Assembly: GCF_002906575.1 (NCBI RefSeq) | Contig: NZ_CP026309.1 | Span: forward strand, 930,001-994,000 | Length of the DNA: 64,000 nt | From: Salinigranum rubrum | GTDB lineage: Archaea; Halobacteriota; Halobacteria; Halobacteriales; Haloferacaceae | Direction: 5' to 3' | Part shown: positions 1 through 64,000 of the stretch, one piece after another | Position numbering within the stretch: the first letter of the stretch is position 1 | Layout of the letters: each line of letters starts with the position of its first letter | Translations under genes and position numbers: made by a program | The notes under the pieces: model-generated | The model's database searches: none | What the model saw: only the letters and a program-made list of their open reading frames with translations | Told to the model about the DNA's origin: nothing

Positions 1-157
1 AGTCGCTCTCGAAGACGCCGGAGGGGTCGTCCCAGTCGTTCAGGCCGGGACAGTCGTGGTTCTCCGGGAGGCGGTGTTCCCCGCAGAACGTGCGTCCACA
101 GCGCCGACACTGGTACGGCAAGTTCTCGTGCTTGCCGCACGCGTCACACTTCGCCAT
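1..157 (-). CDS. AN1-type zinc finger protein, probable N terminus of a rhomboid protease (partial)
   Basis: Only the first 52 codons are in the window; the gene continues past the left edge. The visible part is an AN1-type zinc finger: CDACGK at the start, then CRRCGRTFC, then an EHRLPENHDC stretch, giving the expected spaced Cys/His set. After it comes a DWDDPSGVFES linker. In haloarchaea this finger is commonly fused to a rhomboid intramembrane serine protease (the RhoII type of Haloferax), which is my inference for the unseen part. A free-standing AN1 protein is the alternative. The ATG is fixed by the finger starting almost immediately after it. Confidence 0.75.
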   Translation of the reverse strand, partial: MAKCDACGKHENLPYQCRRCGRTFCGEHRLPENHDCPGLNDWDDPSGVFESD

Positions 158-226
158 TACCCACGCCTAATAGCGTGGTGCTAAAAGGGGTTGCCCTCCT
201 GCGCACGGGAAGTACAACGCGGCGGT

Positions 227-331
227 TTACGTCTCGTCGGTGTCGGCGGCCGACCGGTCGTCCTCGTCGAGTGCCGGGGCGGGCACGACGGTCCGGTGGT
301 CGATGCCGACGCGGGGTCGTCTCGAACTCAT
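227..331 (-). CDS. Small hypothetical protein (34 aa)
   Basis: A short reading frame beginning MSSRRPRVGIDHRTVV and ending in an acidic tail (DEDD, DTDET). Nearly every third position is G or C, as in neighbouring real genes. The frame stays open upstream to ATGs at 373 and 379. An AT-rich TATA-like element at about 380-390 on this strand would place transcription start near 355-360, downstream of those two codons, so I prefer the ATG at 331. I do not recognise the family and infer no function. It lies between the AN1 gene and ppa. Confidence 0.4.
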   Translation of the reverse strand: MSSRRPRVGIDHRTVVPAPALDEDDRSAADTDET

Positions 332-571
332 CTCACCATCGGCTACGTCCTCTCCCCGCAAAAAATTACCCATGCGCATAATTTATTGGCCGGCAACCCG
401 GTATAACCGAGACACATACGGGTTCTGCCCACAGCGCTCGTCGAGGACCCCGCGGGCCGTCGCCGTCGGTCGTTCGACGGCTTCCTCCGGCCGCGACGGT
501 CGGAGGGAGGACACGCCTCGTCCGTCCGAGAACAGCGGCAAAAAGCCCGTTCGACCGGTCGTTCGAGGAGG

Positions 572-1105
572 TTACGCGAAGTTCTCTTCGTAGAGGTCCA
601 TCGCGTGCTCGATGGCCTCCTTCGCGGCCTGCGCGTCCTCCCAGCCCAGCGTCTCGACCTCTTTGCCCTCTTCGAGGTTCTTGTACGTCTCGAAGAACTC
701 CGAGATCTCGGCTTTCGTCTGTGCGGTCAGGTCGTCGACGTCGGTGACGTGGTCGTAGCGGGGGTCCTCGGTGGGAACGGCGATGACCTTGTCGTCCTTC
801 TCGCCGTCGTCGTCCATCCCCATCAGGGCGACGGGTCGAGCCTCGATGACGCAACCGGGGAACGTCTGGTCCTCGACGAGGACGAGCACGTCGAACGGGT
901 CGCCGTCGTCGTAGTAGGTCCGCGGCATGAAACCGTAGTCGGAGGGGTAGTGGACGTTCGAGTGGAGGACCCGGTCGAGGACGACGCCGGGCACGTCCTT
1001 GTCGTACTCGTACTTGTTTCGCTCTCCCTTCAGACACTCCACGACGGCGTAGACGACGTCCGGCGCGTCCGGACCGGTCTCCATGTCTTCCCAGAGGTTG
1101 ACCAT
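572..1105 (-). CDS. ppa: Inorganic pyrophosphatase, family I
   Basis: A cytosolic enzyme hydrolysing pyrophosphate to two phosphates, which pulls nucleic-acid and aminoacyl-tRNA synthesis forward. At 177 aa it has the normal length of family I enzymes. It shows the family signature: ERNKYEYDK near residue 25, the YPSDYGFMPRTYYDDGDPFD segment with the metal-binding Asp cluster, then DPRYD and a C-terminal Glu-rich helix. The reading frame extends upstream, but MVNLWEDM at 1105 is the natural family start, and the upstream part is basic and atypical. A T-rich TATA-like element lies about 25-30 bases upstream. It is monocistronic by appearance. Confidence 0.95.
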   Translation of the reverse strand: MVNLWEDMETGPDAPDVVYAVVECLKGERNKYEYDKDVPGVVLDRVLHSNVHYPSDYGFMPRTYYDDGDPFDVLVLVEDQTFPGCVIEARPVALMGMDDDGEKDDKVIAVPTEDPRYDHVTDVDDLTAQTKAEISEFFETYKNLEEGKEVETLGWEDAQAAKEAIEHAMDLYEENFA

Positions 1106-1329
1106 ACGTGTCCGTCCGCTGAGTGGCGCAAAAATCCGTCGGTATCTCCGAGCGGACCCTCCGACGGACGGCAGGCGGTCATTTATTGCAGCGCGCGGCC
1201 TCACGAGTGGATGTGCGATCCGATCACGAGTGATACACTCAATCACTACCTCGCGGAAACGACCGGTTCAGGGGACTTAAACGGATAAATTCTATCTCTA
1301 AATATGATATTTTAATACTGTAGATACCG

Positions 1330-1340
1330 AAATAAATAAT
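1330..1340 (+). promoter_or_regulatory. Candidate TATA element for the PadR gene
   Basis: The run AAATAAATAAT stands in an AT-rich stretch (about 1275-1360) that contrasts with the surrounding GC-rich DNA. It lies about 45 bases before the ATG at 1383, leaving a leader of roughly 20 bases if transcription begins about 25 bases downstream. Confidence 0.4.
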
Positions 1341-1382
1341 GGTATACGAAGTGTTAAGTAGTCGGGTGACATGTCCAGAGGT

Positions 1383-1742
1383 ATGTCAGAGGCACAATCA
1401 CTGGGCACCGAGTCTGGCATGGCGCGGGACCTCACCGCGTTCCAACAGAACATCCTCGTTATCCTCGCTGAGGAACCGATGTACGGACTCGCGATCAAGC
1501 GACACCTCGAAGACTACTACGGCACAGAAGTCAATCACGGGCGACTCTACCCGAACCTCGACGACCTCGTCGAGATGGGGCTCGTGAACAAGAGCGAACT
1601 GGACAAGCGGACGAATCAGTACGAACTCACCGACGACGGCCACCAGACCGTCCTCGACCGCTTCAACTGGATGCTGTCGAAGTTCGTCACCAGCGAGGAG
1701 CGCGCGGACGAGGTCCGCGAACTCGTCGACGGTCACCTGTAA
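1383..1742 (+). CDS. PadR-family transcriptional regulator
   Basis: A 119-aa winged-helix DNA-binding protein. The core LTAFQQNILVILAEEPMYGL, the GRLYPNLDDLVEMGLV recognition-helix/wing region and the KRTNQYELTDDG wing are typical PadR features, followed by a short C-terminal helix. Relatives sense small molecules or proteins and usually repress adjacent genes; its target is not evident here. I chose the ATG at 1383 over 1371 because haloarchaeal relatives start with MSEAQ. Its last 10 bases overlap the end of the convergent gene on the minus strand. An AT-rich promoter region precedes it. Confidence 0.88.
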   Translation: MSEAQSLGTESGMARDLTAFQQNILVILAEEPMYGLAIKRHLEDYYGTEVNHGRLYPNLDDLVEMGLVNKSELDKRTNQYELTDDGHQTVLDRFNWMLSKFVTSEERADEVRELVDGHL

Positions 1743-2299
1743 CTCGGTCGGTCACGGCCGGCCGCATCGAACAGGAGTCGTAACGACTCCTCGACCACCG
1801 CTTTTTGTTCCGCCGTCGGCCAGGCGTTACGTGGGTAGTACTCGGTGAGGAACTCCCGTACCTCTCTCCCCGAGGCCGCCTCGATTCGCCGGGTGTAGTG
1901 GTTGCCGAGGAAATCGGCGAAGGCGCGCGCGTTCGCCGCGTGGACGGCTCCGTGCTCCTCGCTCACCCGTTCGACGAGCGCGGCGTTCTCCGCTTCGACC
2001 TCGCGCCAGTCGTCGTCCGCGCCCGCGTCCGAGAGGGGAACCTCGACCGCTCGGGAGAGGTCGTCGATACGGTCCGTGCGGGCGACGCCGTCTTCGAACC
2101 AGTCCGACGGGTTCAACACGAGCGTGTCGTCGTCCTCACGGTATCGGGCGGTGTAGCCGTGTTCGGCCAGGAGTTCGTCCCGTCGGTTCCGGTGAGCCGC
2201 CGCCTCGTCGGGGTTCGGTACGTCGCGTGCGAGTCGAGTCAGCCGTTCGGCGTCGTCGAGCAGGTCCGCCGGTAGTTCGTCGGGCAGGTCGTCAGCCAT
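1733..2299 (-). CDS. Conserved haloarchaeal protein of the rnhA operon (DUF7108-like)
   Basis: A 188-aa acidic soluble protein with no transmembrane segment or known catalytic motif. It opens MADDLPDELPADLLDDAERL, has a conserved central NPSDWFEDG stretch and ends in a helical region with FLGNHYTRRIEAASG. I recognise it as the family that accompanies rnhA in haloarchaea (rnhA operon protein); its function is unknown. Its ATG overlaps the end of rnhA by eight bases, so the two are probably translationally coupled. Its stop codon lies inside the 3' end of the opposing PadR gene. Confidence 0.8.
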   Translation of the reverse strand: MADDLPDELPADLLDDAERLTRLARDVPNPDEAAAHRNRRDELLAEHGYTARYREDDDTLVLNPSDWFEDGVARTDRIDDLSRAVEVPLSDAGADDDWREVEAENAALVERVSEEHGAVHAANARAFADFLGNHYTRRIEAASGREVREFLTEYYPRNAWPTAEQKAVVEESLRLLFDAAGRDRPSYR

Positions 2300-2885
2300 C
2301 GTCGAGGGCCTCGTTCGCTAGGGAGTCGGCGCGGTCGTTTATCTCCCGCGGAACGTGTTCGAGCGACCAGCGGTCGAACCCCGAGAGGAGTTCGAGCGCG
2401 GTGACGCGCCGCTCTCTGAGGTCGGGGTCGTTCGTGTTCCACTCGCCGCGGACCTGCTTGACGACGAGTTCGGAGTCGCCGCGGACGTCCACCTCGTCGA
2501 AGCCGTGGTCGCGGGCGACTTCCAGCGCGCGGACGAGCGCCTCGTACTCCGCACGGTTGTTGGTCGACCGCCCGATGCGTTCGTTCCCTTCGGCGACGAC
2601 GCCATCCGACGTGACGATGGCGTAGCCCACCGCGGCGGGTCCCGGGTTCCCCCGACACGCGCCGTCGAAGTAGACGTGTGCGCGGCCGCCACTCTCACGC
2701 AGGTGGGCGAGGAGGTCGACGGGCGTCGCCCCCTGCACCACCACCTTGTCGTCGTAGGCGACGGCGACGGCTCCCTCGTGCGACGCCCGCCACCGCTCGT
2801 ACTCGGTGTTCCCGGGTTCGACGTCGACGCCGGCCGCTTCGAGCCGTCGCCGTGCCTCCTCCGGGTCGCACGCAACGCTTGGCAT
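2292..2885 (-). CDS. rnhA: Ribonuclease HI
   Basis: This enzyme degrades the RNA strand of RNA-DNA hybrids (R-loops, Okazaki primers). The 197-aa protein has an N-terminal region of about 65 residues before the RNase H fold. The fold starts at HVYFDGACRGNPGPA, and the catalytic acids are visible: Asp74 (YFDG), Glu113 (NNRAEYEAL), Asp137 (RGDSEL) and Asp187 (NDRADSLA). The ATG at 2885 gives the usual haloarchaeal start MPSVACDPEEA; an earlier in-frame start at 2906 adds seven residues. It forms an operon with the overlapping downstream DUF7108-like gene. Confidence 0.95.
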   Translation of the reverse strand: MPSVACDPEEARRRLEAAGVDVEPGNTEYERWRASHEGAVAVAYDDKVVVQGATPVDLLAHLRESGGRAHVYFDGACRGNPGPAAVGYAIVTSDGVVAEGNERIGRSTNNRAEYEALVRALEVARDHGFDEVDVRGDSELVVKQVRGEWNTNDPDLRERRVTALELLSGFDRWSLEHVPREINDRADSLANEALDDG

Positions 2886-3010
2886 CGTTCCCGCTTCGGC
2901 GAGCACGTATTAAGAGCGTTCGCCCTCCCCTCGATCCGGGTTCCTGTGTCATCCATACCCACACGGGCCCGCACGCTTAAGTGTCAGTGGGAATGGTAGT
3001 GAAAAATGTG

Positions 3011-3991
3011 ATGACACGGCCCACCCGTCAACGCGAGCGCGATGGCGACCGGCGTCGATGGAACGTGGACGCGGACGAGGAGGACGAGGACACGGAGACG
3101 ATAGACCTCGACGAGGTGGATTCCGAGGAGATCATCCGGACGGGAGACGGCGAACTCATCCACGAACCGACGGGACTCATCATCGAGGAGGAGCAGATCG
3201 ATCCCGGGCCGGAGTGGCGGGCGTTCAACCACTCCGAGCGCCAGCAGAAGTCGCGGGTCGGTGCCCCGACGACCCAGACGATGCACGACAAGGGCCTGAC
3301 GACGACCATCGACTGGAAGGACAAGGACGCCTACGGCCGGTCGATCTCCTCGAAGAAACGCTCGCAGATGCACCGCCTTCGAAAGTGGCAGGAACGCATT
3401 CGGACGAAGGACGCGGGCGAGCGCAACCTCCAGTTCGCCCTCTCGGAGATCGACCGGATGGCCTCCGCGCTGGGCGTTCCGCGTTCGGTACGCGAGGTCG
3501 CTTCGGTGATCTATCGACGTGCGCTCAGCGAGGACCTCATCCGGGGGCGGAGCATCGAGGGCGTCGCCACCAGTGCGCTCTACGCCGCCTGCCGCAAGGA
3601 GGGCATCCCGCGGTCGCTCGAAGAGATCGCCGAGGTCTCCCGCGTCGAGCGCAAGGAGATCGGGCGGACGTATCGGTACATCTCGCAGGAACTCGGGCTG
3701 GAGATGAAGCCGGTCGACCCGAAACGGTACGTCCCGCGCTTCTGCTCGGAACTCGACCTCCCGAAGGAGGTCCAGTCGAAGGCCGAGGAGATCATCGAGA
3801 CGACGGCCGAGAAGGGACTGCTCTCGGGGAAATCCCCCACCGGATTCGCGGCGGCGGCCATCTACGCCGCCTCGCTCCTCTGTAACGAGAAGAAGACCCA
3901 GCGGGAGGTCGCCGACGTCGCGCAGGTCACCGAGGTCACGATTCGGAACCGGTACCAAGAACAGATCGAGGCGATGGGCATCCACAACTGA
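3011..3991 (+). CDS. tfb: Transcription initiation factor TFB, cysteine-less N-terminal variant
   Basis: TFB bridges TBP and RNA polymerase at archaeal promoters. Two cyclin-fold repeats fill residues of about 120-326 and end in a recognisable [11 protein letters not shown]-type helix-turn-helix ([16 protein letters not shown]). The linker [22 protein letters not shown] is also standard. The N-terminal zinc ribbon has no cysteine at all: the segment [17 protein letters not shown] aligns with the second half of a normal ribbon with both metal ligands replaced. The start at 3011 (MTRPTRQRE) is preferred over GTG/ATG codons upstream, and a CTTAAG TATA-like element lies at 2976-2981. A second TFB starts outside the right edge. 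Confidence 0.92.
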
Positions 3992-4069
3992 GCGGCCGGT
4001 CGACGGACCGGAAGCGACCTCGACCCTGGACCCGACGCTTCTTGCCGTCTCGCGCGGTACACGAGAACG

Positions 4070-4459
4070 ATGATAGACTTCCCCTGGCGTGGGGACCGTG
4101 ACGAGGCCGACTCACGAGGGACTGCCGACGCCGTCGACGAGGACCGTCACGCCGAGGCAGTCGTCGTCTGCGAGTTCCAGGACGGGACGCTCGCGGTGTA
4201 CGAAGAGCGGGTAGTCATCGACCGGCCCGCACGCTCGTCGTTCGACGACACGACGGTTCCCGTCGACGAGATCACCGGTGTCGACTTCGACGGCGGGATT
4301 ACGATCGGCTACCTCCAACTCGAACTGGCCGGCGTCGCTCCCGACGCCGGAGGACTCCTCTCCGACCCGGTCAACGAGCGCACGCTCCACTTCGGCTGGA
4401 ACGACAAGGGGTGTGCGAAGCGGGCCCGCGACGCGATTCTGGAGCGGGCGCGCGGGTGA
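4070..4459 (+). CDS. PH-like domain protein (DUF4429-like), conserved hypothetical
   Basis: A 129-aa acidic soluble protein. After a short N-terminal tail, residues of about 25-125 alternate strand-like segments (EFQDGTLAVYEERVVID, then VPVDEITGVDF, GYLQLEL, RTLHFGW) and finish with a helix (CAKRARDAILERA). This is the order expected of a bacterial/archaeal PH-like fold. The assignment rests on pattern similarity only. It lies between tfb and nreA, all on the plus strand, but the 89-base gap to nreA holds a separate TATA-like CCTTATC. Function unknown. Confidence 0.6.
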   Translation: MIDFPWRGDRDEADSRGTADAVDEDRHAEAVVVCEFQDGTLAVYEERVVIDRPARSSFDDTTVPVDEITGVDFDGGITIGYLQLELAGVAPDAGGLLSDPVNERTLHFGWNDKGCAKRARDAILERARG

Positions 4460-4548
4460 GCGAGTGGGCGGTCGCCCGTGGCCGTCTCCACCGGAAACAG
4501 CGCCACGGCCGACAACCCTTATCATCGAACCGACCCTAGCACGACCGA

Positions 4549-5817
4549 ATGCGTCTCGACGAGTATCTCGACATCGAGGAGAACGAGCGCGCCGAGCGCC
4601 GCCGCCTCGTCGAGGAGAAGTCCTACGCCATCCTCGACCACCTCGAGACGTTCCAGGACCGGTTCGACGAGGTCGTTCAGGGCGACTCGCTGTACGGGGG
4701 TGTCTCACCCTCCATCTTCGTCGGACGCGCCAACTACCCGCGGGTCTCGACGGGCATCCTCTCGCCCGTCGGCCACGACGAGGACGCCGCGACGTTCGAA
4801 ACCTCGGGCCAGTGGTACGACGAGGGCGTCTCCATCTCCGACGTGTTCGAGCGTCGGACCTCGCTTCTCAACTCGAACCAATCCACCAAAGTCGAGTCCG
4901 TCCACGACGCGTGGGACGGCTTCCTCGGCGTCCAGCGGGAGGTCGCCATCGCGGACCGCCCCGTCACCGTCGAGATCGGCCTGGACGGGACGCCCGACCT
5001 CGACCTCGAACCCGGCCGCGAGGACATCGCCACACCGACCGGTCCGCGCGCACGGGCCCGCTCCGCACAGTTGGGGGAGAACCCACACGTCCCTCGCCCC
5101 GTCGAGAAGACGCTGGAGGACGACGACTGGAACGCGCAGGGGGCGATGACCTACCTCTACCGACGAGGGTTCGACGTCTACGACATCAACACCATCCTCT
5201 CGGCGGGCGCGCTCGGACAGGCCCGGAACCGAAAACTGGTCCCGACGCGGTGGTCCATCACCGCCGTCGACGACACGCTGGGGCAGTATCTCCGCGGTCG
5301 AATCCGCGACGCTCCGTCCGTCGACTCGGTCGAGGTGTACCGAAACGAGTTCCTCGGGAACGCCTTCTGGGTCGTGCTCGTCCCCGGACAGTGGGAGTTC
5401 GAACTCGTCGAGATGAAAGCGCCGGGGAGCGTCTGGAACCCCGACCCCGAGGCCGGCGTCTGGCTGGCCGCGGACCGCGAGGGACACGAGGGGCGGACCG
5501 GCTACGTCGAAGAGACCGCAGGCGCGTACCACGCCTCCCGACTGGGCGTCCTCGAACACCTCGAATCGCGCGGCCGACAGGCGAAGGCGCTCGTCCTCAG
5601 ACACGTCTCCGACGACTACTGGGGGCCGTGTGGGGTCTGGCAGGTGCGAGAGAGCGTCCGCAACGCATTCGACGAGGGGGGTGACGCGGAGACGCTCGAC
5701 GACGCGGTGCGGTCGGTGTCGCCGTACCTCCCCGTCTCGCTCCAGCGACTCCGGCGGAAGTCGACGATGGTCTCCGGCCTGCAGGCGACGCTGACCGACT
5801 TCTCGGTCGGGGAGTAA
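4549..5817 (+). CDS. nreA: DNA repair protein NreA
   Basis: A 422-aa protein of the archaeal Nre family (formerly DUF650/DUF651). NreA acts in DNA-damage repair, and deletion in Haloferax causes mitomycin sensitivity (recalled). Landmarks are SIFVGRANYPRVSTGILSP near residue 55, the central YLYRRGFDVYDINTILSAGALG region and WGPCGVWQVRE near residue 365. The last residues, Gln412 to Phe418 (QATLTDF), form a C-terminal PCNA-interacting (PIP) motif, as known for this family, so it probably docks on the sliding clamp. The ATG at 4549 has a TATA-like CCTTATC about 30 bases upstream. Confidence 0.92.
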   Translation: MRLDEYLDIEENERAERRRLVEEKSYAILDHLETFQDRFDEVVQGDSLYGGVSPSIFVGRANYPRVSTGILSPVGHDEDAATFETSGQWYDEGVSISDVFERRTSLLNSNQSTKVESVHDAWDGFLGVQREVAIADRPVTVEIGLDGTPDLDLEPGREDIATPTGPRARARSAQLGENPHVPRPVEKTLEDDDWNAQGAMTYLYRRGFDVYDINTILSAGALGQARNRKLVPTRWSITAVDDTLGQYLRGRIRDAPSVDSVEVYRNEFLGNAFWVVLVPGQWEFELVEMKAPGSVWNPDPEAGVWLAADREGHEGRTGYVEETAGAYHASRLGVLEHLESRGRQAKALVLRHVSDDYWGPCGVWQVRESVRNAFDEGGDAETLDDAVRSVSPYLPVSLQRLRRKSTMVSGLQATLTDFSVGE

Positions 5818-5888
5818 CCCCTCGTTTGCCCTCCCGGCGACCGACGCGGAACCAAAAGCCGATTACTCCCCGGGCCGGATTCTCGGAT

Positions 5889-6140
5889 ATGGTCCCACTG
5901 TTCCCCGGCGTTCCCGGCGGGCCGGAACTGCTCGTTATCCTCCTGCTCCTCGTCGCGCTGTTCGGGGTTCCGGTGGTCGCCGCCTTCCTCGGGTGGCGGT
6001 ATCTCAAAGGCGACCGCGTCGCCGACCTCGAAGCGCGTGTCGAGGAGTTGGAGTCCGAACTCGATGCCGACGGCGCGGACGAGAACGCTACCGGGGAGAG
6101 TGCCGCCACCGACGCCGGGGACGACGAACGCTTCGCGTAG
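5889..6140 (+). CDS. Small single-pass membrane protein, TatA-like N terminus
   Basis: An 83-aa protein with one hydrophobic segment (residues 12-38, starting GGPELLVILLLLVALFG), then a basic anchor (RYLKGDR), a short coiled coil (VADLEARVEELESELD) and an acidic tail. The GGPELL + hydrophobic + LFG start resembles TatA/TatE translocase subunits, but the amphipathic TatA helix is replaced by a coiled coil, so a role in twin-arginine export is uncertain. The ATG at 5889 fits this topology; the frame upstream is basic and not membrane-like. The gene ends 15 bases before the convergent DUF302 gene. Confidence 0.7.
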   Translation: MVPLFPGVPGGPELLVILLLLVALFGVPVVAAFLGWRYLKGDRVADLEARVEELESELDADGADENATGESAATDAGDDERFA

Positions 6141-6155
6141 GCCGGACGCGTCGGC

Positions 6156-6626
6156 TCAGTCGTCGGCTTCGGTTTCGACGGCCGTGTCGAGGTTCCCCCA
6201 CGCCTCCTCGACCATCTCGCCGGTGGCGGCGACGATGTCGGCCATCTCCTCGTCGTCGGGCGCCATCCCCACCAGCCGAGCGATGCGCATGATACTCACG
6301 TGGTAGACCTCCTGAACGCCGGGTTCGACCTGCCAGACGACGACGTTGCACGGGACCAGTCCGCCGAGTCTGTTGTCGGTCGCGTCGAGGGCTCTGTCTG
6401 CGACCTCGGGGTTGCACGCACCGAGGACGTAGTAGGGGTCGCGGTCGGCACCGATCTTCTCGTGGAGCAAATCGGAGAGGGAGAACTCGACGGCCGTCCC
6501 GAAGCCCGCCTGCTTGAACGCGTCGCGGACGTGCTCGATGGCTTCCTCGTGCTCCATGTGGAGCGTCGCGTGGTGCTCGCCGATGTCCTCGCTCGTGAGG
6601 ACGGACGGATCGATTGGGAGTGTCAT
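6156..6626 (-). CDS. DUF302 family protein
   Basis: A 156-aa soluble protein matching the DUF302 family. It contains the helical stretch HEEAIEHVRDAFKQAGFG followed by DPYYVLGACNPEVADRALDA and the typical LLPCNVVV-like strand, here GGLVPCNVVVWQ. DUF302 proteins form small alpha/beta homodimers; no enzymatic role is established. The conserved Cys residues in GACNPE and VPCNV are present. The ATG at 6626 gives the expected length. It is not overlapped by neighbours and may be monocistronic. Confidence 0.85.
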   Translation of the reverse strand: MTLPIDPSVLTSEDIGEHHATLHMEHEEAIEHVRDAFKQAGFGTAVEFSLSDLLHEKIGADRDPYYVLGACNPEVADRALDATDNRLGGLVPCNVVVWQVEPGVQEVYHVSIMRIARLVGMAPDDEEMADIVAATGEMVEEAWGNLDTAVETEADD

Positions 6627-6726
6627 CGCTCATCTCTTCGACAGCGACGGACGAAAAGGCACGGTAGTGCGATTCGAGCGCAATACACCACCGTCGAAAC
6701 GCAGCGGAGAGGCATGGCCGAGGGGC

Positions 6727-7419
6727 TCACAGCGGAATCGGGAGGAACGACAGCCACTCGAGGACCTGTTCGGGGGGGAAAAGCGGCGGGTGGAGGACGA
6801 GCCAGTCGAGGAGCGCGAGTCCCAGCCCGTGGGCGACGATGGACGGGAGAATCGAGTTAGCGTCGTAGTCGACGGCACCGAAGAGGACGTCCGTCGGTCC
6901 CGAAAGCAGCAGTTCGATGGGTGGCTTCCCGACGTGGTGGAGCGCGTACACGACCGGCGAGATGAAGACGCTCTTGAAGCCCAGTTCGTCTCGGACGCCG
7001 ACACAGAGGAGGCCGCGGTAGTACGTCTCGGCGGCGACGACCACCACGAACTGCTGGAGCGCGTGGGGGAGGAACGCAGAGAGCGCCGTCGACGTCTCCC
7101 ACATCGGGTAGTACGCGCGGATGCTCGGAAGCGACGAGCCCACGAGGTAAAAGGGGAGGACGAACAGCGCGATGAGGACGGCGTTCCGCACCGCGCGGCG
7201 GTCGACGCGCCAGCCGAGGTGTCGGCCGTGCGTGATGGCGAGCGCCGCCGGGAACGCGATGAAGACGACGGTATCCCGGAGGGCGCGCATCGTGAGGTTT
7301 CCGTGCGGTATCTGCCAGGCGCTCCAGAGCACGGAGAGGACCAGTCCGACGAGGAGCGTCCGCTGGACCCACGAGAGTCGGTCGAGTCGAGCGAGAGAGA
7401 ACCGTTCGAGTCGCGTCAC
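6727..7419 (-). CDS. CPBP-type (Abi/CAAX protease-like) membrane protein, degenerate active site
   Basis: A 230-aa polytopic membrane protein with about six hydrophobic segments. It carries the CPBP/Abi core: the motif normally reading EExxxR is AETYYR here (Ala130, Glu131, Arg135), followed by a His pair at 161-162 and His197 in AHGLGLALLD. Loss of the first Glu, and Asp in place of the last Asn, suggest weak or absent protease activity. The start is a GTG at 7419. Its start lies just four bases from the stop of the small upstream gene (7424), so the two form an operon. A fully intact paralogue lies at 52339-53163. Confidence 0.75.
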   Translation of the reverse strand: MTRLERFSLARLDRLSWVQRTLLVGLVLSVLWSAWQIPHGNLTMRALRDTVVFIAFPAALAITHGRHLGWRVDRRAVRNAVLIALFVLPFYLVGSSLPSIRAYYPMWETSTALSAFLPHALQQFVVVVAAETYYRGLLCVGVRDELGFKSVFISPVVYALHHVGKPPIELLLSGPTDVLFGAVDYDANSILPSIVAHGLGLALLDWLVLHPPLFPPEQVLEWLSFLPIPL

Positions 7420-7423
7420 GCCC

Positions 7424-7714
7424 TCACTCGGTCTGAACAGGGGCGTCCCCGGCCGCCGCCGTGACGGCCGTCACGAAGGACTGCCGCGTGTCGAAGTACG
7501 TGACGTCGACGTCCGCGAGGACGTCCGCGAGCGACTGGGGACCGTCGGGCGTTCGGATGACGCTCCCGCCTTCCTTCTCGATGACGCGGCTCTTCTCGTG
7601 CGGCCAGGTCAGTCGGGACGCGACTCGTGCGAGCGGCTGCCCCTCGACGGGTTCGCGCTCGCCCAGTTCGACGGCAGGCGCCTCCTCTTCCTCTGCGTCT
7701 TCGTCGTCTGCCAT
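7424..7714 (-). CDS. Small conserved haloarchaeal protein (DUF5789-like)
   Basis: A 96-aa acidic protein. After an Asp/Glu-rich start (MADDEDAEEEEAPAVELGE) comes a compact conserved part: PLARVASRLTWPHEKSRVIE, then VIRTPDGPQSLADVLADVD and a C-terminal YFDTRQSFVTAV helix. This layout resembles the haloarchaeal DUF5789 family; function unknown. The frame is open for another 85 codons upstream, but that part is basic and proline/arginine-rich, so I place the start at 7714. It immediately precedes the CPBP-type gene. Confidence 0.7.
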   Translation of the reverse strand: MADDEDAEEEEAPAVELGEREPVEGQPLARVASRLTWPHEKSRVIEKEGGSVIRTPDGPQSLADVLADVDVTYFDTRQSFVTAVTAAAGDAPVQTE

Positions 7715-7922
7715 GCGCGTCGCTTGGCAATCACCGACAGTAAACCCTTCCCTTCCCGCCCTGCCCCGTTCGGTCTCCCCGTCCGCCCCGCCCGGTCCGC
7801 CCGGATCACGTTCCCGACACGACCGGACGACGGCCCGACGCGACCTGCACGGAGCCGCACGTCCACGGCGTCTTGCGGATGTCTGACGTAGCGTTTTGTG
7901 CACGGCCGCTGTATTCGGGCGT

Positions 7923-8897
7923 ATGACCAGTCTCTCGGAGGTGTACACCGGGGAGGGACGGTCGGGCACACACCGCCCGGACCTCCGGCGGCTGTACGCA
8001 GGCGTTGGCCTCTTCCTCGTCGGTGCACTCCTCGTGCTGAGCGGGATCCTCGTCGCGGCGACGGACCTCCTCTACACGACGGCGACGGTCGAAGGCATCA
8101 CGAACAGCCGTCACGTCGGTGGCGTCCTCGGCGGCATCGGGGTTCCCGCGGTGTTCCTCGGCGTCCTGACGATCCTCCCCTCCGCCAGACGCACGCGGAT
8201 GGCCGCGCTCGTCGGGGCCACCATCGCCGTCCTCGGCGTCGGCATGTTCTGGCACGCGTACCCCTGCCAGTGGTCCGGGTCGAACTGCGGGGCCGGACTG
8301 ATGGACCTCACCTTACCGACTGTCGGCATCTACTTCTTCGGCGCGATCACGACGTTCTGGTGGCTCTTCGTCGGCATCGCCAACTTCAAGACGCGGAACG
8401 CACCCGGCGGGACGGTGAAGATGGAGGTCACCCGCCAGGGCGAGACGAAGGTCGTCGAGGTGCCACAGCCCGGCGCGGGCAGCGTCGGCCTCTTCGGCTC
8501 CCAGCCTGACGGCGGCGTCGAGACCCAGACGGGGCCCGAGGGAACCGGCGACGGTACCTCGTGGAGTTCGGCGATGTTCTCGCCGAAACAGACACCGCAG
8601 TCGTCGCAGTCGTCCTCCGAGCCACAGTCGGCCTCGCTGTCGTCGACGCCGGCCTCCGACGGTGGGGCGGCCTCCTCCGACATCCGTTCGCCGCTCGACG
8701 GGAGCGGCGACGACGGCACCGAGTTCGTCCCCAACCCGGGCGACGAACCGACCCCTCGCCAGGTCGGCGACCAGTACTGCGGGAGCTGTCAGCACTTCGA
8801 TTACGTCCGGACGGGCGAGGGCATCCGACCCTACTGCGGCCTCCACGACGACCTGATGGACGACATGGACGCCTGCGACGAGTGGACGCCGCGCTGA
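7923..8897 (+). CDS. Four-helix membrane protein with C-terminal Cys cluster (DUF7139-like)
   Basis: A 324-aa protein. Residues of about 25-160 hold four hydrophobic helices (first: GVGLFLVGALLVLSGILVAA) with a CQWSGSNC pair in an exposed loop. A Ser/Gln/Pro-rich linker of about 100 residues follows. The C terminus carries a compact metal-site-like motif CGSCQHFDY...PYCGLHDDLMDDMDACDEW. This matches a haloarchaeal family I recall as DUF7139; its role is unknown. The Cys cluster on the end of a long linker suggests a cytoplasmic metal-binding or redox module (inference). The ATG at 7923 begins just before the first conserved residues. Confidence 0.75.
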   Translation: MTSLSEVYTGEGRSGTHRPDLRRLYAGVGLFLVGALLVLSGILVAATDLLYTTATVEGITNSRHVGGVLGGIGVPAVFLGVLTILPSARRTRMAALVGATIAVLGVGMFWHAYPCQWSGSNCGAGLMDLTLPTVGIYFFGAITTFWWLFVGIANFKTRNAPGGTVKMEVTRQGETKVVEVPQPGAGSVGLFGSQPDGGVETQTGPEGTGDGTSWSSAMFSPKQTPQSSQSSSEPQSASLSSTPASDGGAASSDIRSPLDGSGDDGTEFVPNPGDEPTPRQVGDQYCGSCQHFDYVRTGEGIRPYCGLHDDLMDDMDACDEWTPR

Positions 8898-9111
8898 GCG
8901 GTCTCACGAGATACACAGTCACGACCGTTCTCGCCACTAAGTTCGCGTTCACCTCCGTTTCTCTTCGATACCGACTCCGCAAGGTACTCCGTCTCCAGGT
9001 CGAGCGCGACGCCGCATCCGCCCCGAGGACCCCACGCCGTCCAGAACGTCGATACGGTGCCGTTCCACGCGAGGCGAGTCGAACTGAAACACCGTTGAAC
9101 GACTCTCGAAC

Positions 9112-9561
9112 TCACAGCCGCGCGAGTCGCTCTCGGACGTCGTCCCAGTGGCTCCCCTTCCAGAACACCTGCCCGCAGTCACGACACCGGTGACACGGCG
9201 TGTCGGCGGGGTCCGGGGCGTAGTCGGGGACTGCCTCTCCCGCGTCGACTGGTTCCACCCGGCCGTTGCACCGCCCACACCGCGTCGGTCGGTCGGAGAG
9301 CGTGAGTTCGAACCCCTCCCGTCGCAGTTCGCGAAGCTGGTCCTCGATTTCCCGGCTGCCGACGTGGACTCCCCCCGGCGCACGTTCTGCCAACTGTCGG
9401 TCCCGTGTGACGAGTTGCCGGTCCTCGTCGCGGGCGAGCGCCAGGACGTCGTCGTCGGCCTCGACGCCGTGGTCGAGCGCGTACGCCGCGTCGTACCCAC
9501 ACATCCGGAGGTAGCGCGCCAGTTTGCCGAGCATCACGTCGAGGAGGAGCCGTCGAGCCAT
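9112..9561 (-). CDS. Mut7-C RNase domain protein
   Basis: A 149-aa protein of the Mut7-C family (DUF82), a PIN-like nuclease fold fused to a zinc ribbon. Residues 1-80 start with LLLDVMLGKLARYLRMCGYD and include ALARDEDRQLVTRDRQLAERA, with the acidic residues expected of a PIN-type active site. Residues of about 95-149 hold two CxxC pairs (CGRC and CRDCGQVFWKGSHW). Such proteins are thought to act on RNA. It starts ten bases after the polX stop codon, so it is probably the last gene of a DUF5788-polX-Mut7C operon. Confidence 0.88.
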   Translation of the reverse strand: MARRLLLDVMLGKLARYLRMCGYDAAYALDHGVEADDDVLALARDEDRQLVTRDRQLAERAPGGVHVGSREIEDQLRELRREGFELTLSDRPTRCGRCNGRVEPVDAGEAVPDYAPDPADTPCHRCRDCGQVFWKGSHWDDVRERLARL

Positions 9562-9571
9562 CGGTATCGAT

Positions 9572-11323
9572 TCAGTCGTCGAGGAACGCTCGAACCTCGT
9601 CCACGCCCCACGTGTTGAGCACGTCGCTCGCCTCGGCCCACCCGCGCCGCGCGGTGTGGACGCCGTACCGGACGTAGTCGAACTCACCCACCGAGTGCGC
9701 GTCGGTGTTCACGACGACCGGCGCCCCGGCGTCGACCGCCGCGCGGACGCCCGCGCCGGAGAGGTCCAATCGGTGAGGATTGGCGTTCACCTCCAGCGCC
9801 GTTCCCGCGCTGGCTGCCGCCTCGGCGATGCGCTCGTAGTCCAGTTCCATCCCCTTGCGGCGGTTCAACAGCCGGCCCGTCGGGTGCCCGAGGATATCGA
9901 CCGCCGGGTGTTCGACTGCCTCGACGAGCCGTGCGGTCGCCTCCTCGCGCCCCTGGTCGAGCGCGGCGTGCGGCGAGGCGACCACGACGTCCAGTTCGTC
10001 GAGGAGTCCCTCGCCGACCGAGAGGCCGCCGTCGGCGTCGATGTTCGCCTCGACGCCGTGGAACACTTCGATTTCGAAACCGTCGGCGACGTCGGCGACG
10101 ACCGACGCCTGTTCTTCGAGTTCTTCGTCCGAGAGGCCGACGCCACCGACCATTCCCGGCCCGGTGGCGTGGTCGGTGACGGCGTGGTAGTCGTAGCCTC
10201 GCTCCGTGGCCCCCGCGAGCATCTCTTCGAGGGTGGCGCGTCCGTCCGACCAGTCCGTGTGGGTGTGGAGGTCACCCCTGACTCCGTCGGTGGTCACGAG
10301 GTCCGGCAATTCCCCGCGGGCCGCCGCGTCAACCTCGCCGGTGTCCTCTCTGAGTTCGGGCGGCATCCACGCGAGGTCCAGCACCTCGTACATCTCCTCT
10401 TCGGTCTTTCCCGCAACCCGCTCGCCGACGCGCTGGCCGGCGTCGGGGTCATCCACCTCTGAGACGTCGAAGACGCCGTACTCGTTCATCTTCAGGTCGC
10501 GGGCGATGGCCCGGTTCCGAAGGGTGACGTTGTGCTCTTTGCTCCCGGTGAAGTACTGCAGCGCCGCGCCGTACTCGTCGGGGACGACGACGCGGAGGTC
10601 GACCCGCTCGCCGTCCGAGCGGATTGCCGCCTTCTTCGTCCCCGACTCGATGACGCCCGTCACGCCGCCCCAGTCGGTGAACGCCGCGACGACGGGTTCT
10701 GGCTCTTCGGCGGCGACCAGCACGTCGATGTCCCCGACCGTCTCGCGCCACCGCCGGATGGACCCGGCTACATCCGCCTCGACGACCGAGTCGCGTCCTC
10801 GGAGGTACTCCAGCAGGTCGTCCGCGACGGGGCGAGCGTCTCCCAGGAGCGACCGTTCTCGGGACTCCCGGGCGAACGGGATGTTCTCGAGGATGTTCTC
10901 CTCGGTCTTCTTCCCGAAGCCCTTCACCTCCTGTATCTTTCCCTCCCGGGCCGCGGATTCGAGGTCGTCGAGCGTCTCGACTCCTAACTCCTCGTACAAC
11001 GTGCCGACGGTCTTCGGTCCCACGCCCTCGACGCGGGTGAGGCCGGCCATGTCGACCGGGAGGGCCGCGCGGGCTTTCTCCAACTCCTCGATTTCGCCCG
11101 TCTCGAAGTACTCGAGTATCTTCGAGGAGATGGCGTCGCCGACGCCGTCGATCTCTTCCAGCGCCTCCGCGCCTTCCGCGGCGACCTCCTCGATGGGCTG
11201 TGGGTACTCGCTGATGTTCTCGGCCGCCCGGCGGTACGAGTTGGGTTTGTAGGCGACGTCTTGGGCCTCCAGGAGGTCGGCGAACTCCTCGAACAGGCTC
11301 GCGACTTCGTCGTTCCGGCTCAT
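9572..11323 (-). CDS. polX: DNA polymerase X with PHP phosphoesterase domain
   Basis: A 583-aa family X polymerase/3'-5' exonuclease, an enzyme of gap-filling repair. Domain order: helix-hairpin-helix lyase-like region (1-140, two HhH motifs such as GLTRVEGVGPKTV), nucleotidyltransferase core with the metal site in AGSIRRWRETVGDIDVLVA (residues 183-201), and a C-terminal PHP domain from about residue 345 with HTHTDWSDG, a later HAALDQG and TDAHSVGE. The ATG at 11323 overlaps the TGA of the upstream gene (ATGA), supporting coupling. An upstream in-frame start would lie inside that gene. Confidence 0.95.
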   Translation of the reverse strand: MSRNDEVASLFEEFADLLEAQDVAYKPNSYRRAAENISEYPQPIEEVAAEGAEALEEIDGVGDAISSKILEYFETGEIEELEKARAALPVDMAGLTRVEGVGPKTVGTLYEELGVETLDDLESAAREGKIQEVKGFGKKTEENILENIPFARESRERSLLGDARPVADDLLEYLRGRDSVVEADVAGSIRRWRETVGDIDVLVAAEEPEPVVAAFTDWGGVTGVIESGTKKAAIRSDGERVDLRVVVPDEYGAALQYFTGSKEHNVTLRNRAIARDLKMNEYGVFDVSEVDDPDAGQRVGERVAGKTEEEMYEVLDLAWMPPELREDTGEVDAAARGELPDLVTTDGVRGDLHTHTDWSDGRATLEEMLAGATERGYDYHAVTDHATGPGMVGGVGLSDEELEEQASVVADVADGFEIEVFHGVEANIDADGGLSVGEGLLDELDVVVASPHAALDQGREEATARLVEAVEHPAVDILGHPTGRLLNRRKGMELDYERIAEAAASAGTALEVNANPHRLDLSGAGVRAAVDAGAPVVVNTDAHSVGEFDYVRYGVHTARRGWAEASDVLNTWGVDEVRAFLDD

Positions 11324-11757
11324 CGGCGGTTGGGCTTGTTGGCGTCTTCGCGCCCCAGCGCCTGCTTGAGGAACTTCATCCACCGCTTCTGGTCGGCCGC
11401 GTGCTGGGCCTTCGCCTCGCGTTCGAGGTCCGCCGGACGAAGCTGTTCGAGCGCGTTCAGCGCCCGGTCGATGCCGATGACGCTCTCGACGAGTTCCGCC
11501 CCTTCCTCGTAGCTGACCTCGTTGCGCTCGATCTGCTGGACGCGCTGGAGTCGCTCGCGGCGGAGGTTCTTCTTCGCGCGCTCGACCCGGTCGCGCTCGC
11601 CCGGCGGGATGGTGTCGCGGCGCTTGATCTCGAAGACGAACTCCCGGAGGTTCACCTCCTCCCCCTGGACGGCGATGCGGTCGGGGATGTCCGCGCCGAC
11701 GGTCGCACCCTCCCGATTGACGCGTTCCAACAGCTGTTTCTGCTGGTACTCTTTCAC
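11320..11757 (-). CDS. DUF5788 family protein
   Basis: A 145-aa charged, mostly helical protein of the haloarchaeal DUF5788 family. It begins VKEYQQKQLLERVNREGATVG, has the strand LREFVFEIKRRDTIPP and then long Arg/Glu-rich helices, ending with a basic tail. There is no catalytic motif. Both available starts are GTG (11757 or 11772); I prefer 11757 because relatives I recall start at KEY. Its stop overlaps the polX start by four bases, and the pairing suggests a role linked to PolX-dependent repair (inference). It is the first gene of the operon. Confidence 0.75.
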   Translation of the reverse strand: MKEYQQKQLLERVNREGATVGADIPDRIAVQGEEVNLREFVFEIKRRDTIPPGERDRVERAKKNLRRERLQRVQQIERNEVSYEEGAELVESVIGIDRALNALEQLRPADLEREAKAQHAADQKRWMKFLKQALGREDANKPNRR

Positions 11758-11772
11758 ACCTGTTCTACCCAC

Positions 11773-12318
11773 GGGTCGGACTTTGCTCCTTCGCCGCTAG
11801 GTGGACAGTCGTCTAGCCGGGCTGGGTGCTGTGGAGGTGACACACGTTCTGTGCGGAGTCTCGTCAGTGTGGGACAGCGAGACTACCGCGCGGCACACGG
11901 GCACGGTGAGCCACAGCCTCAACCCTCCCCAGCCGGGTCACTCGCGGACGGAGCCGCGAGCAGGCCCCTCGCGCGCTCACTCGCTCACGTTCGTTCGCTC
12001 GTTCATCGCGCGCCCCCCACCACCGCAGAGGACGGTGCGGTAGCGCGTGGCGTCGCAGACGTCGGTCCGCGACCCGCGCGCGAGGTCTTCGCGAGGGAAC
12101 CGAACGAAGGCTCGAAGCGGCGAAGCCACCTCGGTGGTGTGGCCTCACCGCGCCCGTGTGTCGCGCGTCCCCCGTGTCGTTCGACTCCATCTATCCCCTC
12201 TCTCGGGCAGTTCGTCGCCCCCGTTCGAAAAACCCGGCGCTCTCGCTTCTCTCCGAGGTCTTCGCAAGAACGTCACTGGAAAAGAAGCTTCTTGGGGCCC
12301 CCCTCGGTATGGACGGGT
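11773..12318. other. Long intergenic region without a supported gene
   Basis: This stretch lies between divergent genes. Its open frames in both strands have codon use unlike the neighbours and encode Arg/Pro-rich nonsense. It holds one copy of the GC-rich repeat described separately (11891-12052). Two near-identical words GAGGTCTTCGC occur at about 12087 and 12256. I see no tRNA or obvious structured RNA. The promoter of the downstream phosphodiesterase should lie at its right end. Confidence 0.5.
11891..12052. repeat. GC-rich intergenic repeat, copy A
   Basis: Shares its order of words with 27316-27465: CGG(C/T)ACACGG, a CCTCCCCA block, the exactly conserved CGCGGACGGAGCCGCGAGCA (11943-11962 here), then CTCGCGCGC and a run of CACTCGCTCAC/GTTCGCTCGTT. 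The conserved word folds as a 7-bp stem (CTCGCGG/CCGCGAG) with a 6-base loop. Such elements recur between genes in haloarchaea. They carry no protein gene. Confidence 0.6.
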
Positions 12319-13704
12319 ATGGGATTGTTCGACCGACTGCGCGGAACCGACCACCCGCGCGTCGCCTTCATCGGAATCGACGGGGTTCCGTTCACGCTCC
12401 TCTCGGAGCACCCCGACGAGTTCCCCAACGTCGCCTCGCTCATCAACGAGGGGAGCGCCGGCCCCATCGACAGCATCGTCCCGCCCGAATCGAGCGCCTG
12501 CTGGCCCTCGCTCACCACCGGCGTGAACCCCGGCGAGACCGGCGTCTACGGCTTTCAGGACCGGGAAGTCGGCTCGTACGACACGTACGTCCCGATGGGA
12601 CGTGACGTCCAGGCGACCCGACTGTGGGACCGCGTCAGCCAGGACGGCCGCGACGCGACTGTGCTCAACGTCCCGGTCACGTTCCCGCCCCAGCGGAACG
12701 TCCAGCGGATGGTCTCGGGTTTCCTCTCGCCCTCCGTCGACAAGGCGGCGTACCCCGACGACTTCGCCAGCTACCTCCAGTCTATCGACTACGCCATCGA
12801 CGTCAACGCCAAACTCGGCCACCAGGAGGACAAAAGCGAGTTCATGGACGACGCCCACCGCACTATCGACAGGCGGTTCGAGGCGTTCAGCCACTACATT
12901 CAGGAGGACGATTGGGACCTCTTCTTCGGCGTCTTCATGACGACCGACCGGGTCAACCACTTCCTCTTCAAGGACTACGAGCGCCTCGCGCCCGGCGCGA
13001 CCGGCGACACCGAGGGGCTGAAAGAGGAGAACCGCGAACTCTTCTTGGACTTTTACCGCAAGGTCGACGAGTACATCGGGAAGATTCGCTCGATGCTCCC
13101 CGACGACGTGACGCTCGTCGTCGCCTCCGACCACGGCTTCACGTCGCTCGACCACGAGGTCAACTGCAACGCCTGGCTCGAAGAGAACGGCTGGCTCTCG
13201 TACGACGACGACGACCACGAGGAACTCGGCGACATCTCCGACGACACCCGGGCGTACTCGCTCATCCCCGGGCGCTTTTACATCAACCTCGACGGAAGAG
13301 AGCCGCGTGGCTCCGTCCCGCAGGAGGAGTACGAGTCCGTCCGCGACGAACTCAAAGCGGCGTTGGAAGCGTGGGAGGGGCCCGACGGGAAGAAGGTCGC
13401 CGCACAGGTCGTCGAGAAGGAGGAGGCGTTCCGCGGCGACCACGACGACATCGCCCCGGACCTCGTCGTCGTGCCGAACCACGGCTTCGACCTCAAGTCC
13501 GGCTTCAAGGCCAAGGAGTCGGTGTTCGCACAGGGCCCGCGCAACGGGATGCACTCGTTCGACAACGCGACCCTCATCGTCGACGACCCCGACGTCGCCA
13601 TCGAGGACGCGGACCTGTTCGACATCGCGCCCACCATCCTCGACCTGATGGAACTCGAATACACCCGCACCGACTTCGACGGCGCGAGCCTCGTCCGGCA
13701 GTAG
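12319..13704 (+). CDS. Alkaline phosphatase superfamily protein (type I phosphodiesterase / nucleotide pyrophosphatase)
   Basis: A 461-aa hydrolase of the alkaline phosphatase fold. The first metal/nucleophile region is RVAFIGIDGVPFTLL near residue 15, with Ser/Thr nucleophile candidates in PPESSACWPSLTTGVNPG (about 54-71). Later metal ligands appear in MTTDRVNHF, in VVASDHGFTSLDHEVN (about 270-286) and in the C-terminal NGMHSFDNATLIV. Without a signal peptide it is probably cytoplasmic; relatives cleave phosphodiesters of nucleotides or sugars, and the substrate here is unknown. I chose the ATG at 12319 because the frame upstream runs into the intergenic repeat. Confidence 0.88.
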   Translation: MGLFDRLRGTDHPRVAFIGIDGVPFTLLSEHPDEFPNVASLINEGSAGPIDSIVPPESSACWPSLTTGVNPGETGVYGFQDREVGSYDTYVPMGRDVQATRLWDRVSQDGRDATVLNVPVTFPPQRNVQRMVSGFLSPSVDKAAYPDDFASYLQSIDYAIDVNAKLGHQEDKSEFMDDAHRTIDRRFEAFSHYIQEDDWDLFFGVFMTTDRVNHFLFKDYERLAPGATGDTEGLKEENRELFLDFYRKVDEYIGKIRSMLPDDVTLVVASDHGFTSLDHEVNCNAWLEENGWLSYDDDDHEELGDISDDTRAYSLIPGRFYINLDGREPRGSVPQEEYESVRDELKAALEAWEGPDGKKVAAQVVEKEEAFRGDHDDIAPDLVVVPNHGFDLKSGFKAKESVFAQGPRNGMHSFDNATLIVDDPDVAIEDADLFDIAPTILDLMELEYTRTDFDGASLVRQ

Positions 13705-13731
13705 CGGTTCCCCCGGGCGGTCCTTCCGGAA

Positions 13732-14844
13732 TCAGGTGAGGTCGTCGAGTTCGTCGACGGCCCACTGGTCGGCCGCCGACTCTCTCGGCTCCGACCCCGA
13801 CCCCGACGCGTCGGACTCGCTCTCACTCCCGCTCGCCGCCTCACGCGCGCGCTCGAAGAACGACTCTACCCGCGCCGTCCGCTCGATGCCGCTCAACAGA
13901 ACGAGCGACGCGAGTTTCTCCGAGGCGACGGGGAAGTCGCCGCCGCGGACCTGCATACACCCGGTCTCCTCCTCGACCCAGCGTCGCGCACGCTCGACGC
14001 CCTTCCGCGGGATGGCTTCCGGCCGCCCCGCCACGACGACGAGCGCCGCGTCGGCGCTGTCGGCCTCGATGGCCGTCCCGGTCAGGAGCGCCCGGCGGGT
14101 CGTGCTCGTCACGACGTTGACGTTCTCGGCGGCATCGCGCGCGACCGACGCGTCCGCGTAACCGATCGTCGCGAGCGTCCCGTTCCGAAGGGTGTTGATG
14201 AGTTCCGACGCGTCGACGACCGATTCGGCGACGTCGCTCCCGGTGTCGACCTCGCCCGCCGCGAGCAAGAGTCCGAGTCGGCGCGCGATGGCCTCGTTGA
14301 TCCGCTCGTAGCCCGACCCGAGGCTGTCGCCCGCCCGTCGGAACGAATCGTTGTCGACGAGGAGGACCGAGTCGGCCTCGCGTGCGAGCGTTTTCAACGA
14401 GCGCCCCGCGTTCACCTGGTACATCGCTCCTTCGTCTCGCCCGGGGAGGACGCCGATGGCGTAGACGGGCACGTCGTAGACGCGTTTCAACTCCTGGACG
14501 AGCACCGGCGCGCCCCCCGACCCGGTGCCGCCGCCGAGTCCGGCGACGACGAAGACGGCCTCGGTCGCCGAGTCGATAGTGACCGTGTCGAGTACTTCTT
14601 CGCGGTCCTCGCGCATCACCTGCGCGCCGAGTTCGTTGTCGCCGCCGACGCCGTGGCCGGAGACGCGTGACTGTCCGACGAGAAGGGTCTGTACCGTGTT
14701 GGGGAGCGGGCGGAGGTCGGCCGAGGCGGTGTTGATCGCGACCGCGTGGCGGACGGAGCCGTGGTTCTCGTCAGCATCGAACGCCTGGAGGGCGCTGACG
14801 AGTTTTCCGCCCGCCTGACCGACGCCGATCAGGGCGGACTGCAT
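13732..14844 (-). CDS. cetZ: Tubulin/FtsZ-like cytoskeletal GTPase, CetZ family (CetZ2-like)
   Basis: A 370-aa CetZ protein. The N-terminal GVGQAGGKLVSALQ replaces the usual Rossmann start, and the tubulin signature GGGTGSG sits at residues 104-110 (AGLGGGTGSGGAPVL). GVLPGRDEG and NINEAIA-type GTP-contact segments (here YERINEAIARRLG) are present. The tail (about 340-370) is acidic and Ser/Glu-rich. CetZ proteins control cell shape and motility in haloarchaea; the sequence looks nearer to CetZ2 than to CetZ1 (from memory). It is transcribed divergently from the pilus-like cluster, with only 139 bases between the start codons. Confidence 0.93.
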   Translation of the reverse strand: MQSALIGVGQAGGKLVSALQAFDADENHGSVRHAVAINTASADLRPLPNTVQTLLVGQSRVSGHGVGGDNELGAQVMREDREEVLDTVTIDSATEAVFVVAGLGGGTGSGGAPVLVQELKRVYDVPVYAIGVLPGRDEGAMYQVNAGRSLKTLAREADSVLLVDNDSFRRAGDSLGSGYERINEAIARRLGLLLAAGEVDTGSDVAESVVDASELINTLRNGTLATIGYADASVARDAAENVNVVTSTTRRALLTGTAIEADSADAALVVVAGRPEAIPRKGVERARRWVEEETGCMQVRGGDFPVASEKLASLVLLSGIERTARVESFFERAREAASGSESESDASGSGSEPRESAADQWAVDELDDLT

Positions 14845-14950
14845 GTGTGAGTGGAAAACCTGTCAGCGTATGGTATTTTCGGTGTTTCACGACCCGTTGG
14901 CGACCCACGACCCGTTGAGGGCTCGTGGTTCGCCGTCCACGCCCCACGAG

Positions 14951-14960
14951 CTTTTTTATC
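14951..14960 (+). promoter_or_regulatory. TATA box of the 14984 gene
   Basis: CTTTTTTATC lies 24-33 bases before the ATG at 14984, the spacing of a leaderless haloarchaeal transcript. It opens the pilus-like cluster. Confidence 0.6.
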
Positions 14961-14983
14961 GGAGGAGGCGGCCACCGGTTCGC

Positions 14984-15493
14984 ATGACCGACGACATCCG
15001 AACCAGGCTCGACGCGGTCGAACGGGCGGTCGCCGACGGGGAGACCGACCTCACGAACCTCGCCGACGCCGCCAGCGTCGAGAGACGACTCACCGCCGTC
15101 GAGGAGCGACTCGACGCGCTCGAAGCGCGACTCGACACCCTGGACGCGACGACGCAGGCGGTGCGCGGTTACCTCAGCGGCGTCGACGGCGTCACCGAGG
15201 ACGTCGAACGCCAGGCGGCGCTGGCGCTCGCGAAGGCCGAGGCGGTCGAAGCCCACGTGTTCGACGCCGACGAGGGACTCGCCGTCGAACGGGTCCCGGC
15301 GACGGAGGGTCGGAGCGCGGACCGGCCGGACGACGAAGGTCCGGGCGGTCAGCGACGAGACACCGAGCCGACCGGTCCGACCACGGACGTGGATACGAAC
15401 GTCGGCGTCGACCGACCGTCCTCGGGCGTTCTCGACGCCGCTCGAACCGAGCGCGAGTCGTCGCTCGTCGCGCGACTCCGGGACGCGCTGTGA
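14984..15493 (+). CDS. Coiled-coil protein of the pilus-like cluster (DUF7310-like)
   Basis: A 169-aa soluble protein. Residues 1-90 form an almost continuous coiled coil with heptad leucines (VERRLTAVEERLDALEARLDTL), followed by a helix rich in Ala and Glu. Residues of about 105-150 are a low-complexity Pro/Thr/Asp linker, and the last 20 residues (ESSLVARLRDAL) form a short amphipathic helix. It has no signal peptide. The family accompanies the secretion ATPase in haloarchaea; an adaptor role at the cytoplasmic face is inference. Its TGA overlaps the next gene's GTG start. Confidence 0.75.
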   Translation: MTDDIRTRLDAVERAVADGETDLTNLADAASVERRLTAVEERLDALEARLDTLDATTQAVRGYLSGVDGVTEDVERQAALALAKAEAVEAHVFDADEGLAVERVPATEGRSADRPDDEGPGGQRRDTEPTGPTTDVDTNVGVDRPSSGVLDAARTERESSLVARLRDAL

Positions 15494-16044
15494 CTGCGGT
15501 CCGAACGCTTCTCACGGTCGTCGTCGCGACGGCGCTGCTCGGCGCGTCGCTGCCGGCCGTCGAGGACGCTCGAACCGACCGCACCGCCGCGCGACTCGAC
15601 GCGGCGGCCACCCGGCTGTCGGGCGTCTCGGCCGCTCTCGTCGCGGCCGACGACCCGGTCGCCGCCGGTGAACGAGGCGCGGGTCGGACGGTCGTGGTTT
15701 CGCTCCCGTCGGGCGGGTTCGCGGACGCCCGCGCCGCGTATCTCTCCATCGGCGGTCTCCCGAACGACTCCCGACAGCCGCCGACGACGGTCGGCTACCG
15801 CGTCGCCGACAGCCCCCCACGACGGCTCGACGCGGGCGTCCGGTTCTTCGTCGGCGAACGCCCGCTCGTTCTCCCGCCGGGCCGACACACGCTTCGACTG
15901 ACACTCGTTCGGCGGGGCGGGGCGACCGGCGTCCGCGTCAGCGTGGTCGGTCACGCCGGGTCGACGAGGGAGACGAACCGGACGGGACCCCCGATCTCGA
16001 CGGCGACACCGGCCGACGCCGAGCGTCGCTCCCTCGCTCCCTGA
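15490..16044 (+). CDS. Single-pass membrane/exported protein of the pilus-like cluster (DUF7311-like)
   Basis: A 184-aa protein with a GTG start overlapping the previous stop (GTGA). It opens with a short basic N terminus and a hydrophobic segment (residues 5-22, TLLTVVVATALLGASLPAV). A helix follows (DARTDRTAARLDAAATRL), then a beta-rich extracellular-type domain. The overall shape, an N-terminal hydrophobic helix continuing into an amphipathic helix and then a globular domain, is that of a pilin or minor pseudopilin, although no clear Arg-Gly cleavage site is visible. I recall the family as DUF7311; function unknown. Confidence 0.75.
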   Translation: MTAVRTLLTVVVATALLGASLPAVEDARTDRTAARLDAAATRLSGVSAALVAADDPVAAGERGAGRTVVVSLPSGGFADARAAYLSIGGLPNDSRQPPTTVGYRVADSPPRRLDAGVRFFVGERPLVLPPGRHTLRLTLVRRGGATGVRVSVVGHAGSTRETNRTGPPISTATPADAERRSLAP

Positions 16045-16141
16045 ACTCCCCCGCTGCCTGAACGCCCTTTCTCTCCTGCCCTGGACTCTCGCCCTCGTTC
16101 TCTGCGAACGTTCAAATACGGGAACGGGGCCACCCCGGCGC

Positions 16142-18055
16142 ATGACGCTACTCACCGCGCTCGTCGACCGCTCGCGGGCGCTTTTGGGAACCGAGTCCGA
16201 GGTGGCGTGTTCGTGTGACGTCTCCTTCGAGACACCCGCCGGCACCCACACCACGCCCGACACCGAACTCCGCGTCGACGCGGACAACTGTCCCGGGGAA
16301 GGTGACCTGACCTCCTCACCCGACTGCCGAGCGACGGTGATCGGGGCGCTCACCGAACGCGACGCCGACGTCGTCCGCATCCGCGCCGGCGGCGTCGTTC
16401 GCACCTACGTCGACGACGCCTGTGCGTTTCTCGTCGCCGCGGGGCGGTTCGCCGAACGCGCCGCTCACCACGACGAGCGCCTCGCCGCGCGGGCGCTGTA
16501 CGACCCGCTCGGTGCCGCACACGAGGCGACCGGACGGGCCGGACCCGTCGCGCGACTCGCGGCCGAGACGGGCCTCGCACTGGGTGCCGAACGGGTCGCC
16601 GCGGAGGACGGGTACGGCTCCGTCCTTCGGGCGTTCGTCGCACCGACCGTCGCCCGATGTCGCGTCGACGTCGACCCGCCCGTCGGGGCGACGCTCCGTG
16701 ACGCCTGGGACCTCGATACCGGGGCGCGCGTCCGGCTGTACGACGCGACCGACGGGAGGCGGCGCTACCACCTGCTCCCGGCGTGGCACTCCCTCGACGG
16801 GGCGACGCTGGAAACCCTCGGCGCTGCGCGTCGTCTCCTCGCCACTGGCGCTGTCTCGGGCGGGCCTCGCGCTCCCCACCGGGCGGCCCGACGAGTCGCG
16901 GACGACGCCGACCCCGTCGACGAACTCGGCGCGCTCCTCGCGAGATACACCCGCGGCCACGGCGTGCTGGACGACCTCTTCTCGGACTCTCGGGTGACCG
17001 ACGTCTTCGTCACGAGCCCCGTCGACGAGAACCCCGTTCGCGTCGTCGTCGACGGCGCTCGTCTGGCGACGAACGTCCACCTCTCGCCCGAGGGCGCGGC
17101 GGCGCTCGCCTCGCGGTTCCGACGGGCATCGGGTCGAGCGTTCTCGCGGGCGACGCCGACGCTCGACGCGACGGTCGACACACAGACCGACCGCCGCATC
17201 AGACTCGCCGGTGTCGCTCCGCCCGCCAGCGACGGCCTCGGCTTCGCGTTCCGGGCGCACGACGAAACCGCGTGGACGCTCGCCCGCCTCGTCTCCCTCG
17301 GGACGCTCCCGGCCTCTGCGGCCGGGTTGCTCTCGGTCGCCGTCGAGCGCGGGGCGGCGACGCTCGTCGCCGGCCCACGCGGCGCGGGGAAGACGACAAC
17401 GCTCGGCGCGCTCCTCTGGGAACTCCCCACCACGACACGGGCGGTCGTCGTCGAGGACACGCCCGAACTCCCGGTCGCCGCGCTCCGCGAGCAGGACCGC
17501 GACGTTCAGTCGATACGGACCGGACTCGACGACGGGGCCGCGCTCTCGCCCGACGAGGCGCTCCGGGCGGCGTTGCGTCTCGGCGACGGTGCGCTCGCGG
17601 TCGGGGAGGTCCGCGGCGAGGAGGCGCAGGTCCTCTACGAAGCGATGCGCGTCGGTGCGGCCGACGGCGCGGTCCTCGGGACCGTCCACGGCGTCGGCGG
17701 CGACGGGGTAAAAGCGCGGATGGTGACGGACCTCTCCGTCTCGGAGCGGGCCTTCGGCGCGACCGACCTCGTGGTGACGCTCACCGCCGAGGCCGGCCGT
17801 CGTGTGACGCGCGTCGAGGAGGTCCGCACGACGGACGAAAGGGTCCACTTCGCCACGTTGTTCGACATCGAGGACGGGGACGACCGACTCCGGTCGACCG
17901 GCGTACTGGACCGCGGCGAGAGCGTCCTCCTCTCGGCGCTCGCGCTCCCGGGCGAGTCGTACGCGGACGTCCGCGCCCGGGTGTCCGAGCGCGGCGAGGC
18001 CATCGCATGCCACGCGGAGGCTGGGCTCACGGCCCCGGAGGAGCGGGGCTACTGA
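16142..18055 (+). CDS. Type II/IV secretion system ATPase (pilus assembly motor)
   Basis: A 637-aa VirB11/PilT/GspE-type ATPase. The first 60 residues carry a four-Cys segment (CSCDVSF...NCPGEGD...PDC). The N2-type domain includes DDLFSDSRVTDVFVTSP (about 280), then the RecA-like core with Walker A GPRGAGKTTT (about 410), an Asp/Glu box VVVEDTPELPV, Walker B-like LGDGALAVGEVRGEEA (about 480) and the His box GTVHGVGGDG. It powers assembly of a pilus or pseudopilus. It ends one base before the start of the membrane platform gene. The TATA-like TTCAAATA at about 16112 suggests its own promoter. Confidence 0.9.
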   Translation: MTLLTALVDRSRALLGTESEVACSCDVSFETPAGTHTTPDTELRVDADNCPGEGDLTSSPDCRATVIGALTERDADVVRIRAGGVVRTYVDDACAFLVAAGRFAERAAHHDERLAARALYDPLGAAHEATGRAGPVARLAAETGLALGAERVAAEDGYGSVLRAFVAPTVARCRVDVDPPVGATLRDAWDLDTGARVRLYDATDGRRRYHLLPAWHSLDGATLETLGAARRLLATGAVSGGPRAPHRAARRVADDADPVDELGALLARYTRGHGVLDDLFSDSRVTDVFVTSPVDENPVRVVVDGARLATNVHLSPEGAAALASRFRRASGRAFSRATPTLDATVDTQTDRRIRLAGVAPPASDGLGFAFRAHDETAWTLARLVSLGTLPASAAGLLSVAVERGAATLVAGPRGAGKTTTLGALLWELPTTTRAVVVEDTPELPVAALREQDRDVQSIRTGLDDGAALSPDEALRAALRLGDGALAVGEVRGEEAQVLYEAMRVGAADGAVLGTVHGVGGDGVKARMVTDLSVSERAFGATDLVVTLTAEAGRRVTRVEEVRTTDERVHFATLFDIEDGDDRLRSTGVLDRGESVLLSALALPGESYADVRARVSERGEAIACHAEAGLTAPEERGY

Positions 18056-18056
18056 G

Positions 18057-19768
18057 ATGACGTCGACGCTCGCGCACGTACTCATTGGACTCGCCGGCCC
18101 CTGGCCGGGGTCGGTCGACACCGACGAGTCGCTCGACCGGCAGTTGGCATTTCTCGACGCCCCCGTTCGGTCCGACGTGGTCGTCCGCGCCGGCTACACC
18201 GCCGGACTCTTCGCTGCCGTTCTCGCTGGTCTCGTGGGTGTCGCTCTCGGACTCTCCGTTCAGGCTGCCCTGCTCGTCGGTGCGGTCGGCGGAACGACCG
18301 TCGTCCACGCGGTTCACCGCGGACCGGCGGCGCTCGCCGCCGTCGAGCGGACGCGCGCGCTGTGTGCGGCGAGCGACCTCGTCGGTCGGGTCGTCCTCCA
18401 CGCGCGGCTCACCGCGGCCGTCGAACCGGCGGTCGGCTTCGCCGCGCGGACGGGGACGGGGCCGCTCGCGCGGAGCCTCGACGACCACGTCCGACGGGCG
18501 GCCGGGACGCCCGCGTCGGGGCTCGACAGCTTCGCCGCGGCCTGGCGGCCGTGGTTTCCGGCGCTCGAACGTGCCGCGGACCTCGTCACGACCGCCGTCG
18601 ACGCACCCGCGTCGGAGCGGGCCGAACTGCTCGACCACGCACGCTCGGTCGTCGTCAGGGCGACACGGGAGCGGATGGCGTCGTTCGCCGCCGACGTTCG
18701 TGGCCCCGCGACCGCCCTGTACGCGTTCGGCGTCCTGCTCCCGCTGGCGCTCGTCGGTATCCTCCCGGCCGCGGGCGTCGCCGGCGCGTCCGTCTCGCTC
18801 ACGGCGCTCGCGCTCGGCTACGACCTCCTCCTCCCCGCAGTGCTGCTCGGTGCCTCGGGGTGGCTCGTCGTCCGCCGACCGGTCACGTTCGCGACGCCGT
18901 CGGTGTCGCGGACGCATCCTGACGCGCAGGTCCCGTGGTGGCTCCCCGTTCTCGCGGGCCTCCTGACGGCCGGCCTCTCCTGGGCCGTCACGCTCGCAGT
19001 CGTCGGCGCGTGGGCGGCACCGGTGGTCGCCGCCGGCACGGGCGTCGGGGCCGCGCTCGTCGCCCGGTTCCGTCCGGCCGTCGCAGTCAGAGAGCGCGCC
19101 CGCGCCGTCGAAGCGGGGCTGCCGGAGGCGCTCTCGCTCGTCGGCCGGCACGTCCGCGACGGGACGTCCGTCGAGGCTGCCGTCCGGACGGTCGGCGAGG
19201 AACTGTCGACCGAGACCGGAGCGCTGTTCGCGGCGGCGTCGGGCGTCCAGCGTCGGCTCGGCGTCACGCTCTACGAGGCGTTTCTGGGCGAGTTCGGTGT
19301 GCTTTCGCATCTGCCGAGTCCGCGCACCCGCGCGGCCGCGACACTGCTCTCCGTGGCCGCGGTCGAGGGACGGCCCGCCGGCGAGACTGTCGTGACGATG
19401 GCGACGCAACTGCGCGAACTCGAACGCGCCGAACAGGCAGGGAAGCAGGAACTCGCGGCGGTGAGCGGGACGCTCGCCAACACCGCGGCCGTGTTCGGCC
19501 CGCTCGTCGGCGGCGCGACGGTTGCGCTCGCCGCGCGCATCGCGAGCGTCGAGACGGGCGCGGCTGTCGGCCCCGCCTTCGCCGTTCCGGGACTCGGACG
19601 GTCCTCGGGGTGTACGTCTTCGTCATGGCGGCGACGCTGACGGCGCTCGCGACGGGTCTCGAATCGGGTCTCGACCCGACACGCGTCGGCTACCGGGTCG
19701 GCATCGCGCTCGTCCTGGCGGGCGCGACCTTCCTCGTCGGCGTCGTCGCCGCCGGCCTCCTCGTCTGA
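18057..19768 (+). CDS. Type II secretion system F / TadC-like membrane platform protein, with a one-base frameshift
   Basis: The frame beginning at 18057 encodes a polytopic protein with two GspF-like halves, the second marked by ERARAVEAGLPEALSLVGRHVRDG and ERAEQAGKQELAAVSG. It should end in further membrane helices, but at about 19610 the frame degenerates (GRSSGCTSSSW) and stops at 19640. The missing end (VYVFVMAATLTALATGLESG to a TGA at 19766-19768) lies in the neighbouring frame. One extra G in the run at 19607-19610 restores a 570-aa protein of normal type. It is the inner-membrane partner of the preceding ATPase. A true mutation cannot be excluded. Confidence 0.85.
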
Positions 19769-19770
19769 GT

Positions 19771-19780
19771 CTTTTTATAC
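19771..19780 (+). promoter_or_regulatory. TATA box before the 19802 gene
   Basis: CTTTTTATAC lies 22-31 bases before the ATG at 19802 and just after the platform gene's stop. The four accessory genes downstream can therefore be transcribed separately from the ATPase-platform pair. Confidence 0.6.
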
Positions 19781-19801
19781 GGAGACGCGGCCAGAGCGCC
19801 C

Positions 19802-20293
19802 ATGTTCGACGCTCCAGTCGATGCGTGGTACGCGTGGCTCGGCCTCTCGGCCGCGGCACTCGTCGTTCTCGGCGTCGTCACGTCGCTCCCGACGGCACCG
19901 CCGCCGGACGCCTCGGACGTCGCCGGGACCGTCGACGCCGTCGCGACGACCGAGTACGACACGACGGTCAGCCGCGCGCTCGACGCGCAGACGATCCGAG
20001 TCGGCCCGCGACGCATCGGGCTCCGAAACGACGCCGGCACGACGCACGCGACCCTCGGCTATCGCGTCGTTTCTGTCACCCGGGACGCGAGGCTCGTCCG
20101 CGTGCTTCGGGGAGAGACCCCGGAGTCGGCGTTCGACTCCTCCGCGGCGTTCGGGCGGGCGGTGAGCGCCGCCCGCGCACGGGACCCCGCGTGGCGGCCC
20201 GCGGGCGACCACCTGGTCGTTCGCCACGTCTCGTGGGGCGGCGTCGACGTCACGCTCGTCGGGACGCTCGACGCGAGACCGGGGGGCGTCTGA
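19802..20293 (+). CDS. Single-pass membrane protein of the pilus-like cluster (DUF7283-like)
   Basis: A 163-aa protein with an N-terminal hydrophobic helix (residues 8-30, AWYAWLGLSAAALVVLGVVTS) and an extracellular-type domain of about 130 residues. The domain contains the strand RVGPRRIGLRNDAGTTHATLGYRVVSV and ends in a DVTLVGTLDAR strand. I recall the family as DUF7283; function unknown. The topology again resembles a minor pilin without a typical cleavage motif. It is first in a tight run of four genes, with three bases to the next start. Confidence 0.75.
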   Translation: MFDAPVDAWYAWLGLSAAALVVLGVVTSLPTAPPPDASDVAGTVDAVATTEYDTTVSRALDAQTIRVGPRRIGLRNDAGTTHATLGYRVVSVTRDARLVRVLRGETPESAFDSSAAFGRAVSAARARDPAWRPAGDHLVVRHVSWGGVDVTLVGTLDARPGGV

Positions 20294-20295
20294 GC

Positions 20296-20688
20296 GTGTT
20301 CGACCCCGCGCCCTCTCGCCGAGGACAGGTCGAACCGCTCGCGGCGCTGGCCGCCCTGTTCGCCGTCTGTGTCGGGCTGTCGACGTACGCGCTCGTCGTC
20401 GCCGACGCCGGCGTCTCGACCGACCGTGACGCTGCCGGCCCGGCGCTGGCTGCCGTCCACGACGAGGTCTCCGTTCGAGGCGTCGTCCATCCGGACCGCC
20501 TCGGGCGCGCACTCGACGCGCGGCCGCTCGGCTCCCGGCTCAACGTCTCGCTCACGACGGACGGGCGACAGTGGACGGTAGGGCCCGACGCCGCGGTACG
20601 CGGCGACCGGGCGTTCCGGCGCGTGAGCGTCCGCCTCGGGCCGGGACGCGTGCGCCACGGCCGGCTCCGGGCGGTGGTGTGGCGATGA
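20296..20688 (+). CDS. Prepilin-like protein of the pilus-like cluster (DUF7285-like)
   Basis: A 130-aa protein starting at GTG 20296. After a short charged leader comes Arg-Arg-Gly (residues 8-10) and then QVEPLAALAALFAVCVGLS, a hydrophobic helix. This is the layout of an archaeal class III prepilin processed after the Gly by the PibD/EppA peptidase (inference from the motif). The remaining 90 residues form a small Asp/Arg-rich domain with strands such as SRLNVSLTTDGRQWTVG. It resembles TadE-type pseudopilins. Its TGA overlaps the next ATG (ATGA). Confidence 0.75.
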   Translation: MFDPAPSRRGQVEPLAALAALFAVCVGLSTYALVVADAGVSTDRDAAGPALAAVHDEVSVRGVVHPDRLGRALDARPLGSRLNVSLTTDGRQWTVGPDAAVRGDRAFRRVSVRLGPGRVRHGRLRAVVWR

Positions 20689-21530
20689 GTCGCGACGAGC
20701 GGGGAATCAGCACCGTCGTCGACGTGTCGGTGTTTCTCCTCCTCGTGAGCGCCGCGGTGTTCTCGGTCGTGACCGCCCCTGCCGACCCCGTCGGCGCGAC
20801 GGTGACTCCCGAGCGCGACGAGGCCACGGTCGAGACGCTCGCGACGACCACCACCACTGTCGGATACGACCTCGGCGTCGACGACCGGACCGGCGAGCCG
20901 ATCGAGCGCGTCCGCCACGGGACGCTGGCCGAACTCCTCGCCGAGGCCGCCGTCGCGAACGCCTCGGTCGACGGGACGCCCACCTCGCCGTACGCCGCCG
21001 GCTTCGTCGACGCGGTCCGTGCGTCCGTCACGCCGCTGTTCGACGGCCGGACGCAGGTCGTCGCGACGTGGCGACCCCTCCCGGGGAGCGGCCTCGTCGG
21101 GGAGGTCCGCGTCGGTCCCACGCCGCCGGCCGGCGCGACGGTCCACGCTGCGACCCTGTCGGTCGACAGCGGGATGCCGGCCGCCCGCGACTCGGCGCTG
21201 GCTGCCTCGTCGGGCGGGTACGGACGCGTCGCGGACGTCGCCGCCCGCCGCACCGTCGACGGGTTGTTCCCGCCCCGCCGGACGCGGGTCGCGCTGCGCG
21301 GCGGCGCGGCAGACGCCGTCGTCGTCCGCGAGCGGTTCGCGTCGATGCGGTCGACGTACGGCTCGGAGACGACGTTCGACGCGGGCGTCGAGCCCGCAAC
21401 GACCGACCTCGCGGTGGCAGTCGCCGAACGAACCGAACGGTCCTTCGAGCGGCGGTTCGAGACGCCGCGGGCGGCGGCCGAGTCGGTTCGGACCGCCCGC
21501 GTGACCGTCGTCGTCAGGACGTGGTCCTGA
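20685..21530 (+). CDS. Prepilin-like protein of the pilus-like cluster (DUF7284-like)
   Basis: A 281-aa protein. The N terminus reads MSRDERG and then ISTVVDVSVFLLLVSAAVFS, a prepilin-like Arg-Gly site (residues 6-7) before a hydrophobic helix, reminiscent of haloarchaeal PilA signals. The ectodomain has a Thr-rich stretch (TLATTTTTVGYDLG), a strand-rich central part and a C-terminal helix plus strand (SVRTARVTVVVRTWS). I recall the family as DUF7284; function unknown. Both ends overlap the neighbouring genes by one to four bases. Confidence 0.75.
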   Translation: MSRDERGISTVVDVSVFLLLVSAAVFSVVTAPADPVGATVTPERDEATVETLATTTTTVGYDLGVDDRTGEPIERVRHGTLAELLAEAAVANASVDGTPTSPYAAGFVDAVRASVTPLFDGRTQVVATWRPLPGSGLVGEVRVGPTPPAGATVHAATLSVDSGMPAARDSALAASSGGYGRVADVAARRTVDGLFPPRRTRVALRGGAADAVVVRERFASMRSTYGSETTFDAGVEPATTDLAVAVAERTERSFERRFETPRAAAESVRTARVTVVVRTWS

Positions 21531-24500
21531 TGCGGCTGGCAGACGACACCCGCGGGCGGGTCCCGTTCGCGCTCATCGGCGTGTTGCTCCTCCTCGGGAG
21601 CACGACGTACGCGAGTACGCTCGCCACGGGGAATCCGAGAGTCGACCGGGACGCCGAGGTGGCGATGGACCGGGCGGCGGCGGCCTCCGAGACGGCGCTC
21701 CGGACCGCGGTTTCGCGCGCCGCTCGGGACGCCGCGCGAACGCCCGTCGTCGACCCGGCGGCCAACACCTGGGGCGACGTCGTGAACGACTCCCGGCCGT
21801 TCCGCGACAGCCTCCGGATCAGAATCTACGTCGCCGCACGCGAGAGTTTCGAGCGCGCTTCGTACTCCCGCGGTGACGTCGTCGCCGCCGCCTCGCTGCC
21901 GGCGACGCCGACGGCCGAAGCCCTCGACCGGGGACTCGACCGCGTTCGCGTCCGCAGCGTCGAGAACGGCACGTCGCTGGAGGTGCGCCTCAGCAACGTC
22001 TCGGTGGTCGCCCGAGAGCAGGGGACGGTAGTCGCTCGCGAGACGACGAACTGGACAGTCATCGTCGCGACGCCCGTCCTCGCGCTCCACGACCGCACAG
22101 TCGGATTCGAGGAGTCGCTGGCGCGTGGCCCGCTCGAAGGGCCCGGACTCGGACGGCGACTCACCGCCCGTCTCTACCCACTCGCCTGGGCGCGCGGCTA
22201 CGGGCAGTGGGGTGGCGCGCCCGTCAGCAACGTCGTCAGCACTCGCCACGTGGGCGTGGCGACGAACGGGGCCGTCCTCGAACTCCAGCAGGCGGCGTAC
22301 GGGCACGCGGACCCGACCGGCCGAGCGGCCCAGCGGACCGCGCTCGCTCGCTTCGCCCAGCAGGAGGCCCGCGCCGGATTGAGTACGCCCGGGACGAGTC
22401 TGGCGACGAGCGTCGCCCCGCCGCCGACGGTCGACCCCGACGACGCACCGAGACAGGTGCCGCGACTCGCGCGTTCGGACGCCCCGACGCCGGAGAAACG
22501 GGTCGACGTCGGCGTCAACGACACGGCCGACGGGGCGTACGCCGCGTTGCAGGAGGGCGATTCGGGTCCGTCGCTCGACGAGGTGCTCGAACGCGCCTAC
22601 CGGGTGAATCTCACCCTTCGAACGCAAGCGACGCTCGTCGAGACGGAGCCGTGGCCGCGGCCACGACCCCCGCGTCCCGACGTCACGCTCGTCAACGAGT
22701 CGGTCACGTCCCGCGCGACGGTCGAACCCGGGTCGGCGTCGCTGCCGGCGCGTCCGCCGAACGCGACCCGGTTCCGGGCCGAGACCCGGCACGTCGCGGT
22801 CAGCCACACCCTCCGGTGGACCTGGGCGCGAGGAAACACGACCTTCGAGTCGACGGCGACGGTGCGGGAGCGGTACGCCGTCGGCGTCGCCGTCGACGGC
22901 TCCCTCCCGGCGCTTCCCGGTACCCCCGACAGGCCGGTCGTTCCCGTCTTCGAGGAGGGCGGCGCTCTCGACGGTCCCAACCTCGGCGACGTTCCTTCAG
23001 AGGCCGACGGGTTCCTCGCGGACCGGGGCGGCGTCCGGAGCATCGCCGAGACGCGAGCGCTCGACGGCCCGGACGCGCTCGACCGGAACGGGACGGTCAC
23101 GGGTGACCGACCGGCGGACCTCCGCGAGTGGGTCACGGCGGACCTCCTCGCCCTCAACCGGGCGGTCCGAAACGCCTCGACGTCCGTCCGGATGGGCGAC
23201 GCCGCCACCGGGCGGGCGAACCCGTCGGCGAACCTCTCAGCACGGCTCGCCACTCGTCGAGACGCGCTCGTCGACGCCCCGACGCAGTACGACGGCGCCG
23301 CCGACCGTGCCCGCGTCGCCGTCCGGGCGGCGTACCTCGCGCGGGTCGACGCACGGCTCTCGGACCGCTCGGACGCGGCGGCGGGAGCGAACGACCGGCT
23401 CGAAAGCGTCCTGCGCGACCGGGGCGTCGACCTCGACGGCTGGGCGACGGAGGTCATGTCCACCCGCACCGACACGTCCCCCGACCCGTACTCCGTCGGC
23501 GGACCGCTCGGCGGCGAAGACGCGTTCGTCCCGCAGGGCGGCCCGCCGTACCTCGACGTTCAGGGCGTCGACCGCACCGACGCGGCGTGGAGCACGCGTC
23601 ACGGGACCGAGTACCCGCTGCGGACGCGGAACGTCAACGTGTTCACCGTCCCGTACGGCGACGCGGTCGACGCCGTGTTCGAGACGACCGAGACGGAGAC
23701 CGTCCGGCTTCACACCGCGGCCGTGACGCTCCGCGCCGCCGAACGAGCCGAGGAGTCGATGCCGGCGACTCGACGCGACGCCCTCGACGAGGGAGTCTCC
23801 CGGTCGCTCGACCACGTCGGTTCCCGGACGCGGGAGGTCCTCCGACGCGAGACGACGCTCTCGTACTCGGACGCGGACCGAGCCGTCGACGACGCCTTCG
23901 CGACGTGGAACCGGACCTCGGCGCGAGCGCTCGCGGTCACGAACGGTTCGTTCGTCCCGCGCGTGGTCAACGAGGCTGGCCTCGACGGACGGGAGGCCGC
24001 TCGGGTTCGGGTCCACCTCCGGGCCGCCGTGGCGAAGGCCCGAGACAGCGAGAAGACGCGCGTCGAGCGCGAGTACGTCGACGACGCGGCCAGCGCGGTC
24101 AGGGAGTTCTCGAAGGCGGCGGCCACCGAAGCGGTCGGGGCGGCCGTCGGAAACGGGACGGACCGACTCGCGAAGCGGACGAAGGGGAAGGCAGTGGTGC
24201 TCCCCGCGGGTCTCCCGCTCCTCCCGACGCCGACTAACTGGTACGCCACCGTGAACGTCTGGGACGTCCACGTTCGCGGGTACTACCCGCGCTTCGCCGT
24301 CCGAACGACGCGGGGCGGTCCCGGGAAGACGGTGACGTACGTCCGTGACGGCGGCTGTGCGACGCTGGACATCGACGAGGACGGCAGCGAGGAGAAACTC
24401 GGCTGTGCGTCGCGTGTCGACGTCTCGGTTCGTACCGTCGTCCTCGTCGCGGTCCCGCCCGGTAAGACGGGCGTCGGCGACACCGACGGTCAGGCCGTCG

Positions 24501-24589
24501 AGGACTCGCCCGGGTGGGACGAGCCGTACCCCTGGGAGGAGAACCCGGAGGAGCAGTACCGTCCCCCGGTCGGTCGACTCTCCCCCTGA
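21530..24589 (+). CDS. Giant prepilin-like surface protein of the pilus-like cluster (DUF7286-like)
   Basis: A 1019-aa protein, the largest in the window. The leader MRLADDTRG precedes a hydrophobic helix (VPFALIGVLLLLGSTTYAST), so the Arg8-Gly9 pair again looks like a prepilin cleavage site. The rest is a long extracellular-type region with many N-glycosylation sequons (NDS, NGT, NVS, NWT, NDT, NLT, NES and others) and alternating helical and strand-rich parts. Near the end NWYATVNVWDVHVRGYYPRF is well ordered, and the extreme C terminus is Pro/Glu-rich. It could be the tip adhesin or main surface subunit of the machine (inference). Its ATG shares one base with the previous stop. Confidence 0.75.
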   Translation: MRLADDTRGRVPFALIGVLLLLGSTTYASTLATGNPRVDRDAEVAMDRAAAASETALRTAVSRAARDAARTPVVDPAANTWGDVVNDSRPFRDSLRIRIYVAARESFERASYSRGDVVAAASLPATPTAEALDRGLDRVRVRSVENGTSLEVRLSNVSVVAREQGTVVARETTNWTVIVATPVLALHDRTVGFEESLARGPLEGPGLGRRLTARLYPLAWARGYGQWGGAPVSNVVSTRHVGVATNGAVLELQQAAYGHADPTGRAAQRTALARFAQQEARAGLSTPGTSLATSVAPPPTVDPDDAPRQVPRLARSDAPTPEKRVDVGVNDTADGAYAALQEGDSGPSLDEVLERAYRVNLTLRTQATLVETEPWPRPRPPRPDVTLVNESVTSRATVEPGSASLPARPPNATRFRAETRHVAVSHTLRWTWARGNTTFESTATVRERYAVGVAVDGSLPALPGTPDRPVVPVFEEGGALDGPNLGDVPSEADGFLADRGGVRSIAETRALDGPDALDRNGTVTGDRPADLREWVTADLLALNRAVRNASTSVRMGDAATGRANPSANLSARLATRRDALVDAPTQYDGAADRARVAVRAAYLARVDARLSDRSDAAAGANDRLESVLRDRGVDLDGWATEVMSTRTDTSPDPYSVGGPLGGEDAFVPQGGPPYLDVQGVDRTDAAWSTRHGTEYPLRTRNVNVFTVPYGDAVDAVFETTETETVRLHTAAVTLRAAERAEESMPATRRDALDEGVSRSLDHVGSRTREVLRRETTLSYSDADRAVDDAFATWNRTSARALAVTNGSFVPRVVNEAGLDGREAARVRVHLRAAVAKARDSEKTRVEREYVDDAASAVREFSKAAATEAVGAAVGNGTDRLAKRTKGKAVVLPAGLPLLPTPTNWYATVNVWDVHVRGYYPRFAVRTTRGGPGKTVTYVRDGGCATLDIDEDGSEEKLGCASRVDVSVRTVVLVAVPPGKTGVGDTDGQAVEDSPGWDEPYPWEENPEEQYRPPVGRLSP

Positions 24590-24653
24590 GCTACGGAGCG
24601 TTCCGGGACACCGAAGTGACAACCGTTTTCATCCCCCAGGTCCACACACCGGT

Positions 24654-25082
24654 ATGTTCTACGACGTGGTCGACGACCCGGCGTCACACGATGCGGGGGA
24701 ACTCCGCGCCGCGTACGAGCGGGCGCTCGCCGACGTCATCGACGAGCACGGCGCAGCGGCCGTCGCCGCCGAGTCCGGCGTCGACGCGGAGCGTCTCTCG
24801 GCGCTCGCCGCGGGCGAGGAGGCCGACCTCACCGTCGAAGAGGCGATGGCCGTCCTCGCCGTTGACGCGGACCTCGACGCCGAGACCATGACACTCGAAC
24901 TTCAGGACCGACTCCTCATGGGGATGACGACGGGCGTCCTCGACGTCGACACGCTCGCCGCGGAGACCGACCTCGACCTCTCGGGTCAGGAGGTCCAGCA
25001 GTCGCTCGAAGGGCGTCGGCAGACGACGCTCGCCGAACTCGCGGCCATCCACCGCGTCATCGCCGTCCGGAACGACCGCTGA
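24654..25082 (+). CDS. DUF5791 family protein
   Basis: A 142-aa acidic, mostly helical protein beginning MFYDVVDDP. The conserved core reads LRAAYERALADVIDEHG, then GVDAERLSALAAGEEADLTVEEAMAVLA (helix-turn-helix-like packing) and LLMGMTTGVLDVDTLA, typical of haloarchaeal DUF5791. Function unknown. The ATG at 24654 follows a TTTTCAT-rich patch about 27 bases upstream that may be its promoter, so it is probably separate from the pilus-like cluster. The next gene follows eight bases after its stop. Confidence 0.8.
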   Translation: MFYDVVDDPASHDAGELRAAYERALADVIDEHGAAAVAAESGVDAERLSALAAGEEADLTVEEAMAVLAVDADLDAETMTLELQDRLLMGMTTGVLDVDTLAAETDLDLSGQEVQQSLEGRRQTTLAELAAIHRVIAVRNDR

Positions 25083-25090
25083 GTACGACC

Positions 25091-25966
25091 ATGAGAGTCG
25101 TCGTCCTCGGCTGTGGTTACGTCGGGCTCGAACTCGGCCGGCAACTGCGCGAGCACGGACACGACGTGGTCGGCGTCCGTCGCTCCGAGTCGGGACTGGC
25201 GTCCGTCGCCGACGCCGGTCTCGACCCGGCCCGCGCGGACGTCACCGACCCCGAGACCCTCTCGGACGTGCCGGACGCCGACTGGCTGGTCTTCGCGGCC
25301 AGTTCGGGCGGCCGGGGTGCCGACGCCGCGCGCCGGGTGTTCGTCGACGGTCTCAAGAACGCTATCGACGAGTTCGCCTCCCGCGAGTCGCCACCCGAAC
25401 GGCTCGTCTACACCTCCTCGACGGGCGTCTACGGCGACCACGGCGGCGACTGGGTCGACGAGGGCACCCCGCTCGACCCGACCACGGACAAGACGAGCGT
25501 CCTCGCCGAGGCGGAGGCGGTGGCGCTGTCGGCCCCGCTCGCCTCGACGGTCGCGCGCTTCGCCGGCCTCTACGGCCCCGAGCGATACCGGCTCGACCGC
25601 TATCTGACGGGACCGGTCACCGAGGGCTATCTGAACATGGTCCACCGGGACGACGCCGCCGGCGCGGTGCGGTTCGCGCTCGAAGAGGGGGTCGACGACG
25701 TTCTCTTAGTCGTCGACGACGAGCCCGTCTCGAAGTGGGAATTCGCGGACTGGCTCGCCGACGCGTGCGGCGTCGACCGTCCCGAGAAACGCACGAAGGA
25801 GGAGCGACTCGCCGCGGGAGACCTCTCGGAGGCTGCCCGGCGGCGCATCCTGACGAGCAAGCGCTGTTCGAACGACCGCCTCCGAACGCTCGGCTACGAG
25901 TACGCGTATCCGACGTTCCGCGAGGGCTACCGGGCCGCCGTCGACGCGTATCGGGGCGACGCGTGA
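25091..25966 (+). CDS. NAD(P)-binding SDR/epimerase-like protein
   Basis: A 291-aa atypical short-chain dehydrogenase of the NAD-dependent epimerase group (YeeZ-like). The Rossmann start VVVLGCGYVGLELGRQL contains the GxGxxG pattern. VYTSSTGVYGDHGG (about 110) carries the Tyr-containing active-site loop but without a clear YxxxK, and VARFAGLYGPERYRLDRY is typical of the substrate-binding part. The substrate is unknown. It starts eight bases after the DUF5791 gene, so the two probably form an operon. Confidence 0.85.
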   Translation: MRVVVLGCGYVGLELGRQLREHGHDVVGVRRSESGLASVADAGLDPARADVTDPETLSDVPDADWLVFAASSGGRGADAARRVFVDGLKNAIDEFASRESPPERLVYTSSTGVYGDHGGDWVDEGTPLDPTTDKTSVLAEAEAVALSAPLASTVARFAGLYGPERYRLDRYLTGPVTEGYLNMVHRDDAAGAVRFALEEGVDDVLLVVDDEPVSKWEFADWLADACGVDRPEKRTKEERLAAGDLSEAARRRILTSKRCSNDRLRTLGYEYAYPTFREGYRAAVDAYRGDA

Positions 25967-26036
25967 GCCGATTCTGTCCTCTTTCGATGGGCGGAATGTG
26001 GGAATCTTCATGACCCACCGCACAGACAGGGTGGGT

Positions 26037-27233
26037 ATGTCCGCGAGAATCGAGCCCCTCGTTCTCCTCCAGGACATCGGGTCGGTTCTCGATGGGGCCG
26101 AGTCGTTCGTGCGGACGTATCCCGAGCTCGCGGTAGCGGTCGCGTTCGCGGCCGTCGCGCTGGTCGGCGGGGCGTACGCCCTCTTGCGCTTCAAGCGCCC
26201 GATGGGGACGCGGTTTCTGGAGACGCTCGCGAGCCGTGACGAGGTCGTGGTGTTGATGCATCCGAACCCCGACCCCGACGCCATGGCCGCGGCCATCGGC
26301 GTCGCGTGTATCGCGCGCCAGGTCGGCACCGAGGCGACGCTGCAGTACACCGGGCAGATCCGCCATCAGGAGAACCGCGCGTTCCGGACGGTGCTCGACC
26401 TCGACATGGACGCTATCGACCACGTGTCGGACCTCGCCGCGGAAGCGGTCGTCCTCGTCGACCACAACGAACCGCGGGGCTTCGCGGGCGCCGAGGGCAT
26501 CCTCCCATTCGCCGTCGTCGACCACCACCCGGGCGACGGCACGGGCGAGGCGTTCACCGACGTCCGGACCGGCTACGGGTCGTGTTCGAGCATCGTCGCC
26601 GAGTACTTCCGCGACATCGGCGCGACGCCCGTCCCGCCGGACATGCACGCCTCGGAGGTCACGGCCGAGTACACCCTGCCGTCGACCGTCTCGACGGGCC
26701 TCCTGTACGGCATCCTCACCGACACCAACCGGCTCACCGCGGGCTGTTCGGCCCCGGACTTCTCGGCGGCGGGGTATCTGTACCCCGGCATCGACGAGGA
26801 CCTGCTGAACCGAATCGCCAACCCCGAGGTGTCGAAGGAGGTGCTGGAGGCGAAGGCGCGCGCCATCGCCGGCCGGCAGGTCCAGGGCCCGTTCCTCGTC
26901 AGCGACATCGGCGCGCTGTCGAATCTGGATGCGATTCCGCAGGCCGCGGACGAACTCATCAAGATGGAGGGCGTGACCGCGACGGTGGTGGTCGGCGAGA
27001 AGAACGGCAACATCTACCTCTCGGGCCGGTCGCGCGACGACCGCGTCCACATGGGCCGGACGCTGGAGACGGCGCTGACGGACGTGCCCGGGTCCTCGGC
27101 GGGCGGCCACGCGCGGATGGGCGGCGCACAGATCACTCACAGTGACGGCGTCGTCGACACGGACGGTGGCGCGCGTATCGAGCGCGAAGTGCTCGTCAAA
27201 CGGCTGTTCGACTCGATGTCCGGTGAGACGTGA
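26037..27233 (+). CDS. Membrane-anchored DHH family phosphoesterase
   Basis: A 398-aa protein. An N-terminal hydrophobic helix (residues of about 22-45, VAVAFAAVALVGGAYALL) anchors a DHH-DHHA1 phosphoesterase. Motifs in order: HPNPDPDAMAAA (about 73), VLVDHNEPRG (about 140), VVDHHPGDG with the DHH signature (about 160), and the DHHA1 glycine motif GGHARMGGAQ (about 355). Relatives hydrolyse small phosphodiesters, including oligo- and cyclic dinucleotides, or act on DNA ends; the membrane anchor makes me favour a nucleotide-signalling substrate (inference). The ATG at 26037 is preferred over one 13 codons upstream. Confidence 0.85.
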   Translation: MSARIEPLVLLQDIGSVLDGAESFVRTYPELAVAVAFAAVALVGGAYALLRFKRPMGTRFLETLASRDEVVVLMHPNPDPDAMAAAIGVACIARQVGTEATLQYTGQIRHQENRAFRTVLDLDMDAIDHVSDLAAEAVVLVDHNEPRGFAGAEGILPFAVVDHHPGDGTGEAFTDVRTGYGSCSSIVAEYFRDIGATPVPPDMHASEVTAEYTLPSTVSTGLLYGILTDTNRLTAGCSAPDFSAAGYLYPGIDEDLLNRIANPEVSKEVLEAKARAIAGRQVQGPFLVSDIGALSNLDAIPQAADELIKMEGVTATVVVGEKNGNIYLSGRSRDDRVHMGRTLETALTDVPGSSAGGHARMGGAQITHSDGVVDTDGGARIEREVLVKRLFDSMSGET

Positions 27234-27691
27234 CTAAGTGGGCTGAAGTCGGCGGTCTGGTGGCGTAAGCTTCGTACTGTGGTTCAGCGTCTGTGGTGTG
27301 GTCGACGCGGTGCACCGCGGTACACGGACGCGGTGGACCGCAGCCGCGTTCCTCCCCACCCGGTCGCTCGCGGACGGAGCCGCGAGCAACCCTCGCGCGC
27401 CGTTCGCTCGTTCCACTCGCTCACTCCCGCGCGCCAACCGTACCGCGGTGGCGCGTGACGGTCACGGCTCCGTCCGTGACCGACACACGCGAGGGATGAG
27501 CGAGTGAACGAAGTGAACGAGCGAATCGGCTGGGGAGGCCGTGGCTTCAGCGCTCTGGCGTCCGCTCTCGTTCGCTCTCTCCGGGTTTTCACGCGAAACC
27601 GCTGATCCTCGCTGTAACTGATAGCTCTTCACACACTCCTCCCGCGCTCAGAACACGAACGCCTAACGGGTCCGCTCCACGTACCCTATAC
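27234..27691. other. Long intergenic region without a supported gene
   Basis: Apart from the GC-rich repeat and its inverted arm (27316-27552), the region holds only short low-quality frames. The right-hand 100 bases, less GC-rich, should carry the promoter of the aldo/keto reductase. No tRNA or terminator structure stands out. Confidence 0.5.
27316..27552. repeat. GC-rich intergenic repeat, copy B, with inverted arm
   Basis: Positions 27316-27465 match copy A (11891-12052), including the identical CGCGGACGGAGCCGCGAGCA (27369-27388). Downstream, 27491-27552 reads as an inverted partner: its complement contains GAAGCCACGGCCTCCCCAGC followed by CGATTCGCTCGTTCAC, the same order as the left arm (CCTCCCCA, then a GGTCGCTCG-type word). 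The whole is an imperfect inverted repeat of about 235 bases, non-coding. Confidence 0.6.
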
Positions 27692-28777
27692 ATGGCCACT
27701 CGCGAGGGCACCTGGCGGTACCGGAACCGCTTCGGCGACAGCTTCGGCCGCACCTACTTCCGGCGGTTTCCCCCCGGCGTCGTCTCCTCTCTCGGCATCG
27801 GGACCTACCTCGGCGACGCCACGGACGCCGTCGACGACCGCTACCACGACGCGCTCGTGACGGCGTTCGAGAGCGGCGTCAACCTCGCCGATACCGCGAT
27901 CAACTACCGCTGTCAGCGCTCCGAGCGCGTCGTCGGCCGGGCGCTTTCGAGTGCGGAGGTGGCGCGCGACGAGGTGGTCGTCGCGACCAAGGGCGGCTTC
28001 CTCCCCTTCGACGGCTCCCCTCCGGACGACCCCTCGCGGTACGTCCGCGAGGCGTTCCTCGACACGGGCCTCCTCGCACCCGACGACCTCGCGCGCGGCA
28101 GTCACGCGCTCTCGCCCGACTTCCTCGACGCGATGCTCGACCGCTCGCTGTCGAACCTCGGTCTCGACCGAGTCGACCTCTACTACGTCCACAACCCTGA
28201 AACGCAACTCCACGTGCGCTCGCGCGAGGCGGTGTACGACCTCCTCGAAGCGGCGTTCGAGCGACTCGAACAGCGCCGCGCGGACGGAGACGTCGGGGCG
28301 TACGGCGTCGCCACCTGGAACGCCTTCCGGGTACCGCCCGACCACGACCAGTACCTCTCGCTCGCCGAGGTCGTCGACCGCGCGGAAACAGCGGCTGAGC
28401 GCGTCGGTGCCGAGGAGTCGGGGCTCGCGGCCGTTCAACTCCCGTTCAACGTGGCGATGGCCGACGCGTTCACCCGCGCGGCCCACGGCGACGGCGGTGA
28501 ACAGAGCGCGCTCGAATACGCCCACGAGCGGGGTCTGCACGTGTTCACCTCGGCGAGCATCGGCCAGGGCGACCTCGCCCGCTCGCTCCCGCCCGACGTC
28601 GACGTCGAACTCGCGGGCGACACGGCCGCGCAGCGCGCGCTCAACTTCGCCCGGTCGGCACCCGGCGTGACCGCCTCGCTCGTCGGGACCGCCAGTCGAG
28701 CCCACGTCGCCGAGAACGTCGCCGCGGGGACGTTCGACCCGCTCGGCGCGCGGGCGTTCGACGCGGTGTTCGAGTGA
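27692..28777 (+). CDS. Aldo/keto reductase
   Basis: A 361-aa TIM-barrel NAD(P)H-dependent oxidoreductase. The catalytic set is visible: Asp67 and Tyr72 in NLADTAINYRCQRSE, Lys100 in VVVATKGGF and a His in LYYVHNPE. The C-terminal cofactor region reads ALNFARSAPGVTASLVGTASRAH. A characteristic insertion (about 105-135) and the length place it with archaeal AKRs of unknown substrate. It stands alone after the long repeat-bearing intergenic region and faces the convergent zinc-finger gene 20 bases downstream. Confidence 0.88.
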   Translation: MATREGTWRYRNRFGDSFGRTYFRRFPPGVVSSLGIGTYLGDATDAVDDRYHDALVTAFESGVNLADTAINYRCQRSERVVGRALSSAEVARDEVVVATKGGFLPFDGSPPDDPSRYVREAFLDTGLLAPDDLARGSHALSPDFLDAMLDRSLSNLGLDRVDLYYVHNPETQLHVRSREAVYDLLEAAFERLEQRRADGDVGAYGVATWNAFRVPPDHDQYLSLAEVVDRAETAAERVGAEESGLAAVQLPFNVAMADAFTRAAHGDGGEQSALEYAHERGLHVFTSASIGQGDLARSLPPDVDVELAGDTAAQRALNFARSAPGVTASLVGTASRAHVAENVAAGTFDPLGARAFDAVFE

Positions 28778-28797
28778 CCCGTCCCCGACCCCTCGCC

Positions 28798-28968
28798 CTA
28801 CCGCAGTTCCTTCCACTGCCGTCCGCACTCGGGGCAGGTCCGCACGGAGAACACCTCGTCGGGGTCGTTCTTCTTCTTCAGCGTCTTCTCACAGTCGCTG
28901 CAGACGAGGCGCTCGTAGTTGTCCTTGTGCAGTTCACCCTCTCGAAGCCCCTTCCGCGTCGATTTCAT
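28798..28968 (-). CDS. Small zinc finger protein, HVO_0758 type
   Basis: A 56-aa protein beginning MKSTRKGLREGELHKDNYE with two CxxC pairs, CSDCEK at about 23-28 and CPECGRQW near the C terminus. The NDPDEVFSVRTCPECG segment matches the HVO_0758 family of haloarchaeal one-domain zinc fingers (from memory). Such small proteins often act in regulation, but this one's target is unknown. The ATG at 28968 is fixed by the family start; the frame upstream is Arg/Pro-rich noise. Its stop faces that of the aldo/keto reductase. Confidence 0.88.
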   Translation of the reverse strand: MKSTRKGLREGELHKDNYERLVCSDCEKTLKKKNDPDEVFSVRTCPECGRQWKELR

Positions 28969-29159
28969 ACGCGGCCGTTCGAGACGCCGGGGGAAAAAGA
29001 CCCCACCCCGTGTCTGACGTGGGGCCGACACGTGGCCGCGTTCGGATAGTCATCATCGGTCTACCATCCGTGACTCGGCACGACAGCAGACCACTCGACA
29101 GCTAGCTGTCACCGCGTCGCACCCGTGCGGGGGAGTCGGAACGCTTGTGACTTCCGCCC

Positions 29160-30389
29160 GTGAATCGTCCTCCCGTGAGCAGACGTCCCCTCTTCGGTAC
29201 CCTCTGTGCGATGGTGTTCCTCGTGAACCTCGCACGCGTCGTCTTCGCCCCGCTCGTCGGGGAGTTCATCACGGTGTTCGACGTCGGCGAGGCCACGGTC
29301 GGTGCCATCGTGACGGTGGTCTGGGTCGGCAGCGCCCTCCCGCGGCTCCCGGCCGGCTGGCTTCTCACGCGCGTCCCCCGGCACCACGTCGTCCTCGGAA
29401 CGGGCTTGATCCTCACGGTCGCCTCGGGATTCACCGCGGCCGCCGACACCGTCTTCACTCTCGCCTTCGGTGCGCTCCTGATGGGTCTGTCGTCGGGCGC
29501 CTACTTCGTCGCCGCCAACCCGCTGGTGAGCGAACTCTACCCCCAGACGGTCGGGCGGGCGATGGGCATCCACGGCATGGTCTCGCAGGTCGCCGCGGTT
29601 GTCGCCGCGCCGCTCGTGACGCTCGTGCTCTGGTACTCGTGGCGCGTCGCGTTCGTCTGTATCGGCGTCGGCGCGTTCGCCGCCACCGTCGCCCTGTTCG
29701 TGACCACGCGGCGGACGGACCTCCCGGACGCCGGTGCCGACGACCGCGACCTCCTCGCGGGGATCAGACACGAGTGGAAGCTCATCGTCGTCGGCATCTG
29801 TCTCCTCGGGACGACGGGCTTCGTCTGGCAGGGGCTGTTCAACTTCTACGAACTGTACATGCGGACGAAGGGCCTCTCGCCCGCGATGGCGCGAAACACT
29901 CTCACTGTCGTGTTCGCGGCGGGCGTGCCCGCCTTCTTCGTCTCGGGGCGACTCGCCGACCGACTCCCCTATCTCCCCTACATCCTCGGCGTCATCGCCG
30001 CGTTCGCCGCCTGCGTGTTCGTCCTCACGGCGACGACGGGGTTCGTCGGTCTGTTCGTCGTCACGGCCGTCATCGGCTACGTCATCCACAGCATCTTCCC
30101 GGCGATGGACACGTTCTTACTCGACACGTTCCCCGACGAGACGCGCGGCAGCGCCTACGCCGCCTACTCGGCCGGGATGATGCTGTCGCAGGCCGGCGGC
30201 TCCGGTGCGGTCGGGACGCTCGTCGAGCGCGGTATCGCCTACGACACGGTGTTCGCCGGCTCCGCGCTCTGCCTCGTCGGCCTGGTCGCCGTCCTCGGCA
30301 CGCTCTGGGCCCTCGGCCGAGTCCCCGGGTCGACCGGAAGTCGGGTCGTCGCCGAGCGTCTCACCGACACGAAGAGCGAGTGCGACTGA
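29160..30389 (+). CDS. MFS transporter
   Basis: A 409-aa permease with 12 predicted membrane helices. The N-terminal half contains the loop motif GRLPAGWL-like WVGSALPRLPAGWLLTRVPRHHVVLG, the A-type signature between helices 2 and 3. The second half starts after a short cytoplasmic loop (DLPDAGADDRDLLAG). The DETRGSAYAAYSAGMMLSQAGGSGAVG stretch is typical of the sugar/drug or nitrate-type MFS. The substrate is unknown. The start is a GTG, either at 29160 or 15 bases later at 29175. Confidence 0.88.
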   Translation: MNRPPVSRRPLFGTLCAMVFLVNLARVVFAPLVGEFITVFDVGEATVGAIVTVVWVGSALPRLPAGWLLTRVPRHHVVLGTGLILTVASGFTAAADTVFTLAFGALLMGLSSGAYFVAANPLVSELYPQTVGRAMGIHGMVSQVAAVVAAPLVTLVLWYSWRVAFVCIGVGAFAATVALFVTTRRTDLPDAGADDRDLLAGIRHEWKLIVVGICLLGTTGFVWQGLFNFYELYMRTKGLSPAMARNTLTVVFAAGVPAFFVSGRLADRLPYLPYILGVIAAFAACVFVLTATTGFVGLFVVTAVIGYVIHSIFPAMDTFLLDTFPDETRGSAYAAYSAGMMLSQAGGSGAVGTLVERGIAYDTVFAGSALCLVGLVAVLGTLWALGRVPGSTGSRVVAERLTDTKSECD

Positions 30390-30441
30390 CTTCCGGTCCT
30401 CTGTCGCGGGACTTTTGCCGCTCGGTTCCCTGAATCGGGTG

Positions 30442-31548
30442 ATGGAGTACGTCCAAGAGCGGGTCACGACGCTCCACGACCTCGGGGACGCCGCGCCGAC
30501 AGCCCCGGTCGACCGGGCCGCGGTGGTCGTGCCGATGACGGAGCGCGAGTACGCCGGCCTCGCCGCCGACCGCGTCCTCTCGTCGCTCGAACGCGTCGCC
30601 CCCGCCCGCGTCGTCGTCCCCCTCCGCGCGCCGGCCGAACGCGCCGGCGCGTTCGCCGACTGGCTCGCCGAGTACGACCTCCCGCTCACCGTCGTCTGGT
30701 GTGACGGGCCGCGGGTGGATGCGCTCCTGGACGAACACGACCTCGACGGGACGCGCGGCAAGGGACGCGACGTCTGGCTCGCGCTCGGCGCCGCGCTCGT
30801 CGACGACGGCGACGTCGAGTTCGTCGTGTTCCACGACGCCGACACGAAGACGTACGACGCCTCGTACGTCCACCGTCTCCTGTTCCCGCTCGCTCGTGGA
30901 CACTCGTTCTCGAAGGGGTACTACGCCCGCGTGGAGGACCGACGGCTCTACGGGCGGCTCTTCCGCCTGTTCTACGCGCCGCTGGTCCGCGCACTCGACG
31001 AGGAACACGACGCCGCCGTCATCGACTACTTCGACTCGTTCCGCTACGCGCTCGCCGGGGAGTTCGCCGCGACGCGCGACCTCGCCGCTCGACTCCGGAT
31101 GCAGCGCTCGTGGGGGCTCGAAGTCGGTACCCTCGGCGACGCGTTCGCCCACGCCGGTTTCGAGGGGAGCGCGCAGGTCGACCTCGGCGCGTACGAACAC
31201 GACCACCGCGCCGTCTCGGGCCCGACGGGTCTCTCCGACATGTCCCGCGGCGTCGGCCGGGCGCTCCTCTCGACGGTCGAGGAACACGGTGTGACGCCCG
31301 ACTACGGCGGCCTCCCCGACCGCTACCGGGAGACGGCGAACCGGTTCGTCCGCGCCTACGCGACCGACGCGGCGTTCAACGGCTTCGACTACCCCACGGA
31401 AGAGGAACGCTCACAGGTCGACCGATACGCCGAGGCGGTCGTCCCGCCCACCGAGGACGACCGCCTCCCGGCGTGGAGCGACGCCCCGATCACGCCCCGT
31501 GACGTCCGCGAGCGGTCCCGAGAAGACCTCCGGGAGGTGCGCGAATGA
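30442..31548 (+). CDS. Glycosyltransferase, glucosyl-3-phosphoglycerate-synthase-like
   Basis: A 368-aa GT-A fold enzyme. The start reads MEYVQERVTTLHDLGDAAP and then VVVPMTEREYAGLAADRVL; the DxD-type metal motif is VVFHDADTKTYDASYVHRLL (about 131-150). GKGYYARVEDRRLYGRLFRLFY-like and WGLEVGTLGDAFAHAGF are characteristic of the GT81-related mannosyl/glucosyl-3-phosphoglycerate synthases. It probably makes a glucosylglycerate-type compatible solute or its precursor (inference). The ATG at 30442 is used; a GTG lies one codon upstream. Its end overlaps the next gene's ATG. Confidence 0.8.
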   Translation: MEYVQERVTTLHDLGDAAPTAPVDRAAVVVPMTEREYAGLAADRVLSSLERVAPARVVVPLRAPAERAGAFADWLAEYDLPLTVVWCDGPRVDALLDEHDLDGTRGKGRDVWLALGAALVDDGDVEFVVFHDADTKTYDASYVHRLLFPLARGHSFSKGYYARVEDRRLYGRLFRLFYAPLVRALDEEHDAAVIDYFDSFRYALAGEFAATRDLAARLRMQRSWGLEVGTLGDAFAHAGFEGSAQVDLGAYEHDHRAVSGPTGLSDMSRGVGRALLSTVEEHGVTPDYGGLPDRYRETANRFVRAYATDAAFNGFDYPTEEERSQVDRYAEAVVPPTEDDRLPAWSDAPITPRDVRERSREDLREVRE

Positions 31549-32267
31549 CCGCCCCGACGCCGTTCGACGCCGACGTCCTCCCTGTCGACGACGCCGACGA
31601 ACTCGCGGGCGTCGTGGACCTGTTCGGTGCCCTCTCCTCCGAGGAGATTGCCGCCGCGCTCGTCGAACTCGCGTACCGACAGCGCGGCGACGTTCGGGCT
31701 GACCGAGTCGAAGAGGCGACCGACCGCGCCGTCGCCTGGGCGGTCGAACGATACTATCTCGTGGAGTACACGCCCACTGACCTAGTGGGCGCCGAGGACG
31801 CGGACGGGGACGCCGAGGACGCGGACGGGGACGCCGAGGACGCGGACGGGGACGCCGAGGACGCGGACGGGGACGCCGAGGACGCGGACGGGGACGCCGA
31901 GGACGCGGACCGGGGAGACACCGAGAACGTGGACGGGGACGCCGCCTACGACCCGCTCCTCACCGTCGGTCCCGTCGCCTTCCCCTCCCTCCCCGAGGAG
32001 GCCGAGGACCTCCCGCACATCCTCGACTTCGAGACGCGCACGGTCGTGCGGGAGTCGCTGGCGCGAGCGGTCGAGACGCGGCTTCGCGGCGACGCCGCCC
32101 GTGCGGTCGTCGCCGAGGACGAGGCGCGCATCCAGCACCTGTTCGACGTGACCTACGACCTGGAGGCGTGGGCGCCCGTCGATGTCGGGGAGGTTCGCGA
32201 ACGGCTCGAAGACGCGCTGGCGGCGTCGGATGAGGACGACGACGGGGACGAGGGGCCGAACGCATAG
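31545..32267 (+). CDS. Acidic conserved haloarchaeal protein with heptapeptide repeats (DUF7109-like)
   Basis: A 240-aa protein whose ATG overlaps the glycosyltransferase stop (ATGA). The N-terminal region (ELAGVVDLFGALSSEEIAAA) and the C-terminal region (DLPHILDFETRTVVRESLARA, then YDLEAWAPVDVGEVRERL) are conserved haloarchaeal helical modules. Between them, residues of about 83-122 consist of five exact AEDADGD repeats and a degenerate sixth. The repeat is a linker insertion, extremely acidic. I recall the family as DUF7109; function unknown. Confidence 0.78.
   Translation: MTAPTPFDADVLPVDDADELAGVVDLFGALSSEEIAAALVELAYRQRGDVRADRVEEATDRAVAWAVERYYLVEYTPTDLVGAEDADGDAEDADGDAEDADGDAEDADGDAEDADGDAEDADRGDTENVDGDAAYDPLLTVGPVAFPSLPEEAEDLPHILDFETRTVVRESLARAVETRLRGDAARAVVAEDEARIQHLFDVTYDLEAWAPVDVGEVRERLEDALAASDEDDDGDEGPNA
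31791..31910 (+). repeat. 21-bp coding tandem repeat (5 exact copies plus a partial one)
   Basis: The unit GCCGAGGACGCGGACGGGGAC is repeated head to tail from 31791 to 31895 without a mismatch, followed by 15 matching bases (31896-31910). It encodes AEDADGD in frame. The lack of silent differences points to recent slippage or unequal exchange. Confidence 0.95.
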
Positions 32268-32353
32268 GTGGTGCCGACGGCGCGCAGGCGGCTGACGGAC
32301 CAAGCGTTGCCCCATGCATACAGCGTTAAGACCTTCGGCCCGCTGTGTCGAGT

Positions 32354-32953
32354 ATGGACCTCTCCGGCGTCGGTCGGCACACGCCCGCTTCGCTCGAGGG
32401 GATGTCGCGGCAGGCGGCGGTCGTCGCTCCCGCCGTCGACTGCGACGGGGAGGACCACCTCCTCTTCACCAAACGCGCGGACCACCTCGGCGAGCACGCC
32501 GGACAGATGAGTTTTCCCGGCGGCGGGCGCGAACCGAGCGACGAGTCGCTGGAGGCGACCGCGCTCCGCGAGGCCCACGAGGAGATCGGCCTCCGGCCCG
32601 AGGAGGTCGAACTGTTCGGTAGGCTCGACGACATCGAGACCGTCACCGACTACTCGGTCCGGCCGTTCGTCGCGCGGATCCCCGACCGCGAGTACACGCC
32701 CGACGAGCGCGAGGTCGCCGAAATCGCCGTTCTCTCCGTCGCGGACCTCACCGACCGCGCCAACTACGAGTCCGAACAGCGCGACCACCCCCACTACGGC
32801 GAGATCCGCATCCACTTCTTCCACGTCGACGGCTACACCGTCTGGGGCGCCACGGGGCGAATGCTCGTCCAACTGCTGGAACTGACGACGGACTGGCGGA
32901 TGCCACCCGAAGTCGACCGCGTGGTCGACCCCGACGCCGACCTGCCGGTCTGA
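32354..32953 (+). CDS. NUDIX hydrolase, CoA pyrophosphatase type
   Basis: A 199-aa Nudix enzyme. The box fits G-x5-E-x7-REUxEExGU exactly: Gly58, Glu64 and REAHEEIGL at 72-80. It is preceded by QMSFPGGGREPSD, the MSFPGG signature of CoA pyrophosphatases (NudL/YeaB), and LLFTKRADHLGEHAGQ is also typical of that group. It would cleave CoA and derivatives into phosphopantetheine and 3',5'-ADP. The ATG at 32354 lies 24 bases after a CGTTAAG patch. Monocistronic by appearance. Confidence 0.9.
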   Translation: MDLSGVGRHTPASLEGMSRQAAVVAPAVDCDGEDHLLFTKRADHLGEHAGQMSFPGGGREPSDESLEATALREAHEEIGLRPEEVELFGRLDDIETVTDYSVRPFVARIPDREYTPDEREVAEIAVLSVADLTDRANYESEQRDHPHYGEIRIHFFHVDGYTVWGATGRMLVQLLELTTDWRMPPEVDRVVDPDADLPV

Positions 32954-33121
32954 TCTCTTCCTCGCGCGCACGCTCACGCACTGTTCCACGAACGGTCACC
33001 CGAACGGTTCTCCCTCCGATTCGACGAGTCTCTCGTGCACACGGCGGGCGTCCGACGTCTGATACCTGCCTCCACGTGCAAGGTGTGGGCTGAAGCGGAG
33101 GCGTCCGCTACCGCGACGTGT

Positions 33122-33532
33122 ATGATCGGTCCGCTATCGCAGGTGACCCTCGTCGTAGGGAACCAGACCGACGCCGCGACGTTTTACACCGACAAACTGG
33201 GGTTCGAGAAGCGGGCGGACGAACCGATGGGCGAGGACAAACGCTGGGTGACCGTCGCGCCACCCGAAGGCGACCTCGAAATCGTCCTCCAGTCGCCGGA
33301 CTGGTTCGAGGACGAGGAGGTGGTCCGGCGACGGTCGATGATCGGCGAGAGCCCCGAGTTGGCCTTCTCCGTCGACGACTGCCGGGAGACGTACGAGACG
33401 CTCACGGACCGTGGCGTCGAGTTCCACTCGCCACCCGAGTCGGTTCCGTGGGGGGTACAGGCGGTCGCGTACGACCTCTACGGGAATCGACTCGTCCTCA
33501 TCGAGCAGAACGGCGACAGCGCGGCGGAGTAG
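33122..33532 (+). CDS. VOC family (glyoxalase/bleomycin-resistance fold) protein
   Basis: A 136-aa protein with the beta-alpha-beta-beta-beta layout of the vicinal oxygen chelate superfamily. It contains FYTDKLGFEKR (about 21-31), a middle strand LEIVLQSPDWF and the terminal YDLYGNRLVLIEQ where the last metal-ligand Glu would sit. Substrate unknown. The start at 33122 gives MIGPLSQVTLVV; the open frame upstream to 33035 is not conserved in character. It is flanked by short intergenic DNA on both sides. Confidence 0.8.
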   Translation: MIGPLSQVTLVVGNQTDAATFYTDKLGFEKRADEPMGEDKRWVTVAPPEGDLEIVLQSPDWFEDEEVVRRRSMIGESPELAFSVDDCRETYETLTDRGVEFHSPPESVPWGVQAVAYDLYGNRLVLIEQNGDSAAE

Positions 33533-33689
33533 CAGGGCGTTCCCATTAGTCGAGGAGTCGCAGGGCGTACCCGATAGCCGGTACGAGAGAGGGTCTGCCG
33601 GGGTCGGGACACGAACCGGAACCGACGGTCGACAGACGAAGACGGGCCGAAAGAAGAGAATCGAAGACGGGCACCGGAGGTGCTGATGG

Positions 33690-34223
33690 TCACCCGAGCA
33701 GGTACTTCAGCACGGGGCGCTGGCGAACGAACTCCGTCGCTTCGAGCATCCGGTCGAGGCCGAGGATGCGGCCCGCGGCGAGGGTGCCGACGACCACGAA
33801 CATCAGGAGACCGAACAGGTCACCGTTGACGTAGCCGTGCGCCCAGTCGGCGTTCCCCAGGTAGAAGAACACCATCAGGAACGCGCCCCAGAAGGCGGCA
33901 AAGCGGGTGAACGCGCCCAGGATGAGCGCGAGTCCGATGAGCGTCTGGCCGACGGGGATGGCGAGGTTCGTGAAGCCGAGCAGCCACGGCGTCTCCGCGG
34001 CGAAGAGGAAGAAGCCGTGGATGGGGCTACCGGCCGTCCCGTTCGCCAGCCACCCGGCCGCGTTGAACGCCTCGCCCGAGACGAAGGTGTACTTGCTCAC
34101 CCCGGCGTTGAGGAACCAGTAGCCAGTGATGAGCCGCAGCATGACCGTCACGTATCCAGTAATCGACTCCGAGTAGGTGAATTCGATGGGCTTGCCAAAC
34201 CACTCGACTCTGTTGGTAGTCAT
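33690..34223 (-). CDS. DoxX family membrane protein
   Basis: A 177-aa membrane protein with four hydrophobic helices, matching the DoxX/quinol-oxidase-subunit-like family. It shows VMLRLITGYWFLNAGVSKYTF in helix 1, LGFTNLAIPVGQTLIGLALILG in helix 2, FAAFWGAFLMVFFYLGNADW in helix 3 and LLMFVVVGTLAAGRILGLDR in helix 4. Haloarchaeal members sit in the cytoplasmic membrane; some relatives reduce sulfur or modulate redox stress, but the role here is unknown. The ATG at 34223 excludes a basic upstream extension. Confidence 0.85.
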   Translation of the reverse strand: MTTNRVEWFGKPIEFTYSESITGYVTVMLRLITGYWFLNAGVSKYTFVSGEAFNAAGWLANGTAGSPIHGFFLFAAETPWLLGFTNLAIPVGQTLIGLALILGAFTRFAAFWGAFLMVFFYLGNADWAHGYVNGDLFGLLMFVVVGTLAAGRILGLDRMLEATEFVRQRPVLKYLLG

Positions 34224-34544
34224 GATCGTTCTCCACTTCCTCCTACTCCGAGAGAGAGCGTATAACCGATCTGTGGCTCTCACGACCCGAGAAACGGGGT
34301 GGTAGAGTCACTGAAACCCCCGAAAACGACTTCACGAGCCGTTAATCCGGAAGGTTCGCCCGCCGCGTGCGATCGGTCGTTCCCCGCCTCGACCGACGCG
34401 AAGCGCCCGACGTTCTCGGGCGAAGAACGACAGCGTTTTGTCCCGAACCTCGATACTCACCCCATGGTCGCACAGACGATGGATCGCGTTCCGCGACGAC
34501 GGTGACCGTCCTTCCGATGGAGCTAGTGCAGGGGGTGGCTCACG
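34224..34544. other. Intergenic region between divergent genes, no feature recognised
   Basis: About 320 bases between doxX-like and the 34545 gene. Open frames across it have poor codon statistics, and I see no RNA gene or repeat. It should contain the two divergent promoters; AT-rich patches occur at about 34258-34270 and 34345-34355. Confidence 0.4.
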
Positions 34545-35327
34545 ATGTTGACTGGTGAGCGCGCCGTCGCCGAGACGGGCCTCGACGCGCTCGCGCTGAA
34601 GCCCGCCGAGTGCGACGTGCGCCGCGCGCTGGACGTGCCGCTGCCGACGGTCGCCATCGACTACGAGGGCCGCGAGTCGCTGCCCGACTCCGAGGTCCTC
34701 GCCCGCCTCGCCGCCGAGAAGACGGTCCGCCTGACGATTCCCGTGCGCGCCGACGGTTTCGACCCGCTGGGCGACGACTCCCGCTGGGCGTCGATCCCCG
34801 AGCGCGTCGAGCGAGTGCTCGTCGCGGGCCACGGCGCGTATCTCTCCGACGACGAGAAGAAACGCGCCGTCGCTCCCAGACTCCGCGCGGCGCGCGAGCG
34901 AGCCCCCGGCGCGTGGGTCGGCACCGAGGGCATCGAACGCATCGCGCTCGCCGCCGGCGGGACGCAGTACGAACTCCTCTCGCGGTCGACGAAGCGGGAC
35001 GTTCGCGCGCTCCGCGCCGCGGGGTTCGACGGACAGGTGGCGCTGTACGCTCCGACGGTGCTGACCGACGACGAGGACGTCGTGCTCGACGCCGTGGGGT
35101 CGTACGCGGCGCGCCGTCGTCCCGTCGCCCGCGCGCTTCCCGACGGCGCATCGGTCGACGCCACGGCCGCGGGACGCGCCCGAGAGGTACTCTCCGCGGC
35201 GGTCCGCGACTACGCGCTCGTCGGCGCGCCCGACGTGGTCCGCGAGCAGGTTCGCGAACTCAGAGAGGTCGGCGTCGACATCGTCGTCGGCTACCCCGCC
35301 CGCGGCGTCGACGAGTTCTGCGGGTAA
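34545..35327 (+). CDS. Luciferase-like monooxygenase-related protein (DUF7388-like)
   Basis: A 260-aa protein conserved in haloarchaea. It starts MLTGERAVAETGLDALALKP, has a TIM-barrel-like alternation (VAIDYEGRESLPDSEVLARL, VGTEGIERIALAAGG, ALYAPTVL) and ends with ALVGAPDVVREQVRELREVGVDIVVGYPARG. That C-terminal pattern is the one seen at the end of F420/FMN-dependent luciferase-like monooxygenases. Cofactor and substrate are unknown, and the luciferase link is an inference from the end of the protein only. The following gene starts 72 bases later. Confidence 0.7.
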   Translation: MLTGERAVAETGLDALALKPAECDVRRALDVPLPTVAIDYEGRESLPDSEVLARLAAEKTVRLTIPVRADGFDPLGDDSRWASIPERVERVLVAGHGAYLSDDEKKRAVAPRLRAARERAPGAWVGTEGIERIALAAGGTQYELLSRSTKRDVRALRAAGFDGQVALYAPTVLTDDEDVVLDAVGSYAARRRPVARALPDGASVDATAAGRAREVLSAAVRDYALVGAPDVVREQVRELREVGVDIVVGYPARGVDEFCG

Positions 35328-35399
35328 TTCTCCCGGTCGTCTCCGGTCTGTCTCCGTTTCTTCGTCGTCGATAAGTCGTCGCCCTCCCGAGCACCTCGT

Positions 35400-36176
35400 A
35401 TGAGCCCGCCACTGCTCGCGGACTGCTCGACCGCCGCGGCCGCCGACCTGCTCGACGACGCCGACGTCGCACTCTTGCCGACCGGCGCGACGGAACAGCA
35501 CGGACCGCACCTCCCGCTCGGGACCGACACGCGGGCCGCCCGCGGGGTGACGGCCCGACTCGACCGCGAGGACTGCGTCGTTCTCCCTCCCCTCGCGGTC
35601 GGCGTGAGCGACCACCACCGGCAGTTCTCGGGGACGCTCTCGGTGTCGCCCGAGACGTTCGAGGCGTACGTGCGAGAGACCGTCGAGAGCCTCGCCGCGC
35701 ACGGCCTGCGGAAGGTCGTCGTCGTGAACGGCCACGGGGGTAACGACGACGCACTCCGGCGGGTCGCGCGTCGGCTCCGGGCGGCGGAGACGGCGTTCGT
35801 CGTCCCGTGGAACTGGTGGTCGAACCTCACAGACGAGCACGAGGAACTGTTCGGCCGCGACCACGTCGGGCACGCGGGCGCGGCCGAGACGAGCGCCGTG
35901 AGCGCGCTGGCACCCGACCTCGTCGACGAGAAGCGGGTCGGGGAGGCGGACGCCGGAGCGGGGGACGTCTGGGGCGTCCACGTCGGCGGCGCGATGGTAC
36001 TCGACGACGCCGCGGACTTCTCGGATAACGGCGTCGTCGGCGTCCCGTCCGACGGCAGCGCCGAGGCGGGTGAGCGACTCCTCGACGCCGCCGTCGCGGA
36101 CCTCGACAGGGTGTGCGACTGGCTCGGGTCACGGGCGTTCGCGTCGCTCCTTCCGGCCGAACACCAGGGCCGCTGA
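35400..36176 (+). CDS. Creatininase family protein (ArfB-like amidohydrolase)
   Basis: A 258-aa metal-dependent amidohydrolase. Ligand motifs are LPTGATEQHGPHLPLGTD (about 26-43), VNGHGGNDDALR (about 117) and HVGHAGAAETS (about 157-167), all diagnostic of the creatininase fold. The archaeal member ArfB deformylates an intermediate in riboflavin and F420 synthesis (known in methanogens), and this is the most likely role (inference). A direct creatinine substrate is unlikely in this setting. It follows the luciferase-like gene and may be co-expressed. Confidence 0.85.
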   Translation: MSPPLLADCSTAAAADLLDDADVALLPTGATEQHGPHLPLGTDTRAARGVTARLDREDCVVLPPLAVGVSDHHRQFSGTLSVSPETFEAYVRETVESLAAHGLRKVVVVNGHGGNDDALRRVARRLRAAETAFVVPWNWWSNLTDEHEELFGRDHVGHAGAAETSAVSALAPDLVDEKRVGEADAGAGDVWGVHVGGAMVLDDAADFSDNGVVGVPSDGSAEAGERLLDAAVADLDRVCDWLGSRAFASLLPAEHQGR

Positions 36177-36223
36177 GCCGATTCGGAGCGAGTCCGAGAG
36201 GAGCGAGAACGTGTCGACCCGGC

Positions 36224-36673
36224 TCAGGGCGCGTCGGCGTCGTCCGTGTCGTCGCTTTCGACCTCCTCGTCTCGGACCTCGACGTCCGTCGCGCGGTCGT
36301 CTTTGGGGATTCGAATCCGCAGGGTGCCGTTGTCGGCGAGCGTCGCGGACGCGCCGTCGGCGTTGACCGCCGCGTCGTCGGGGAGCGTCACCTCTCCGTC
36401 GAGCGAGAGACCGCGGCCGGGGAAGCGCATCTCGAAGCCCTCGTAGAACTCACGGAACCGGTCGATGCGGACCTGCACCTGCCCGTCGAGGAAGCGGACC
36501 TGGACGTCCGAGCGCTGGATGCCCGGGGCGTCGAAGACGACCAAATACGCGTCGTCGCTCTCGAGGAGGTCGTACGGGAGGGGTTTTCGTTCCTGAACGC
36601 GACTCATCCCGCGCCCGACCCGCTCGAGGACCGTGTTGGCGACCGACTCTCCGATCTCACGAATACCTGTCAT
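36224..36673 (-). CDS. Small heat shock protein, Hsp20/alpha-crystallin family
   Basis: A 149-aa chaperone. The alpha-crystallin domain covers residues of about 38-128, starting YDLLESDDAYLVVFDAPGIQRSDVQVRF and ending LADNGTLRIRIPKDD, where the usual GVL motif reads GTL. An N-terminal arm of 35 residues and a very acidic C-terminal tail (DDTDDADAP) flank it. It holds unfolded proteins for refolding and would partner the thermosome at 46.5 kb. The C-terminal IxI motif is not obvious except IRIP. Confidence 0.85.
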   Translation of the reverse strand: MTGIREIGESVANTVLERVGRGMSRVQERKPLPYDLLESDDAYLVVFDAPGIQRSDVQVRFLDGQVQVRIDRFREFYEGFEMRFPGRGLSLDGEVTLPDDAAVNADGASATLADNGTLRIRIPKDDRATDVEVRDEEVESDDTDDADAP

Positions 36674-36745
36674 CGTTCGTACCCGGAGCTAGCGGCCGGC
36701 GGGAGAAAAGCGTTGTTCGATTGCGCTACTCACCCGGTGCTCCGC

Positions 36746-36904
36746 TCACAACTCGATGAGTTCGAGCGTGTCGGTCTCCCCGCAGTAGGGACACTGCAGG
36801 TCCTCGACGGAGAGGTCGTCGGGGACGTCGTACGTGTAGTGGTTCTCGAACATGTCCAGCTCACACTCGTCGTTGAGACACCGGAGTTCCTCCGTCTTTG
36901 GCAT
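36746..36904 (-). CDS. Small zinc-binding protein (DUF7559-like)
   Basis: A 52-aa protein, MPKTEELRCLNDECELDMFE, with one CxxxxC pair (Cys9, Cys14) and a CPYCGETD pair near residue 38. The intervening NHYTYDVPDDLSVEDLQ is conserved in haloarchaeal relatives that I recall as DUF7559. It is probably a single zinc-ribbon. The start at 36904 is set by the family. Function unknown. Confidence 0.75.
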   Translation of the reverse strand: MPKTEELRCLNDECELDMFENHYTYDVPDDLSVEDLQCPYCGETDTLELIEL

Positions 36905-37065
36905 GCTCGACTCTTCTGGCGGGGTGCCGATACCTTTTTCGAAGACGGATATCGTGTGACCGTCTCGAACGTTCGGCGGCGTTCGCGTCCGGAGTCGACT
37001 GGCGGCGGGGACGTCCGCCGGACCAGTCGTCGTCGGCCGTGAACGCGGAGGCGTTCCGATTCGCC

Positions 37066-38829
37066 TTACGAGTCGTCGATGCGCTCGCCGTCGAGAGTGA
37101 CGGTCGCGCCGTCGGTCAGTTCGACGATCTCGACGACCTCGCCTTCGAGTTCGAACGTGTCGGTGTTCCACCGGTACAGTTCGCCCTCGATGATGCCGTT
37201 CTTGGCGGAGTCCCCTCGCTCGTCCGTGGACGCGGTTCCCTCGTACCGGATCCGGTAGTCGTACCGACCGTCCCCCGCCCCGTGTACCACGAGCTTCCGG
37301 ACGCCGTCGGAGGCGGAGTCGTCGGAGCCACCACTAGAGTCGTCGGAGTCGTCGGAGCCGTCGTTGGCATCGTCGGAGTCGTCGGAGCCGTCGGAACTGT
37401 CGTCGGCGCTGTCGTCCGCACTCGTGGCTCCGGAGAGGGGACAACTCCCGTCGAATCGAAGCTTCGAGGTGCTGAGCGTGGCGTTGTTCGTGACGGTCGG
37501 GCGGCCGTCCACGTTGATGTTCGTGTTCACGACCTCGCACCCGCTCGAATCGGAGACGCTGACGCCGTCACGGCCACCCGTCATCTGAATACACGAGTCA
37601 CGAACCGTGCTGTCGGGCCGACGGAACAACTCCACCGCGGGGGACCCGCTGGAGTCACCCGTGATCGTGACGTTCTCGATGGTTACTCCCCAGGGCCGCT
37701 CCGCGGTCCTGCCGAGGCGAGCCTGTCTCACCGGGTCGTCGACACGAATCGGCCGAACCCCGTCGGCGTTCATCTCGAACTGGCAGTCGCGCACGGTCAT
37801 CGAGCCTGCCGACCCGTCGACCCAGAGCGCGGTGACGGGCTTGGGGACCGAGTCGTAGGTGAACGTACACCCCTCGACCGAGCCGCCCGACTCGCCGCGC
37901 TGGTCCGTCTCCCAGACGATCATGTTCGGGTTGATGAGCGGGGTACTGTTGACTCGGTCGGCGGCGTCCGAGTCGACGATGAACTCGGAGTCTTTGACGT
38001 ACGACCCGTCACCGCCGATTCTGACCGCCGCCTGATTGTTGTTGACGAACGTGCAGTCTTCGATCCGAACGTCCCCGGACGGGGCCGACGCGTAGATGCC
38101 GTTCTCGCCCGCGTTCTCGAACCGGCTGTTCCGAACGTAGAGCCGTCCTCTGTGTCTCGCCCCCGCCCAGATGATGCCCGGGGCGTTCGGGTCGTTCGTC
38201 TTGCTCCGGTGTGGCTTGATTTCGGTGCCGCCCGTCCGTTCGACGCCGTCGACGATTCCCTCGCCGTCCGGGTCGAGTACCACCGGACTGAGGGTCACGA
38301 CGGCGCCGTTGCTCTCGGTCGGATTGAACCCGATGAAGTGGACGTCCTGGACGCGGAGGTTGTCGTAGACGACGATCCTGAGTCCGAGTTTCCCCCGTCT
38401 TCGCTGGCTGTAGTCGAGTGCGACGTTCTCGACGAGCACACCGTTCCCGTTCCACGTGTTTATCGCCTGGAGGCCCTCTCTGGAGTTCGAGACGAATCGA
38501 ACGTCCTCGGGGTCGTCGCCGAGCCCTCGCATTCCCCAGTTCTCGGGGCCTCCGACTCGAATCTCGTCGCGGATGCGGTACTCGCCCGGGGGGAACTCGA
38601 CGAGCGTATCCCCCTGTCGCATCGTCCGTTCGAGCGCACCGTCGATAGCGCGATTCCCGTTCGGGTCCATCCCGAGGTCGTCGACCGCGTCGACGACCCG
38701 TTCGAACTGGATGCCGTACCGCTCGGTCGACGCCGCGCTCGCCACACCGCTGCTCAGTGCCCCGGCCGCGAGTCCGGCGCCGGTGAACTTGAGCAGTTGT
38801 CGGCGGTTCAATCTATTTTTGTCTGTCAT
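37066..38829 (-). CDS. Tat-exported right-handed beta-helix (pectate-lyase-like) protein
   Basis: A 587-aa secreted protein. The N terminus has a twin-arginine signal: NRRQLLKFTGAG (RR at 9-10), a hydrophobic run and an ASAAS cleavage region near residue 33. A pectate-lyase-3-like start follows (about 60-90), then tandem parallel beta-helix rungs (VENVALDY, VQDVHFIGF, VRNSRFENAGENGIYAS, IEDCTFVNNNQAAVRIGG and others). From about 480 to 515 there is an Asp/Ser/Gly-only linker, and then a small C-terminal beta domain of about 70 residues. It probably binds or cleaves extracellular polysaccharide (inference); no catalytic triad is obvious. Confidence 0.85.
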   Translation of the reverse strand: MTDKNRLNRRQLLKFTGAGLAAGALSSGVASAASTERYGIQFERVVDAVDDLGMDPNGNRAIDGALERTMRQGDTLVEFPPGEYRIRDEIRVGGPENWGMRGLGDDPEDVRFVSNSREGLQAINTWNGNGVLVENVALDYSQRRRGKLGLRIVVYDNLRVQDVHFIGFNPTESNGAVVTLSPVVLDPDGEGIVDGVERTGGTEIKPHRSKTNDPNAPGIIWAGARHRGRLYVRNSRFENAGENGIYASAPSGDVRIEDCTFVNNNQAAVRIGGDGSYVKDSEFIVDSDAADRVNSTPLINPNMIVWETDQRGESGGSVEGCTFTYDSVPKPVTALWVDGSAGSMTVRDCQFEMNADGVRPIRVDDPVRQARLGRTAERPWGVTIENVTITGDSSGSPAVELFRRPDSTVRDSCIQMTGGRDGVSVSDSSGCEVVNTNINVDGRPTVTNNATLSTSKLRFDGSCPLSGATSADDSADDSSDGSDDSDDANDGSDDSDDSSGGSDDSASDGVRKLVVHGAGDGRYDYRIRYEGTASTDERGDSAKNGIIEGELYRWNTDTFELEGEVVEIVELTDGATVTLDGERIDDS

Positions 38830-39091
38830 TCCCTCGTCGTCTCTCCGTTTTCGGTGATTGCTGTCATCGTCCTCTGGCCGCGAGCGGACGGTTTAGTTGT
38901 CACTCGTCCATGAGTCCAACAGCCGCTCGCAGATTATCATTAAATCACCCGTTGAAGTAGTCTATGGTATGGATATCGAGCGAATTAGCAGAATTTCGTT
39001 TGTTCACTAAGGACGCCTCGAGAACGCTTGTGACTCGGCACGCGCCGCCCGGACCGTGCCGTTTACCCACGCCGGGAGCGAACCACGAGCC

Positions 39092-40843
39092 ATGACAGAG
39101 GCACCGACATCGACGCCGTCGGGGGGGACGCGCGACCCGGCGTCCCTCCAGGTCGTCATCGTCGACGGCTACGTCGACGAACCCGCCCACTTCGGCGTGC
39201 CGCCGTACATCTCCACGTACCCGCGCTACACGGCCGGCGCGCTCGTCGATGCCGGCGTTCCACCCCAGCAGGTCACGTACCACACCATCGACGAACTCCG
39301 CGATGATCGACAGAAGTGGCGGGCCGTCGCCGACGCCGACCTGTTCGTCTACGTCGGCGGCATGACCGTCCCCGGGAAGTACGTGGGAGGAACGCCCGCG
39401 GAGCCGGACGAGGTGAGGGAGCTGGCGTGGACCGCCGACGGGACGACGCTGATGGGCGGCCCCGTGAAGTTCGGCGTCGGCGAGAAGAACGAGGGCGCCT
39501 CCGACACCGAGCGCAAGGACCTCGACTACGACTTCGTCGCGAAGGGCGACGTCGAGGCCGCCGCGTACGACCTCGTCTCCGCCGGACTGGAGGGGTTCGA
39601 CGACCGCATGCGCGAGTACAGCGAGGTGGAGCGGTGGGCTTCGAAGGGAGCGTTCGTCGTCGAGCAACACCCCAACCATCCGGACTACCTCATCGCGGAA
39701 CTGGAGACTTCCCGCGGCTGTGCGTACCGGTGCTCGTTCTGCACCGAGCCACTGTACGGCGACCCGAACTTCCGAACCCCTGGGTCGGTGGTTCGAGAGG
39801 TCGACCGCCTCTCCGATTCGGGTGTGAGACACTTCCGAATCGGCAGACAGGCCGACATCCTCGCTTTTGGCGGCGACGGCGAGGCGCCCAACCCCGACGC
39901 GCTCCGGGAGCTGTACGGCGGTATCCGCGAGGTCGTCCCCGACCTGGGTACCTTACACCTCGACAACATGAATCCCGTGACCATCGTCGACTATCCCGAG
40001 CGGTCGAGGGAGGCGATCAGAATCATCGCCGAGCACAACACGCCCGGCGACACGGCGGCGTTCGGCCTCGAATCGGCCGATCCCGTGGTCCAAGCGGAGA
40101 ACAACCTCCTCGTCTCGGCCGACGAGTGTCTCGAAGCCGTCCGTGTCGTCAACGAGGAAGGGGGCTGGCGCCCCGGCGACGAGGAGAAGCGCGGCCCCTC
40201 GCTTGAGGGTGACCACCTCCCGAAACTCCTCCCGGGCATCAACCTCGTCCACGGCCTCATGGGCGAGCGTCCCGAGACGTACGAGCACAACAAGCGCTTT
40301 CTCGAACGGGTGTACGACGAGGGGCTGATGCTCCGCCGCATCAACATCCGGCAGGTGATGGCGTTCGCGGGAACGGAGATGTCGGAGGCCGGCGCGGACA
40401 TCGCGAAAGAGCACAAACAGCAGTTCAAACCCTACAAGCGAGAGGTCCGCGAGGAGATCGACCGCCCGATGCTGAAGCGCGTCCTCCCGCCGGGGACGGT
40501 CCTCGACGAGGTCCACCTCGAGTATCATCAGGACGGCAAGACGTTCGGCCGCCAGTTGGGAACGTACTCGCTTCTCGTAGCCATTCCCGGCGAGCGGCCG
40601 CTGGGCGAGACGCTCGACGTCGCCGTCGTCGACTACGGTTATCGGTCCGTGACCGGCGTTCCGTACCCACTCGACCTGAACGCGGCGTCGCTGGACGAAC
40701 TCACGTCCATTCCCGGCGTCGGCCAGCGCACGGCGGGCGACATCGTCGTCGGACGCCCCTACGCCGCCGTCGAGGAACTGCCCGGGAGTGCGGACGTCGA
40801 CCTCTCGCGGTTCGTGACGGTCTCGCCCGGGCAGGGCGACTGA
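39092..40843 (+). CDS. Radical SAM protein with C-terminal helix-hairpin-helix
   Basis: A 583-aa protein. The 4Fe-4S motif is CAYRCSFC in ELETSRGCAYRCSFCTEP (about 211-228), and the SAM-binding part of the barrel follows (FGLESADPVVQAENN). The N-terminal 200 residues resemble a B12-binding-like Rossmann domain without an obvious DxHxxG. The C terminus (about 530-583) carries LNAASLDELTSIPGVGQRTAGDI, a helix-hairpin-helix DNA/RNA-binding motif, preceded by a TRAM-like beta domain (LGTYSLLVAIPG). The combination suggests nucleic-acid modification (inference). The ATG at 39092 is preferred over one 12 codons upstream. Confidence 0.85.
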   Translation: MTEAPTSTPSGGTRDPASLQVVIVDGYVDEPAHFGVPPYISTYPRYTAGALVDAGVPPQQVTYHTIDELRDDRQKWRAVADADLFVYVGGMTVPGKYVGGTPAEPDEVRELAWTADGTTLMGGPVKFGVGEKNEGASDTERKDLDYDFVAKGDVEAAAYDLVSAGLEGFDDRMREYSEVERWASKGAFVVEQHPNHPDYLIAELETSRGCAYRCSFCTEPLYGDPNFRTPGSVVREVDRLSDSGVRHFRIGRQADILAFGGDGEAPNPDALRELYGGIREVVPDLGTLHLDNMNPVTIVDYPERSREAIRIIAEHNTPGDTAAFGLESADPVVQAENNLLVSADECLEAVRVVNEEGGWRPGDEEKRGPSLEGDHLPKLLPGINLVHGLMGERPETYEHNKRFLERVYDEGLMLRRINIRQVMAFAGTEMSEAGADIAKEHKQQFKPYKREVREEIDRPMLKRVLPPGTVLDEVHLEYHQDGKTFGRQLGTYSLLVAIPGERPLGETLDVAVVDYGYRSVTGVPYPLDLNAASLDELTSIPGVGQRTAGDIVVGRPYAAVEELPGSADVDLSRFVTVSPGQGD

Positions 40844-40915
40844 TTCCGATTCGAGCCCGTACCGGGACGACGCGGGACGGTCCCGACCTGTCCCACCCGG
40901 TCGCCCGGACGACGC

Positions 40916-41314
40916 TTAAAAGTCCTCTTCGATGATCTCGCCGACGGCGAAGTTCGATTTGACCTCCGTCACCTCGACCTTCACCCGCTCGCCGACCTCC
41001 GCGCCGGGAACGATGATGACGTAGCCACGCTCGACGCGGGCGATACCGTCGCCCTGCTTGCCGATGTCCTCGATTTCGACGTACCGGAGTTCGCCGACCT
41101 CGACGGGGGGTTGCGGCTCCGACGTGTCGGTCTGTTTCCGCTCGGGGCGGGACTCTTCGGCTTCCGTCCGGGAGATGAGCGCGACGCGGTAGATCTCGCC
41201 CGGGTCGACGCTGCCCGTCTCGACCTCACGACGGGGGACCTCGACGACGTACTTGTCGTCCTCGGACCGGACCTCGGCGTTGAACAAACACAGGAGCTTA
41301 TCTGAGATTTCCAT
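40916..41314 (-). CDS. TRAM domain RNA-binding protein
   Basis: A 132-aa protein. Residues of about 72-132 are a TRAM domain (YVEIEDIGKQGDGIARVERG, then VIIVPGAEVGERVKVEVTEV). The N-terminal half starts MEISDKLLCLFNAEV and is a small beta domain followed by an acidic linker. TRAM proteins in archaea bind tRNA/rRNA and behave as RNA chaperones. I chose the ATG at 41314 over upstream in-frame starts because a perfect GGAGGT ribosome-binding site lies six bases before it (41321-41326) and homologues begin at MEIS. Confidence 0.88.
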   Translation of the reverse strand: MEISDKLLCLFNAEVRSEDDKYVVEVPRREVETGSVDPGEIYRVALISRTEAEESRPERKQTDTSEPQPPVEVGELRYVEIEDIGKQGDGIARVERGYVIIVPGAEVGERVKVEVTEVKSNFAVGEIIEEDF

Positions 41315-41320
41315 AGTGAG

Positions 41321-41326
41321 ACCTCC
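41321..41326 (-). promoter_or_regulatory. Shine-Dalgarno site of the TRAM gene
   Basis: GGAGGT on the minus strand, six bases from the ATG at 41314. Many haloarchaeal transcripts are leaderless, so a canonical site here both decides the start and implies a leader. Confidence 0.75.
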
Positions 41327-41477
41327 ATCAGTACTCATATCGGCCGTCATCAAAGAGGTACCGACCGCTCTGACCGCTCCGGGGCGTTCGACGCCGTCGT
41401 TCGTCCCGTTTCGGCCTCGGACGCGTTCGACCGTCCGGGACCGTCCGTGGGCCTCGGGGGACGTCGGCGAGTGCCGA

Positions 41478-42242
41478 CTACGTCCCCTCTCCGAGCGGGC
41501 GCCCGTCCGGCCGCTTCTGTCCCTCGGAGTCGTGAACCACCACCCCGTCGACGCTCGTGGGGCGGTAGTTGTCCCGCACGCCGATGGCCTCCTCCAGTTC
41601 GCGGACGGCCCGCGTCTTCAACGCCGTCGCCAGTTCCTCGGCGTCCTCCCGCGAGATGTCGCGTCCGAGACCCTCACACTCGTGGGCCCGGACCATCCCC
41701 TCGGTGTCGACCGCTTCCCCCATCGGTTGGCTCGTCCCGCCGAGCGCGACGCTGAACGGGTACGTCCGACAGACGAGCGGCCGGTCCTCGTGGACCGCAC
41801 ACGCCCCTTCGCCCCCCTCCTCGCGGTAGAAGGTACAGTCGCCACAGTCGCTCGTCTGCAGCGCCCACTCGAACGTCTCTCCCCCTCCCTCCTCGCCGAG
41901 CCCGTACGGCATCGGCCGGGCGACGTCGCGCCAGTCGTACGCTTCGCCCTCCTCGCCCGCCGCCATCAGCCGCCGAACCTCGTCGGGGAACACCGTCGCC
42001 GTGTGTGGCTCCCGTCCGCTCGGTTCGTCCTCGCCCCGCTCGCTTCCGTCCCGCCCGCCTTCGGCTCGTCCGTCCTCGTCAACGCCGTCGCTCCCGCACG
42101 TCTCGTACCCCTTGCAACAGGCGCCACAGCGGGTGCACTCGAAGCCGATGGACTCGATGGCGTCGGCGAGCGCGGCGACGTCGAGGTCGCGGGCGCGGGC
42201 GAGTTCGGTCTCCAGCGACGGGGGCGGAGAGGACGATGACAC
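41478..42242 (-). CDS. YkgJ family Fe-S/zinc cysteine-cluster protein
   Basis: A 254-aa protein with a GTG start. The YkgJ cysteine cluster is present: CTRCGACCKG (about 36-45), CGDCTFY (about 133) and CAVHEDRPLVCRTYPF (about 147-162). These Cys residues form a metal centre of unsettled nature. A loop rich in Gly/Asp/Arg (about 50-80) is inserted between the first and second groups. Function unknown. It starts 24 bases after the end of the metallo-hydrolase gene, so the two probably form an operon. Confidence 0.85.
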   Translation of the reverse strand: MSSSSPPPSLETELARARDLDVAALADAIESIGFECTRCGACCKGYETCGSDGVDEDGRAEGGRDGSERGEDEPSGREPHTATVFPDEVRRLMAAGEEGEAYDWRDVARPMPYGLGEEGGGETFEWALQTSDCGDCTFYREEGGEGACAVHEDRPLVCRTYPFSVALGGTSQPMGEAVDTEGMVRAHECEGLGRDISREDAEELATALKTRAVRELEEAIGVRDNYRPTSVDGVVVHDSEGQKRPDGRPLGEGT

Positions 42243-42266
42243 ACCCCTCTCTCGTGGCGGCCCGGA

Positions 42267-43061
42267 CTAAACCCCGTCGCTCGGCTCGACGCGCTCGCTC
42301 TCCGGGTCCCACCGCACCTTCCCTTCGACCGCGAGCTTCTCGACGTGGGCGCGGACGGTGGCGATAGCGAGTGAGCGAACCCCCGAGACGTCCTTGTCGT
42401 AGGCCGCATCGACCACCTCGCCGAGGGTTCGCGCGCCGGCGTCGACCGCCGCTCGGACGCGCGCCTCGCGGGCGAGTCGGTGGTCGATGAGGCGGTCGAG
42501 CGTCGCGCGCGGGTCGTCGATGTGCGGGCCGTGTCCCGGGTGGAGTCGGGCGGGAGCGCGTGCCCGGAGGCGACGAAGACTCGTCAGATACGCGCGCATG
42601 TCGCCCTCGGGCGCGCCGACGACGACGCTCCCTTCGGCGACGGCGAGGTCGCCACAGAGTATCTCGTTCCCGTCCTCGCGGACCTCGAACGCGACGTGGT
42701 CGCGCGCGTGCCCGGGCGTGTCGAGCACTGTCACCGACCCGTCGTCGGTGTCGATGACGGTTCCCTCGGCCATCACCCGGTCGGGCGTGAGGCCGGCGGC
42801 GGCCTCGAACGCGCGTTCGCGTCCGCGACGCGCCCACACCGTCGCGCCCGTCTCGGCCGCGTAGTGGGCGACGCCGCCGACGTGGTCCGGGTGGGTGTGC
42901 GTGACCGCCAGGTGTTCGACGGTGTGCCCCGTGAGGAGCGCGTCGAGGTCGGCGTGTCGCGCCGGCGGGTCGACGAGGAGGGCGCGGTCGCTGCCGACGA
43001 GGTAGCTGTTCGTCGTCCCGGTGGGGACGGATCGGTCGACTGGAACGGCGGTGTGCTGCAC
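42267..43061 (-). CDS. MBL-fold metallo-hydrolase (LACTB2-like)
   Basis: A 264-aa metallo-beta-lactamase fold enzyme with a GTG start (MQHTAVPVD). Zinc ligands: THTHPDHVGG (about 54-63), DTPGHARDH (about 114-122), CGDLAV and LHPGHGPHIDDP (about 172-183). The C-terminal winged-helix-like region (RTLGEVVDAAYDKDV and VRAHVEKLAVEGKVRW) is the LACTB2-type extension, known from RNases and hydrolases. Probable substrates are nucleic-acid ends or thioesters; not resolved here. First gene of a pair with the YkgJ-type gene. Confidence 0.88.
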   Translation of the reverse strand: MQHTAVPVDRSVPTGTTNSYLVGSDRALLVDPPARHADLDALLTGHTVEHLAVTHTHPDHVGGVAHYAAETGATVWARRGRERAFEAAAGLTPDRVMAEGTVIDTDDGSVTVLDTPGHARDHVAFEVREDGNEILCGDLAVAEGSVVVGAPEGDMRAYLTSLRRLRARAPARLHPGHGPHIDDPRATLDRLIDHRLAREARVRAAVDAGARTLGEVVDAAYDKDVSGVRSLAIATVRAHVEKLAVEGKVRWDPESERVEPSDGV

Positions 43062-43194
43062 GGAAAAGGTGGTACGTGGTCAGTCGTGTCTGTGGACGGT
43101 TCGGGTGTCGAGGTTTCGTACGGTCTCCCGTCGCCGTGTCCCGGCCGCCGCCCCCGGGGCGACGACGACCGGGACCGACCGACAACAGGCCCTC

Positions 43195-43467
43195 TCAGGT
43201 GTTGAGGTAGTACACCTGCTTCCGGGCGTCCTTGAAGCTGTACCGCGAGGAGACGAGGTCGGACTCCTCCAGACGGTTGAGCGCGTACCGGACGGTCCGG
43301 TCGGGCAGGAGCGACTCCTCGGCGAGTTGCCCCTGTGAGAGCGGTGCGTCCATCTGCAGGACCTTGGCGACGAGCTTCGCGCTCGGCGGGAGTTCGCGGA
43401 GCCGCTCGCGGAATTCGGTTTCGGACAAGAGCTTCTCGGCCTCTCCCTCTGCGGTACTGGTGCTCAT
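43195..43467 (-). CDS. Small winged-helix transcriptional regulator (MarR/TrmB-like)
   Basis: A 90-aa DNA-binding protein. After an acidic arm it has LPPSAKLVAKVLQMDAPLSQGQLAEESLLPDRTVRYALNRLEESDLV, a complete helix-turn-helix, then the wing RYSFKDARKQVYYL. It has no ligand-binding domain, so it may act as a constitutive or dimerisation-dependent regulator. Haloarchaeal relatives are widespread and named only by fold. It is divergent from the methyltransferase gene, and a common AT-rich region (about 43500-43555) lies between them. Confidence 0.85.
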   Translation of the reverse strand: MSTSTAEGEAEKLLSETEFRERLRELPPSAKLVAKVLQMDAPLSQGQLAEESLLPDRTVRYALNRLEESDLVSSRYSFKDARKQVYYLNT

Positions 43468-43772
43468 ACCGACCGTAGAGCGACGCCGTGTGGTAAAGGT
43501 TAGCTACATGTGTGACAAAACAATCCGTACACCTTATACACATAATAATTACACGACGCCGGCGCCCGGTCGGCCGGCGGCCGGGAGCCGTCGCACACAG
43601 GGGAGTACGAAACCACGCGTCCGAACGCGTCTGCGCGTCCGCTGACATCCGCGCGGTCGACGCTGACCGACGCGCTCGGTGCGGCACGCCGTTCCAGTGC
43701 GCTCGTGCGCTGGCTGTTCGTCGTTCACGTTCCAGTACGTTCATAGTGGAGGCGCTCACAGAACCGGTACGA

Positions 43773-44522
43773 GTGAAAGGAAAAGAGTGGTACAAGGCGG
43801 ACGACGTCGCCGAAGAGTACGACTCGAAACGCTTCTCACGCGGGGGTCGGCTCATCGACCGCCGGGAGAAGGGTGCGGTGCTCGATGCGCTCTCACCGGT
43901 CGACGGGAAGCGCGTCCTCGAAATCGCGTGCGGCACCGGCCGGTTTTCGGTCACGCTCGCCGAACGCGGCGCGGACGTCGTCGGGCTCGACATCTCCCGG
44001 GCGATGCTCACGCAGGGCCGTCAAAAGGCCCACGAAGCGGGTGTCGCCGACCACATCTCGTTCCTGCTCGGGGACGCCGCCCGACTGCCGTTTCCGGACA
44101 ACTACTTCGACGCCGTGTTCGCGATGCGCTTCTTCCACCTCGCGGACACCCCCGCGAAGTTCCTCGCGGAGATGGCCCGCGTCTCGAAGGGACAGGTCTT
44201 CTTCGACACGTTCAACGACTTCTCCACGCGGGTCGTCTACAACTGGCTCCTCCCGATGGGCTCGCACCTGTACTCCCGCGAGGACGTCGAACGGCTCGTC
44301 GAGGGCGCCGGGCTCTCGCTCGCCACCGAGTCACACGACTTCGTCGTCCCCTACGGCGTGTACCGGAAGATCCCCGGCGCCATCGCCTCCGACATCCGCT
44401 CCGTCGACACGGCCGTCGGCGACACGAGCGTCGGCGAGCGACTCGCTTCCGTCTCGTACTGGAACGCCGAGGTTCCGGAACTGGACGGTGAGGCGGTCGA
44501 ACGGGCCAGCGAGGCGGAATAG
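43773..44522 (+). CDS. Class I SAM-dependent methyltransferase
   Basis: A 249-aa enzyme. Motif I is VLEIACGTGRFSVTLAERGADVVGLDIS (about 47-74), then the acidic GDAARLPFPDNYFDAVFAMRFFH (about 100-122) and RVSKGQVFFDTF. This is the ubiquinone/menaquinone- or small-molecule type of Rossmann methyltransferase; the substrate is unknown. The start is a GTG at 43773 (VKGKEWYKADDV), which matches relatives beginning at KGKEW; a GTG at 43746 is the alternative. Confidence 0.85.
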   Translation: MKGKEWYKADDVAEEYDSKRFSRGGRLIDRREKGAVLDALSPVDGKRVLEIACGTGRFSVTLAERGADVVGLDISRAMLTQGRQKAHEAGVADHISFLLGDAARLPFPDNYFDAVFAMRFFHLADTPAKFLAEMARVSKGQVFFDTFNDFSTRVVYNWLLPMGSHLYSREDVERLVEGAGLSLATESHDFVVPYGVYRKIPGAIASDIRSVDTAVGDTSVGERLASVSYWNAEVPELDGEAVERASEAE

Positions 44523-44536
44523 CGGCGGAGCGGCCG

Positions 44537-44544
44537 GATTTAAG
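44537..44544 (+). promoter_or_regulatory. TATA box of the 44568 gene
   Basis: GATTTAAG lies 24-31 bases before the ATG at 44568, consistent with a leaderless transcript, and only 15 bases after the methyltransferase stop. Confidence 0.55.
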
Positions 44545-44567
44545 TGTTCGCTCGCCGACGGACGGAC

Positions 44568-45485
44568 ATGGACCTCTCGGTAGTCGTTCCGACGCTCAAC
44601 GGGCGTGATCGGCTGGCCACCAGCCTCGACTCGCTGGCCGCCCACGCTCCCGACGCCGAGGTGGTCGTGGTCAACGGCCCCTCGGCGGACGGGACGACCG
44701 GGATGGTGCGCGACCGTGACGACGTCGACGTTCTCGTCGAACTCTCCGCGCGGACGCTGAACGTCGCCCGGAACGCCGGTATCCAGGCCGCGAGCGGCGA
44801 CGCCGTCGCCTTCCTCGGGTACGACTTCGCCGTCGAACCGGGGTGGGCCGACGCCCTCTGCGACCGGTTGGTCGAAGACCCCGTCGTCACCGGGCCGACC
44901 CGCCGCCGCGTCTACGGCGGCCAGACCGCCGACGCCCCCGAACGACGCCGCATCTGCAAGCGCGACGTCACGTACTTCGACGGCGGCAACGTCGCCTTTC
45001 GAAGGAACGCCCTCGACGACCTCGACGGGTTCGACGAGTACCTCCAGACCGGCGGTGCGCGCGACGCCGCCCACCGCCTCGCGGGCCTCGGCTACGGCGT
45101 CGCGTGGGAACCGGAGATGCAGGTGTCGCTCGAACACGAGACCGACGGCGGCGTCGAGACCCGCGACTGGGAGTGGAAGTATCGTGCGCTCGCGTACCGC
45201 CTCGTGAAGAACTACGGCCTCAGGCCGGAGGTCGCTCGGCGGACGCTCCGCCACGCCGGGTCGGACGCGCTGTCGACCGCGAAGGACGTGTTGCGGGGGG
45301 AGTCGGTGCCGACGTCGTGGTTCGGCACCAGCCGGTCGGTCACCGTCGGTATCACGATGGGTTTCCGCGACGGCCTCGTCGCCCGCGCCCGCGACCGGAC
45401 GCCGACGCGCAATCCCCGCGGCGTCTCGACCCGCGCCGACCGCGCCGTCGCACAGTACGACTGGCGGCAGTCCTCCTCCCAGTAG
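44568..45485 (+). CDS. Glycosyltransferase family 2
   Basis: A 305-aa GT-A enzyme starting DLSVVVPTLNGRDRLATSL. The donor site includes EVVVVNGPSADGTT and the NVARNAGIQAASGDAVAFL segment, and the acceptor part has FDGGNVAFRRNALDDLDGFDEYL. The usual DxD is replaced by GYDFAVEP. There is no membrane anchor in the N terminus. It probably transfers a nucleotide-activated sugar in cell-surface glycan assembly (inference). A TATA box precedes it, so it is a separate unit from the upstream methyltransferase. Confidence 0.85.
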   Translation: MDLSVVVPTLNGRDRLATSLDSLAAHAPDAEVVVVNGPSADGTTGMVRDRDDVDVLVELSARTLNVARNAGIQAASGDAVAFLGYDFAVEPGWADALCDRLVEDPVVTGPTRRRVYGGQTADAPERRRICKRDVTYFDGGNVAFRRNALDDLDGFDEYLQTGGARDAAHRLAGLGYGVAWEPEMQVSLEHETDGGVETRDWEWKYRALAYRLVKNYGLRPEVARRTLRHAGSDALSTAKDVLRGESVPTSWFGTSRSVTVGITMGFRDGLVARARDRTPTRNPRGVSTRADRAVAQYDWRQSSSQ

Positions 45486-45497
45486 CCGCTCCCCCCG

Positions 45498-46322
45498 TCA
45501 CGCCGACGACGCGAGCCCCGGAAACACCCGCACGGCGTTCTTCTCGAACGCGCGGCGCATCAGGTCCTCGCTCACGTCGAGCGTGAGCAGTTCCATCACG
45601 CTGACGTTCGGGTGTGTCGCCGGCGCGCCCGACCCGAACAGCACCCGGTCGGGGTGTTCGAGGAGCCCCCGTTCGAGCACGTCCCGGTAGCGGACGAAGC
45701 TCGTCTCGACGTAGAGGCCGTCGTACTGGTCGAGCAGGTCGACGGCCGCGTGCATCCGCTCGCGGTCGAGCGGGTAGCCGCCGAACCGCTCCAGCACCAC
45801 CGGGAACGAGTACCGGAGGAGCGTCGCCTCCACCGCCGCGAGAGTGAAGCCGTCCCCGGCGCGGACCACGACGGGGAGGCCCACGCTGTCGAGACGGTCG
45901 AGCGTCTCCTCGTCGGGGAGGCCGTCGTGTGCCGGGTCGAGCGTGAACCCGTGGAACCGGTCGCCGTAGCCGTACTGCTCGACGTCGTCCGGCGTGGTGT
46001 GGTGGTCCGCGCGCGAGGCGGTGAGGTTCCGAAGGCGGGCGGCGGGGCGGTCGCTGGGGTCGCGCGGCCCCGTGAGTCGCGCCAGCGGGACGAACGGCCG
46101 GTCGACGCTCAGCCGCGCCACCGCGTTGTTCACCCTGAGGTAACCCTCCCCTCTCGGACGGGGCCCCGGCGCGACGAGTGCCCTGACGACGCCCGCCTGG
46201 TGGAACTCGCGTTCGAGACGCTCGGGACCCATCTCGCGCCCGAACCGGGCGCTCTCGTCGCCGTTCGGGTCGAGCCGCGCGCGGACGTCGACCACGCGAA
46301 AGCCGTGTTCCAGTTCCAGCAT
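45498..46322 (-). CDS. Amidohydrolase-fold protein, first metal-binding motif lost
   Basis: A 274-aa TIM-barrel protein related to the amidohydrolase-2 group. It contains a GFTLDPAHDGLPDEETLDRLDSVGLPVVV strand-helix unit, EVTSFV-like YVETSFVRYRDVL and the terminal HPDRVLFGSGAPATHPN. The HxH that normally coordinates metal after the first strand (DVHxHL) is Arg-Ala-Arg here (VVDVRARLDP, about residues 12-18). It may therefore be inactive as a metalloenzyme or use another site. The gene is divergent from the thermosome gene. Confidence 0.7.
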   Translation of the reverse strand: MLELEHGFRVVDVRARLDPNGDESARFGREMGPERLEREFHQAGVVRALVAPGPRPRGEGYLRVNNAVARLSVDRPFVPLARLTGPRDPSDRPAARLRNLTASRADHHTTPDDVEQYGYGDRFHGFTLDPAHDGLPDEETLDRLDSVGLPVVVRAGDGFTLAAVEATLLRYSFPVVLERFGGYPLDRERMHAAVDLLDQYDGLYVETSFVRYRDVLERGLLEHPDRVLFGSGAPATHPNVSVMELLTLDVSEDLMRRAFEKNAVRVFPGLASSA

Positions 46323-46352
46323 CCTCTAGCTGTCACTGTCGCCGGGGCGGAC

Positions 46353-46358
46353 TATAAG
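46353..46358 (-). promoter_or_regulatory. TATA-like element of the 46322 gene
   Basis: TATAAG in the plus-strand sequence (CTTATA on the minus strand) lies about 31-36 bases before the minus-strand ATG at 46322. Spacing fits a short leader. Confidence 0.45.
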
Positions 46359-46472
46359 CCAGCGGGGTGAGGACGGCCCGTCGCACGAGCCAGTCCCCGT
46401 GTCTCGTCTCCCAGGTGCGACTCGTGCACACACGTCCCTTGCTACGCAGTCATGCGGTTTTGGCAGGCAAAT

Positions 46473-46490
46473 CGAAGAAACGCTTATATA
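46473..46490 (+). promoter_or_regulatory. Heat-shock-type promoter of the thermosome gene
   Basis: CGAA (46473-46476) lies seven bases upstream of a strong TATA box TTATATA (46484-46490), which is about 30 bases before the ATG at 46520. A CGAA word followed by the TATA box is the arrangement described for Haloferax cct1-type heat-shock promoters. The start codon would lie a few bases inside the transcript. Confidence 0.7.
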
Positions 46491-46519
46491 GAACTGCAAA
46501 CCATCTACTGGTGATTACT

Positions 46520-48097
46520 ATGTCATCCCGCATGCAGCAGGGCCAGCCGTTGTTCATTCTCGCAGAGGGCAGCCAGCGAACCCGCGGCCAGTCCGCACAG
46601 GACTCGAACATCCGTGCCGGCCGGGCGGTCGCCAGCGCCGTACGCACCACCCTCGGCCCCCGAGGGATGGACAAGATGCTCGTCGACTCCTCGGGAGAGG
46701 TCGTCATCACCAACGACGGGGCGACCATCCTCAACAAGATGGACATCGAGCACCCCGCCGCGCAGATGATCGTCGAGGTCGCCGAGACCCAAGAGGACGA
46801 GGTCGGTGACGGCACCACCACCGCGGCCGTCCTCACAGGGGAGCTCCTCGCGAAAGCCGAGAACCTCCTCGACGACGACATCCACCCGACGGTCATCGTC
46901 GAAGGGTACACCGAGGCCGCCCGCCTCGCCCAGGACGCCATCGACGCGCAGGTGCTGGACGTCGACCTCGACGACGACCTCCTCGTGAAGGTGGCCGAGT
47001 CCTCCATGACAGGTAAGGGCACCGGCGACGTCACCGCCGACGTCCTCGCCCAGCACGTCGTCCGCGCCGTCCGGATGGTTTACGACGACGCCGAGCGGTT
47101 CGACCGCGACGACATCAACGTCCACACCCGGACGGGCGCCTCCTCGTCGGCGACCGAACTCGTCGAGGGCGTCATCATCGACAAGGAGCCAGTCAACGAC
47201 GAGATGCCCCGCTCCGTCGAGGACGCGACCGTGGCAGTCGTCGACGTGAAGCTCGACGTCCGCAAGGCCGAGGCCGACACCGAGTACAACATCTCCTCGG
47301 TCGAACAGCTCACCGCGGCGCTCGACGCCGAGGAAAGCGAACTGCGGTCGTACGCCACCTCGCTGAAGGAGGCGGGCGTCGACGTCGTGTTCTGCACGAA
47401 GTCCATCTCGGACCGCGTCGCGAACTACCTCGCGAAGGAGGGTATCCTCGCGTTCAAGAGCGTCAAGAAGTCGGACGCGCGCCGCATCGCCCACGCGACG
47501 GGCGCGAAGCGCCTCGGCTCTGTCACTGACATCGACACCGACGACTTCGGCCACGCCGAGTCGGTCTCCATCGAGAAGTACGGCGAGGACGAACTCACGT
47601 TCGTCGAGGGCGGCGCGGCCTCGAAGTCGGTGACGCTCCTCCTGCGCGGCGGCACCGAGCACGTCGTCGACGAACTGGAGCGCGCCATCAACGACGCCAT
47701 CGACGTCACCATCGCCGCCATCGACAAGGGCGGTGTCGTCCCGGGCGCGGGCTGCACCGAGGTCGCCATCGCCGACCACCTCCGGTCGGAGGCGGCGGGC
47801 ATCGAAGGAAGAAAACAGCTCGCGGTCGAGGCGTTCGCGGACGCGGTCGAGGCGCTCCCGCGCACGCTCGCGGAGAACGTCGGCATGGACCCCATCGACG
47901 CACTGGTCGATCTGCGCTCGCGGTACGAGAGCGAGGGTCGCGCGGGCGTCGTCGCCACCGGCCGCTTCGGTGAGATCGGCGACCCCGTCGAGCACGGCGT
48001 CCTCGACCCCGCCGCGGTGAAGCGCGAGGCCGTCGAGTCGGCGACCGAGGCCGCGACGATGATCCTCCGCATCGACGACGTCATCGCCGCCGAGTAA
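46520..48097 (+). CDS. Thermosome subunit (group II chaperonin), Cct3-like
   Basis: A 525-aa chaperonin subunit of the double-ring, ATP-driven folding machine. Signature blocks are present: ATP-binding VRTTLGPRGMDKMLVDSSG, TNDGATILNKMDIEHPAAQM, VGDGTTTAAVLTGELL and the lid/apical region, then GGVVPGAGCTEVAIADHLR near the C terminus. The C-terminal Gly-Gly-Met-rich tail of typical thermosomes is missing: the protein ends IDDVIAAE, as in the 524-residue Cct3 type of Haloferax (from memory). A heat-shock-type promoter lies just upstream. Confidence 0.93.
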   Translation: MSSRMQQGQPLFILAEGSQRTRGQSAQDSNIRAGRAVASAVRTTLGPRGMDKMLVDSSGEVVITNDGATILNKMDIEHPAAQMIVEVAETQEDEVGDGTTTAAVLTGELLAKAENLLDDDIHPTVIVEGYTEAARLAQDAIDAQVLDVDLDDDLLVKVAESSMTGKGTGDVTADVLAQHVVRAVRMVYDDAERFDRDDINVHTRTGASSSATELVEGVIIDKEPVNDEMPRSVEDATVAVVDVKLDVRKAEADTEYNISSVEQLTAALDAEESELRSYATSLKEAGVDVVFCTKSISDRVANYLAKEGILAFKSVKKSDARRIAHATGAKRLGSVTDIDTDDFGHAESVSIEKYGEDELTFVEGGAASKSVTLLLRGGTEHVVDELERAINDAIDVTIAAIDKGGVVPGAGCTEVAIADHLRSEAAGIEGRKQLAVEAFADAVEALPRTLAENVGMDPIDALVDLRSRYESEGRAGVVATGRFGEIGDPVEHGVLDPAAVKREAVESATEAATMILRIDDVIAAE

Positions 48098-48224
48098 TCG
48101 GCTCGCTCTCGCCTTCTCTCTGGCCGATATCCGGTCGCTCTTCCGTTCCGCTGTCGAACACAGTGGCGCGAAAATAGCAGGGTGTGGTGCCGCTCACCGG
48201 CTTTTCTGCTCTTGGCTCGCTCGC

Positions 48225-48515
48225 TCAGCTTCTCGTCGCGGGCCCGACGGTCGGCGCCGTGAACGAACTCGTCACCTTGGCACAGCCTTCGATGCACGCG
48301 ACGAGCGCATCCCCCTCGAAGAGGTTGCTGCAGTGGATGACGCAGTTCTCGTAGTCGCCGACGTCCCCCGCTGCCGACGGCGCGACGAGCATCGCGTACA
48401 ACGCTCGCCCGTCGTCGAGCCCGACCTTCTTCGCGACGCTGTTCAGTTCCTCTCTCGTAACCGAAATCGTGACCTCCGCCGGTAGTTCGTCGTACGACTT
48501 GTCTTCGTCTGACAT
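48225..48515 (-). CDS. Small protein with twin CX3C motif, unknown
   Basis: A 96-aa protein that I do not recognise. The N-terminal part (DELPAEVTISVTREELNSVA) is acidic and strand/helix-like. Residues 58-78 contain Cys58, Cys62, Cys74 and Cys78 (CVIHC, eleven residues, CIEGC). The rest is Ser/Thr/Pro-rich. The spacing is that of twin CX3C helical-hairpin proteins or of a four-Cys metal site. There is no signal peptide. The start at 48515 is chosen because upstream codons lack the character of the rest. It stands alone downstream of the thermosome gene. Confidence 0.6.
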   Translation of the reverse strand: MSDEDKSYDELPAEVTISVTREELNSVAKKVGLDDGRALYAMLVAPSAAGDVGDYENCVIHCSNLFEGDALVACIEGCAKVTSSFTAPTVGPATRS

Positions 48516-48698
48516 GTGTCTCCCCGCCTTCGGGACGTCCAGAAGGCAGGAAACGTTCGTCGGCAGACGGCTTAGCTGCTCATTCGTTGTGTCGGGCACG
48601 TCGAACGGTTGAACTATTCATCGCCTTCGACGATTCTCCCCCGTCGGTACGGGGCCGCTCGCGTTCCGGTTTCCGAGTCCGCCGTCCGTCGCGTCTCC

Positions 48699-49478
48699 TC
48701 ACTCCTCGCGCTCGACGACGACTTCGTCGCCCGCCGAGAGCCCGAACGCCTCGTCGCCCCGTCCCCGGTTCACGTCACACTCGACGAACGCGTGGCTGCC
48801 GACGGTGACGAGTCGCTCGCCCTCCGCGACCGACGCGAACGACTCACCGACGGGGACCTCCTCGCCGTTCACCCGTACCCGGTCGCCGTCGTCGAGTCCA
48901 GCGAGGAACGCGCCCGGGACGTTCGTGATGGCGTTCCCGAAGTCGTCGACGACGAGCACCTCGCCACGAGCGGTCAGACCGTCGTCCGCGACGTCGGCTT
49001 CGGGGAGACGGTGGTCGACGTACTCCTCGGCGGGCGAGACGCGGTCGAGTTCCTCGATCCGGTCGGCGCCGACCTCGTGGACGGCCGCGGCGAGGGGGGC
49101 GAAGACGTCACGGCCGTGGAACGTGTTCGAGGCTGGCTCGTCGTACGCGTACGCGAAGACCTCGACGGCCTGCTCGCCAGCGAGCGCCCGCGCCGCGGGG
49201 AGAGCGACCCCGTTGTCGGGGGCGACGAGCGCGTGGTCGCCCGCGCGGACGGCGAGCGCGGCACGGTCGGTGCCGACGCCGGGGTCGACGACGAGGAGGT
49301 GCGTCGAAGGCGGAAACTCCGGGAGGACGAAGCGAGTCCAGAACGCGGCCGCGCGGACGTCCTGACGGGGGAGGTCGTGGGCGACGTCGACCAGCCGAAC
49401 CTGGGGGTCGTGCGAGAGGAGGACGCCGCGCATCGCGGCGGGGTACGGCGAACCGAAGTCCGAACTCAGCGTGATCAT
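48699..49478 (-). CDS. SAM hydroxide adenosyltransferase family protein (DUF62)
   Basis: A 259-aa enzyme that hydrolyses SAM to adenosine and methionine (relatives of the fluorinase/chlorinase). The start MITLSSDFGSPYPAAMRGVLL is canonical, with the SAM-site Asp in SSDFGS, VVDPGVGTDR (about 64) and the DNG-containing APDNGVA (about 87). VVDDFGNAITNV in the C-terminal domain is also conserved. The ATG at 49478 is preferred; a GTG at 49490 would overlap the nadM stop (GTGA). The gene is transcribed after nadM in the same direction, almost without a gap. Confidence 0.88.
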   Translation of the reverse strand: MITLSSDFGSPYPAAMRGVLLSHDPQVRLVDVAHDLPRQDVRAAAFWTRFVLPEFPPSTHLLVVDPGVGTDRAALAVRAGDHALVAPDNGVALPAARALAGEQAVEVFAYAYDEPASNTFHGRDVFAPLAAAVHEVGADRIEELDRVSPAEEYVDHRLPEADVADDGLTARGEVLVVDDFGNAITNVPGAFLAGLDDGDRVRVNGEEVPVGESFASVAEGERLVTVGSHAFVECDVNRGRGDEAFGLSAGDEVVVEREE

Positions 49479-49486
49479 CTCCGCTC

Positions 49487-50020
49487 TCACTCGGGGTCGC
49501 TCGTCGCGTCGCCGTTCGAGTCGGTCTCGGAGACGCGCTGGATGCGCTCGATACCGTCGATCTCCTCGACGATGTCGACGACAGGGGCGGGAACGAGCGA
49601 CCGCCAGTCCCCGTCCGACAGCATTCGCTCCCTGAGTTCGGCCCCTTCGAGGACGTCGCGGTTGAACATCGGCGACTGACGCACCTCGACGCCCGCCTCA
49701 CGGAAGAGTTGGATGACGAGCGGGTTGTTCGAGTACGCCACGTCGAACGTCGGCGACATCGACTGGACGTGGCTCACCCACACGGAGTTGCGGTCGAGGT
49801 CCTCGATGGGGACCGCGTAGCTGACGACGTCGAACTCGGCGACGGACTTGGTGACCATCATGACCCGTTCGCCGGCGGTGAAGGGGTTGCGCGGCGAGTG
49901 CGAGTCGCCCGCGGACCCGATGCCGAGTACGAGTTCGTCGACCTCCGCTGCGATCTCCTCGACCATCCTGTGGTGGCCGTTGTGATACGGCTGAAACCGT
50001 CCGATGTAGAACCCCCGCAT
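49487..50020 (-). CDS. nadM: Nicotinamide-nucleotide adenylyltransferase
   Basis: A 177-aa archaeal NadM, joining NMN with ATP to make NAD. The nucleotidyltransferase start GFYIGRFQPYHNGHHRMVEE holds the (H/T)xGH motif as HNGH at residues 13-16. The second motif is in SHSPRNPFTAGERVMMV, and the substrate loop DLDRNSVWVSHVQSMSP is present. The C-terminal tail is acidic. A TATA box at 50043-50052 gives a near-leaderless transcript. It is followed directly by the SAM-hydrolase gene. Confidence 0.93.
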   Translation of the reverse strand: MRGFYIGRFQPYHNGHHRMVEEIAAEVDELVLGIGSAGDSHSPRNPFTAGERVMMVTKSVAEFDVVSYAVPIEDLDRNSVWVSHVQSMSPTFDVAYSNNPLVIQLFREAGVEVRQSPMFNRDVLEGAELRERMLSDGDWRSLVPAPVVDIVEEIDGIERIQRVSETDSNGDATSDPE

Positions 50021-50042
50021 GGCAGAGTGGTTCTCCGCCGCC

Positions 50043-50052
50043 TTTTATAAAG
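50043..50052 (-). promoter_or_regulatory. TATA box of nadM
   Basis: ACTTTATAAA on the minus strand (50043-50052) lies 23-32 bases before the ATG at 50020. Confidence 0.6.
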
Positions 50053-50142
50053 TACACGAGTCTGCTCAGACGCCGAATTCACGTCGTAGCACCGCCGACG
50101 AGTGGGTTTGGGTGATGCGTTCGGAACGCCGACGGGGAGAAA

Positions 50143-50150
50143 GTATATCA
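50143..50150 (+). promoter_or_regulatory. TATA box of lonB
   Basis: GTATATCA (50143-50150) lies 36-43 bases before the ATG at 50186, consistent with a short leader. Confidence 0.55.
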
Positions 50151-50185
50151 GTCGCGCACCCCTGTCTCAGGATAGCAACGCTTCT

Positions 50186-52338
50186 ATGAGCAACGACATG
50201 GAATCTGACGAAACTCCCCCGGAACGAGGGAGTGAAGACCACCCCGACTCGCCCCCTCGGACGGGGAGTCGCGCGAGTCCCACGAGCGGGAGGAGCAGAC
50301 AGACCGCGGCGCTGGCGACGTGCCGCGGCGCGAGCACGGGAACGGATCCGACGAGACAGAGAGAGAGACCGTCAACGACCTCGACGACCTCGGGAGCGCC
50401 GTCGACGTCGAGGTCGACGGTGAAGCGACCATCGAGGAGAACCCCTCCGAGGACGACCTCCTCGGTGGCCTCCGGATCGGCTCGACGCAGGAGATCGAGG
50501 TACCGGATCGGCTCGTCGATCAGGTCATCGGACAGGAACACGCACGGGACGTCATCCTGAAGGCCGCGAAGCAGCGCCGCCACGTGATGATGATCGGTTC
50601 GCCGGGGACCGGCAAGTCGATGCTGGCGAAGGCGATGTCCGAACTCCTCCCGAAGGAGGAACTGCAGGACGTCCTCGTCTACCACAACCCCGACGACGGG
50701 AACAAGCCCAAGGTCCGGACTGTCCCCTCCGGCAAGGGTGAGCAGATCGTCGAGGCACACAAGGAGGAGGCGCGCAAGCGGAACCAGATGCGCTCCTTCC
50801 TGATGTGGATCATCATCGCCATCGTCCTCGGCTACTCGCTGATCATCGCCGGGCAGATCCTGCTGGGCATCCTCGCGGCGGGTATCATCTATCTCGCGTT
50901 CCGCTACGGTTCGCGGAGCGGGGACGCGATGATTCCGAACCTCATCGTCAACAACGCCGACCAGACGACGGCACCGTTCGAGGACTCGACGGGTGCGCAC
51001 GCCGGTGCGCTGCTCGGCGACGTCCGTCACGACCCGTTCCAGTCCGGCGGGATGGAGACGCCGAGCCACGACCGCGTCGAACCCGGCGCCATCCACAAGG
51101 CCAACAAGGGCGTGCTGTTCATCGACGAGATCAACACGCTGGACATCCGCTCCCAGCAGCACCTCATGACGGCCATTCAGGAGGGCGAGTTCGGCATCAC
51201 GGGCCAATCCGAGCGCTCCTCGGGCGCGATGGTCCAGACCGAACCCGTCCCCACCGACTTCGTCATGGTCGCCGCCGGGAACCTCGACGCGATGGAGAAC
51301 ATGCACCCCGCGCTCCGCTCGCGTATCAAGGGCTACGGGTACGAGGTGTACATGGACGACACCATCGAGGACTCCCCGGAGATGCGTCGGAAGTACGCGC
51401 GGTTCGTCGCTCAGGAGGTCGCGAAGGACGGCCGTCTTCCGCACTTCACCTCCGACGCCGTCGAGGAGGTCATCCTCGAAGCCCGCCGCCGTGCGGGTCG
51501 GAAGGGCCACCTCACCCTCGAATTCCGGAACCTCGGTGGACTCGTGCGGGTGGCGGGCGACATCGCTCGCTCCGAGGACGCGGAGAACACGACGCGCGAC
51601 CACGTCCTCCAGGCGAAGGGTCGCGCCCGCTCCATCGAGCAGCAGATCGCCGACGAGTACATCCAGCGGCGCAAGGACTACGAACTCTCGGTCAACGAGG
51701 GCTTCGTCACCGGCCGCGTCAACGGCCTCGCCGTCATGGGGCAGGACTCCGGTATCATGCTGCCCGTCATGGCCGAGGTGACCCCCTCGCAGGGTCCCGG
51801 TCAGGTCATCGCCACGGGCCAACTGAAGGAGATGGCCGAAGAGAGCGTCCAGAACGTCTCCGCCATCATCAAGAAGTTCTCCGATCAGGACCTCTCCGAG
51901 ATGGACGTCCACGTCCAGTTCGTCCAGACCGGACAGCAGGGCGTCGACGGCGACTCCGCCTCTATCACGGTCGCCACGGCGGTCATCTCGGCGCTCGAAG
52001 ACATCCCCGTCGACCAGGCGCTCGCGATGACCGGGTCGCTCTCGGTCCGCGGTGACGTCCTCCCCGTCGGCGGCGTCACGCACAAGATCGAGGCCGCCGC
52101 GAAAGCCGGCTGCAAGCGGGTCATCATCCCCGCCGCGAACGAGCAGGACGTGATGATCGAGGACGAGTACAAGGAGATGGTCGAGATCATCCCGGTCTCG
52201 CACATCAGCGAGGTTCTCGACGTCGCCCTCGAAGGCGAACCCGAAAAGGACTCGCTCGTCGACCGGCTCAAGACCATCACCGGCTCGGCGCTTCCGAAGA
52301 AGGGCGTCCGCGGTCCTTCGAGCCCCAGCCCGCAGTAA
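50186..52338 (+). CDS. lonB: Membrane-bound ATP-dependent protease LonB, with a one-base frameshift near the N terminus
   Basis: Archaeal Lon: AAA+ domain with Walker [14 protein letters not shown] (about 138-150), two membrane helices inserted in it (about 208-252, [18 protein letters not shown] and a second), the sensor region [20 protein letters not shown], and the Ser-Lys protease domain (Ser in [12 protein letters not shown], Lys in [11 protein letters not shown]). The natural N terminus ([18 protein letters not shown]) starts at 50186 but runs out of frame after the C run at 50252-50256. One extra C restores an acidic 717-aa protein. A GTG at 50320 would give only the core. It regulates carotenoid and membrane-protein turnover in relatives. 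Confidence 0.9.
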
Positions 52339-53163
52339 ATGCCCGACTGGGCGACGTTCGCCGGCTTTGCGGGCGTCGTCCTCGTCTTGCTCCTCCTTCT
52401 CGCGCACGCGTCGAAAGCGGCCGTGAGTGGTGACGCGCTCCCGCGGAGCGACTGGTCGCGACCTCGACCCGGATCGGTCGATCCGGCCGTCGCCGACGTC
52501 CACGTTCGGCTCGCGGACCGCGTCCTCGACTCGCCGACCCGTCACGGCGAGCCGACCGACCGACCGCACGCGACGCCTCAGCTCTCGACGATTGCGCTGT
52601 TGGCGAACGTCGCTGTCTCACAGGGCACGTTCGGGCTCTTGCTCCTCGCCGGTGCCTGGTTCACTCAGATCCCGCTCGCCGCGTTCGGCGTTTCCTCGTC
52701 GCTCGTCTCGGCGTCGATGCTCGGTGTCGGGGTCGCGCTGGGCGTGGCGCTCTACGTGGCCAACGAAGCCGGGGCCTCGGTCGGCGAACGGCTCGGCATC
52801 GGTGCCGACGAGGGGCTCCGCGAGGCGCTCGCTCCCGACTCGCTCGGTGGATGGGCCGTCCTCCTGTTCCTCGTTCTCCCCATCATCGCGGGGTTCGAGG
52901 AACTCCTCTTTCGTGGCGTGCTCGTCGGCGTGTTCTCCGCCGGCTTCGGCGTCTCGCCGTGGCTCCTCGCGCTCGGCTCGTCGGTCGCGTTCGCGCTCGG
53001 CCACGGCGCGCAGGGACCGGCCGGTATCGTCGTCACCGGCGTCTTGGGGTTCGTCCTCGCGGCCGCGTTCGTGCTCACCGGGAGCCTCGCCGTCGTCGTC
53101 GTCGCCCACTACCTGGTGAACGCGCTGGAATTCCTCGTCCACGAGGGCGTCGGCGTCGGATAG
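52339..53163 (+). CDS. CPBP family intramembrane metalloprotease
   Basis: A 274-aa membrane protease of the CAAX/Abi group with an intact active site: EELLFRG (about 188-194), the second motif in FALGHGAQG and the third in VVVAHYLVNALEFL. About seven hydrophobic segments are visible. It starts directly after the lonB stop (TAA immediately followed by ATG), so the two are coupled, a common arrangement in haloarchaea. The substrate is unknown. The paralogue at 6727 lacks the first Glu of its motif. Confidence 0.9.
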   Translation: MPDWATFAGFAGVVLVLLLLLAHASKAAVSGDALPRSDWSRPRPGSVDPAVADVHVRLADRVLDSPTRHGEPTDRPHATPQLSTIALLANVAVSQGTFGLLLLAGAWFTQIPLAAFGVSSSLVSASMLGVGVALGVALYVANEAGASVGERLGIGADEGLREALAPDSLGGWAVLLFLVLPIIAGFEELLFRGVLVGVFSAGFGVSPWLLALGSSVAFALGHGAQGPAGIVVTGVLGFVLAAAFVLTGSLAVVVVAHYLVNALEFLVHEGVGVG

Positions 53164-53256
53164 CTCGCGGAACGGTCTGTCAGTCGCATCGGTCGCACTG
53201 GTCCCATCGGTTGCACCGAGCGACACGCTCTTTTGATCGCTGTGCGTCGTTCCGTC

Positions 53257-53910
53257 GTGAACGTCACCGTCATCGATTACGGCGTCGGGAACCTCCGGAG
53301 CCTCCGTCGCGGGCTCGAACGCGCCGGGGCCACGGTCGAGGAGAGCTCCGACCCCGCCACGATTGCCGACGCGGAGGCGCTCGTGCTCCCCGGGGTGGGC
53401 GCGTTCGAAGAGTGCATGCGGAACTCACGGCCCTTCCACGACGTGCTCGTCGACGCCGCCGAGGACACGCCCGTCCTCGGTATCTGCGTCGGACTCCAGT
53501 TGCTGTTCACCGAGAGCACCGAGGGTGCACCCGATGGGGAGACGGTCGCCGGACTCGATCTGATCCCCGGTCGGGTCGAACGCCTCCCGGCAGACGAGGT
53601 CACGGTCCCGCACATGGGATGGAACACCCTCGCCGTCGAGCGAGCCCATCCGCTCGTCGAGGACATCGGGGACGACTACGCGTACTTCGTCCACTCGTAC
53701 GCGACGGCGGTGAACGACCACACCGTCGCCGCGGCGGAGCACGGCCGACGGTTCGCCGCCATTGCCGCGAACGAGCGCGGCAACGTCGTCGGCACGCAGT
53801 TCCACCCGGAGAAGTCGGGGGAGACGGGGCTGAAACTCCTCGCGAACTTCGTCGACTTCGCCCGGACGTGGAACGCCGACGAGGAACGAACGGCCACCGC
53901 GTCGGACTGA
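53257..53910 (+). CDS. hisH: Imidazole glycerol phosphate synthase, glutaminase subunit
   Basis: A 217-aa class I glutamine amidotransferase that supplies ammonia to HisF in histidine synthesis. The start is a GTG (VNVTVIDYGVGNLRSLRRGL). The nucleophile Cys77 is in LGICVGLQLLF, and His183 with Glu185 is in GTQFHPEKSG. The oxyanion PGVGAF strand (about 45) is present. The GTG at 53257 is preferred because the upstream eight residues are not conserved. HisF is not in the window. Confidence 0.93.
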   Translation: MNVTVIDYGVGNLRSLRRGLERAGATVEESSDPATIADAEALVLPGVGAFEECMRNSRPFHDVLVDAAEDTPVLGICVGLQLLFTESTEGAPDGETVAGLDLIPGRVERLPADEVTVPHMGWNTLAVERAHPLVEDIGDDYAYFVHSYATAVNDHTVAAAEHGRRFAAIAANERGNVVGTQFHPEKSGETGLKLLANFVDFARTWNADEERTATASD

Positions 53911-54081
53911 GGGGGTGAGGAGGGGGCTGACGGACGACACGCGCTCCTCCGAGACGGGGTGTCGTCACGTCGCTGACCGTCCCGGAGCGGGGCTCACCGC
54001 ACACGACTCGGTGGCCCCGGCCTCGTACAAGAAGTCTCGTCTCCTCGACGATACTCCTTCCTCACACTGGCGTCTCCACAC

Positions 54082-54540
54082 CTACGATTCGACGGCGCGA
54101 AACAGCCGAGCGACCCGCTCGGGGGTCGCCCCCGGCGCCTCGACTCGGTGGTCGGGCACGAACAGCGGGGCCGGGTTCTCACGGAGCGCCGTCTCGACCG
54201 CTTCGACGTCTCCGTCGTTCTCGGGGTCGAGGCCGGCGAGACGGGCGAGTCGCCCGACGGAGATGGTCTCTCCGTAGGGGACGTTCCGCACTGCTTCGAG
54301 TACCGGCCGCTGTGCCGTCGGCACCGTGAGCGCCACCTGTACGTCGTCGAAGTGGTCCTCCGTTCCTCGGAGGTACGCCTCGACGCGGTCGAGGAGCGCG
54401 TGGTCGCTCGCGGCGTCGTCGGGGACCTCGCTGGGGAAGGAGACGCCGACGACGCGGCCGCTTGCGACACCGATTTCGACCACGCAATCCTCGAACGACC
54501 GGGCGAAAATACCCGCATCCGTCGCTGCATCCGGAGCCAT
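54082..54540 (-). CDS. Alkyltransferase-like (MGMT family) protein lacking the catalytic cysteine
   Basis: A 152-aa protein with the O6-alkylguanine-DNA alkyltransferase fold. It has the DNA-binding helix-turn-helix [18 protein letters not shown] (about 87-103) and the active-site loop [12 protein letters not shown]. The catalytic Cys of PCHR is Asp130 (PDHR, 129-132), so it cannot accept alkyl groups in the usual way. Alkyltransferase-like proteins bind damaged bases and hand them to repair (known for PWHR types). It is adjacent to hisH and trpC but divergent from the latter. Confidence 0.85.
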
Positions 54541-54638
54541 ACCCCACAGTCGTCACCGGAGCGTCTTCAACCCCGTCTTCCACCGCCCCGTCCCTCCGAC
54601 GCCCGCCGTATCCCGCAAGTCTTATGAACAAATCAGTC

Positions 54639-54656
54639 CATCAGTGTACACTGATG
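54639..54656 (+). promoter_or_regulatory. 18-bp perfect palindrome at the trpC start, candidate operator
   Basis: CATCAGTGTACACTGATG is an exact inverted repeat whose last three bases are the trpC ATG. Its core TGTACA (54645-54650) is the TRP-box word bound by the archaeal tryptophan regulator TrpY in methanogens (known). The TATA-like CTTATGA at 54621-54627 places the palindrome over the predicted transcription start. Confidence 0.7.
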
Positions 54657-55450
54657 AACGATACTGAGGAAGAGATGGCCCCCGCGGTGCGTTCGATTCT
54701 CGCGGCCGCGCGGGGGCGCTCGGGGGGCGACACCCGTCTCTCCGTCGACGCGCGGTCGTTCCCCGAGGCGGTCGCGGCTGCGGAGGCCGAGGGACGGGTC
54801 CCGGTCGTCGCGGAGGTGAAGCCGACGAGTCCGACCACCGACGGGCGCGTCGAGAGCGACCCGGTCGACCTGGCCCGGGAGATGGTCTCGGGCGGCGCGA
54901 CGGCGCTGTCGGTGCTGACCGAACCGGAACACTTCGGGGGGTCACCCGACGCGCTCCGGCGAGTCCGCGAGGCCGTCGACGTCCCCGTGCTCCGAAAGGA
55001 CTTCGTCCTGCACGAGGCACAGCTAGACCTCGTCGAGGCCGACCTCGTCTTACTCATCGCCCGTTTCCTCGGCGAGGACCTCTCGACGATGGTCGACGCG
55101 GCGCGAGCGAGAGGATTCCAGCCGCTCGTCGAGGTCCACTCCCGCGCGGAACTCCGAGACGCGCTCGACGCGGGTGCGGAGATCATCGGCGTGAACAACC
55201 GCGACCTCGCACGACTGGAGGTCGACCTGTCGACGTTCGAGCGGGTCGCCCCCGACGCCCCCGACGACGTGACGCTCCTCGCAGAGAGCGGCGTGACGAC
55301 GCCGGACGAGGCCCGGCGGATGCGGCGGGCCGGTGCCGACGCGCTCCTCATCGGCAGTGCCATCATGGACGGCGACGTGAGAGCGAACACGGAGCGGTTC
55401 GTCCGCAGCGAACGGACGCGAACGGACGAGACGAACACCGAGACGACACA

Positions 55451-55454
<4 letters not shown>
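54654..55454 (+). CDS. trpC: Indole-3-glycerol phosphate synthase
   Basis: A 266-aa TIM-barrel enzyme closing the indole ring from CdRP. Signatures: [14 protein letters not shown] (catalytic Lys, about 48-55), [28 protein letters not shown] with the second Lys, [19 protein letters not shown] and [16 protein letters not shown]. The ATG at 54654 is chosen because the acidic start matches haloarchaeal relatives and the operator palindrome ends there; an ATG at 54624 is upstream of the likely transcription start. Its TGA overlaps the trpB ATG (ATGA). Confidence 0.93.
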
Positions 55455-56693
<1,239 letters not shown>

Positions 56694-56694
<1 letters not shown>

Positions 56695-57593
56695 TGTCGG
56701 GCATCGCCGAGGCGTTCGCCGACGGCCCCGCGTTCATCCCGTACCTCGCGGCGGGCGACCCCGACTACGAGTCCTCCATCGAGTACGTCGAGGCACTCGC
56801 GCGCGGCGGCGCGGACATCATCGAACTCGGCTTACCGTTCTCCGAACCCATCGCCGAAGGACCGACCATCCAGCAGGCCATCGTCCGGTCGCTGGACAAC
56901 GGGATGACGCCCACGCGTTTCTTCGAGTTCGTCGACGAACTGGACGTCGACGTCCCGCTGGTGTGTATGACCTACTACAACCTCATCTACCAGTACGGGC
57001 GGAGCGAGGCACGACGCGCCTCGGAAACGGCGAGCGGTGAAGCCGCGAGCGGGACGGGCGACCCCGGACCGCGCGCGTTCGTCGAACGGGCCGCCGAAGT
57101 CGGCATCGAGGGGTTCGTCGTGCCCGACCTCCCGGCGGAGGAGGCCGACGACCTGCGCGCCGCGTGCGACGAGTTCGGCCTCGACCTCGTCTTCATCGTC
57201 GCGCCCACCACCAGAGGCGACAGACTGCGCCACATCATGGAGCAGGTGTCGGGCTACGTCTACGTCCAGGCGCGCCTCGGCGTGACCGGCGCGCGCGACG
57301 ACGTCTCCAACCAGACCGACGAGTCGCTCGCGCGACTCGACGAGTGGGACGTCCCCAAGGCGGTCGGGTTCGGAATCAAGACCGGCGAGCACGCCGAACG
57401 GGTCGTTCGCGCCGGTGCCGACGGCGTCATCGTCGGTTCGGCGCTCGTCGACATCGTGGCGGACGGGTACGAGAACGACACGCCGACCGAGGAGACGGCC
57501 CGTCGCCTCGAAAAGAAGGCTCGCGAACTGAAAGAGGGCGCGCTCAGGGGCGCCGAAACCGCGCAATCGACACCGCAAACGGAACGCACATAA
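56694..57593 (+). CDS. trpA: Tryptophan synthase alpha subunit
   Basis: A 299-aa TIM-barrel enzyme that splits indole-glycerol phosphate and passes indole to TrpB. It carries [15 protein letters not shown] with the loop-6-type region, [21 protein letters not shown] with the catalytic Glu and Asp motif, [11 protein letters not shown], and [30 protein letters not shown]. The insert at about 104-124 ([18 protein letters not shown]) lengthens it relative to bacterial enzymes. Translation is probably coupled to trpB through the shared TGATG. Confidence 0.94.
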
Positions 57594-57626
57594 CCACCGA
57601 TTGCTACAGATTCTCACACTACAACC

Positions 57627-58445
57627 ATGGACGCCGGAATCACCGCACGACTCGACCGCATCTCGACAGGGGGGAACTACCTCATCGTCCCGATGGACCA
57701 CGGCATCACGCTGGGTGCCATCAAGGGGCTGAAAGACATCGAATCGACCATCGACGGCATCACGCGCGGCGGCGCCGACGCCGTTCTGACGCAGAAGGGC
57801 ATCGCCCCGCGGGTTCACCCGCACAAGAACGGGGCGGGCTACATCGTCCACCTCAACGCCTCGACCAGCGTCGGTCCGGACTCGAACGACAAACGGCACA
57901 CGGGCACGGTAAAAGAGGCGATCCGCGCCGGCGCGGACGCCGTCTCCTACCACATCAACGTCGGCTCGAACTACGAACCGGACCAGATATCCGAACTCGC
58001 GCGCATCACCGACGTCGCGGGCGAGTACGGCGTCCCCGTCCTCGCGATGTCGTACGCCCGCGGCGCCAACCTCGAAGGCGAGGACCCCGAACACGACGCC
58101 GAGTATCTCGGCCACGCCGTCCGCCTCGCGGAGGAACTCGGCGCGCAGGTCGTCAAGACGGCCTACAGCGGCGACGCGGACTCCTTCCGTCACGTCGTCG
58201 AGTCCACTCGACTCCCGGTGGTCATCGCCGGCGGCGCGAAGGGGACCGACCGACAGACCGTCCAGAACGTCCGCGGGGCGATGGACGGCGGCGCCGCCGG
58301 CGTCTCGATGGGACGCTCCATCTTCCAGCACGACGACCCCGAGGCCATCACGCGCGCCGTCTCGGCCATCATCCACGACGACGCTTCCGCGGACGAGGCG
58401 CTCGACGTCGCCGGTCTCTCCGAAGAGGCCGGCGCCGAGGCCTAA
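57627..58445 (+). CDS. 2-amino-3,7-dideoxy-D-threo-hept-6-ulosonate (ADTH) synthase
   Basis: A 272-aa class I aldolase-type enzyme, the first step of the archaeal route to 3-dehydroquinate that bypasses DAHP synthase. It has IVPMDHGITLGAIKGLKDIE near the N terminus, VLTQKGIAPRV and the Schiff-base Lys candidate in AQVVKTAYSGDADSF (about 170-184). IAGGAKGTDRQTVQNVRGAMDGGAAGVSMGRSIFQ closes the barrel's phosphate site. Some annotations call it fructose-bisphosphate aldolase homologue; the adjacent trp genes and the DHQ synthase II nearby favour the aromatic role. It begins 33 bases after trpA, likely the same operon. Confidence 0.9.
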   Translation: MDAGITARLDRISTGGNYLIVPMDHGITLGAIKGLKDIESTIDGITRGGADAVLTQKGIAPRVHPHKNGAGYIVHLNASTSVGPDSNDKRHTGTVKEAIRAGADAVSYHINVGSNYEPDQISELARITDVAGEYGVPVLAMSYARGANLEGEDPEHDAEYLGHAVRLAEELGAQVVKTAYSGDADSFRHVVESTRLPVVIAGGAKGTDRQTVQNVRGAMDGGAAGVSMGRSIFQHDDPEAITRAVSAIIHDDASADEALDVAGLSEEAGAEA

Positions 58446-58637
58446 CTCGACTCGACTCGACTTTGTTCGACCTGCTCGGACGCGCGTACACCCTGCGGCG
58501 AAGTGACCGCTGACGCGGCCGCCTCGCGGGCTGTCTGCCCTGCGTCTGACGCACGCATGACACGCTGTATCACGGTTGATTCTGGGGAGAAGGGGTTATC
58601 TATCCCGTCCGAGTGTCGTCTGACGAACCCACAACCC

Positions 58638-58859
58638 ATGACTGTCGCTCCCGGCCACCAGAACCCTCGGAGTTCGAGCGTGACCAACCCACCCCGAACC
58701 GTCGGCCGAACGCACACCGAGTCGCTCGCCTGGGCGATGTTCGTCGCCGGATACGACGCCCGAATCGACGACGTCGAGCGCGGGGTGGGGTTTCCGACCC
58801 GCGCCTCGTTCGACGAGCACCTGTACGAGCAGTTCCGGTCGGTCTACGAGGGACCGTAA
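58638..58859 (+). CDS. Small hypothetical protein (73 aa)
   Basis: Starts MTVAPGHQNPRSSSVTNPPR and contains the compact segment TESLAWAMFVAGYDARIDDVERGVGFPTRASFDEHLYEQF. Third-position GC is as high as in flanking genes, and the second half looks structured (helices with hydrophobic spacing). I do not recognise the family. It lies between the ADTH synthase gene and another small gene on the same strand. Confidence 0.6.
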   Translation: MTVAPGHQNPRSSSVTNPPRTVGRTHTESLAWAMFVAGYDARIDDVERGVGFPTRASFDEHLYEQFRSVYEGP

Positions 58860-58893
58860 CTTCACCTCGCCACACTGCCACCAGCCACGACAC

Positions 58894-59163
58894 ATGCCGA
58901 CGCCGCGCAATCCCACGGTCCACGTCCCCGTCGTCGCCGACACCGAGCACGTGTTCCACACCACGACGCGTTGCCCCCGGATTCCCCTCGCGACGGAGCC
59001 GATGACACGGTCGGCCGCTCGGCGTGGGGGCCTCGTCGAGTGTCCCCGCTGCTTCGAAACGCGGATGCAGCGGCTCGAACGCGACCAGCCCCGCGTGACG
59101 GCGTCGATGGAGCGGTCCACCACGACGTCGACTTCGGGCTTTTCGCACTTCGTCGTCGAGTAG
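58894..59163 (+). CDS. Small putative zinc-binding protein (89 aa)
   Basis: An 89-aa protein with a Cys/His pattern: HVFHTTTRCPRIPL near residue 19 and LVECPRCFETRMQRLERD near residue 47. This could form a single metal site. The C terminus is Ser/Thr-rich. Codon use supports coding. It follows the 73-aa gene by 34 bases. Family and function unknown; a spurious frame is possible. Confidence 0.5.
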   Translation: MPTPRNPTVHVPVVADTEHVFHTTTRCPRIPLATEPMTRSAARRGGLVECPRCFETRMQRLERDQPRVTASMERSTTTSTSGFSHFVVE

Positions 59164-59311
59164 ACGGCAGGCGCATCGACTGGAGGCGGTCGTCCGCCCG
59201 TTGGAGGACTCAGGCCGCTCGCTGTACGGCGCTCGTCGCGTCGGTGTGCGACCCGACCGCTGGTGTCGACACTGCCACTTTTCTCGGCGTCTCCCGTACG
59301 CCCGACCGCAC

Positions 59312-60099
59312 ATGTCCCACGTCTCCTACGACTACGCCGACACCACCGTCATCGTCACCGGCGCCTCTTCGGGCATCGGCCGCGCCGTCGCCCGACGGTT
59401 CGGCGAAGCCGGCGCCGCGGTGATAAACGCCGACGTCAGGCCCGACCCGAAGGACACGGACGCCGAGCGACCGACGCACGACCTCGTCGACGAGGCCGGT
59501 GGCGTGGGTCGGTACGTCGAGACCGACGTCTCCGAGGTCGGGGACATCGAGACTGTCGTCGAGGCCGCGGGCGAGTTCGGCGGCGTCGACGTGATGGTGA
59601 ACAACGCGGGCATCTTCCGGTCGGGCAACATCCTCGACCTCGACCCCGCGGACTTCGACCGCCTCCACGAGGTCAACGCGAAGGGCGTCTTCTACGGGAC
59701 GCAGGTGGCGGCGAAGGACATGATCGACCGCGGCGTCGAGGGCTGTATCGTCAACACGGCCTCCATCAGCGCGGAACTCGCACAGTTCGACCACGTCCAG
59801 TACGACTCGACGAAGGGCGGCGTGAAGATGATCACGCGGGGGCCGCGCTCGAACTCGCCGAGTACGGCATCCGCGTCAACGCCGTCGCGCCCGGCCACAT
59901 CGCCACCGAGATCAGTGAGGGGTGGTCCGAGAGCGCCCCGCGGGAGGTCCGCGCCGGCGAGGTCATCAAGCACGTCCCGCTGGGCCGGGCCGGAGAGCCA
60001 GCGGACGTCGCGGGGGCGTACCTCTTCCTCGCGAGCGACGATGCCGGCTACGTCACGGGCGACACGCTGTGGGTCGACGGCGGGCTTCAGGTGTTCTGA
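59312..60099 (+). CDS. SDR family oxidoreductase with a one-base frameshift
   Basis: A classical short-chain dehydrogenase: cofactor motif TGASSGIG (16-23), VMVNNAG (about 95), catalytic Ser in NTASISAELAQ and YDSTK (Tyr164, Lys168), then a C-terminal GYVTGDTLWVDGGLQVF. The frame breaks after VKMIT at the G5 run 59838-59842; inserting one G restores the expected RGAALELAEYGIRVNAVAPG continuation, giving 262 aa. As read, the protein is truncated to nonsense and then runs on in the following gene's frame. The substrate is unknown (glucose/alcohol-dehydrogenase-like). Confidence 0.85.
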
Positions 60100-60100
60100 C

Positions 60101-60487
60101 GTGACGCTCAGAGCCCCCTCGCTACCGCTCTCGCCCCGGGTTCGGAACACGGACTGGGACGAGTACGCCGCCGTGGACCTCGTGGACTTCCTCCCGGCGA
60201 CGACCACGCGGTTCGAGGACGACCTGCTCCACACGGAGGTGTACCGCTATCGGGACACCGCACCGCCGCCGTCGGTGTACGAGAACGGCGAACGCGAGTA
60301 CCGCGTCACGCGCATCACTCGACCACTGGTCGAGCACCTCACGGCGAAGGCCGAGCATCCCACGGCGGAAGCCGAGCACCTCACGGCGGACGCCGAGCAT
60401 CCCACGGCGGAAGCCAAGCGTCCCACGGCGGATGCTGAGCACCCAACGGCGGAAGCCGAACGGTTCACGACGGACGCGACGGAGTAA
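60101..60487 (+). CDS. Hypothetical protein with seven heptapeptide repeats
   Basis: A 128-aa protein, start GTG at 60101, one base after the SDR stop. The first 77 residues form a globular-looking part (WDEYAAVDLVDFLPATTTRFEDDLL, then VYENGEREYRVTRITR). Residues 78-126 are seven imperfect copies of EHPTAEA/EHLTADA. The start is uncertain because GTG is the only good candidate after the SDR. No family recognised. The repeats give an amphipathic, acidic, flexible tail. Confidence 0.6.
   Translation: MTLRAPSLPLSPRVRNTDWDEYAAVDLVDFLPATTTRFEDDLLHTEVYRYRDTAPPPSVYENGEREYRVTRITRPLVEHLTAKAEHPTAEAEHLTADAEHPTAEAKRPTADAEHPTAEAERFTTDATE
60332..60478 (+). repeat. 21-bp coding tandem repeat (seven copies)
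   Basis: Seven consecutive 21-base units of the type GAGCATCCCACGGCGGAAGCC. Units 2, 4 and 6 are nearly identical (EHPTAEA); 1 and 3 (EHLTAKA, EHLTADA), 5 (KRPTADA) and 7 (ERFTTDA) have diverged, so the array is older than the one at 31791. Confidence 0.9.
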
Positions 60488-60568
60488 TTTCTCCCCTCTC
60501 GCCGCCGCATCGCGCCGCTGGATGTCGGATTCGCCACGTTCAAGCCCGCTCATCGAGTGGCTACTCCC

Positions 60569-61756
60569 ATGACACGGAGCGTCTGGCTCAAGGCCGACGA
60601 CAGCGTCGGCGACTGGGAGACGAGGAAACGACGCATCACCGCCGGCCTGGAGGCCGGCGTCGACTGGGTGCTCGTCGACGAGGGCGACGTCGACCGCGTC
60701 CGCGACCTCGGTGACGTGAGGGTGGCCGCGTTCCGGACCGACGCGGACGTCCACGTGATGGACGCCGAGAGCGACGACAGCGTGTCCTCGGAAGCGGACG
60801 CGTACTTCGTCGGCAAGGAGTCAGAGGGCGACGGCACCATCGACCTCCCGAACGACTTCTCTGGGTCGGCGGACCTCACGGCGCTCCGCCGCAGCGACGA
60901 CCGCGTACAGGGCGCGTACGTCCGCATCCTCTCGAAGGAGTACGAGCGCTTCGCCGAGGAGGCCGCCCACGAGGCCGACCACACCGTCGTCGTCGGCGAG
61001 GACTGGACCATCATCCCGCTGGAGAACCTCATCGCCCGCATCGGCGACGAGACCGAACTCATCGCGGGCGTGACGAGCGCCGAAGAGGCCAAGACGGCGT
61101 TCGAGACGCTCGAACAGGGTGCCGACTCGGTCCTCCTGGACTCGGACGACCCCGACGAGATCCGCCGGACGTGCGAAGTGCGCGACGCCGCCGAGCGCGA
61201 ACACCTCGACCTCCAGTGGGCGGAGGTGACGGCCGTCGAGCGGACGGGGATGGCCGACCGCGTCTGCGTCGACACTGGCTCCCTCATGGAGCACGACGAG
61301 GGGATGCTCGTCGGGTCCATGAGCCGAGGACTGTTCTTCGTCCACGCCGAGACGGCCGAGTCGCCCTACGTCGCCTCCCGCCCCTTCCGGGTGAACGCCG
61401 GCGCGGTCCACGCGTACGTGCGCGCCCCCGATGGCGGGACACGCTACCTCGCCGAACTGCAGAGCGGCGACGAGGTGCAGGTCGTCGACAGCGAGGGCAA
61501 CACGCGCGAGGCCATCGTCGGGCGCTGCAAGATCGAGAAGCGGCCGATGTTCCGCGTGCAGGCGCGGGTCGAGACCGGGGAGGGGGAGGACCGAATCGAG
61601 ACGCTCTTGCAGAACGCCGAGACGATCAAGGTCCACACCCGCGAGGGGCGGAAGGCGGTGACCGACCTCGAAGCCGGCGACGAGGTGCTGGTGTACTACG
61701 AGGACACCGCGCGGCACTTCGGCGAGGCGGTCGAGGAGTCCATCATCGAGAAGTAA
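60569..61756 (+). CDS. 3-dehydroquinate synthase II
   Basis: A 395-aa archaeal enzyme (aroB' type) converting the ADTH synthase product into 3-dehydroquinate with NAD-dependent deamination and cyclisation. The family hallmarks are VWLKADDSVGDWETRKRRI at the start, EDWTIIPLENLIARIGDETELIAGV, the RVCVDTGSLMEHDEGMLVGSMSRGLFFVHAET region and ASRPFRVNAGAVHAYV. The C-terminal beta domain is also conserved. It stands four genes after ADTH synthase on the same strand. Confidence 0.93.
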   Translation: MTRSVWLKADDSVGDWETRKRRITAGLEAGVDWVLVDEGDVDRVRDLGDVRVAAFRTDADVHVMDAESDDSVSSEADAYFVGKESEGDGTIDLPNDFSGSADLTALRRSDDRVQGAYVRILSKEYERFAEEAAHEADHTVVVGEDWTIIPLENLIARIGDETELIAGVTSAEEAKTAFETLEQGADSVLLDSDDPDEIRRTCEVRDAAEREHLDLQWAEVTAVERTGMADRVCVDTGSLMEHDEGMLVGSMSRGLFFVHAETAESPYVASRPFRVNAGAVHAYVRAPDGGTRYLAELQSGDEVQVVDSEGNTREAIVGRCKIEKRPMFRVQARVETGEGEDRIETLLQNAETIKVHTREGRKAVTDLEAGDEVLVYYEDTARHFGEAVEESIIEK

Positions 61757-61763
61757 ATTCGGG

Positions 61764-62255
61764 CTACTGACGCGACCCGCGGTCGTGGGTCGCCGGTCGC
61801 GGTTCGGCCGTCTCTCCCTCCGCGGGCGCCGTCTCGAACCGGCCGGTACACCACTGACAGAAGTCGAGTTCGGGGTCGACCTCCTGTCCGCAGTACGGAC
61901 ACGACGGCCCCGTGTTCTCGCCCACGCTGCCCTTCGCGAGCGCGAGGCGGTACGCGTCGACGGTGCTCAACACGAGCAAGACGAGAAGCGGTCCCGTGAC
62001 GGTCGAGGGGAGCGCCGAGGCGGCCGACGTGAGCGCCGAGACGGTCATGGGCGTCGACGACTCCGAACCGACGACGGTCGCGGGGTCCGTGAACACCGAG
62101 AGCAACACGAGTTCGGCGCCGAGGACGAACGTGAACCACGCGATCGCGCGTCGCCACTCGCGGAGGTACGCGTGACCGGCCCCGGCGATACCGATTGTCG
62201 CGCCGAGAACTGCGACGAGAGCCGCGACGAACGCGCGGCGGCGTGGGTTCGACAT
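61764..62255 (-). CDS. Membrane protein with C-terminal zinc ribbon (DUF7575-like)
   Basis: A 163-aa protein. Three hydrophobic helices (residues 8-26, about 38-58 and about 85-105; the first reads FVAALVAVLGATIGIAGAGHAYL) are followed by a cytoplasmic-type zinc ribbon, CPYCGQEVDPELDFCQWCTGRF, and an acidic/Pro-rich tail. The layout is a common haloarchaeal type (zinc ribbon domain at the end of a small membrane protein) of unknown function. It converges on the DHQ synthase II gene with seven bases between the stops. Confidence 0.8.
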   Translation of the reverse strand: MSNPRRRAFVAALVAVLGATIGIAGAGHAYLREWRRAIAWFTFVLGAELVLLSVFTDPATVVGSESSTPMTVSALTSAASALPSTVTGPLLVLLVLSTVDAYRLALAKGSVGENTGPSCPYCGQEVDPELDFCQWCTGRFETAPAEGETAEPRPATHDRGSRQ

Positions 62256-62461
62256 TTCGTTCTTGCTCCAAGAGGACGCCCCGCCCGCTTAAGTGTCCGG
62301 ATACGGTGTCGGCCGGCCGTCCGCCGCGCGTCAGCCCGTCGTCCGCTGTCGGTTTCCGCTCCGGTCGGCCCTCGTTACGCGCTCCAGTTGAGCCTCCTCG
62401 ACCGTCGGCTCTCCGCGTTTACATTGCTCGTCATTTTCTCGCGTTTGCGTTCCACGCCCGC

Positions 62462-63490
62462 TCACCGCGGCTCGTACGACACGACGTATCGCCTTTCGGA
62501 CGCTCCGTCCGTGGTCTCGACGCCGGTCACGTCGTAGAAGCGGACGTGTCGTTCCTGCTTCGTCACGACCGGAAAGTCGTAGTGGACGGCGTCGTACTCC
62601 AGTGGCTCCTCCCGCTCGCGGACGAACGCGCGGTGGCGGTCGAGGCGTGCGTCGAGCCGCTGATTCGACCGCTCGGGCAGGTCGTCGAGCCGCGCGTCGA
62701 ACTCCTCTAACAGGTCGGCTTCGAGTTCCGTCCCACGGGAGTCGCGGCCGGCGAGCATCGCCGCCAGCGTCGTCGTCCCCGTGCCGACGAACGGGTCGTA
62801 CACGCGGTCGCCGTACGTCGAGTACATCCGAACGAGTCGAAGGGGGAGAGCGAGCGGGAACGACCCGGCCCGGTCGCGTCCGTCGCCGTCTCGCCCCTGG
62901 GACGCCCCGGGGAGTTTCCAGAGGTCGGAGAACCAGCGGTTGCGCTCCTCCCAGAAGAAGGCGCTCTCGTACCGGGCGTCGTCGTGCGGCGGGAACCGTC
63001 TGCGCGGCCCCTTCCGGAAGACGAGCACGTGCTCGTGTTCGAGCGTGACGTACGCGTTCGTCGGGAGCATCCCCGAGCCCATGAACTTCGTCAGCCGGTT
63101 GGTCGGCTTCCGCCACAGCACCGCCGGGAGCGATGTAAAGCCCCGCTCGCGGAACGCCCGCGTGATCCGTGCGTGGTTGGGGAAACACTGGAACTCGTCT
63201 CCGAGCGAACGGGTGGCGTCGCCGACGTTCACACAGGCGATGCCGCTCGGGCGCAGGACGCGTTCGACCTCGTCCCACACCGCATCCAAGAGCGCGTGCA
63301 TCCCGTCGAAGGCGTCGTCCCCCCTCCCCTCGTCGAGCGCTTCCTCTACCCGGGGCGAGAGCGCGGCGAACTGCTCGTCCCACATCTCGATCATCGGATA
63401 CGGCGGCGAGGTGACGACGAGGTCGACGCTCTCGTCGGCCATCTCGGACGCCCGACTGTCCCCGACACGGAGGACGTGCTCGGTCCGCAT
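62462..63490 (-). CDS. Orphan DNA methyltransferase, N4-cytosine/N6-adenine beta class (CTAG-type candidate)
   Basis: A 342-aa methyltransferase. The catalytic motif TSPPYPM lies near residue 28 and the SAM motif DPFVGTGTTTLAAML near 235, the order of beta-class enzymes; TSPPY is typical of N4-cytosine enzymes. VGDATRSLGDEF and VLWRKPTNRLTKFMGSGMLP (about 130) are also conserved. No restriction endonuclease gene is adjacent. In Haloferax the same neighbourhood holds the CTAG-modifying enzyme (from memory), so CTAG is the expected target. The ATG at 63490 starts MRTEHVLRVGDSR. Confidence 0.88.
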   Translation of the reverse strand: MRTEHVLRVGDSRASEMADESVDLVVTSPPYPMIEMWDEQFAALSPRVEEALDEGRGDDAFDGMHALLDAVWDEVERVLRPSGIACVNVGDATRSLGDEFQCFPNHARITRAFRERGFTSLPAVLWRKPTNRLTKFMGSGMLPTNAYVTLEHEHVLVFRKGPRRRFPPHDDARYESAFFWEERNRWFSDLWKLPGASQGRDGDGRDRAGSFPLALPLRLVRMYSTYGDRVYDPFVGTGTTTLAAMLAGRDSRGTELEADLLEEFDARLDDLPERSNQRLDARLDRHRAFVREREEPLEYDAVHYDFPVVTKQERHVRFYDVTGVETTDGASERRYVVSYEPR

Positions 63491-63729
63491 CGACCGATGG
63501 AGGGTGGCCGGACTAGTAGGTCTTGGGGTCCAGTACCGTGCGGTCGGGTGTGACGCGGTGGGCGTGTCGGTGAAATCGCATGACGTCGACTCGAAAAACC
63601 GAGAACGAGAGCGACCGCTCCGCATCTTCCAAATCCTCTCGCACCCCGACGACAGCCTCCACACGCTCTCGACAGTCGCCACTCACGACCTTGCCGACGA
63701 AGGGTACCCGAACCTCGGTTCCCGGCGAC

Positions 63730-64000
63730 TCAGGCCAGGCCGACCTGCTCTTCGGCTTCGAGCAGTTCGTGGTAGCGGTTCCGAATCGTCACCTCGGAGA
63801 TGTCGGCCACCTCGCTGACGGCGGCCTGCGTCGTCTTCTCGTTGGTGAGGAGGGAGGCGGCGTACACCGCGGCCGCGGCCAGCCCTACGGGGGACTTCCC
63901 CGAGTGGACGCCCTGTTCCTTCGCGTTCTGCAGAAGCTGACGGGCGCGCATCTTCGACTCGTCCGAGAGGTCGAGTTCGCTCGCGAACCGCGGAACGTAC
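63730..64000 (-). CDS. tfb: Transcription initiation factor TFB, C-terminal part (partial)
   Basis: The gene enters from the right edge; 89 C-terminal residues are visible. They contain YVPRFASELDLSDE, the second cyclin repeat LLQNAKEQGVHSGKSPVGLAAAAVYAASLL, and the terminal helix-turn-helix [22 protein letters not shown]. It is clearly a paralogue of the TFB at 3011 (which has [22 protein letters not shown]). Whether its zinc ribbon is intact cannot be seen. The ~240-base gap to the methyltransferase gene (63491-63729) holds no recognised feature. Confidence 0.92.
   Translation of the reverse strand, partial: YVPRFASELDLSDESKMRARQLLQNAKEQGVHSGKSPVGLAAAAVYAASLLTNEKTTQAAVSEVADISEVTIRNRYHELLEAEEQVGLA

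Follow-up and report, generated by a model that had tools for sequence, protein, structure and literature searches.

A haloarchaeal operon beside cetZ2 that probably encodes a type IV pilus machine of the subclade 4F or pilB2/C2 kind

The eight genes at 14984-24589 of the window (the whole 64,000 nt stretch of Salinigranum rubrum DNA analysed here), adjacent and co-directional on the plus strand with several junctions overlapping by 1-4 bases, are likely to encode a type IV pilus machine of the archaeal kind published as subclade 4F, or pilB2/C2; judging from the sequence comparisons, we put the probability of this reading at roughly 70%. A type IV pilus-like machine had been proposed at the outset, and homology, gene order and the phylogeny of the ATPase all agree with that original prediction. 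The accompanying suggestion of an undescribed surface system did not survive, as the operon matches both subclade 4F (Makarova, Koonin & Albers 2016, PMC4858521) and the pilB2/C2 regulon (Brown & Duggin 2023, PMC9856176), and is the system of those published predictions. The literature searched contained no phenotype or experimental test of a pilB2/C2-type system.

Table 1. Features of the operon, its neighbours and associated elements (window positions, unless a genome and contig are named)
Feature	Position	Strand	Evidence
CetZ2, tubulin-like, divergent neighbour	13732..14844	-	CetZ_C, 2e-62
Promoter-like site 1, before DUF7310: TATA-like TTTTTTAT and GGCGGCCA, one mismatch to CGSGRCCA	14952..14974	+	sequence; cross-locus consensus
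DUF7310, soluble coiled-coil protein, 169 aa	14984..15493	+	PF23991, 8.6e-27
DUF7311, N-terminal hydrophobic helix; GTG start overlaps previous stop	15490..16044	+	PF23993, 7e-36
Promoter-like site 2, before ATPase: TTCAAATAC and CGGGGCCA	16111..16132	+	cross-locus consensus
VirB11/TadA-type secretion ATPase, PilB2-type	16142..18055	+	T2SSE, 8.3e-18 (Pfam)
TadC/PilC-type platform, main frame	18057..19640	+	family profile
Platform C-terminal ~53 residues, other frame, TVLGVYVFVMAATLTALATGLES...	19601..19768	+	alignment with relatives
Promoter-like site 3, before DUF7283: CTTTTTATA and CGCGGCCA	19771..19793	+	cross-locus consensus
DUF7283, N-terminal hydrophobic helix	19802..20293	+	PF23954, 2e-52
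DUF7285, prepilin-like: RRGQVEP then hydrophobic helix	20296..20688	+	PF23956, 4e-33
DUF7284, prepilin-like: ERGISTVVD then helix	20685..21530	+	PF23955, 1e-79
DUF7286, 1019 aa, N-terminus TRGRVPFALIGVLLL, large predicted external region	21530..24589	+	PF23957, 1108 bits
DUF5791, conserved flanking gene	24645..25082	+	in 61/66 named loci
DUF7382, candidate pilin	G000:C1:439417-439932		homology to methanogen pilin
ParA/MinD-like ATPase	G030:C4:41830-42618 (L244/L272); G000:C1:3881027-3881746		co-occurrence
RNA family, example	G000:C1:1096523-1096635 (L266)	+	
RNA family, example	G030:C3:535195-535306 (L262)	-	

Conservation, flanks and loss of the operon

The six accessory families originally named for this locus, DUF7310, 7311, 7283, 7285, 7284 and 7286, were all correct, every match exceeding the Pfam cut-offs (E-values 9e-27 to 0). 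Among 145 sampled genomes from 59 genera of the class Halobacteria, DUF7286 was found in 111 genomes and 43 genera. The ATPase, TadC, DUF7283, DUF7285, DUF7284 and DUF7286 occurred together in every one of the 66 named loci that extended far enough upstream, joined by DUF7310 in 64 and DUF7311 in 63, these loci having been picked via the DUF7286 N-terminal motif and being biased accordingly toward canonical arrangements. The constancy of this core of six goes far beyond chance, and the accessory genes are, as predicted, kept alongside the ATPase across Halobacteria; all six core genes stand side by side in 36 of the 45 fetched loci that have a full DUF7286. The locus of Halorussus ruber (L172) is inverted, with DUF7283-7286 and the ATPase/TadC pair on one strand and DUF7310 and DUF7311 on the other. 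To regard the accessory families as strictly haloarchaeal was too narrow: DUF7286 matches Methanosarcina acetivorans, and a DUF7311-like protein is encoded near a methanogen ATPase.

Among solved structures in the PDB, those nearest to the ATPase are the archaeal GspE-type 2oap, CpaF and FlaI. A tree of 38 ATPases placed the 18 from these loci in a single clade (support 100/99), with methanogen ATPases from other Halobacteriota orders as their sister (joint branch 100/99), and with the genome's own FlaI and other PilB-type paralogues outside. The anticipated distinctness from the archaellum and from the other PilB systems of the genome is hence upheld, the ATPase having a clade of its own apart from the genome's archaellum and PilB paralogues, and the core six staying together in all of the 66 named loci. 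Four cysteines of its N-terminal region (Cys 23, 25, 50 and 62) are kept in 29-30 of 30 haloarchaeal sequences, three of them also in 7-8 of 8 methanogen sequences. Where a full DUF7286 has no adjacent ATPase, an orthologue was present elsewhere in eight of the nine genomes, and no intact orthologue was detected in the five remnant or fragmented genomes or in the 20 DUF7286-free ones. One genome without the operon carries an ATPase N-terminal relic of 117 residues with 53% identity (G044:C21:233174-233524).

The divergent neighbour upstream was missing from the original prediction. Its product is closer to the CetZ2 structure of H. volcanii (4b45, 7e-137) than to that of CetZ1 (4b46, 3e-98), which identifies it as CetZ2; a CetZ gene is within reach in 50 of the 66 named loci. 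Downstream of the operon are DUF5791, which probably corresponds to arCOG04674, an epimerase and a DHH-type gene. Four operon-less genomes (L077:11443-12321, L078, L079 and L080) keep scars of the operon between CetZ2 and DUF5791, one deletion having left an in-frame fusion of DUF7310 to the C terminus of DUF7286. Because of the position of these scars, the operon is taken to have been once present and then lost en bloc in four lineages. Whole-operon scars argue for loss over recent gain, and the published proposal that pilB2/C2 is a mobile, recently acquired element (PMC9856176) is rejected for these four lineages.

The TadC platform, described at first as clearly recognisable, falls below the cut-off in Pfam (T2SSF, 0.014) and is recognised by a family profile, which matches 36 of 45 fetched loci and all 66 named loci. 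The reading frame is lost near 19600 (19590-19640), after which the main frame adds an alien tail and terminates at 19640, and the last helices of the family (LGVYVFVMAATLTALATGLES...) run on in the other frame to 19768. All aligned relatives keep one continuous frame there, the break being found only in the Salinigranum rubrum window, where it reflects a single-base error in GC-rich sequence or else a recent mutation, and may inactivate the platform copy of this strain. Compatible with the pilus reading is the tentative view that the strain's system is broken, a TadC without its last ~53 residues marking the first step of decay; the intact frames of the relatives and the repeated decay of the operon in other genomes speak for this, whilst the remaining operon genes and the pilin of the strain are all intact and a one-base sequencing error is plausible in so GC-rich a stretch (~74% G+C, 18-20 kb); we consider decay possible and the less probable case.

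Prepilin-like subunits and a remote candidate pilin

The N-termini of DUF7285, DUF7284 and DUF7286 read as prepilin-like, and are newly described as such here. Relatives of DUF7285 start with [RK][GA]QxEP, and DUF7284 in most lineages with R[GA][VIM]STVxD, in both cases with a hydrophobic helix directly after; these N-termini agree with the archaeal prepilin processing sites KGQV, RAQI, KGIS and RAVS listed in a review (PMC4371748). In the f1 clade (L037-L049), DUF7284 mostly lacks the R[GA][VI]S leader and begins with MTSTVLD or a close variant, looking as though the gene specified the mature protein. All 46 DUF7286 sequences with an intact N-terminus have the motif [DE]R[GA]RVPFA and a hydrophobic helix, the +1 residue usually being an atypical arginine, which we take to be outside the FlaFind pattern. 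By this reading of motifs, class III prepilin signals are clear in DUF7285 and in DUF7382, a remotely encoded protein, present in DUF7284 of most lineages and atypical in DUF7286. In fold searches against the PDB, the confident alpha+beta model of DUF7284 (pLDDT 90.8) matched no solved structure, and the acceptable model of DUF7286 (pLDDT 81.1) matched no solved pilin or other entry. Of the remaining accessory proteins, DUF7310 probably corresponds to arCOG07564, the coiled coil of subclade 4F systems, and a methanogen relative of DUF7311 adjoins an A24 prepilin peptidase.

The reported lack of a major pilin and a prepilin peptidase holds locally and fails genome-wide, since three accessory proteins are prepilin-like, the genome has one match to the PF06847 peptidase, at G000:C1:4193482, and a candidate pilin is encoded far from the operon. 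In f18 methanogens (L130-L133), a small protein whose N-terminus reads DERGVEGLPVRLIVVLVVGV adjoins the orthologous ATPase/TadC pair; its clear homologue in Salinigranum rubrum is DUF7382 (DERAIEGLPVRLVVALVVGV), which has a weak Ig-like match and lies ~505 kb from the locus. These methanogen loci also have a HerA-like ATPase near the pair, and some an A24 prepilin peptidase and a DUF7311-like protein (read in L132). Every one of the 107 genomes with full DUF7286 has DUF7382, as do 3 of the other 38 (107/0/3/35, n=145), and two of these three hold operon remnants. The Fisher value for the association, 1.7e-30, ignores phylogeny; the link is nevertheless robust because of the repeated losses. 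DUF7382 therefore appears to be the candidate stand-alone major pilin of the operon, and its co-occurrence and methanogen homologue together give independent support to the 2016 suggestion of such a pilin by Makarova and colleagues; it probably corresponds to arCOG02981.

In the machine that we propose, the genome's PibD-type peptidase would cleave the leaders of DUF7382, 7285, 7284 and 7286, and the ATPase and TadC platform would power the growth of a filament from DUF7382. The DUF7285-7284-7286 proteins, encoded as a tight trio, would form an initiating or tip (minor-pilin) complex in which DUF7286, a candidate tip or adhesin subunit, would be the large exposed part. DUF7311 and DUF7283 would act as membrane accessories and DUF7310 as a cytoplasmic regulator, whilst CetZ2 and a ParA/MinD-like ATPase may position the machine. 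Adhesion, cell-cell contact and DNA exchange are candidate roles; analogy favours adhesion or aggregation most.

Several observations count against the pilus reading: the +1 arginine of DUF7286, the loss of the DUF7284 leader in f1, a genome (G045) with full DUF7286 and the pilin yet no ATPase orthologue, another (G109) with the DUF7382 pilin and no operon, the TadC frameshift, and the lack of a match to a solved pilin for the DUF7284 and DUF7286 models. A joint set of three prepilin-like subunits, including a very large one for which many helices are predicted, is also how a pseudopilus tip complex is laid out, and the ATPase has weak matches to GspE and BasE models; the operon might instead specify a short type II secretion-like or bindosome-like machine that moves or displays proteins, with DUF7286 as the displayed or piston-tip part. 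We regard this as unlikely, given that a dedicated small pilin with a weak Ig-like match, found wherever DUF7286 is complete, fits a homopolymeric filament.

A promoter element shared beyond the operon

Two internal promoters had been predicted. Three promoter-like sites are in fact present, that at 16111 before the ATPase having been overlooked, and the one placed at 14951 precedes the first gene and is thus not internal. Across 76 loci, the sequence before DUF7283 has a sharp AT peak at -30 to -24 (AT fraction 0.92-0.99 at -30..-27), and 13 bases below this peak, or TATA box, lies a C-rich element with the core CGSGRCCA. A less sharp version of this arrangement precedes DUF7310 and the ATPase; in the same cross-locus comparison it was absent before TadC, DUF7284 and DUF5791. 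The 12 DUF7382 genes read all have a TATA box, with CGSGRCCA exact in nine, one base off in two and two bases off in one.

A further explanation is that the ATPase/TadC module acts on a shared pool of general PilA pilins, the DUFs of the operon merely modifying those pili. Seven Pilin_N matches lie elsewhere in the genome, ATPase/TadC modules have been argued to be able to use different pilin sets (PMC4858521), and PilB3-C3 compensates for the loss of PilB1-C1 in H. volcanii (PMC6491452); however, DUF7382 both tracks the operon and carries its promoter element, and a shared pool seems to us highly improbable.

A ParA/MinD-like ATPase also co-occurs with the operon (88/19/2/36, n=145, in the same order as for DUF7382), the 19 being divergent lineages, and its gene carries the CGSGRCCA promoter element in several genomes; it is a candidate positioning factor. 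The element is not private to the operon, as ~4-20 copies per genome were present in the operon-bearing genomes tested, and in two genomes examined it mostly precedes an intergenic structured RNA-like family. This multi-copy family of ~112 nt has its own TATA and CGSGRCCA promoter and two interlaced stems forming a pseudoknot, for which 98.2% of cells are paired and 9 of 13 pairs show changes on both sides, with none of 500 shuffles scoring as high. It had no match in Rfam and no copy inside the locus of the window, and was detected in 99 of 145 genomes, with up to at least 26 copies each, the best 26 candidates per genome being scored. The copies read lie between housekeeping genes, with no TnpB recognised by eye beside them. 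It is possibly an undescribed haloarchaeal RNA family. That it tracks the pilus is an idea weakened by the detection of no copy in some pilus-bearing genomes and of many in the pilus-less G056, G109 and G012. A dispersed pilus regulon, in which the operon promoters, DUF7382, the ParA/MinD-like ATPase and the RNA family would all stand under the one CGSGRCCA element, is a rather doubtful proposal; if it were true, a common factor would tie the building of the pilus to the RNA family.

Relation to known pili and to published predictions

The ATPase is homologous to that of the archaellum (ArlI/FlaI), yet scores 74.6 bits against a FlaI cut-off of 550, whereas the genome's own FlaI reaches 854 bits (NCBIfam). 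With the bacterial Tad (Flp) pilus the operon shares a TadA-like ATPase and a TadC-like platform; the score of the ATPase is nonetheless 111 bits, against a TadA cut-off of 373, and unlike the Tad system, with its TadB and TadC, the locus has one platform gene, no secretin and no Flp pilin. The PilB3-C3/PilA pili of Haloferax volcanii (clade 2) rely on the same general mechanism, an ATPase, a TadC-type platform and class III prepilins, but differ in pilin family and minor subunits, and the locus ATPase falls outside the clade of the genome's other PilB-type ATPases.

The pilB2/C2 regulon, which adjoins cetZ2 and was described with a small conserved gene and an epimerase close by (PMC9856176), has the same flanks as the present operon, CetZ2 on one side and the small conserved protein and epimerase on the other. 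It was suggested to be a mobile, recently acquired element, whereas the remnants reported here point to ancestral presence and loss in the four lineages that keep them. The system has been a named prediction since 2016, and the candidate pilin, minor pilins, ParA-like partner and promoter element make it testable; gene deletions in Haloferax would also probe whether CetZ2, a tubulin relative, positions a pilus.

Subclade 4F was described as a halobacterial type IV pilus whose loci include the coiled coil arCOG07564, an ATPase with a Cys-rich variable N-domain and, next door, an FtsZ-like gene; its major pilin stands alone and is linked to a Methanocella locus (PMC4858521). The present operon shares with it the ATPase with its Cys-rich N-terminus, the methanogen sisters, TadC, the coiled coil, the FtsZ-like neighbour and the stand-alone pilin; under our inferred mapping of arCOGs to Pfam families no difference in kind was found, and the ATPase itself probably belongs in subclade 4F. 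To the published account of 4F this analysis adds the co-occurrence counts, the shared promoter element, the ParA-like partner, the deletion scars and the minor-pilin N-termini.

Follow-up and report, generated by a model that had tools for sequence, protein, structure and literature searches.

A Probable Single-Genome Orphan of Salinigranum rubrum with a Predicted Twin-CX3C Hairpin

Does a salt-loving archaeon possess a twin-CX3C helical hairpin of its own? The question is raised by a short reading frame, here called the ORF, that lies between a chaperonin gene and a gene for a SAM hydroxide adenosyltransferase-like protein (SAM_HAT) in Salinigranum rubrum. The window, meaning the whole 64-kb stretch of DNA that was analyzed, spans bases 930001-994000 of a 4.25-Mb contig. 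A first-pass annotation had described the ORF as a small protein of no known family, with two CX3C pairs spaced as in helical-hairpin proteins, of which the mitochondrial small Tim chaperones are the best known. Our analysis indicates that the ORF is probably a single-genome orphan with an interesting hairpin fold, the latter predicted by modeling. The positions of the relevant features are collected in Table 1.

Table 1. Positions in the window of the ORF, its cysteine core, and the flanking features.
Feature	Position	Strand	Basis
Orphan ORF, acidic (pI 4.27), twin CX3C, 96 aa	48225..48515	-	Translation; codon bias
Core C-x3-C-x11-C-x3-C, residues 58-78	48282..48344	-	Pattern position G000:C1:978282-978344 and translation
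Segment of residues 48-88, folded alone: predicted helices 51-65 and 69-83	48252..48374	-	AlphaFold2
Thermosome/CCT chaperonin (Cpn60_TCP1), convergent with the ORF	46523..48097	+	Pfam PF00118; kept in congeners
SAM hydroxide adenosyltransferase-like (SAM_HAT), upstream, same strand as the ORF	48699..49478	-	Pfam PF01887 and PF20257
Variable segment between the chaperonin and SAM_HAT genes	48107..48709 (approximate bounds)		blastn against congeners

Coding signal and cysteine pattern

The ORF runs from an ATG at 48515 to the end of its stop codon at 48225. An upstream GTG at 48599 offers an alternative start that would extend the product to 124 residues. We prefer the ATG because the motif GGGGAG, read by eye, lies just 5' of it, and the 96-residue form thus appears the likelier of the two from the sequence. 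Two stops interrupt the plus strand in the register of the ORF. A codon log-odds model, trained on nine neighboring genes with the ORF excluded, assigns +0.38 per codon to the frame of the ORF versus -1.18 to +0.02 to the other five frames. With the stop included, the score is 0.34, lower than that of all nine neighbors (0.49-0.83), and GC3 is 0.84 versus 0.87-0.93 in the neighbors. We conclude that the ORF is probably a real gene. Given that its codon score falls under every neighbor's, the evidence for this is good but stops short of overwhelming. A scan of the locus for sigma-70-type promoters returned no match, as expected for an archaeal host. The low pI is usual among haloarchaeal cytosolic proteins, visual inspection of the translation reveals no signal peptide, and the protein probably resides in the cytosol.

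The ORF contains only four cysteines, and translation reproduces exactly the spacing that the first-pass annotation had reported, Cys58-x3-Cys62-x11-Cys74-x3-Cys78, including the 11-residue spacer. All four lie within the last 40 residues, and a Thr/Ser-rich tail follows them. Four cysteines in 96 residues is a high local content: the nine neighbors, which are 177-672 residues long, have 0-2 each. How readily could such a pattern arise by chance? With four cysteines distributed randomly over 96 residues, 0.12% of 400,000 trials produce a twin CX3C, and 0.016% produce one with a spacer of 11-18 residues. Because other twin patterns would also have drawn notice, the fair chance figure is 1.1%, the frequency at which a twin CXnC of whatever n up to 9 appears.

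A search of four genomes for C-x3-C-x11-C-x3-C returned 52 matches, 28 of which were scored for codon usage, with 0.2 as the cut for a good score; the other 24 were unscored. Among the 28, the pattern lies in the best-scoring frame only in the ORF and in one further locus. In this scoring, the ORF reaches 0.17 over a 130-codon open stretch, which is below the cut and above the scores of its other frames. The further locus (L073; G001:C1:825167-825229, minus strand) belongs to a congener, where the pattern lies in a frame scoring 0.46 within a 528-codon open stretch; its sequence differs from that of the ORF.

Relatives and the surrounding locus

Searches with the ORF identified no family. Pfam and NCBIfam profiles yield none at E<=10, PADLOC likewise yields none at E<=10, PDB sequences give no match, and plasmids and phages give no match at E<=1. 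Two PHROG matches, each at E 0.3, are taken as chance. GTDB contigs and viral contigs were each scanned twice with exact 8-residue words, a method that makes only close relatives visible, and no relative was confirmed. In sensitive whole-genome searches, the ORF's own genome is the sole convincing match among 4 genus genomes and 60 relatives. The same holds for wider searches of 170 family, 392 order, and 392 phylum genomes (the sets overlap, with up to 392 genomes per search). Thus, the absence of a known family is borne out by the Pfam, NCBIfam, PADLOC, PDB, plasmid, phage, viral, and GTDB searches. Homologs lacking the cysteine pattern, or a clear match to a known family, were the findings that the annotation had named as telling against its proposal, and the homology searches revealed neither. 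Given that there are no detected homologs, the cysteines, the fold, and selection on the ORF have no evolutionary support.

Sequence comparison places the residual genome matches (E 0.003-0.1) at chance level: in the 60-relative search, 9 of the 59 non-own genomes have a match at E<=0.1, and about 6 are expected by chance. One locus in the same genome (L002; E 0.0027, 26%) has the second CX3C and lacks the first. We read it as an antisense chance match because its frame has a codon score of -0.45 versus +0.23 on the opposite strand of the same span. Another (L055; E 0.006) lies inside a different protein, which we take to be OsmC-like, and L003-L012, with E 0.02-0.52 in the genome searches, were also rejected as homologs. 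With composition statistics disabled, re-alignment of the ORF to five selected loci produced E-values of 5e-7 (L002), 5e-6 (L004), 2e-5 (L005), 3e-4 (L003), and 1.1 (L055); these are not counted because the database consisted of 16 kb of loci picked for matching.

What surrounds the ORF? Nine neighbors were scanned with Pfam. They encode an amidohydrolase (Amidohydro_2), the chaperonin, SAM_HAT, a cytidylyltransferase-like nucleotidyltransferase that is presumably NMN adenylyltransferase, Lon, a CAAX protease-like (Rce1-like) protein, and, at greater distance from the ORF, a glycosyltransferase, a methyltransferase, and a winged-helix protein. Among these nine, the Pfam assignments include none pointing to a metal or redox function. 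The SAM_HAT gene is present in 38 of 40 genomes searched. In stretches taken from 12 relatives, the chaperonin and SAM_HAT genes occur together in 7, including all three congeners, and in the other 5 the chaperonin was not found within the fetched stretch. The gap between the two genes is 332-2056 bp in the three congeners, G010, and G013, and 60 bp in G004; in G007, the genes are about 2.7 kb apart.

Alignment of the window with the three congeners by blastn breaks off near 48107 and picks up again at about 48720-48740, leaving query positions of roughly 208-810 unaligned except for chance-level matches. Because the DNA alignment breaks there, the ORF sits in about 600 bp that have no counterpart in the three congeners. 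The content of the gap varies. G003 and G013 carry an ORF of about 200 residues with G-rich membrane repeats (L043:1514-3571 and L048:3116-3803), which we assume to be UPF0126/TRIC-like, G010 carries an ORF (L046) that is presumably GNAT-like, and the gaps of G001 and G002 hold nothing convincing. By these comparisons, the gap is a variable spot that differs in every relative compared. A 57-residue ORF is present in the G001 gap (L045:3175-3508). No direct repeats suggestive of a mobile element were found at the ORF locus, and two short inverted repeat pairs there are taken as chance. Concerning remnants of the ORF, 51-85 of 100 shuffled queries align as high as the ORF to the gaps of four relatives. 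For the G001 gap, the score is 40 versus a shuffle mean of 30.6, and 4 of 100 shuffles score as high; this result is not counted because five gaps were tested, and it is the only hint, at the level of sequence alignment, of a relic in relatives.

The predicted hairpin and known twin-CX3C proteins

AlphaFold2, run on the single sequence, produces a weak model of the whole ORF (mean pLDDT 57.8, pTM 0.39). The model is best in residues 61-80, with helices predicted at 55-65 and 69-83 (pLDDT blocks at 76 and 71) and, in the N-terminal half, near 21-31 and 36-44. When the segment in Table 1 is folded alone, again from one sequence, mean pLDDT is 80, and blocks 58-67 and 68-77 reach 93 and 92. C58 and C62 fall on the first predicted helix, C74 and C78 on the second, and a short loop connects the helices.

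The first seven of 36 Foldseek matches to the segment model are VBP-8, Luffin P1 (twice), Jug r 2 (twice), the Ana o 1 leader, and nigellin-1.1, which we take to be an alpha-hairpinin; each of the seven is a plant seed peptide or a vicilin leader. The best match has E 0.59 and TM 0.75, none reaches E 0.1, and, as Foldseek also scores residues, shared cysteines may raise the matches. Re-ranking of the Foldseek matches by VIA-align places plant seed peptides and vicilin leaders at ranks 1-8, with Z 5.7 to 4.1 (best: rmsd 2.4, 41 aligned), and the Tim9/Tim10 entry 2bsk_E at rank 20 (Z 3.0, rmsd 2.9, 40 aligned); for helical models, Z below 8-13 may reflect a mere common arrangement, and small helical models often reach such values. 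VBP-8 is also the top match of the whole-ORF model (Foldseek E 2.1, VIA Z 4.9). A fold family's absence from these match lists does not count against it. Excerpts of the literature identify Luffin P1 and BWI-2c as alpha-hairpinins (PMC7191063) and ascribe alpha-hairpin structures to vicilin-buried peptides (PMC12497738). The first-pass interpretation thus fares unevenly. Its helical-hairpin layout agrees with AlphaFold2, Foldseek, and VIA-align, at no significant E-value, and its lack of a family stands. Kinship with the small Tim chaperones is unsupported: in the ORF's own genome, their profile (zf-Tim10_DDP, PF02953) misses the ORF even at E<=10, and its sole match, at E 1.54, lies elsewhere.

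How does the ORF compare with known proteins of similar layout? The plant alpha-hairpinins (Luffin P1, BWI-2c, and vicilin-buried peptides) share with it the motif CX3C-X4-20-CX3C with no interfering cysteines, have the two-helix hairpin that is predicted for the ORF, and are the best structural matches of the segment. Unlike them, the ORF is archaeal, acidic, and 96 residues long, with an extra N-terminal half and no visible signal peptide. No sequence relationship to them was detected, and the archaeal source argues against membership in this plant-defense group. The mitochondrial small Tim proteins (Tim8/9/10/12/13) have a twin CX3C on a helix-loop-helix, as predicted for the ORF, and are of similar length; to our knowledge, archaea have neither mitochondria nor a Mia40 pathway. 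The C(P)XCG zinc-finger proteins of Haloferax are likewise small haloarchaeal proteins with two cysteine pairs potentially holding one zinc, whereas the pairs of the ORF are exclusively CX3C, lie on predicted helices, and have no Pfam or NCBIfam match. Csp3/DUF326 proteins (PF03860) also have CX3C pairs on helices, which in the ORF are predicted ones. The ORF differs from them in having four cysteines only, no family match, and a chance-level alignment to the host DUF326 protein (BLASTP E 0.31; 300 of 1000 shuffles with cysteines kept score as high). Judged by sequence, the ORF is not a member of the small Tim, Csp/DUF326, or C(P)XCG families. In titles and abstract openings of literature combining alpha-hairpinins or twin CX3C/CXXXC helical hairpins with archaea or haloarchaea, we found no archaeal example.

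The host DUF326 protein is encoded elsewhere in the same genome (L089; G000:C1:2869352-2869639, minus strand) and is the only match there of the PF03860 profile, which does not match the ORF. Specifically, it is a cysteine-rich protein from a 161-residue ORF with several CX3C pairs, it scores above the family cut-off, and it resembles a copper storage protein of the cytosolic type.

A possible four-thiol switch and its alternatives

The explanation we favor, at a probability of about 0.42, is that the ORF specifies a lineage-specific cytosolic hairpin protein that employs four-cysteine thiol chemistry. The C-terminal half would form a two-helix hairpin with one CX3C on each helix. An antiparallel hairpin would bring C58 opposite C78 and C62 opposite C74. 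In the reduced state, the four thiols could hold one Zn(Cys)4 site. Under oxidative stress, two inter-helix disulfides, C58-C78 and C62-C74, would form, making the hairpin a redox switch, and the predicted helices of the N-terminal half could contact a partner. Precedents are available in excerpts of published work: the alpha-hairpinin fold pairs Cys1-Cys4 and Cys2-Cys3 (PMC7191063), reduced Tim9 and Tim10 bind zinc 1:1 with all four cysteines and are oxidized more slowly in its presence (PMC3759932), and most of the small four-cysteine haloarchaeal proteins tested bind zinc, though via C(P)XCG (PMC11241148). Given the alpha-hairpinin cysteine pairing and zinc binding by Tim9 and Tim10, a Zn(Cys)4 site convertible to two disulfides is the simplest inference. 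Counting against a thiol or zinc mechanism, helix A is not clearly amphipathic: in a helix moment test, 30% of shuffles are as high, compared with 2.5% for helix B. The absence of a metal or redox function among the scanned neighbors weighs in the same direction.

The cytosol is normally reducing, and no secretion signal is seen in the ORF. Both points argue against a constitutively disulfide-locked scaffold with no metal role, that is, an inhibitor, antimicrobial, or binding peptide resembling the plant alpha-hairpinins, and we consider such a scaffold unlikely. The ORF is also acidic; a positive charge is the usual state of antimicrobial peptides, according to an excerpt of PMC7191063. In its favor are the nearest solved structures, which are plant alpha-hairpinins at no significant E-value, and a spacing that fits the CX3C-X4-20-CX3C motif as given in part of PMC11591084. 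Alternatively, the ORF could be newly arisen or decaying, with no maintained function and a coincidental cysteine pattern. Occurrence in one genome among those searched, a locus that differs in every relative compared, a codon score of 0.34 versus 0.49-0.83 in the neighbors, and some twin CXnC in roughly 1% of random four-cysteine placements are all consistent with this idea. Frame-specific codon bias with a GC3 of 0.84, four cysteines amid cysteine-poor neighbors, and the confident local fold prediction for segment 48-88 make it doubtful.

Csp proteins have a CXXXC layout, and the predicted hairpin would equal half of one of their bundles. The notion is that the ORF could be a small Cu(I) thiolate protein, a miniature Csp with inward-facing CX3C pairs on its helices. 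According to excerpts of PMC5519932 and PMC5171941, which use the term CXXXC, Csp proteins are four-helix bundles with many cysteines directed toward the core. The missing PF03860 match, the chance-level alignment to the host DUF326 protein, the presence of only four cysteines, and the separate Csp-like protein that the genome already carries make a copper role a long shot. A RiPP precursor, with an N-terminal leader of about 50 residues and a cysteine-rich C-terminal core, fits in layout only, through cysteines confined to the last 40 residues and the Thr/Ser-rich tail behind them. With no leader family at E<=10 in Pfam or NCBIfam and no typical maturase among the nine scanned neighbors, we regard it as highly improbable.

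We return to the cytosolic four-thiol hairpin. Its boldest form, which we put forward as a speculation with the odds well against it, is that an archaeal twin-CX3C hairpin evolved independently and operates in the cytosol as a zinc-to-disulfide redox switch, with no mitochondria, Mia40 relay, or secretory pathway. Should the predicted fold and its thiol chemistry prove correct, a twin-CX3C hairpin would have originated de novo in a halophilic archaeon, and the protein would provide a compact model of how metal or disulfides control a helical hairpin when the cytosol is rich in salt. Otherwise, the ORF would join the many orphans that are confined to a single genome and occupy a variable site of the chromosome.
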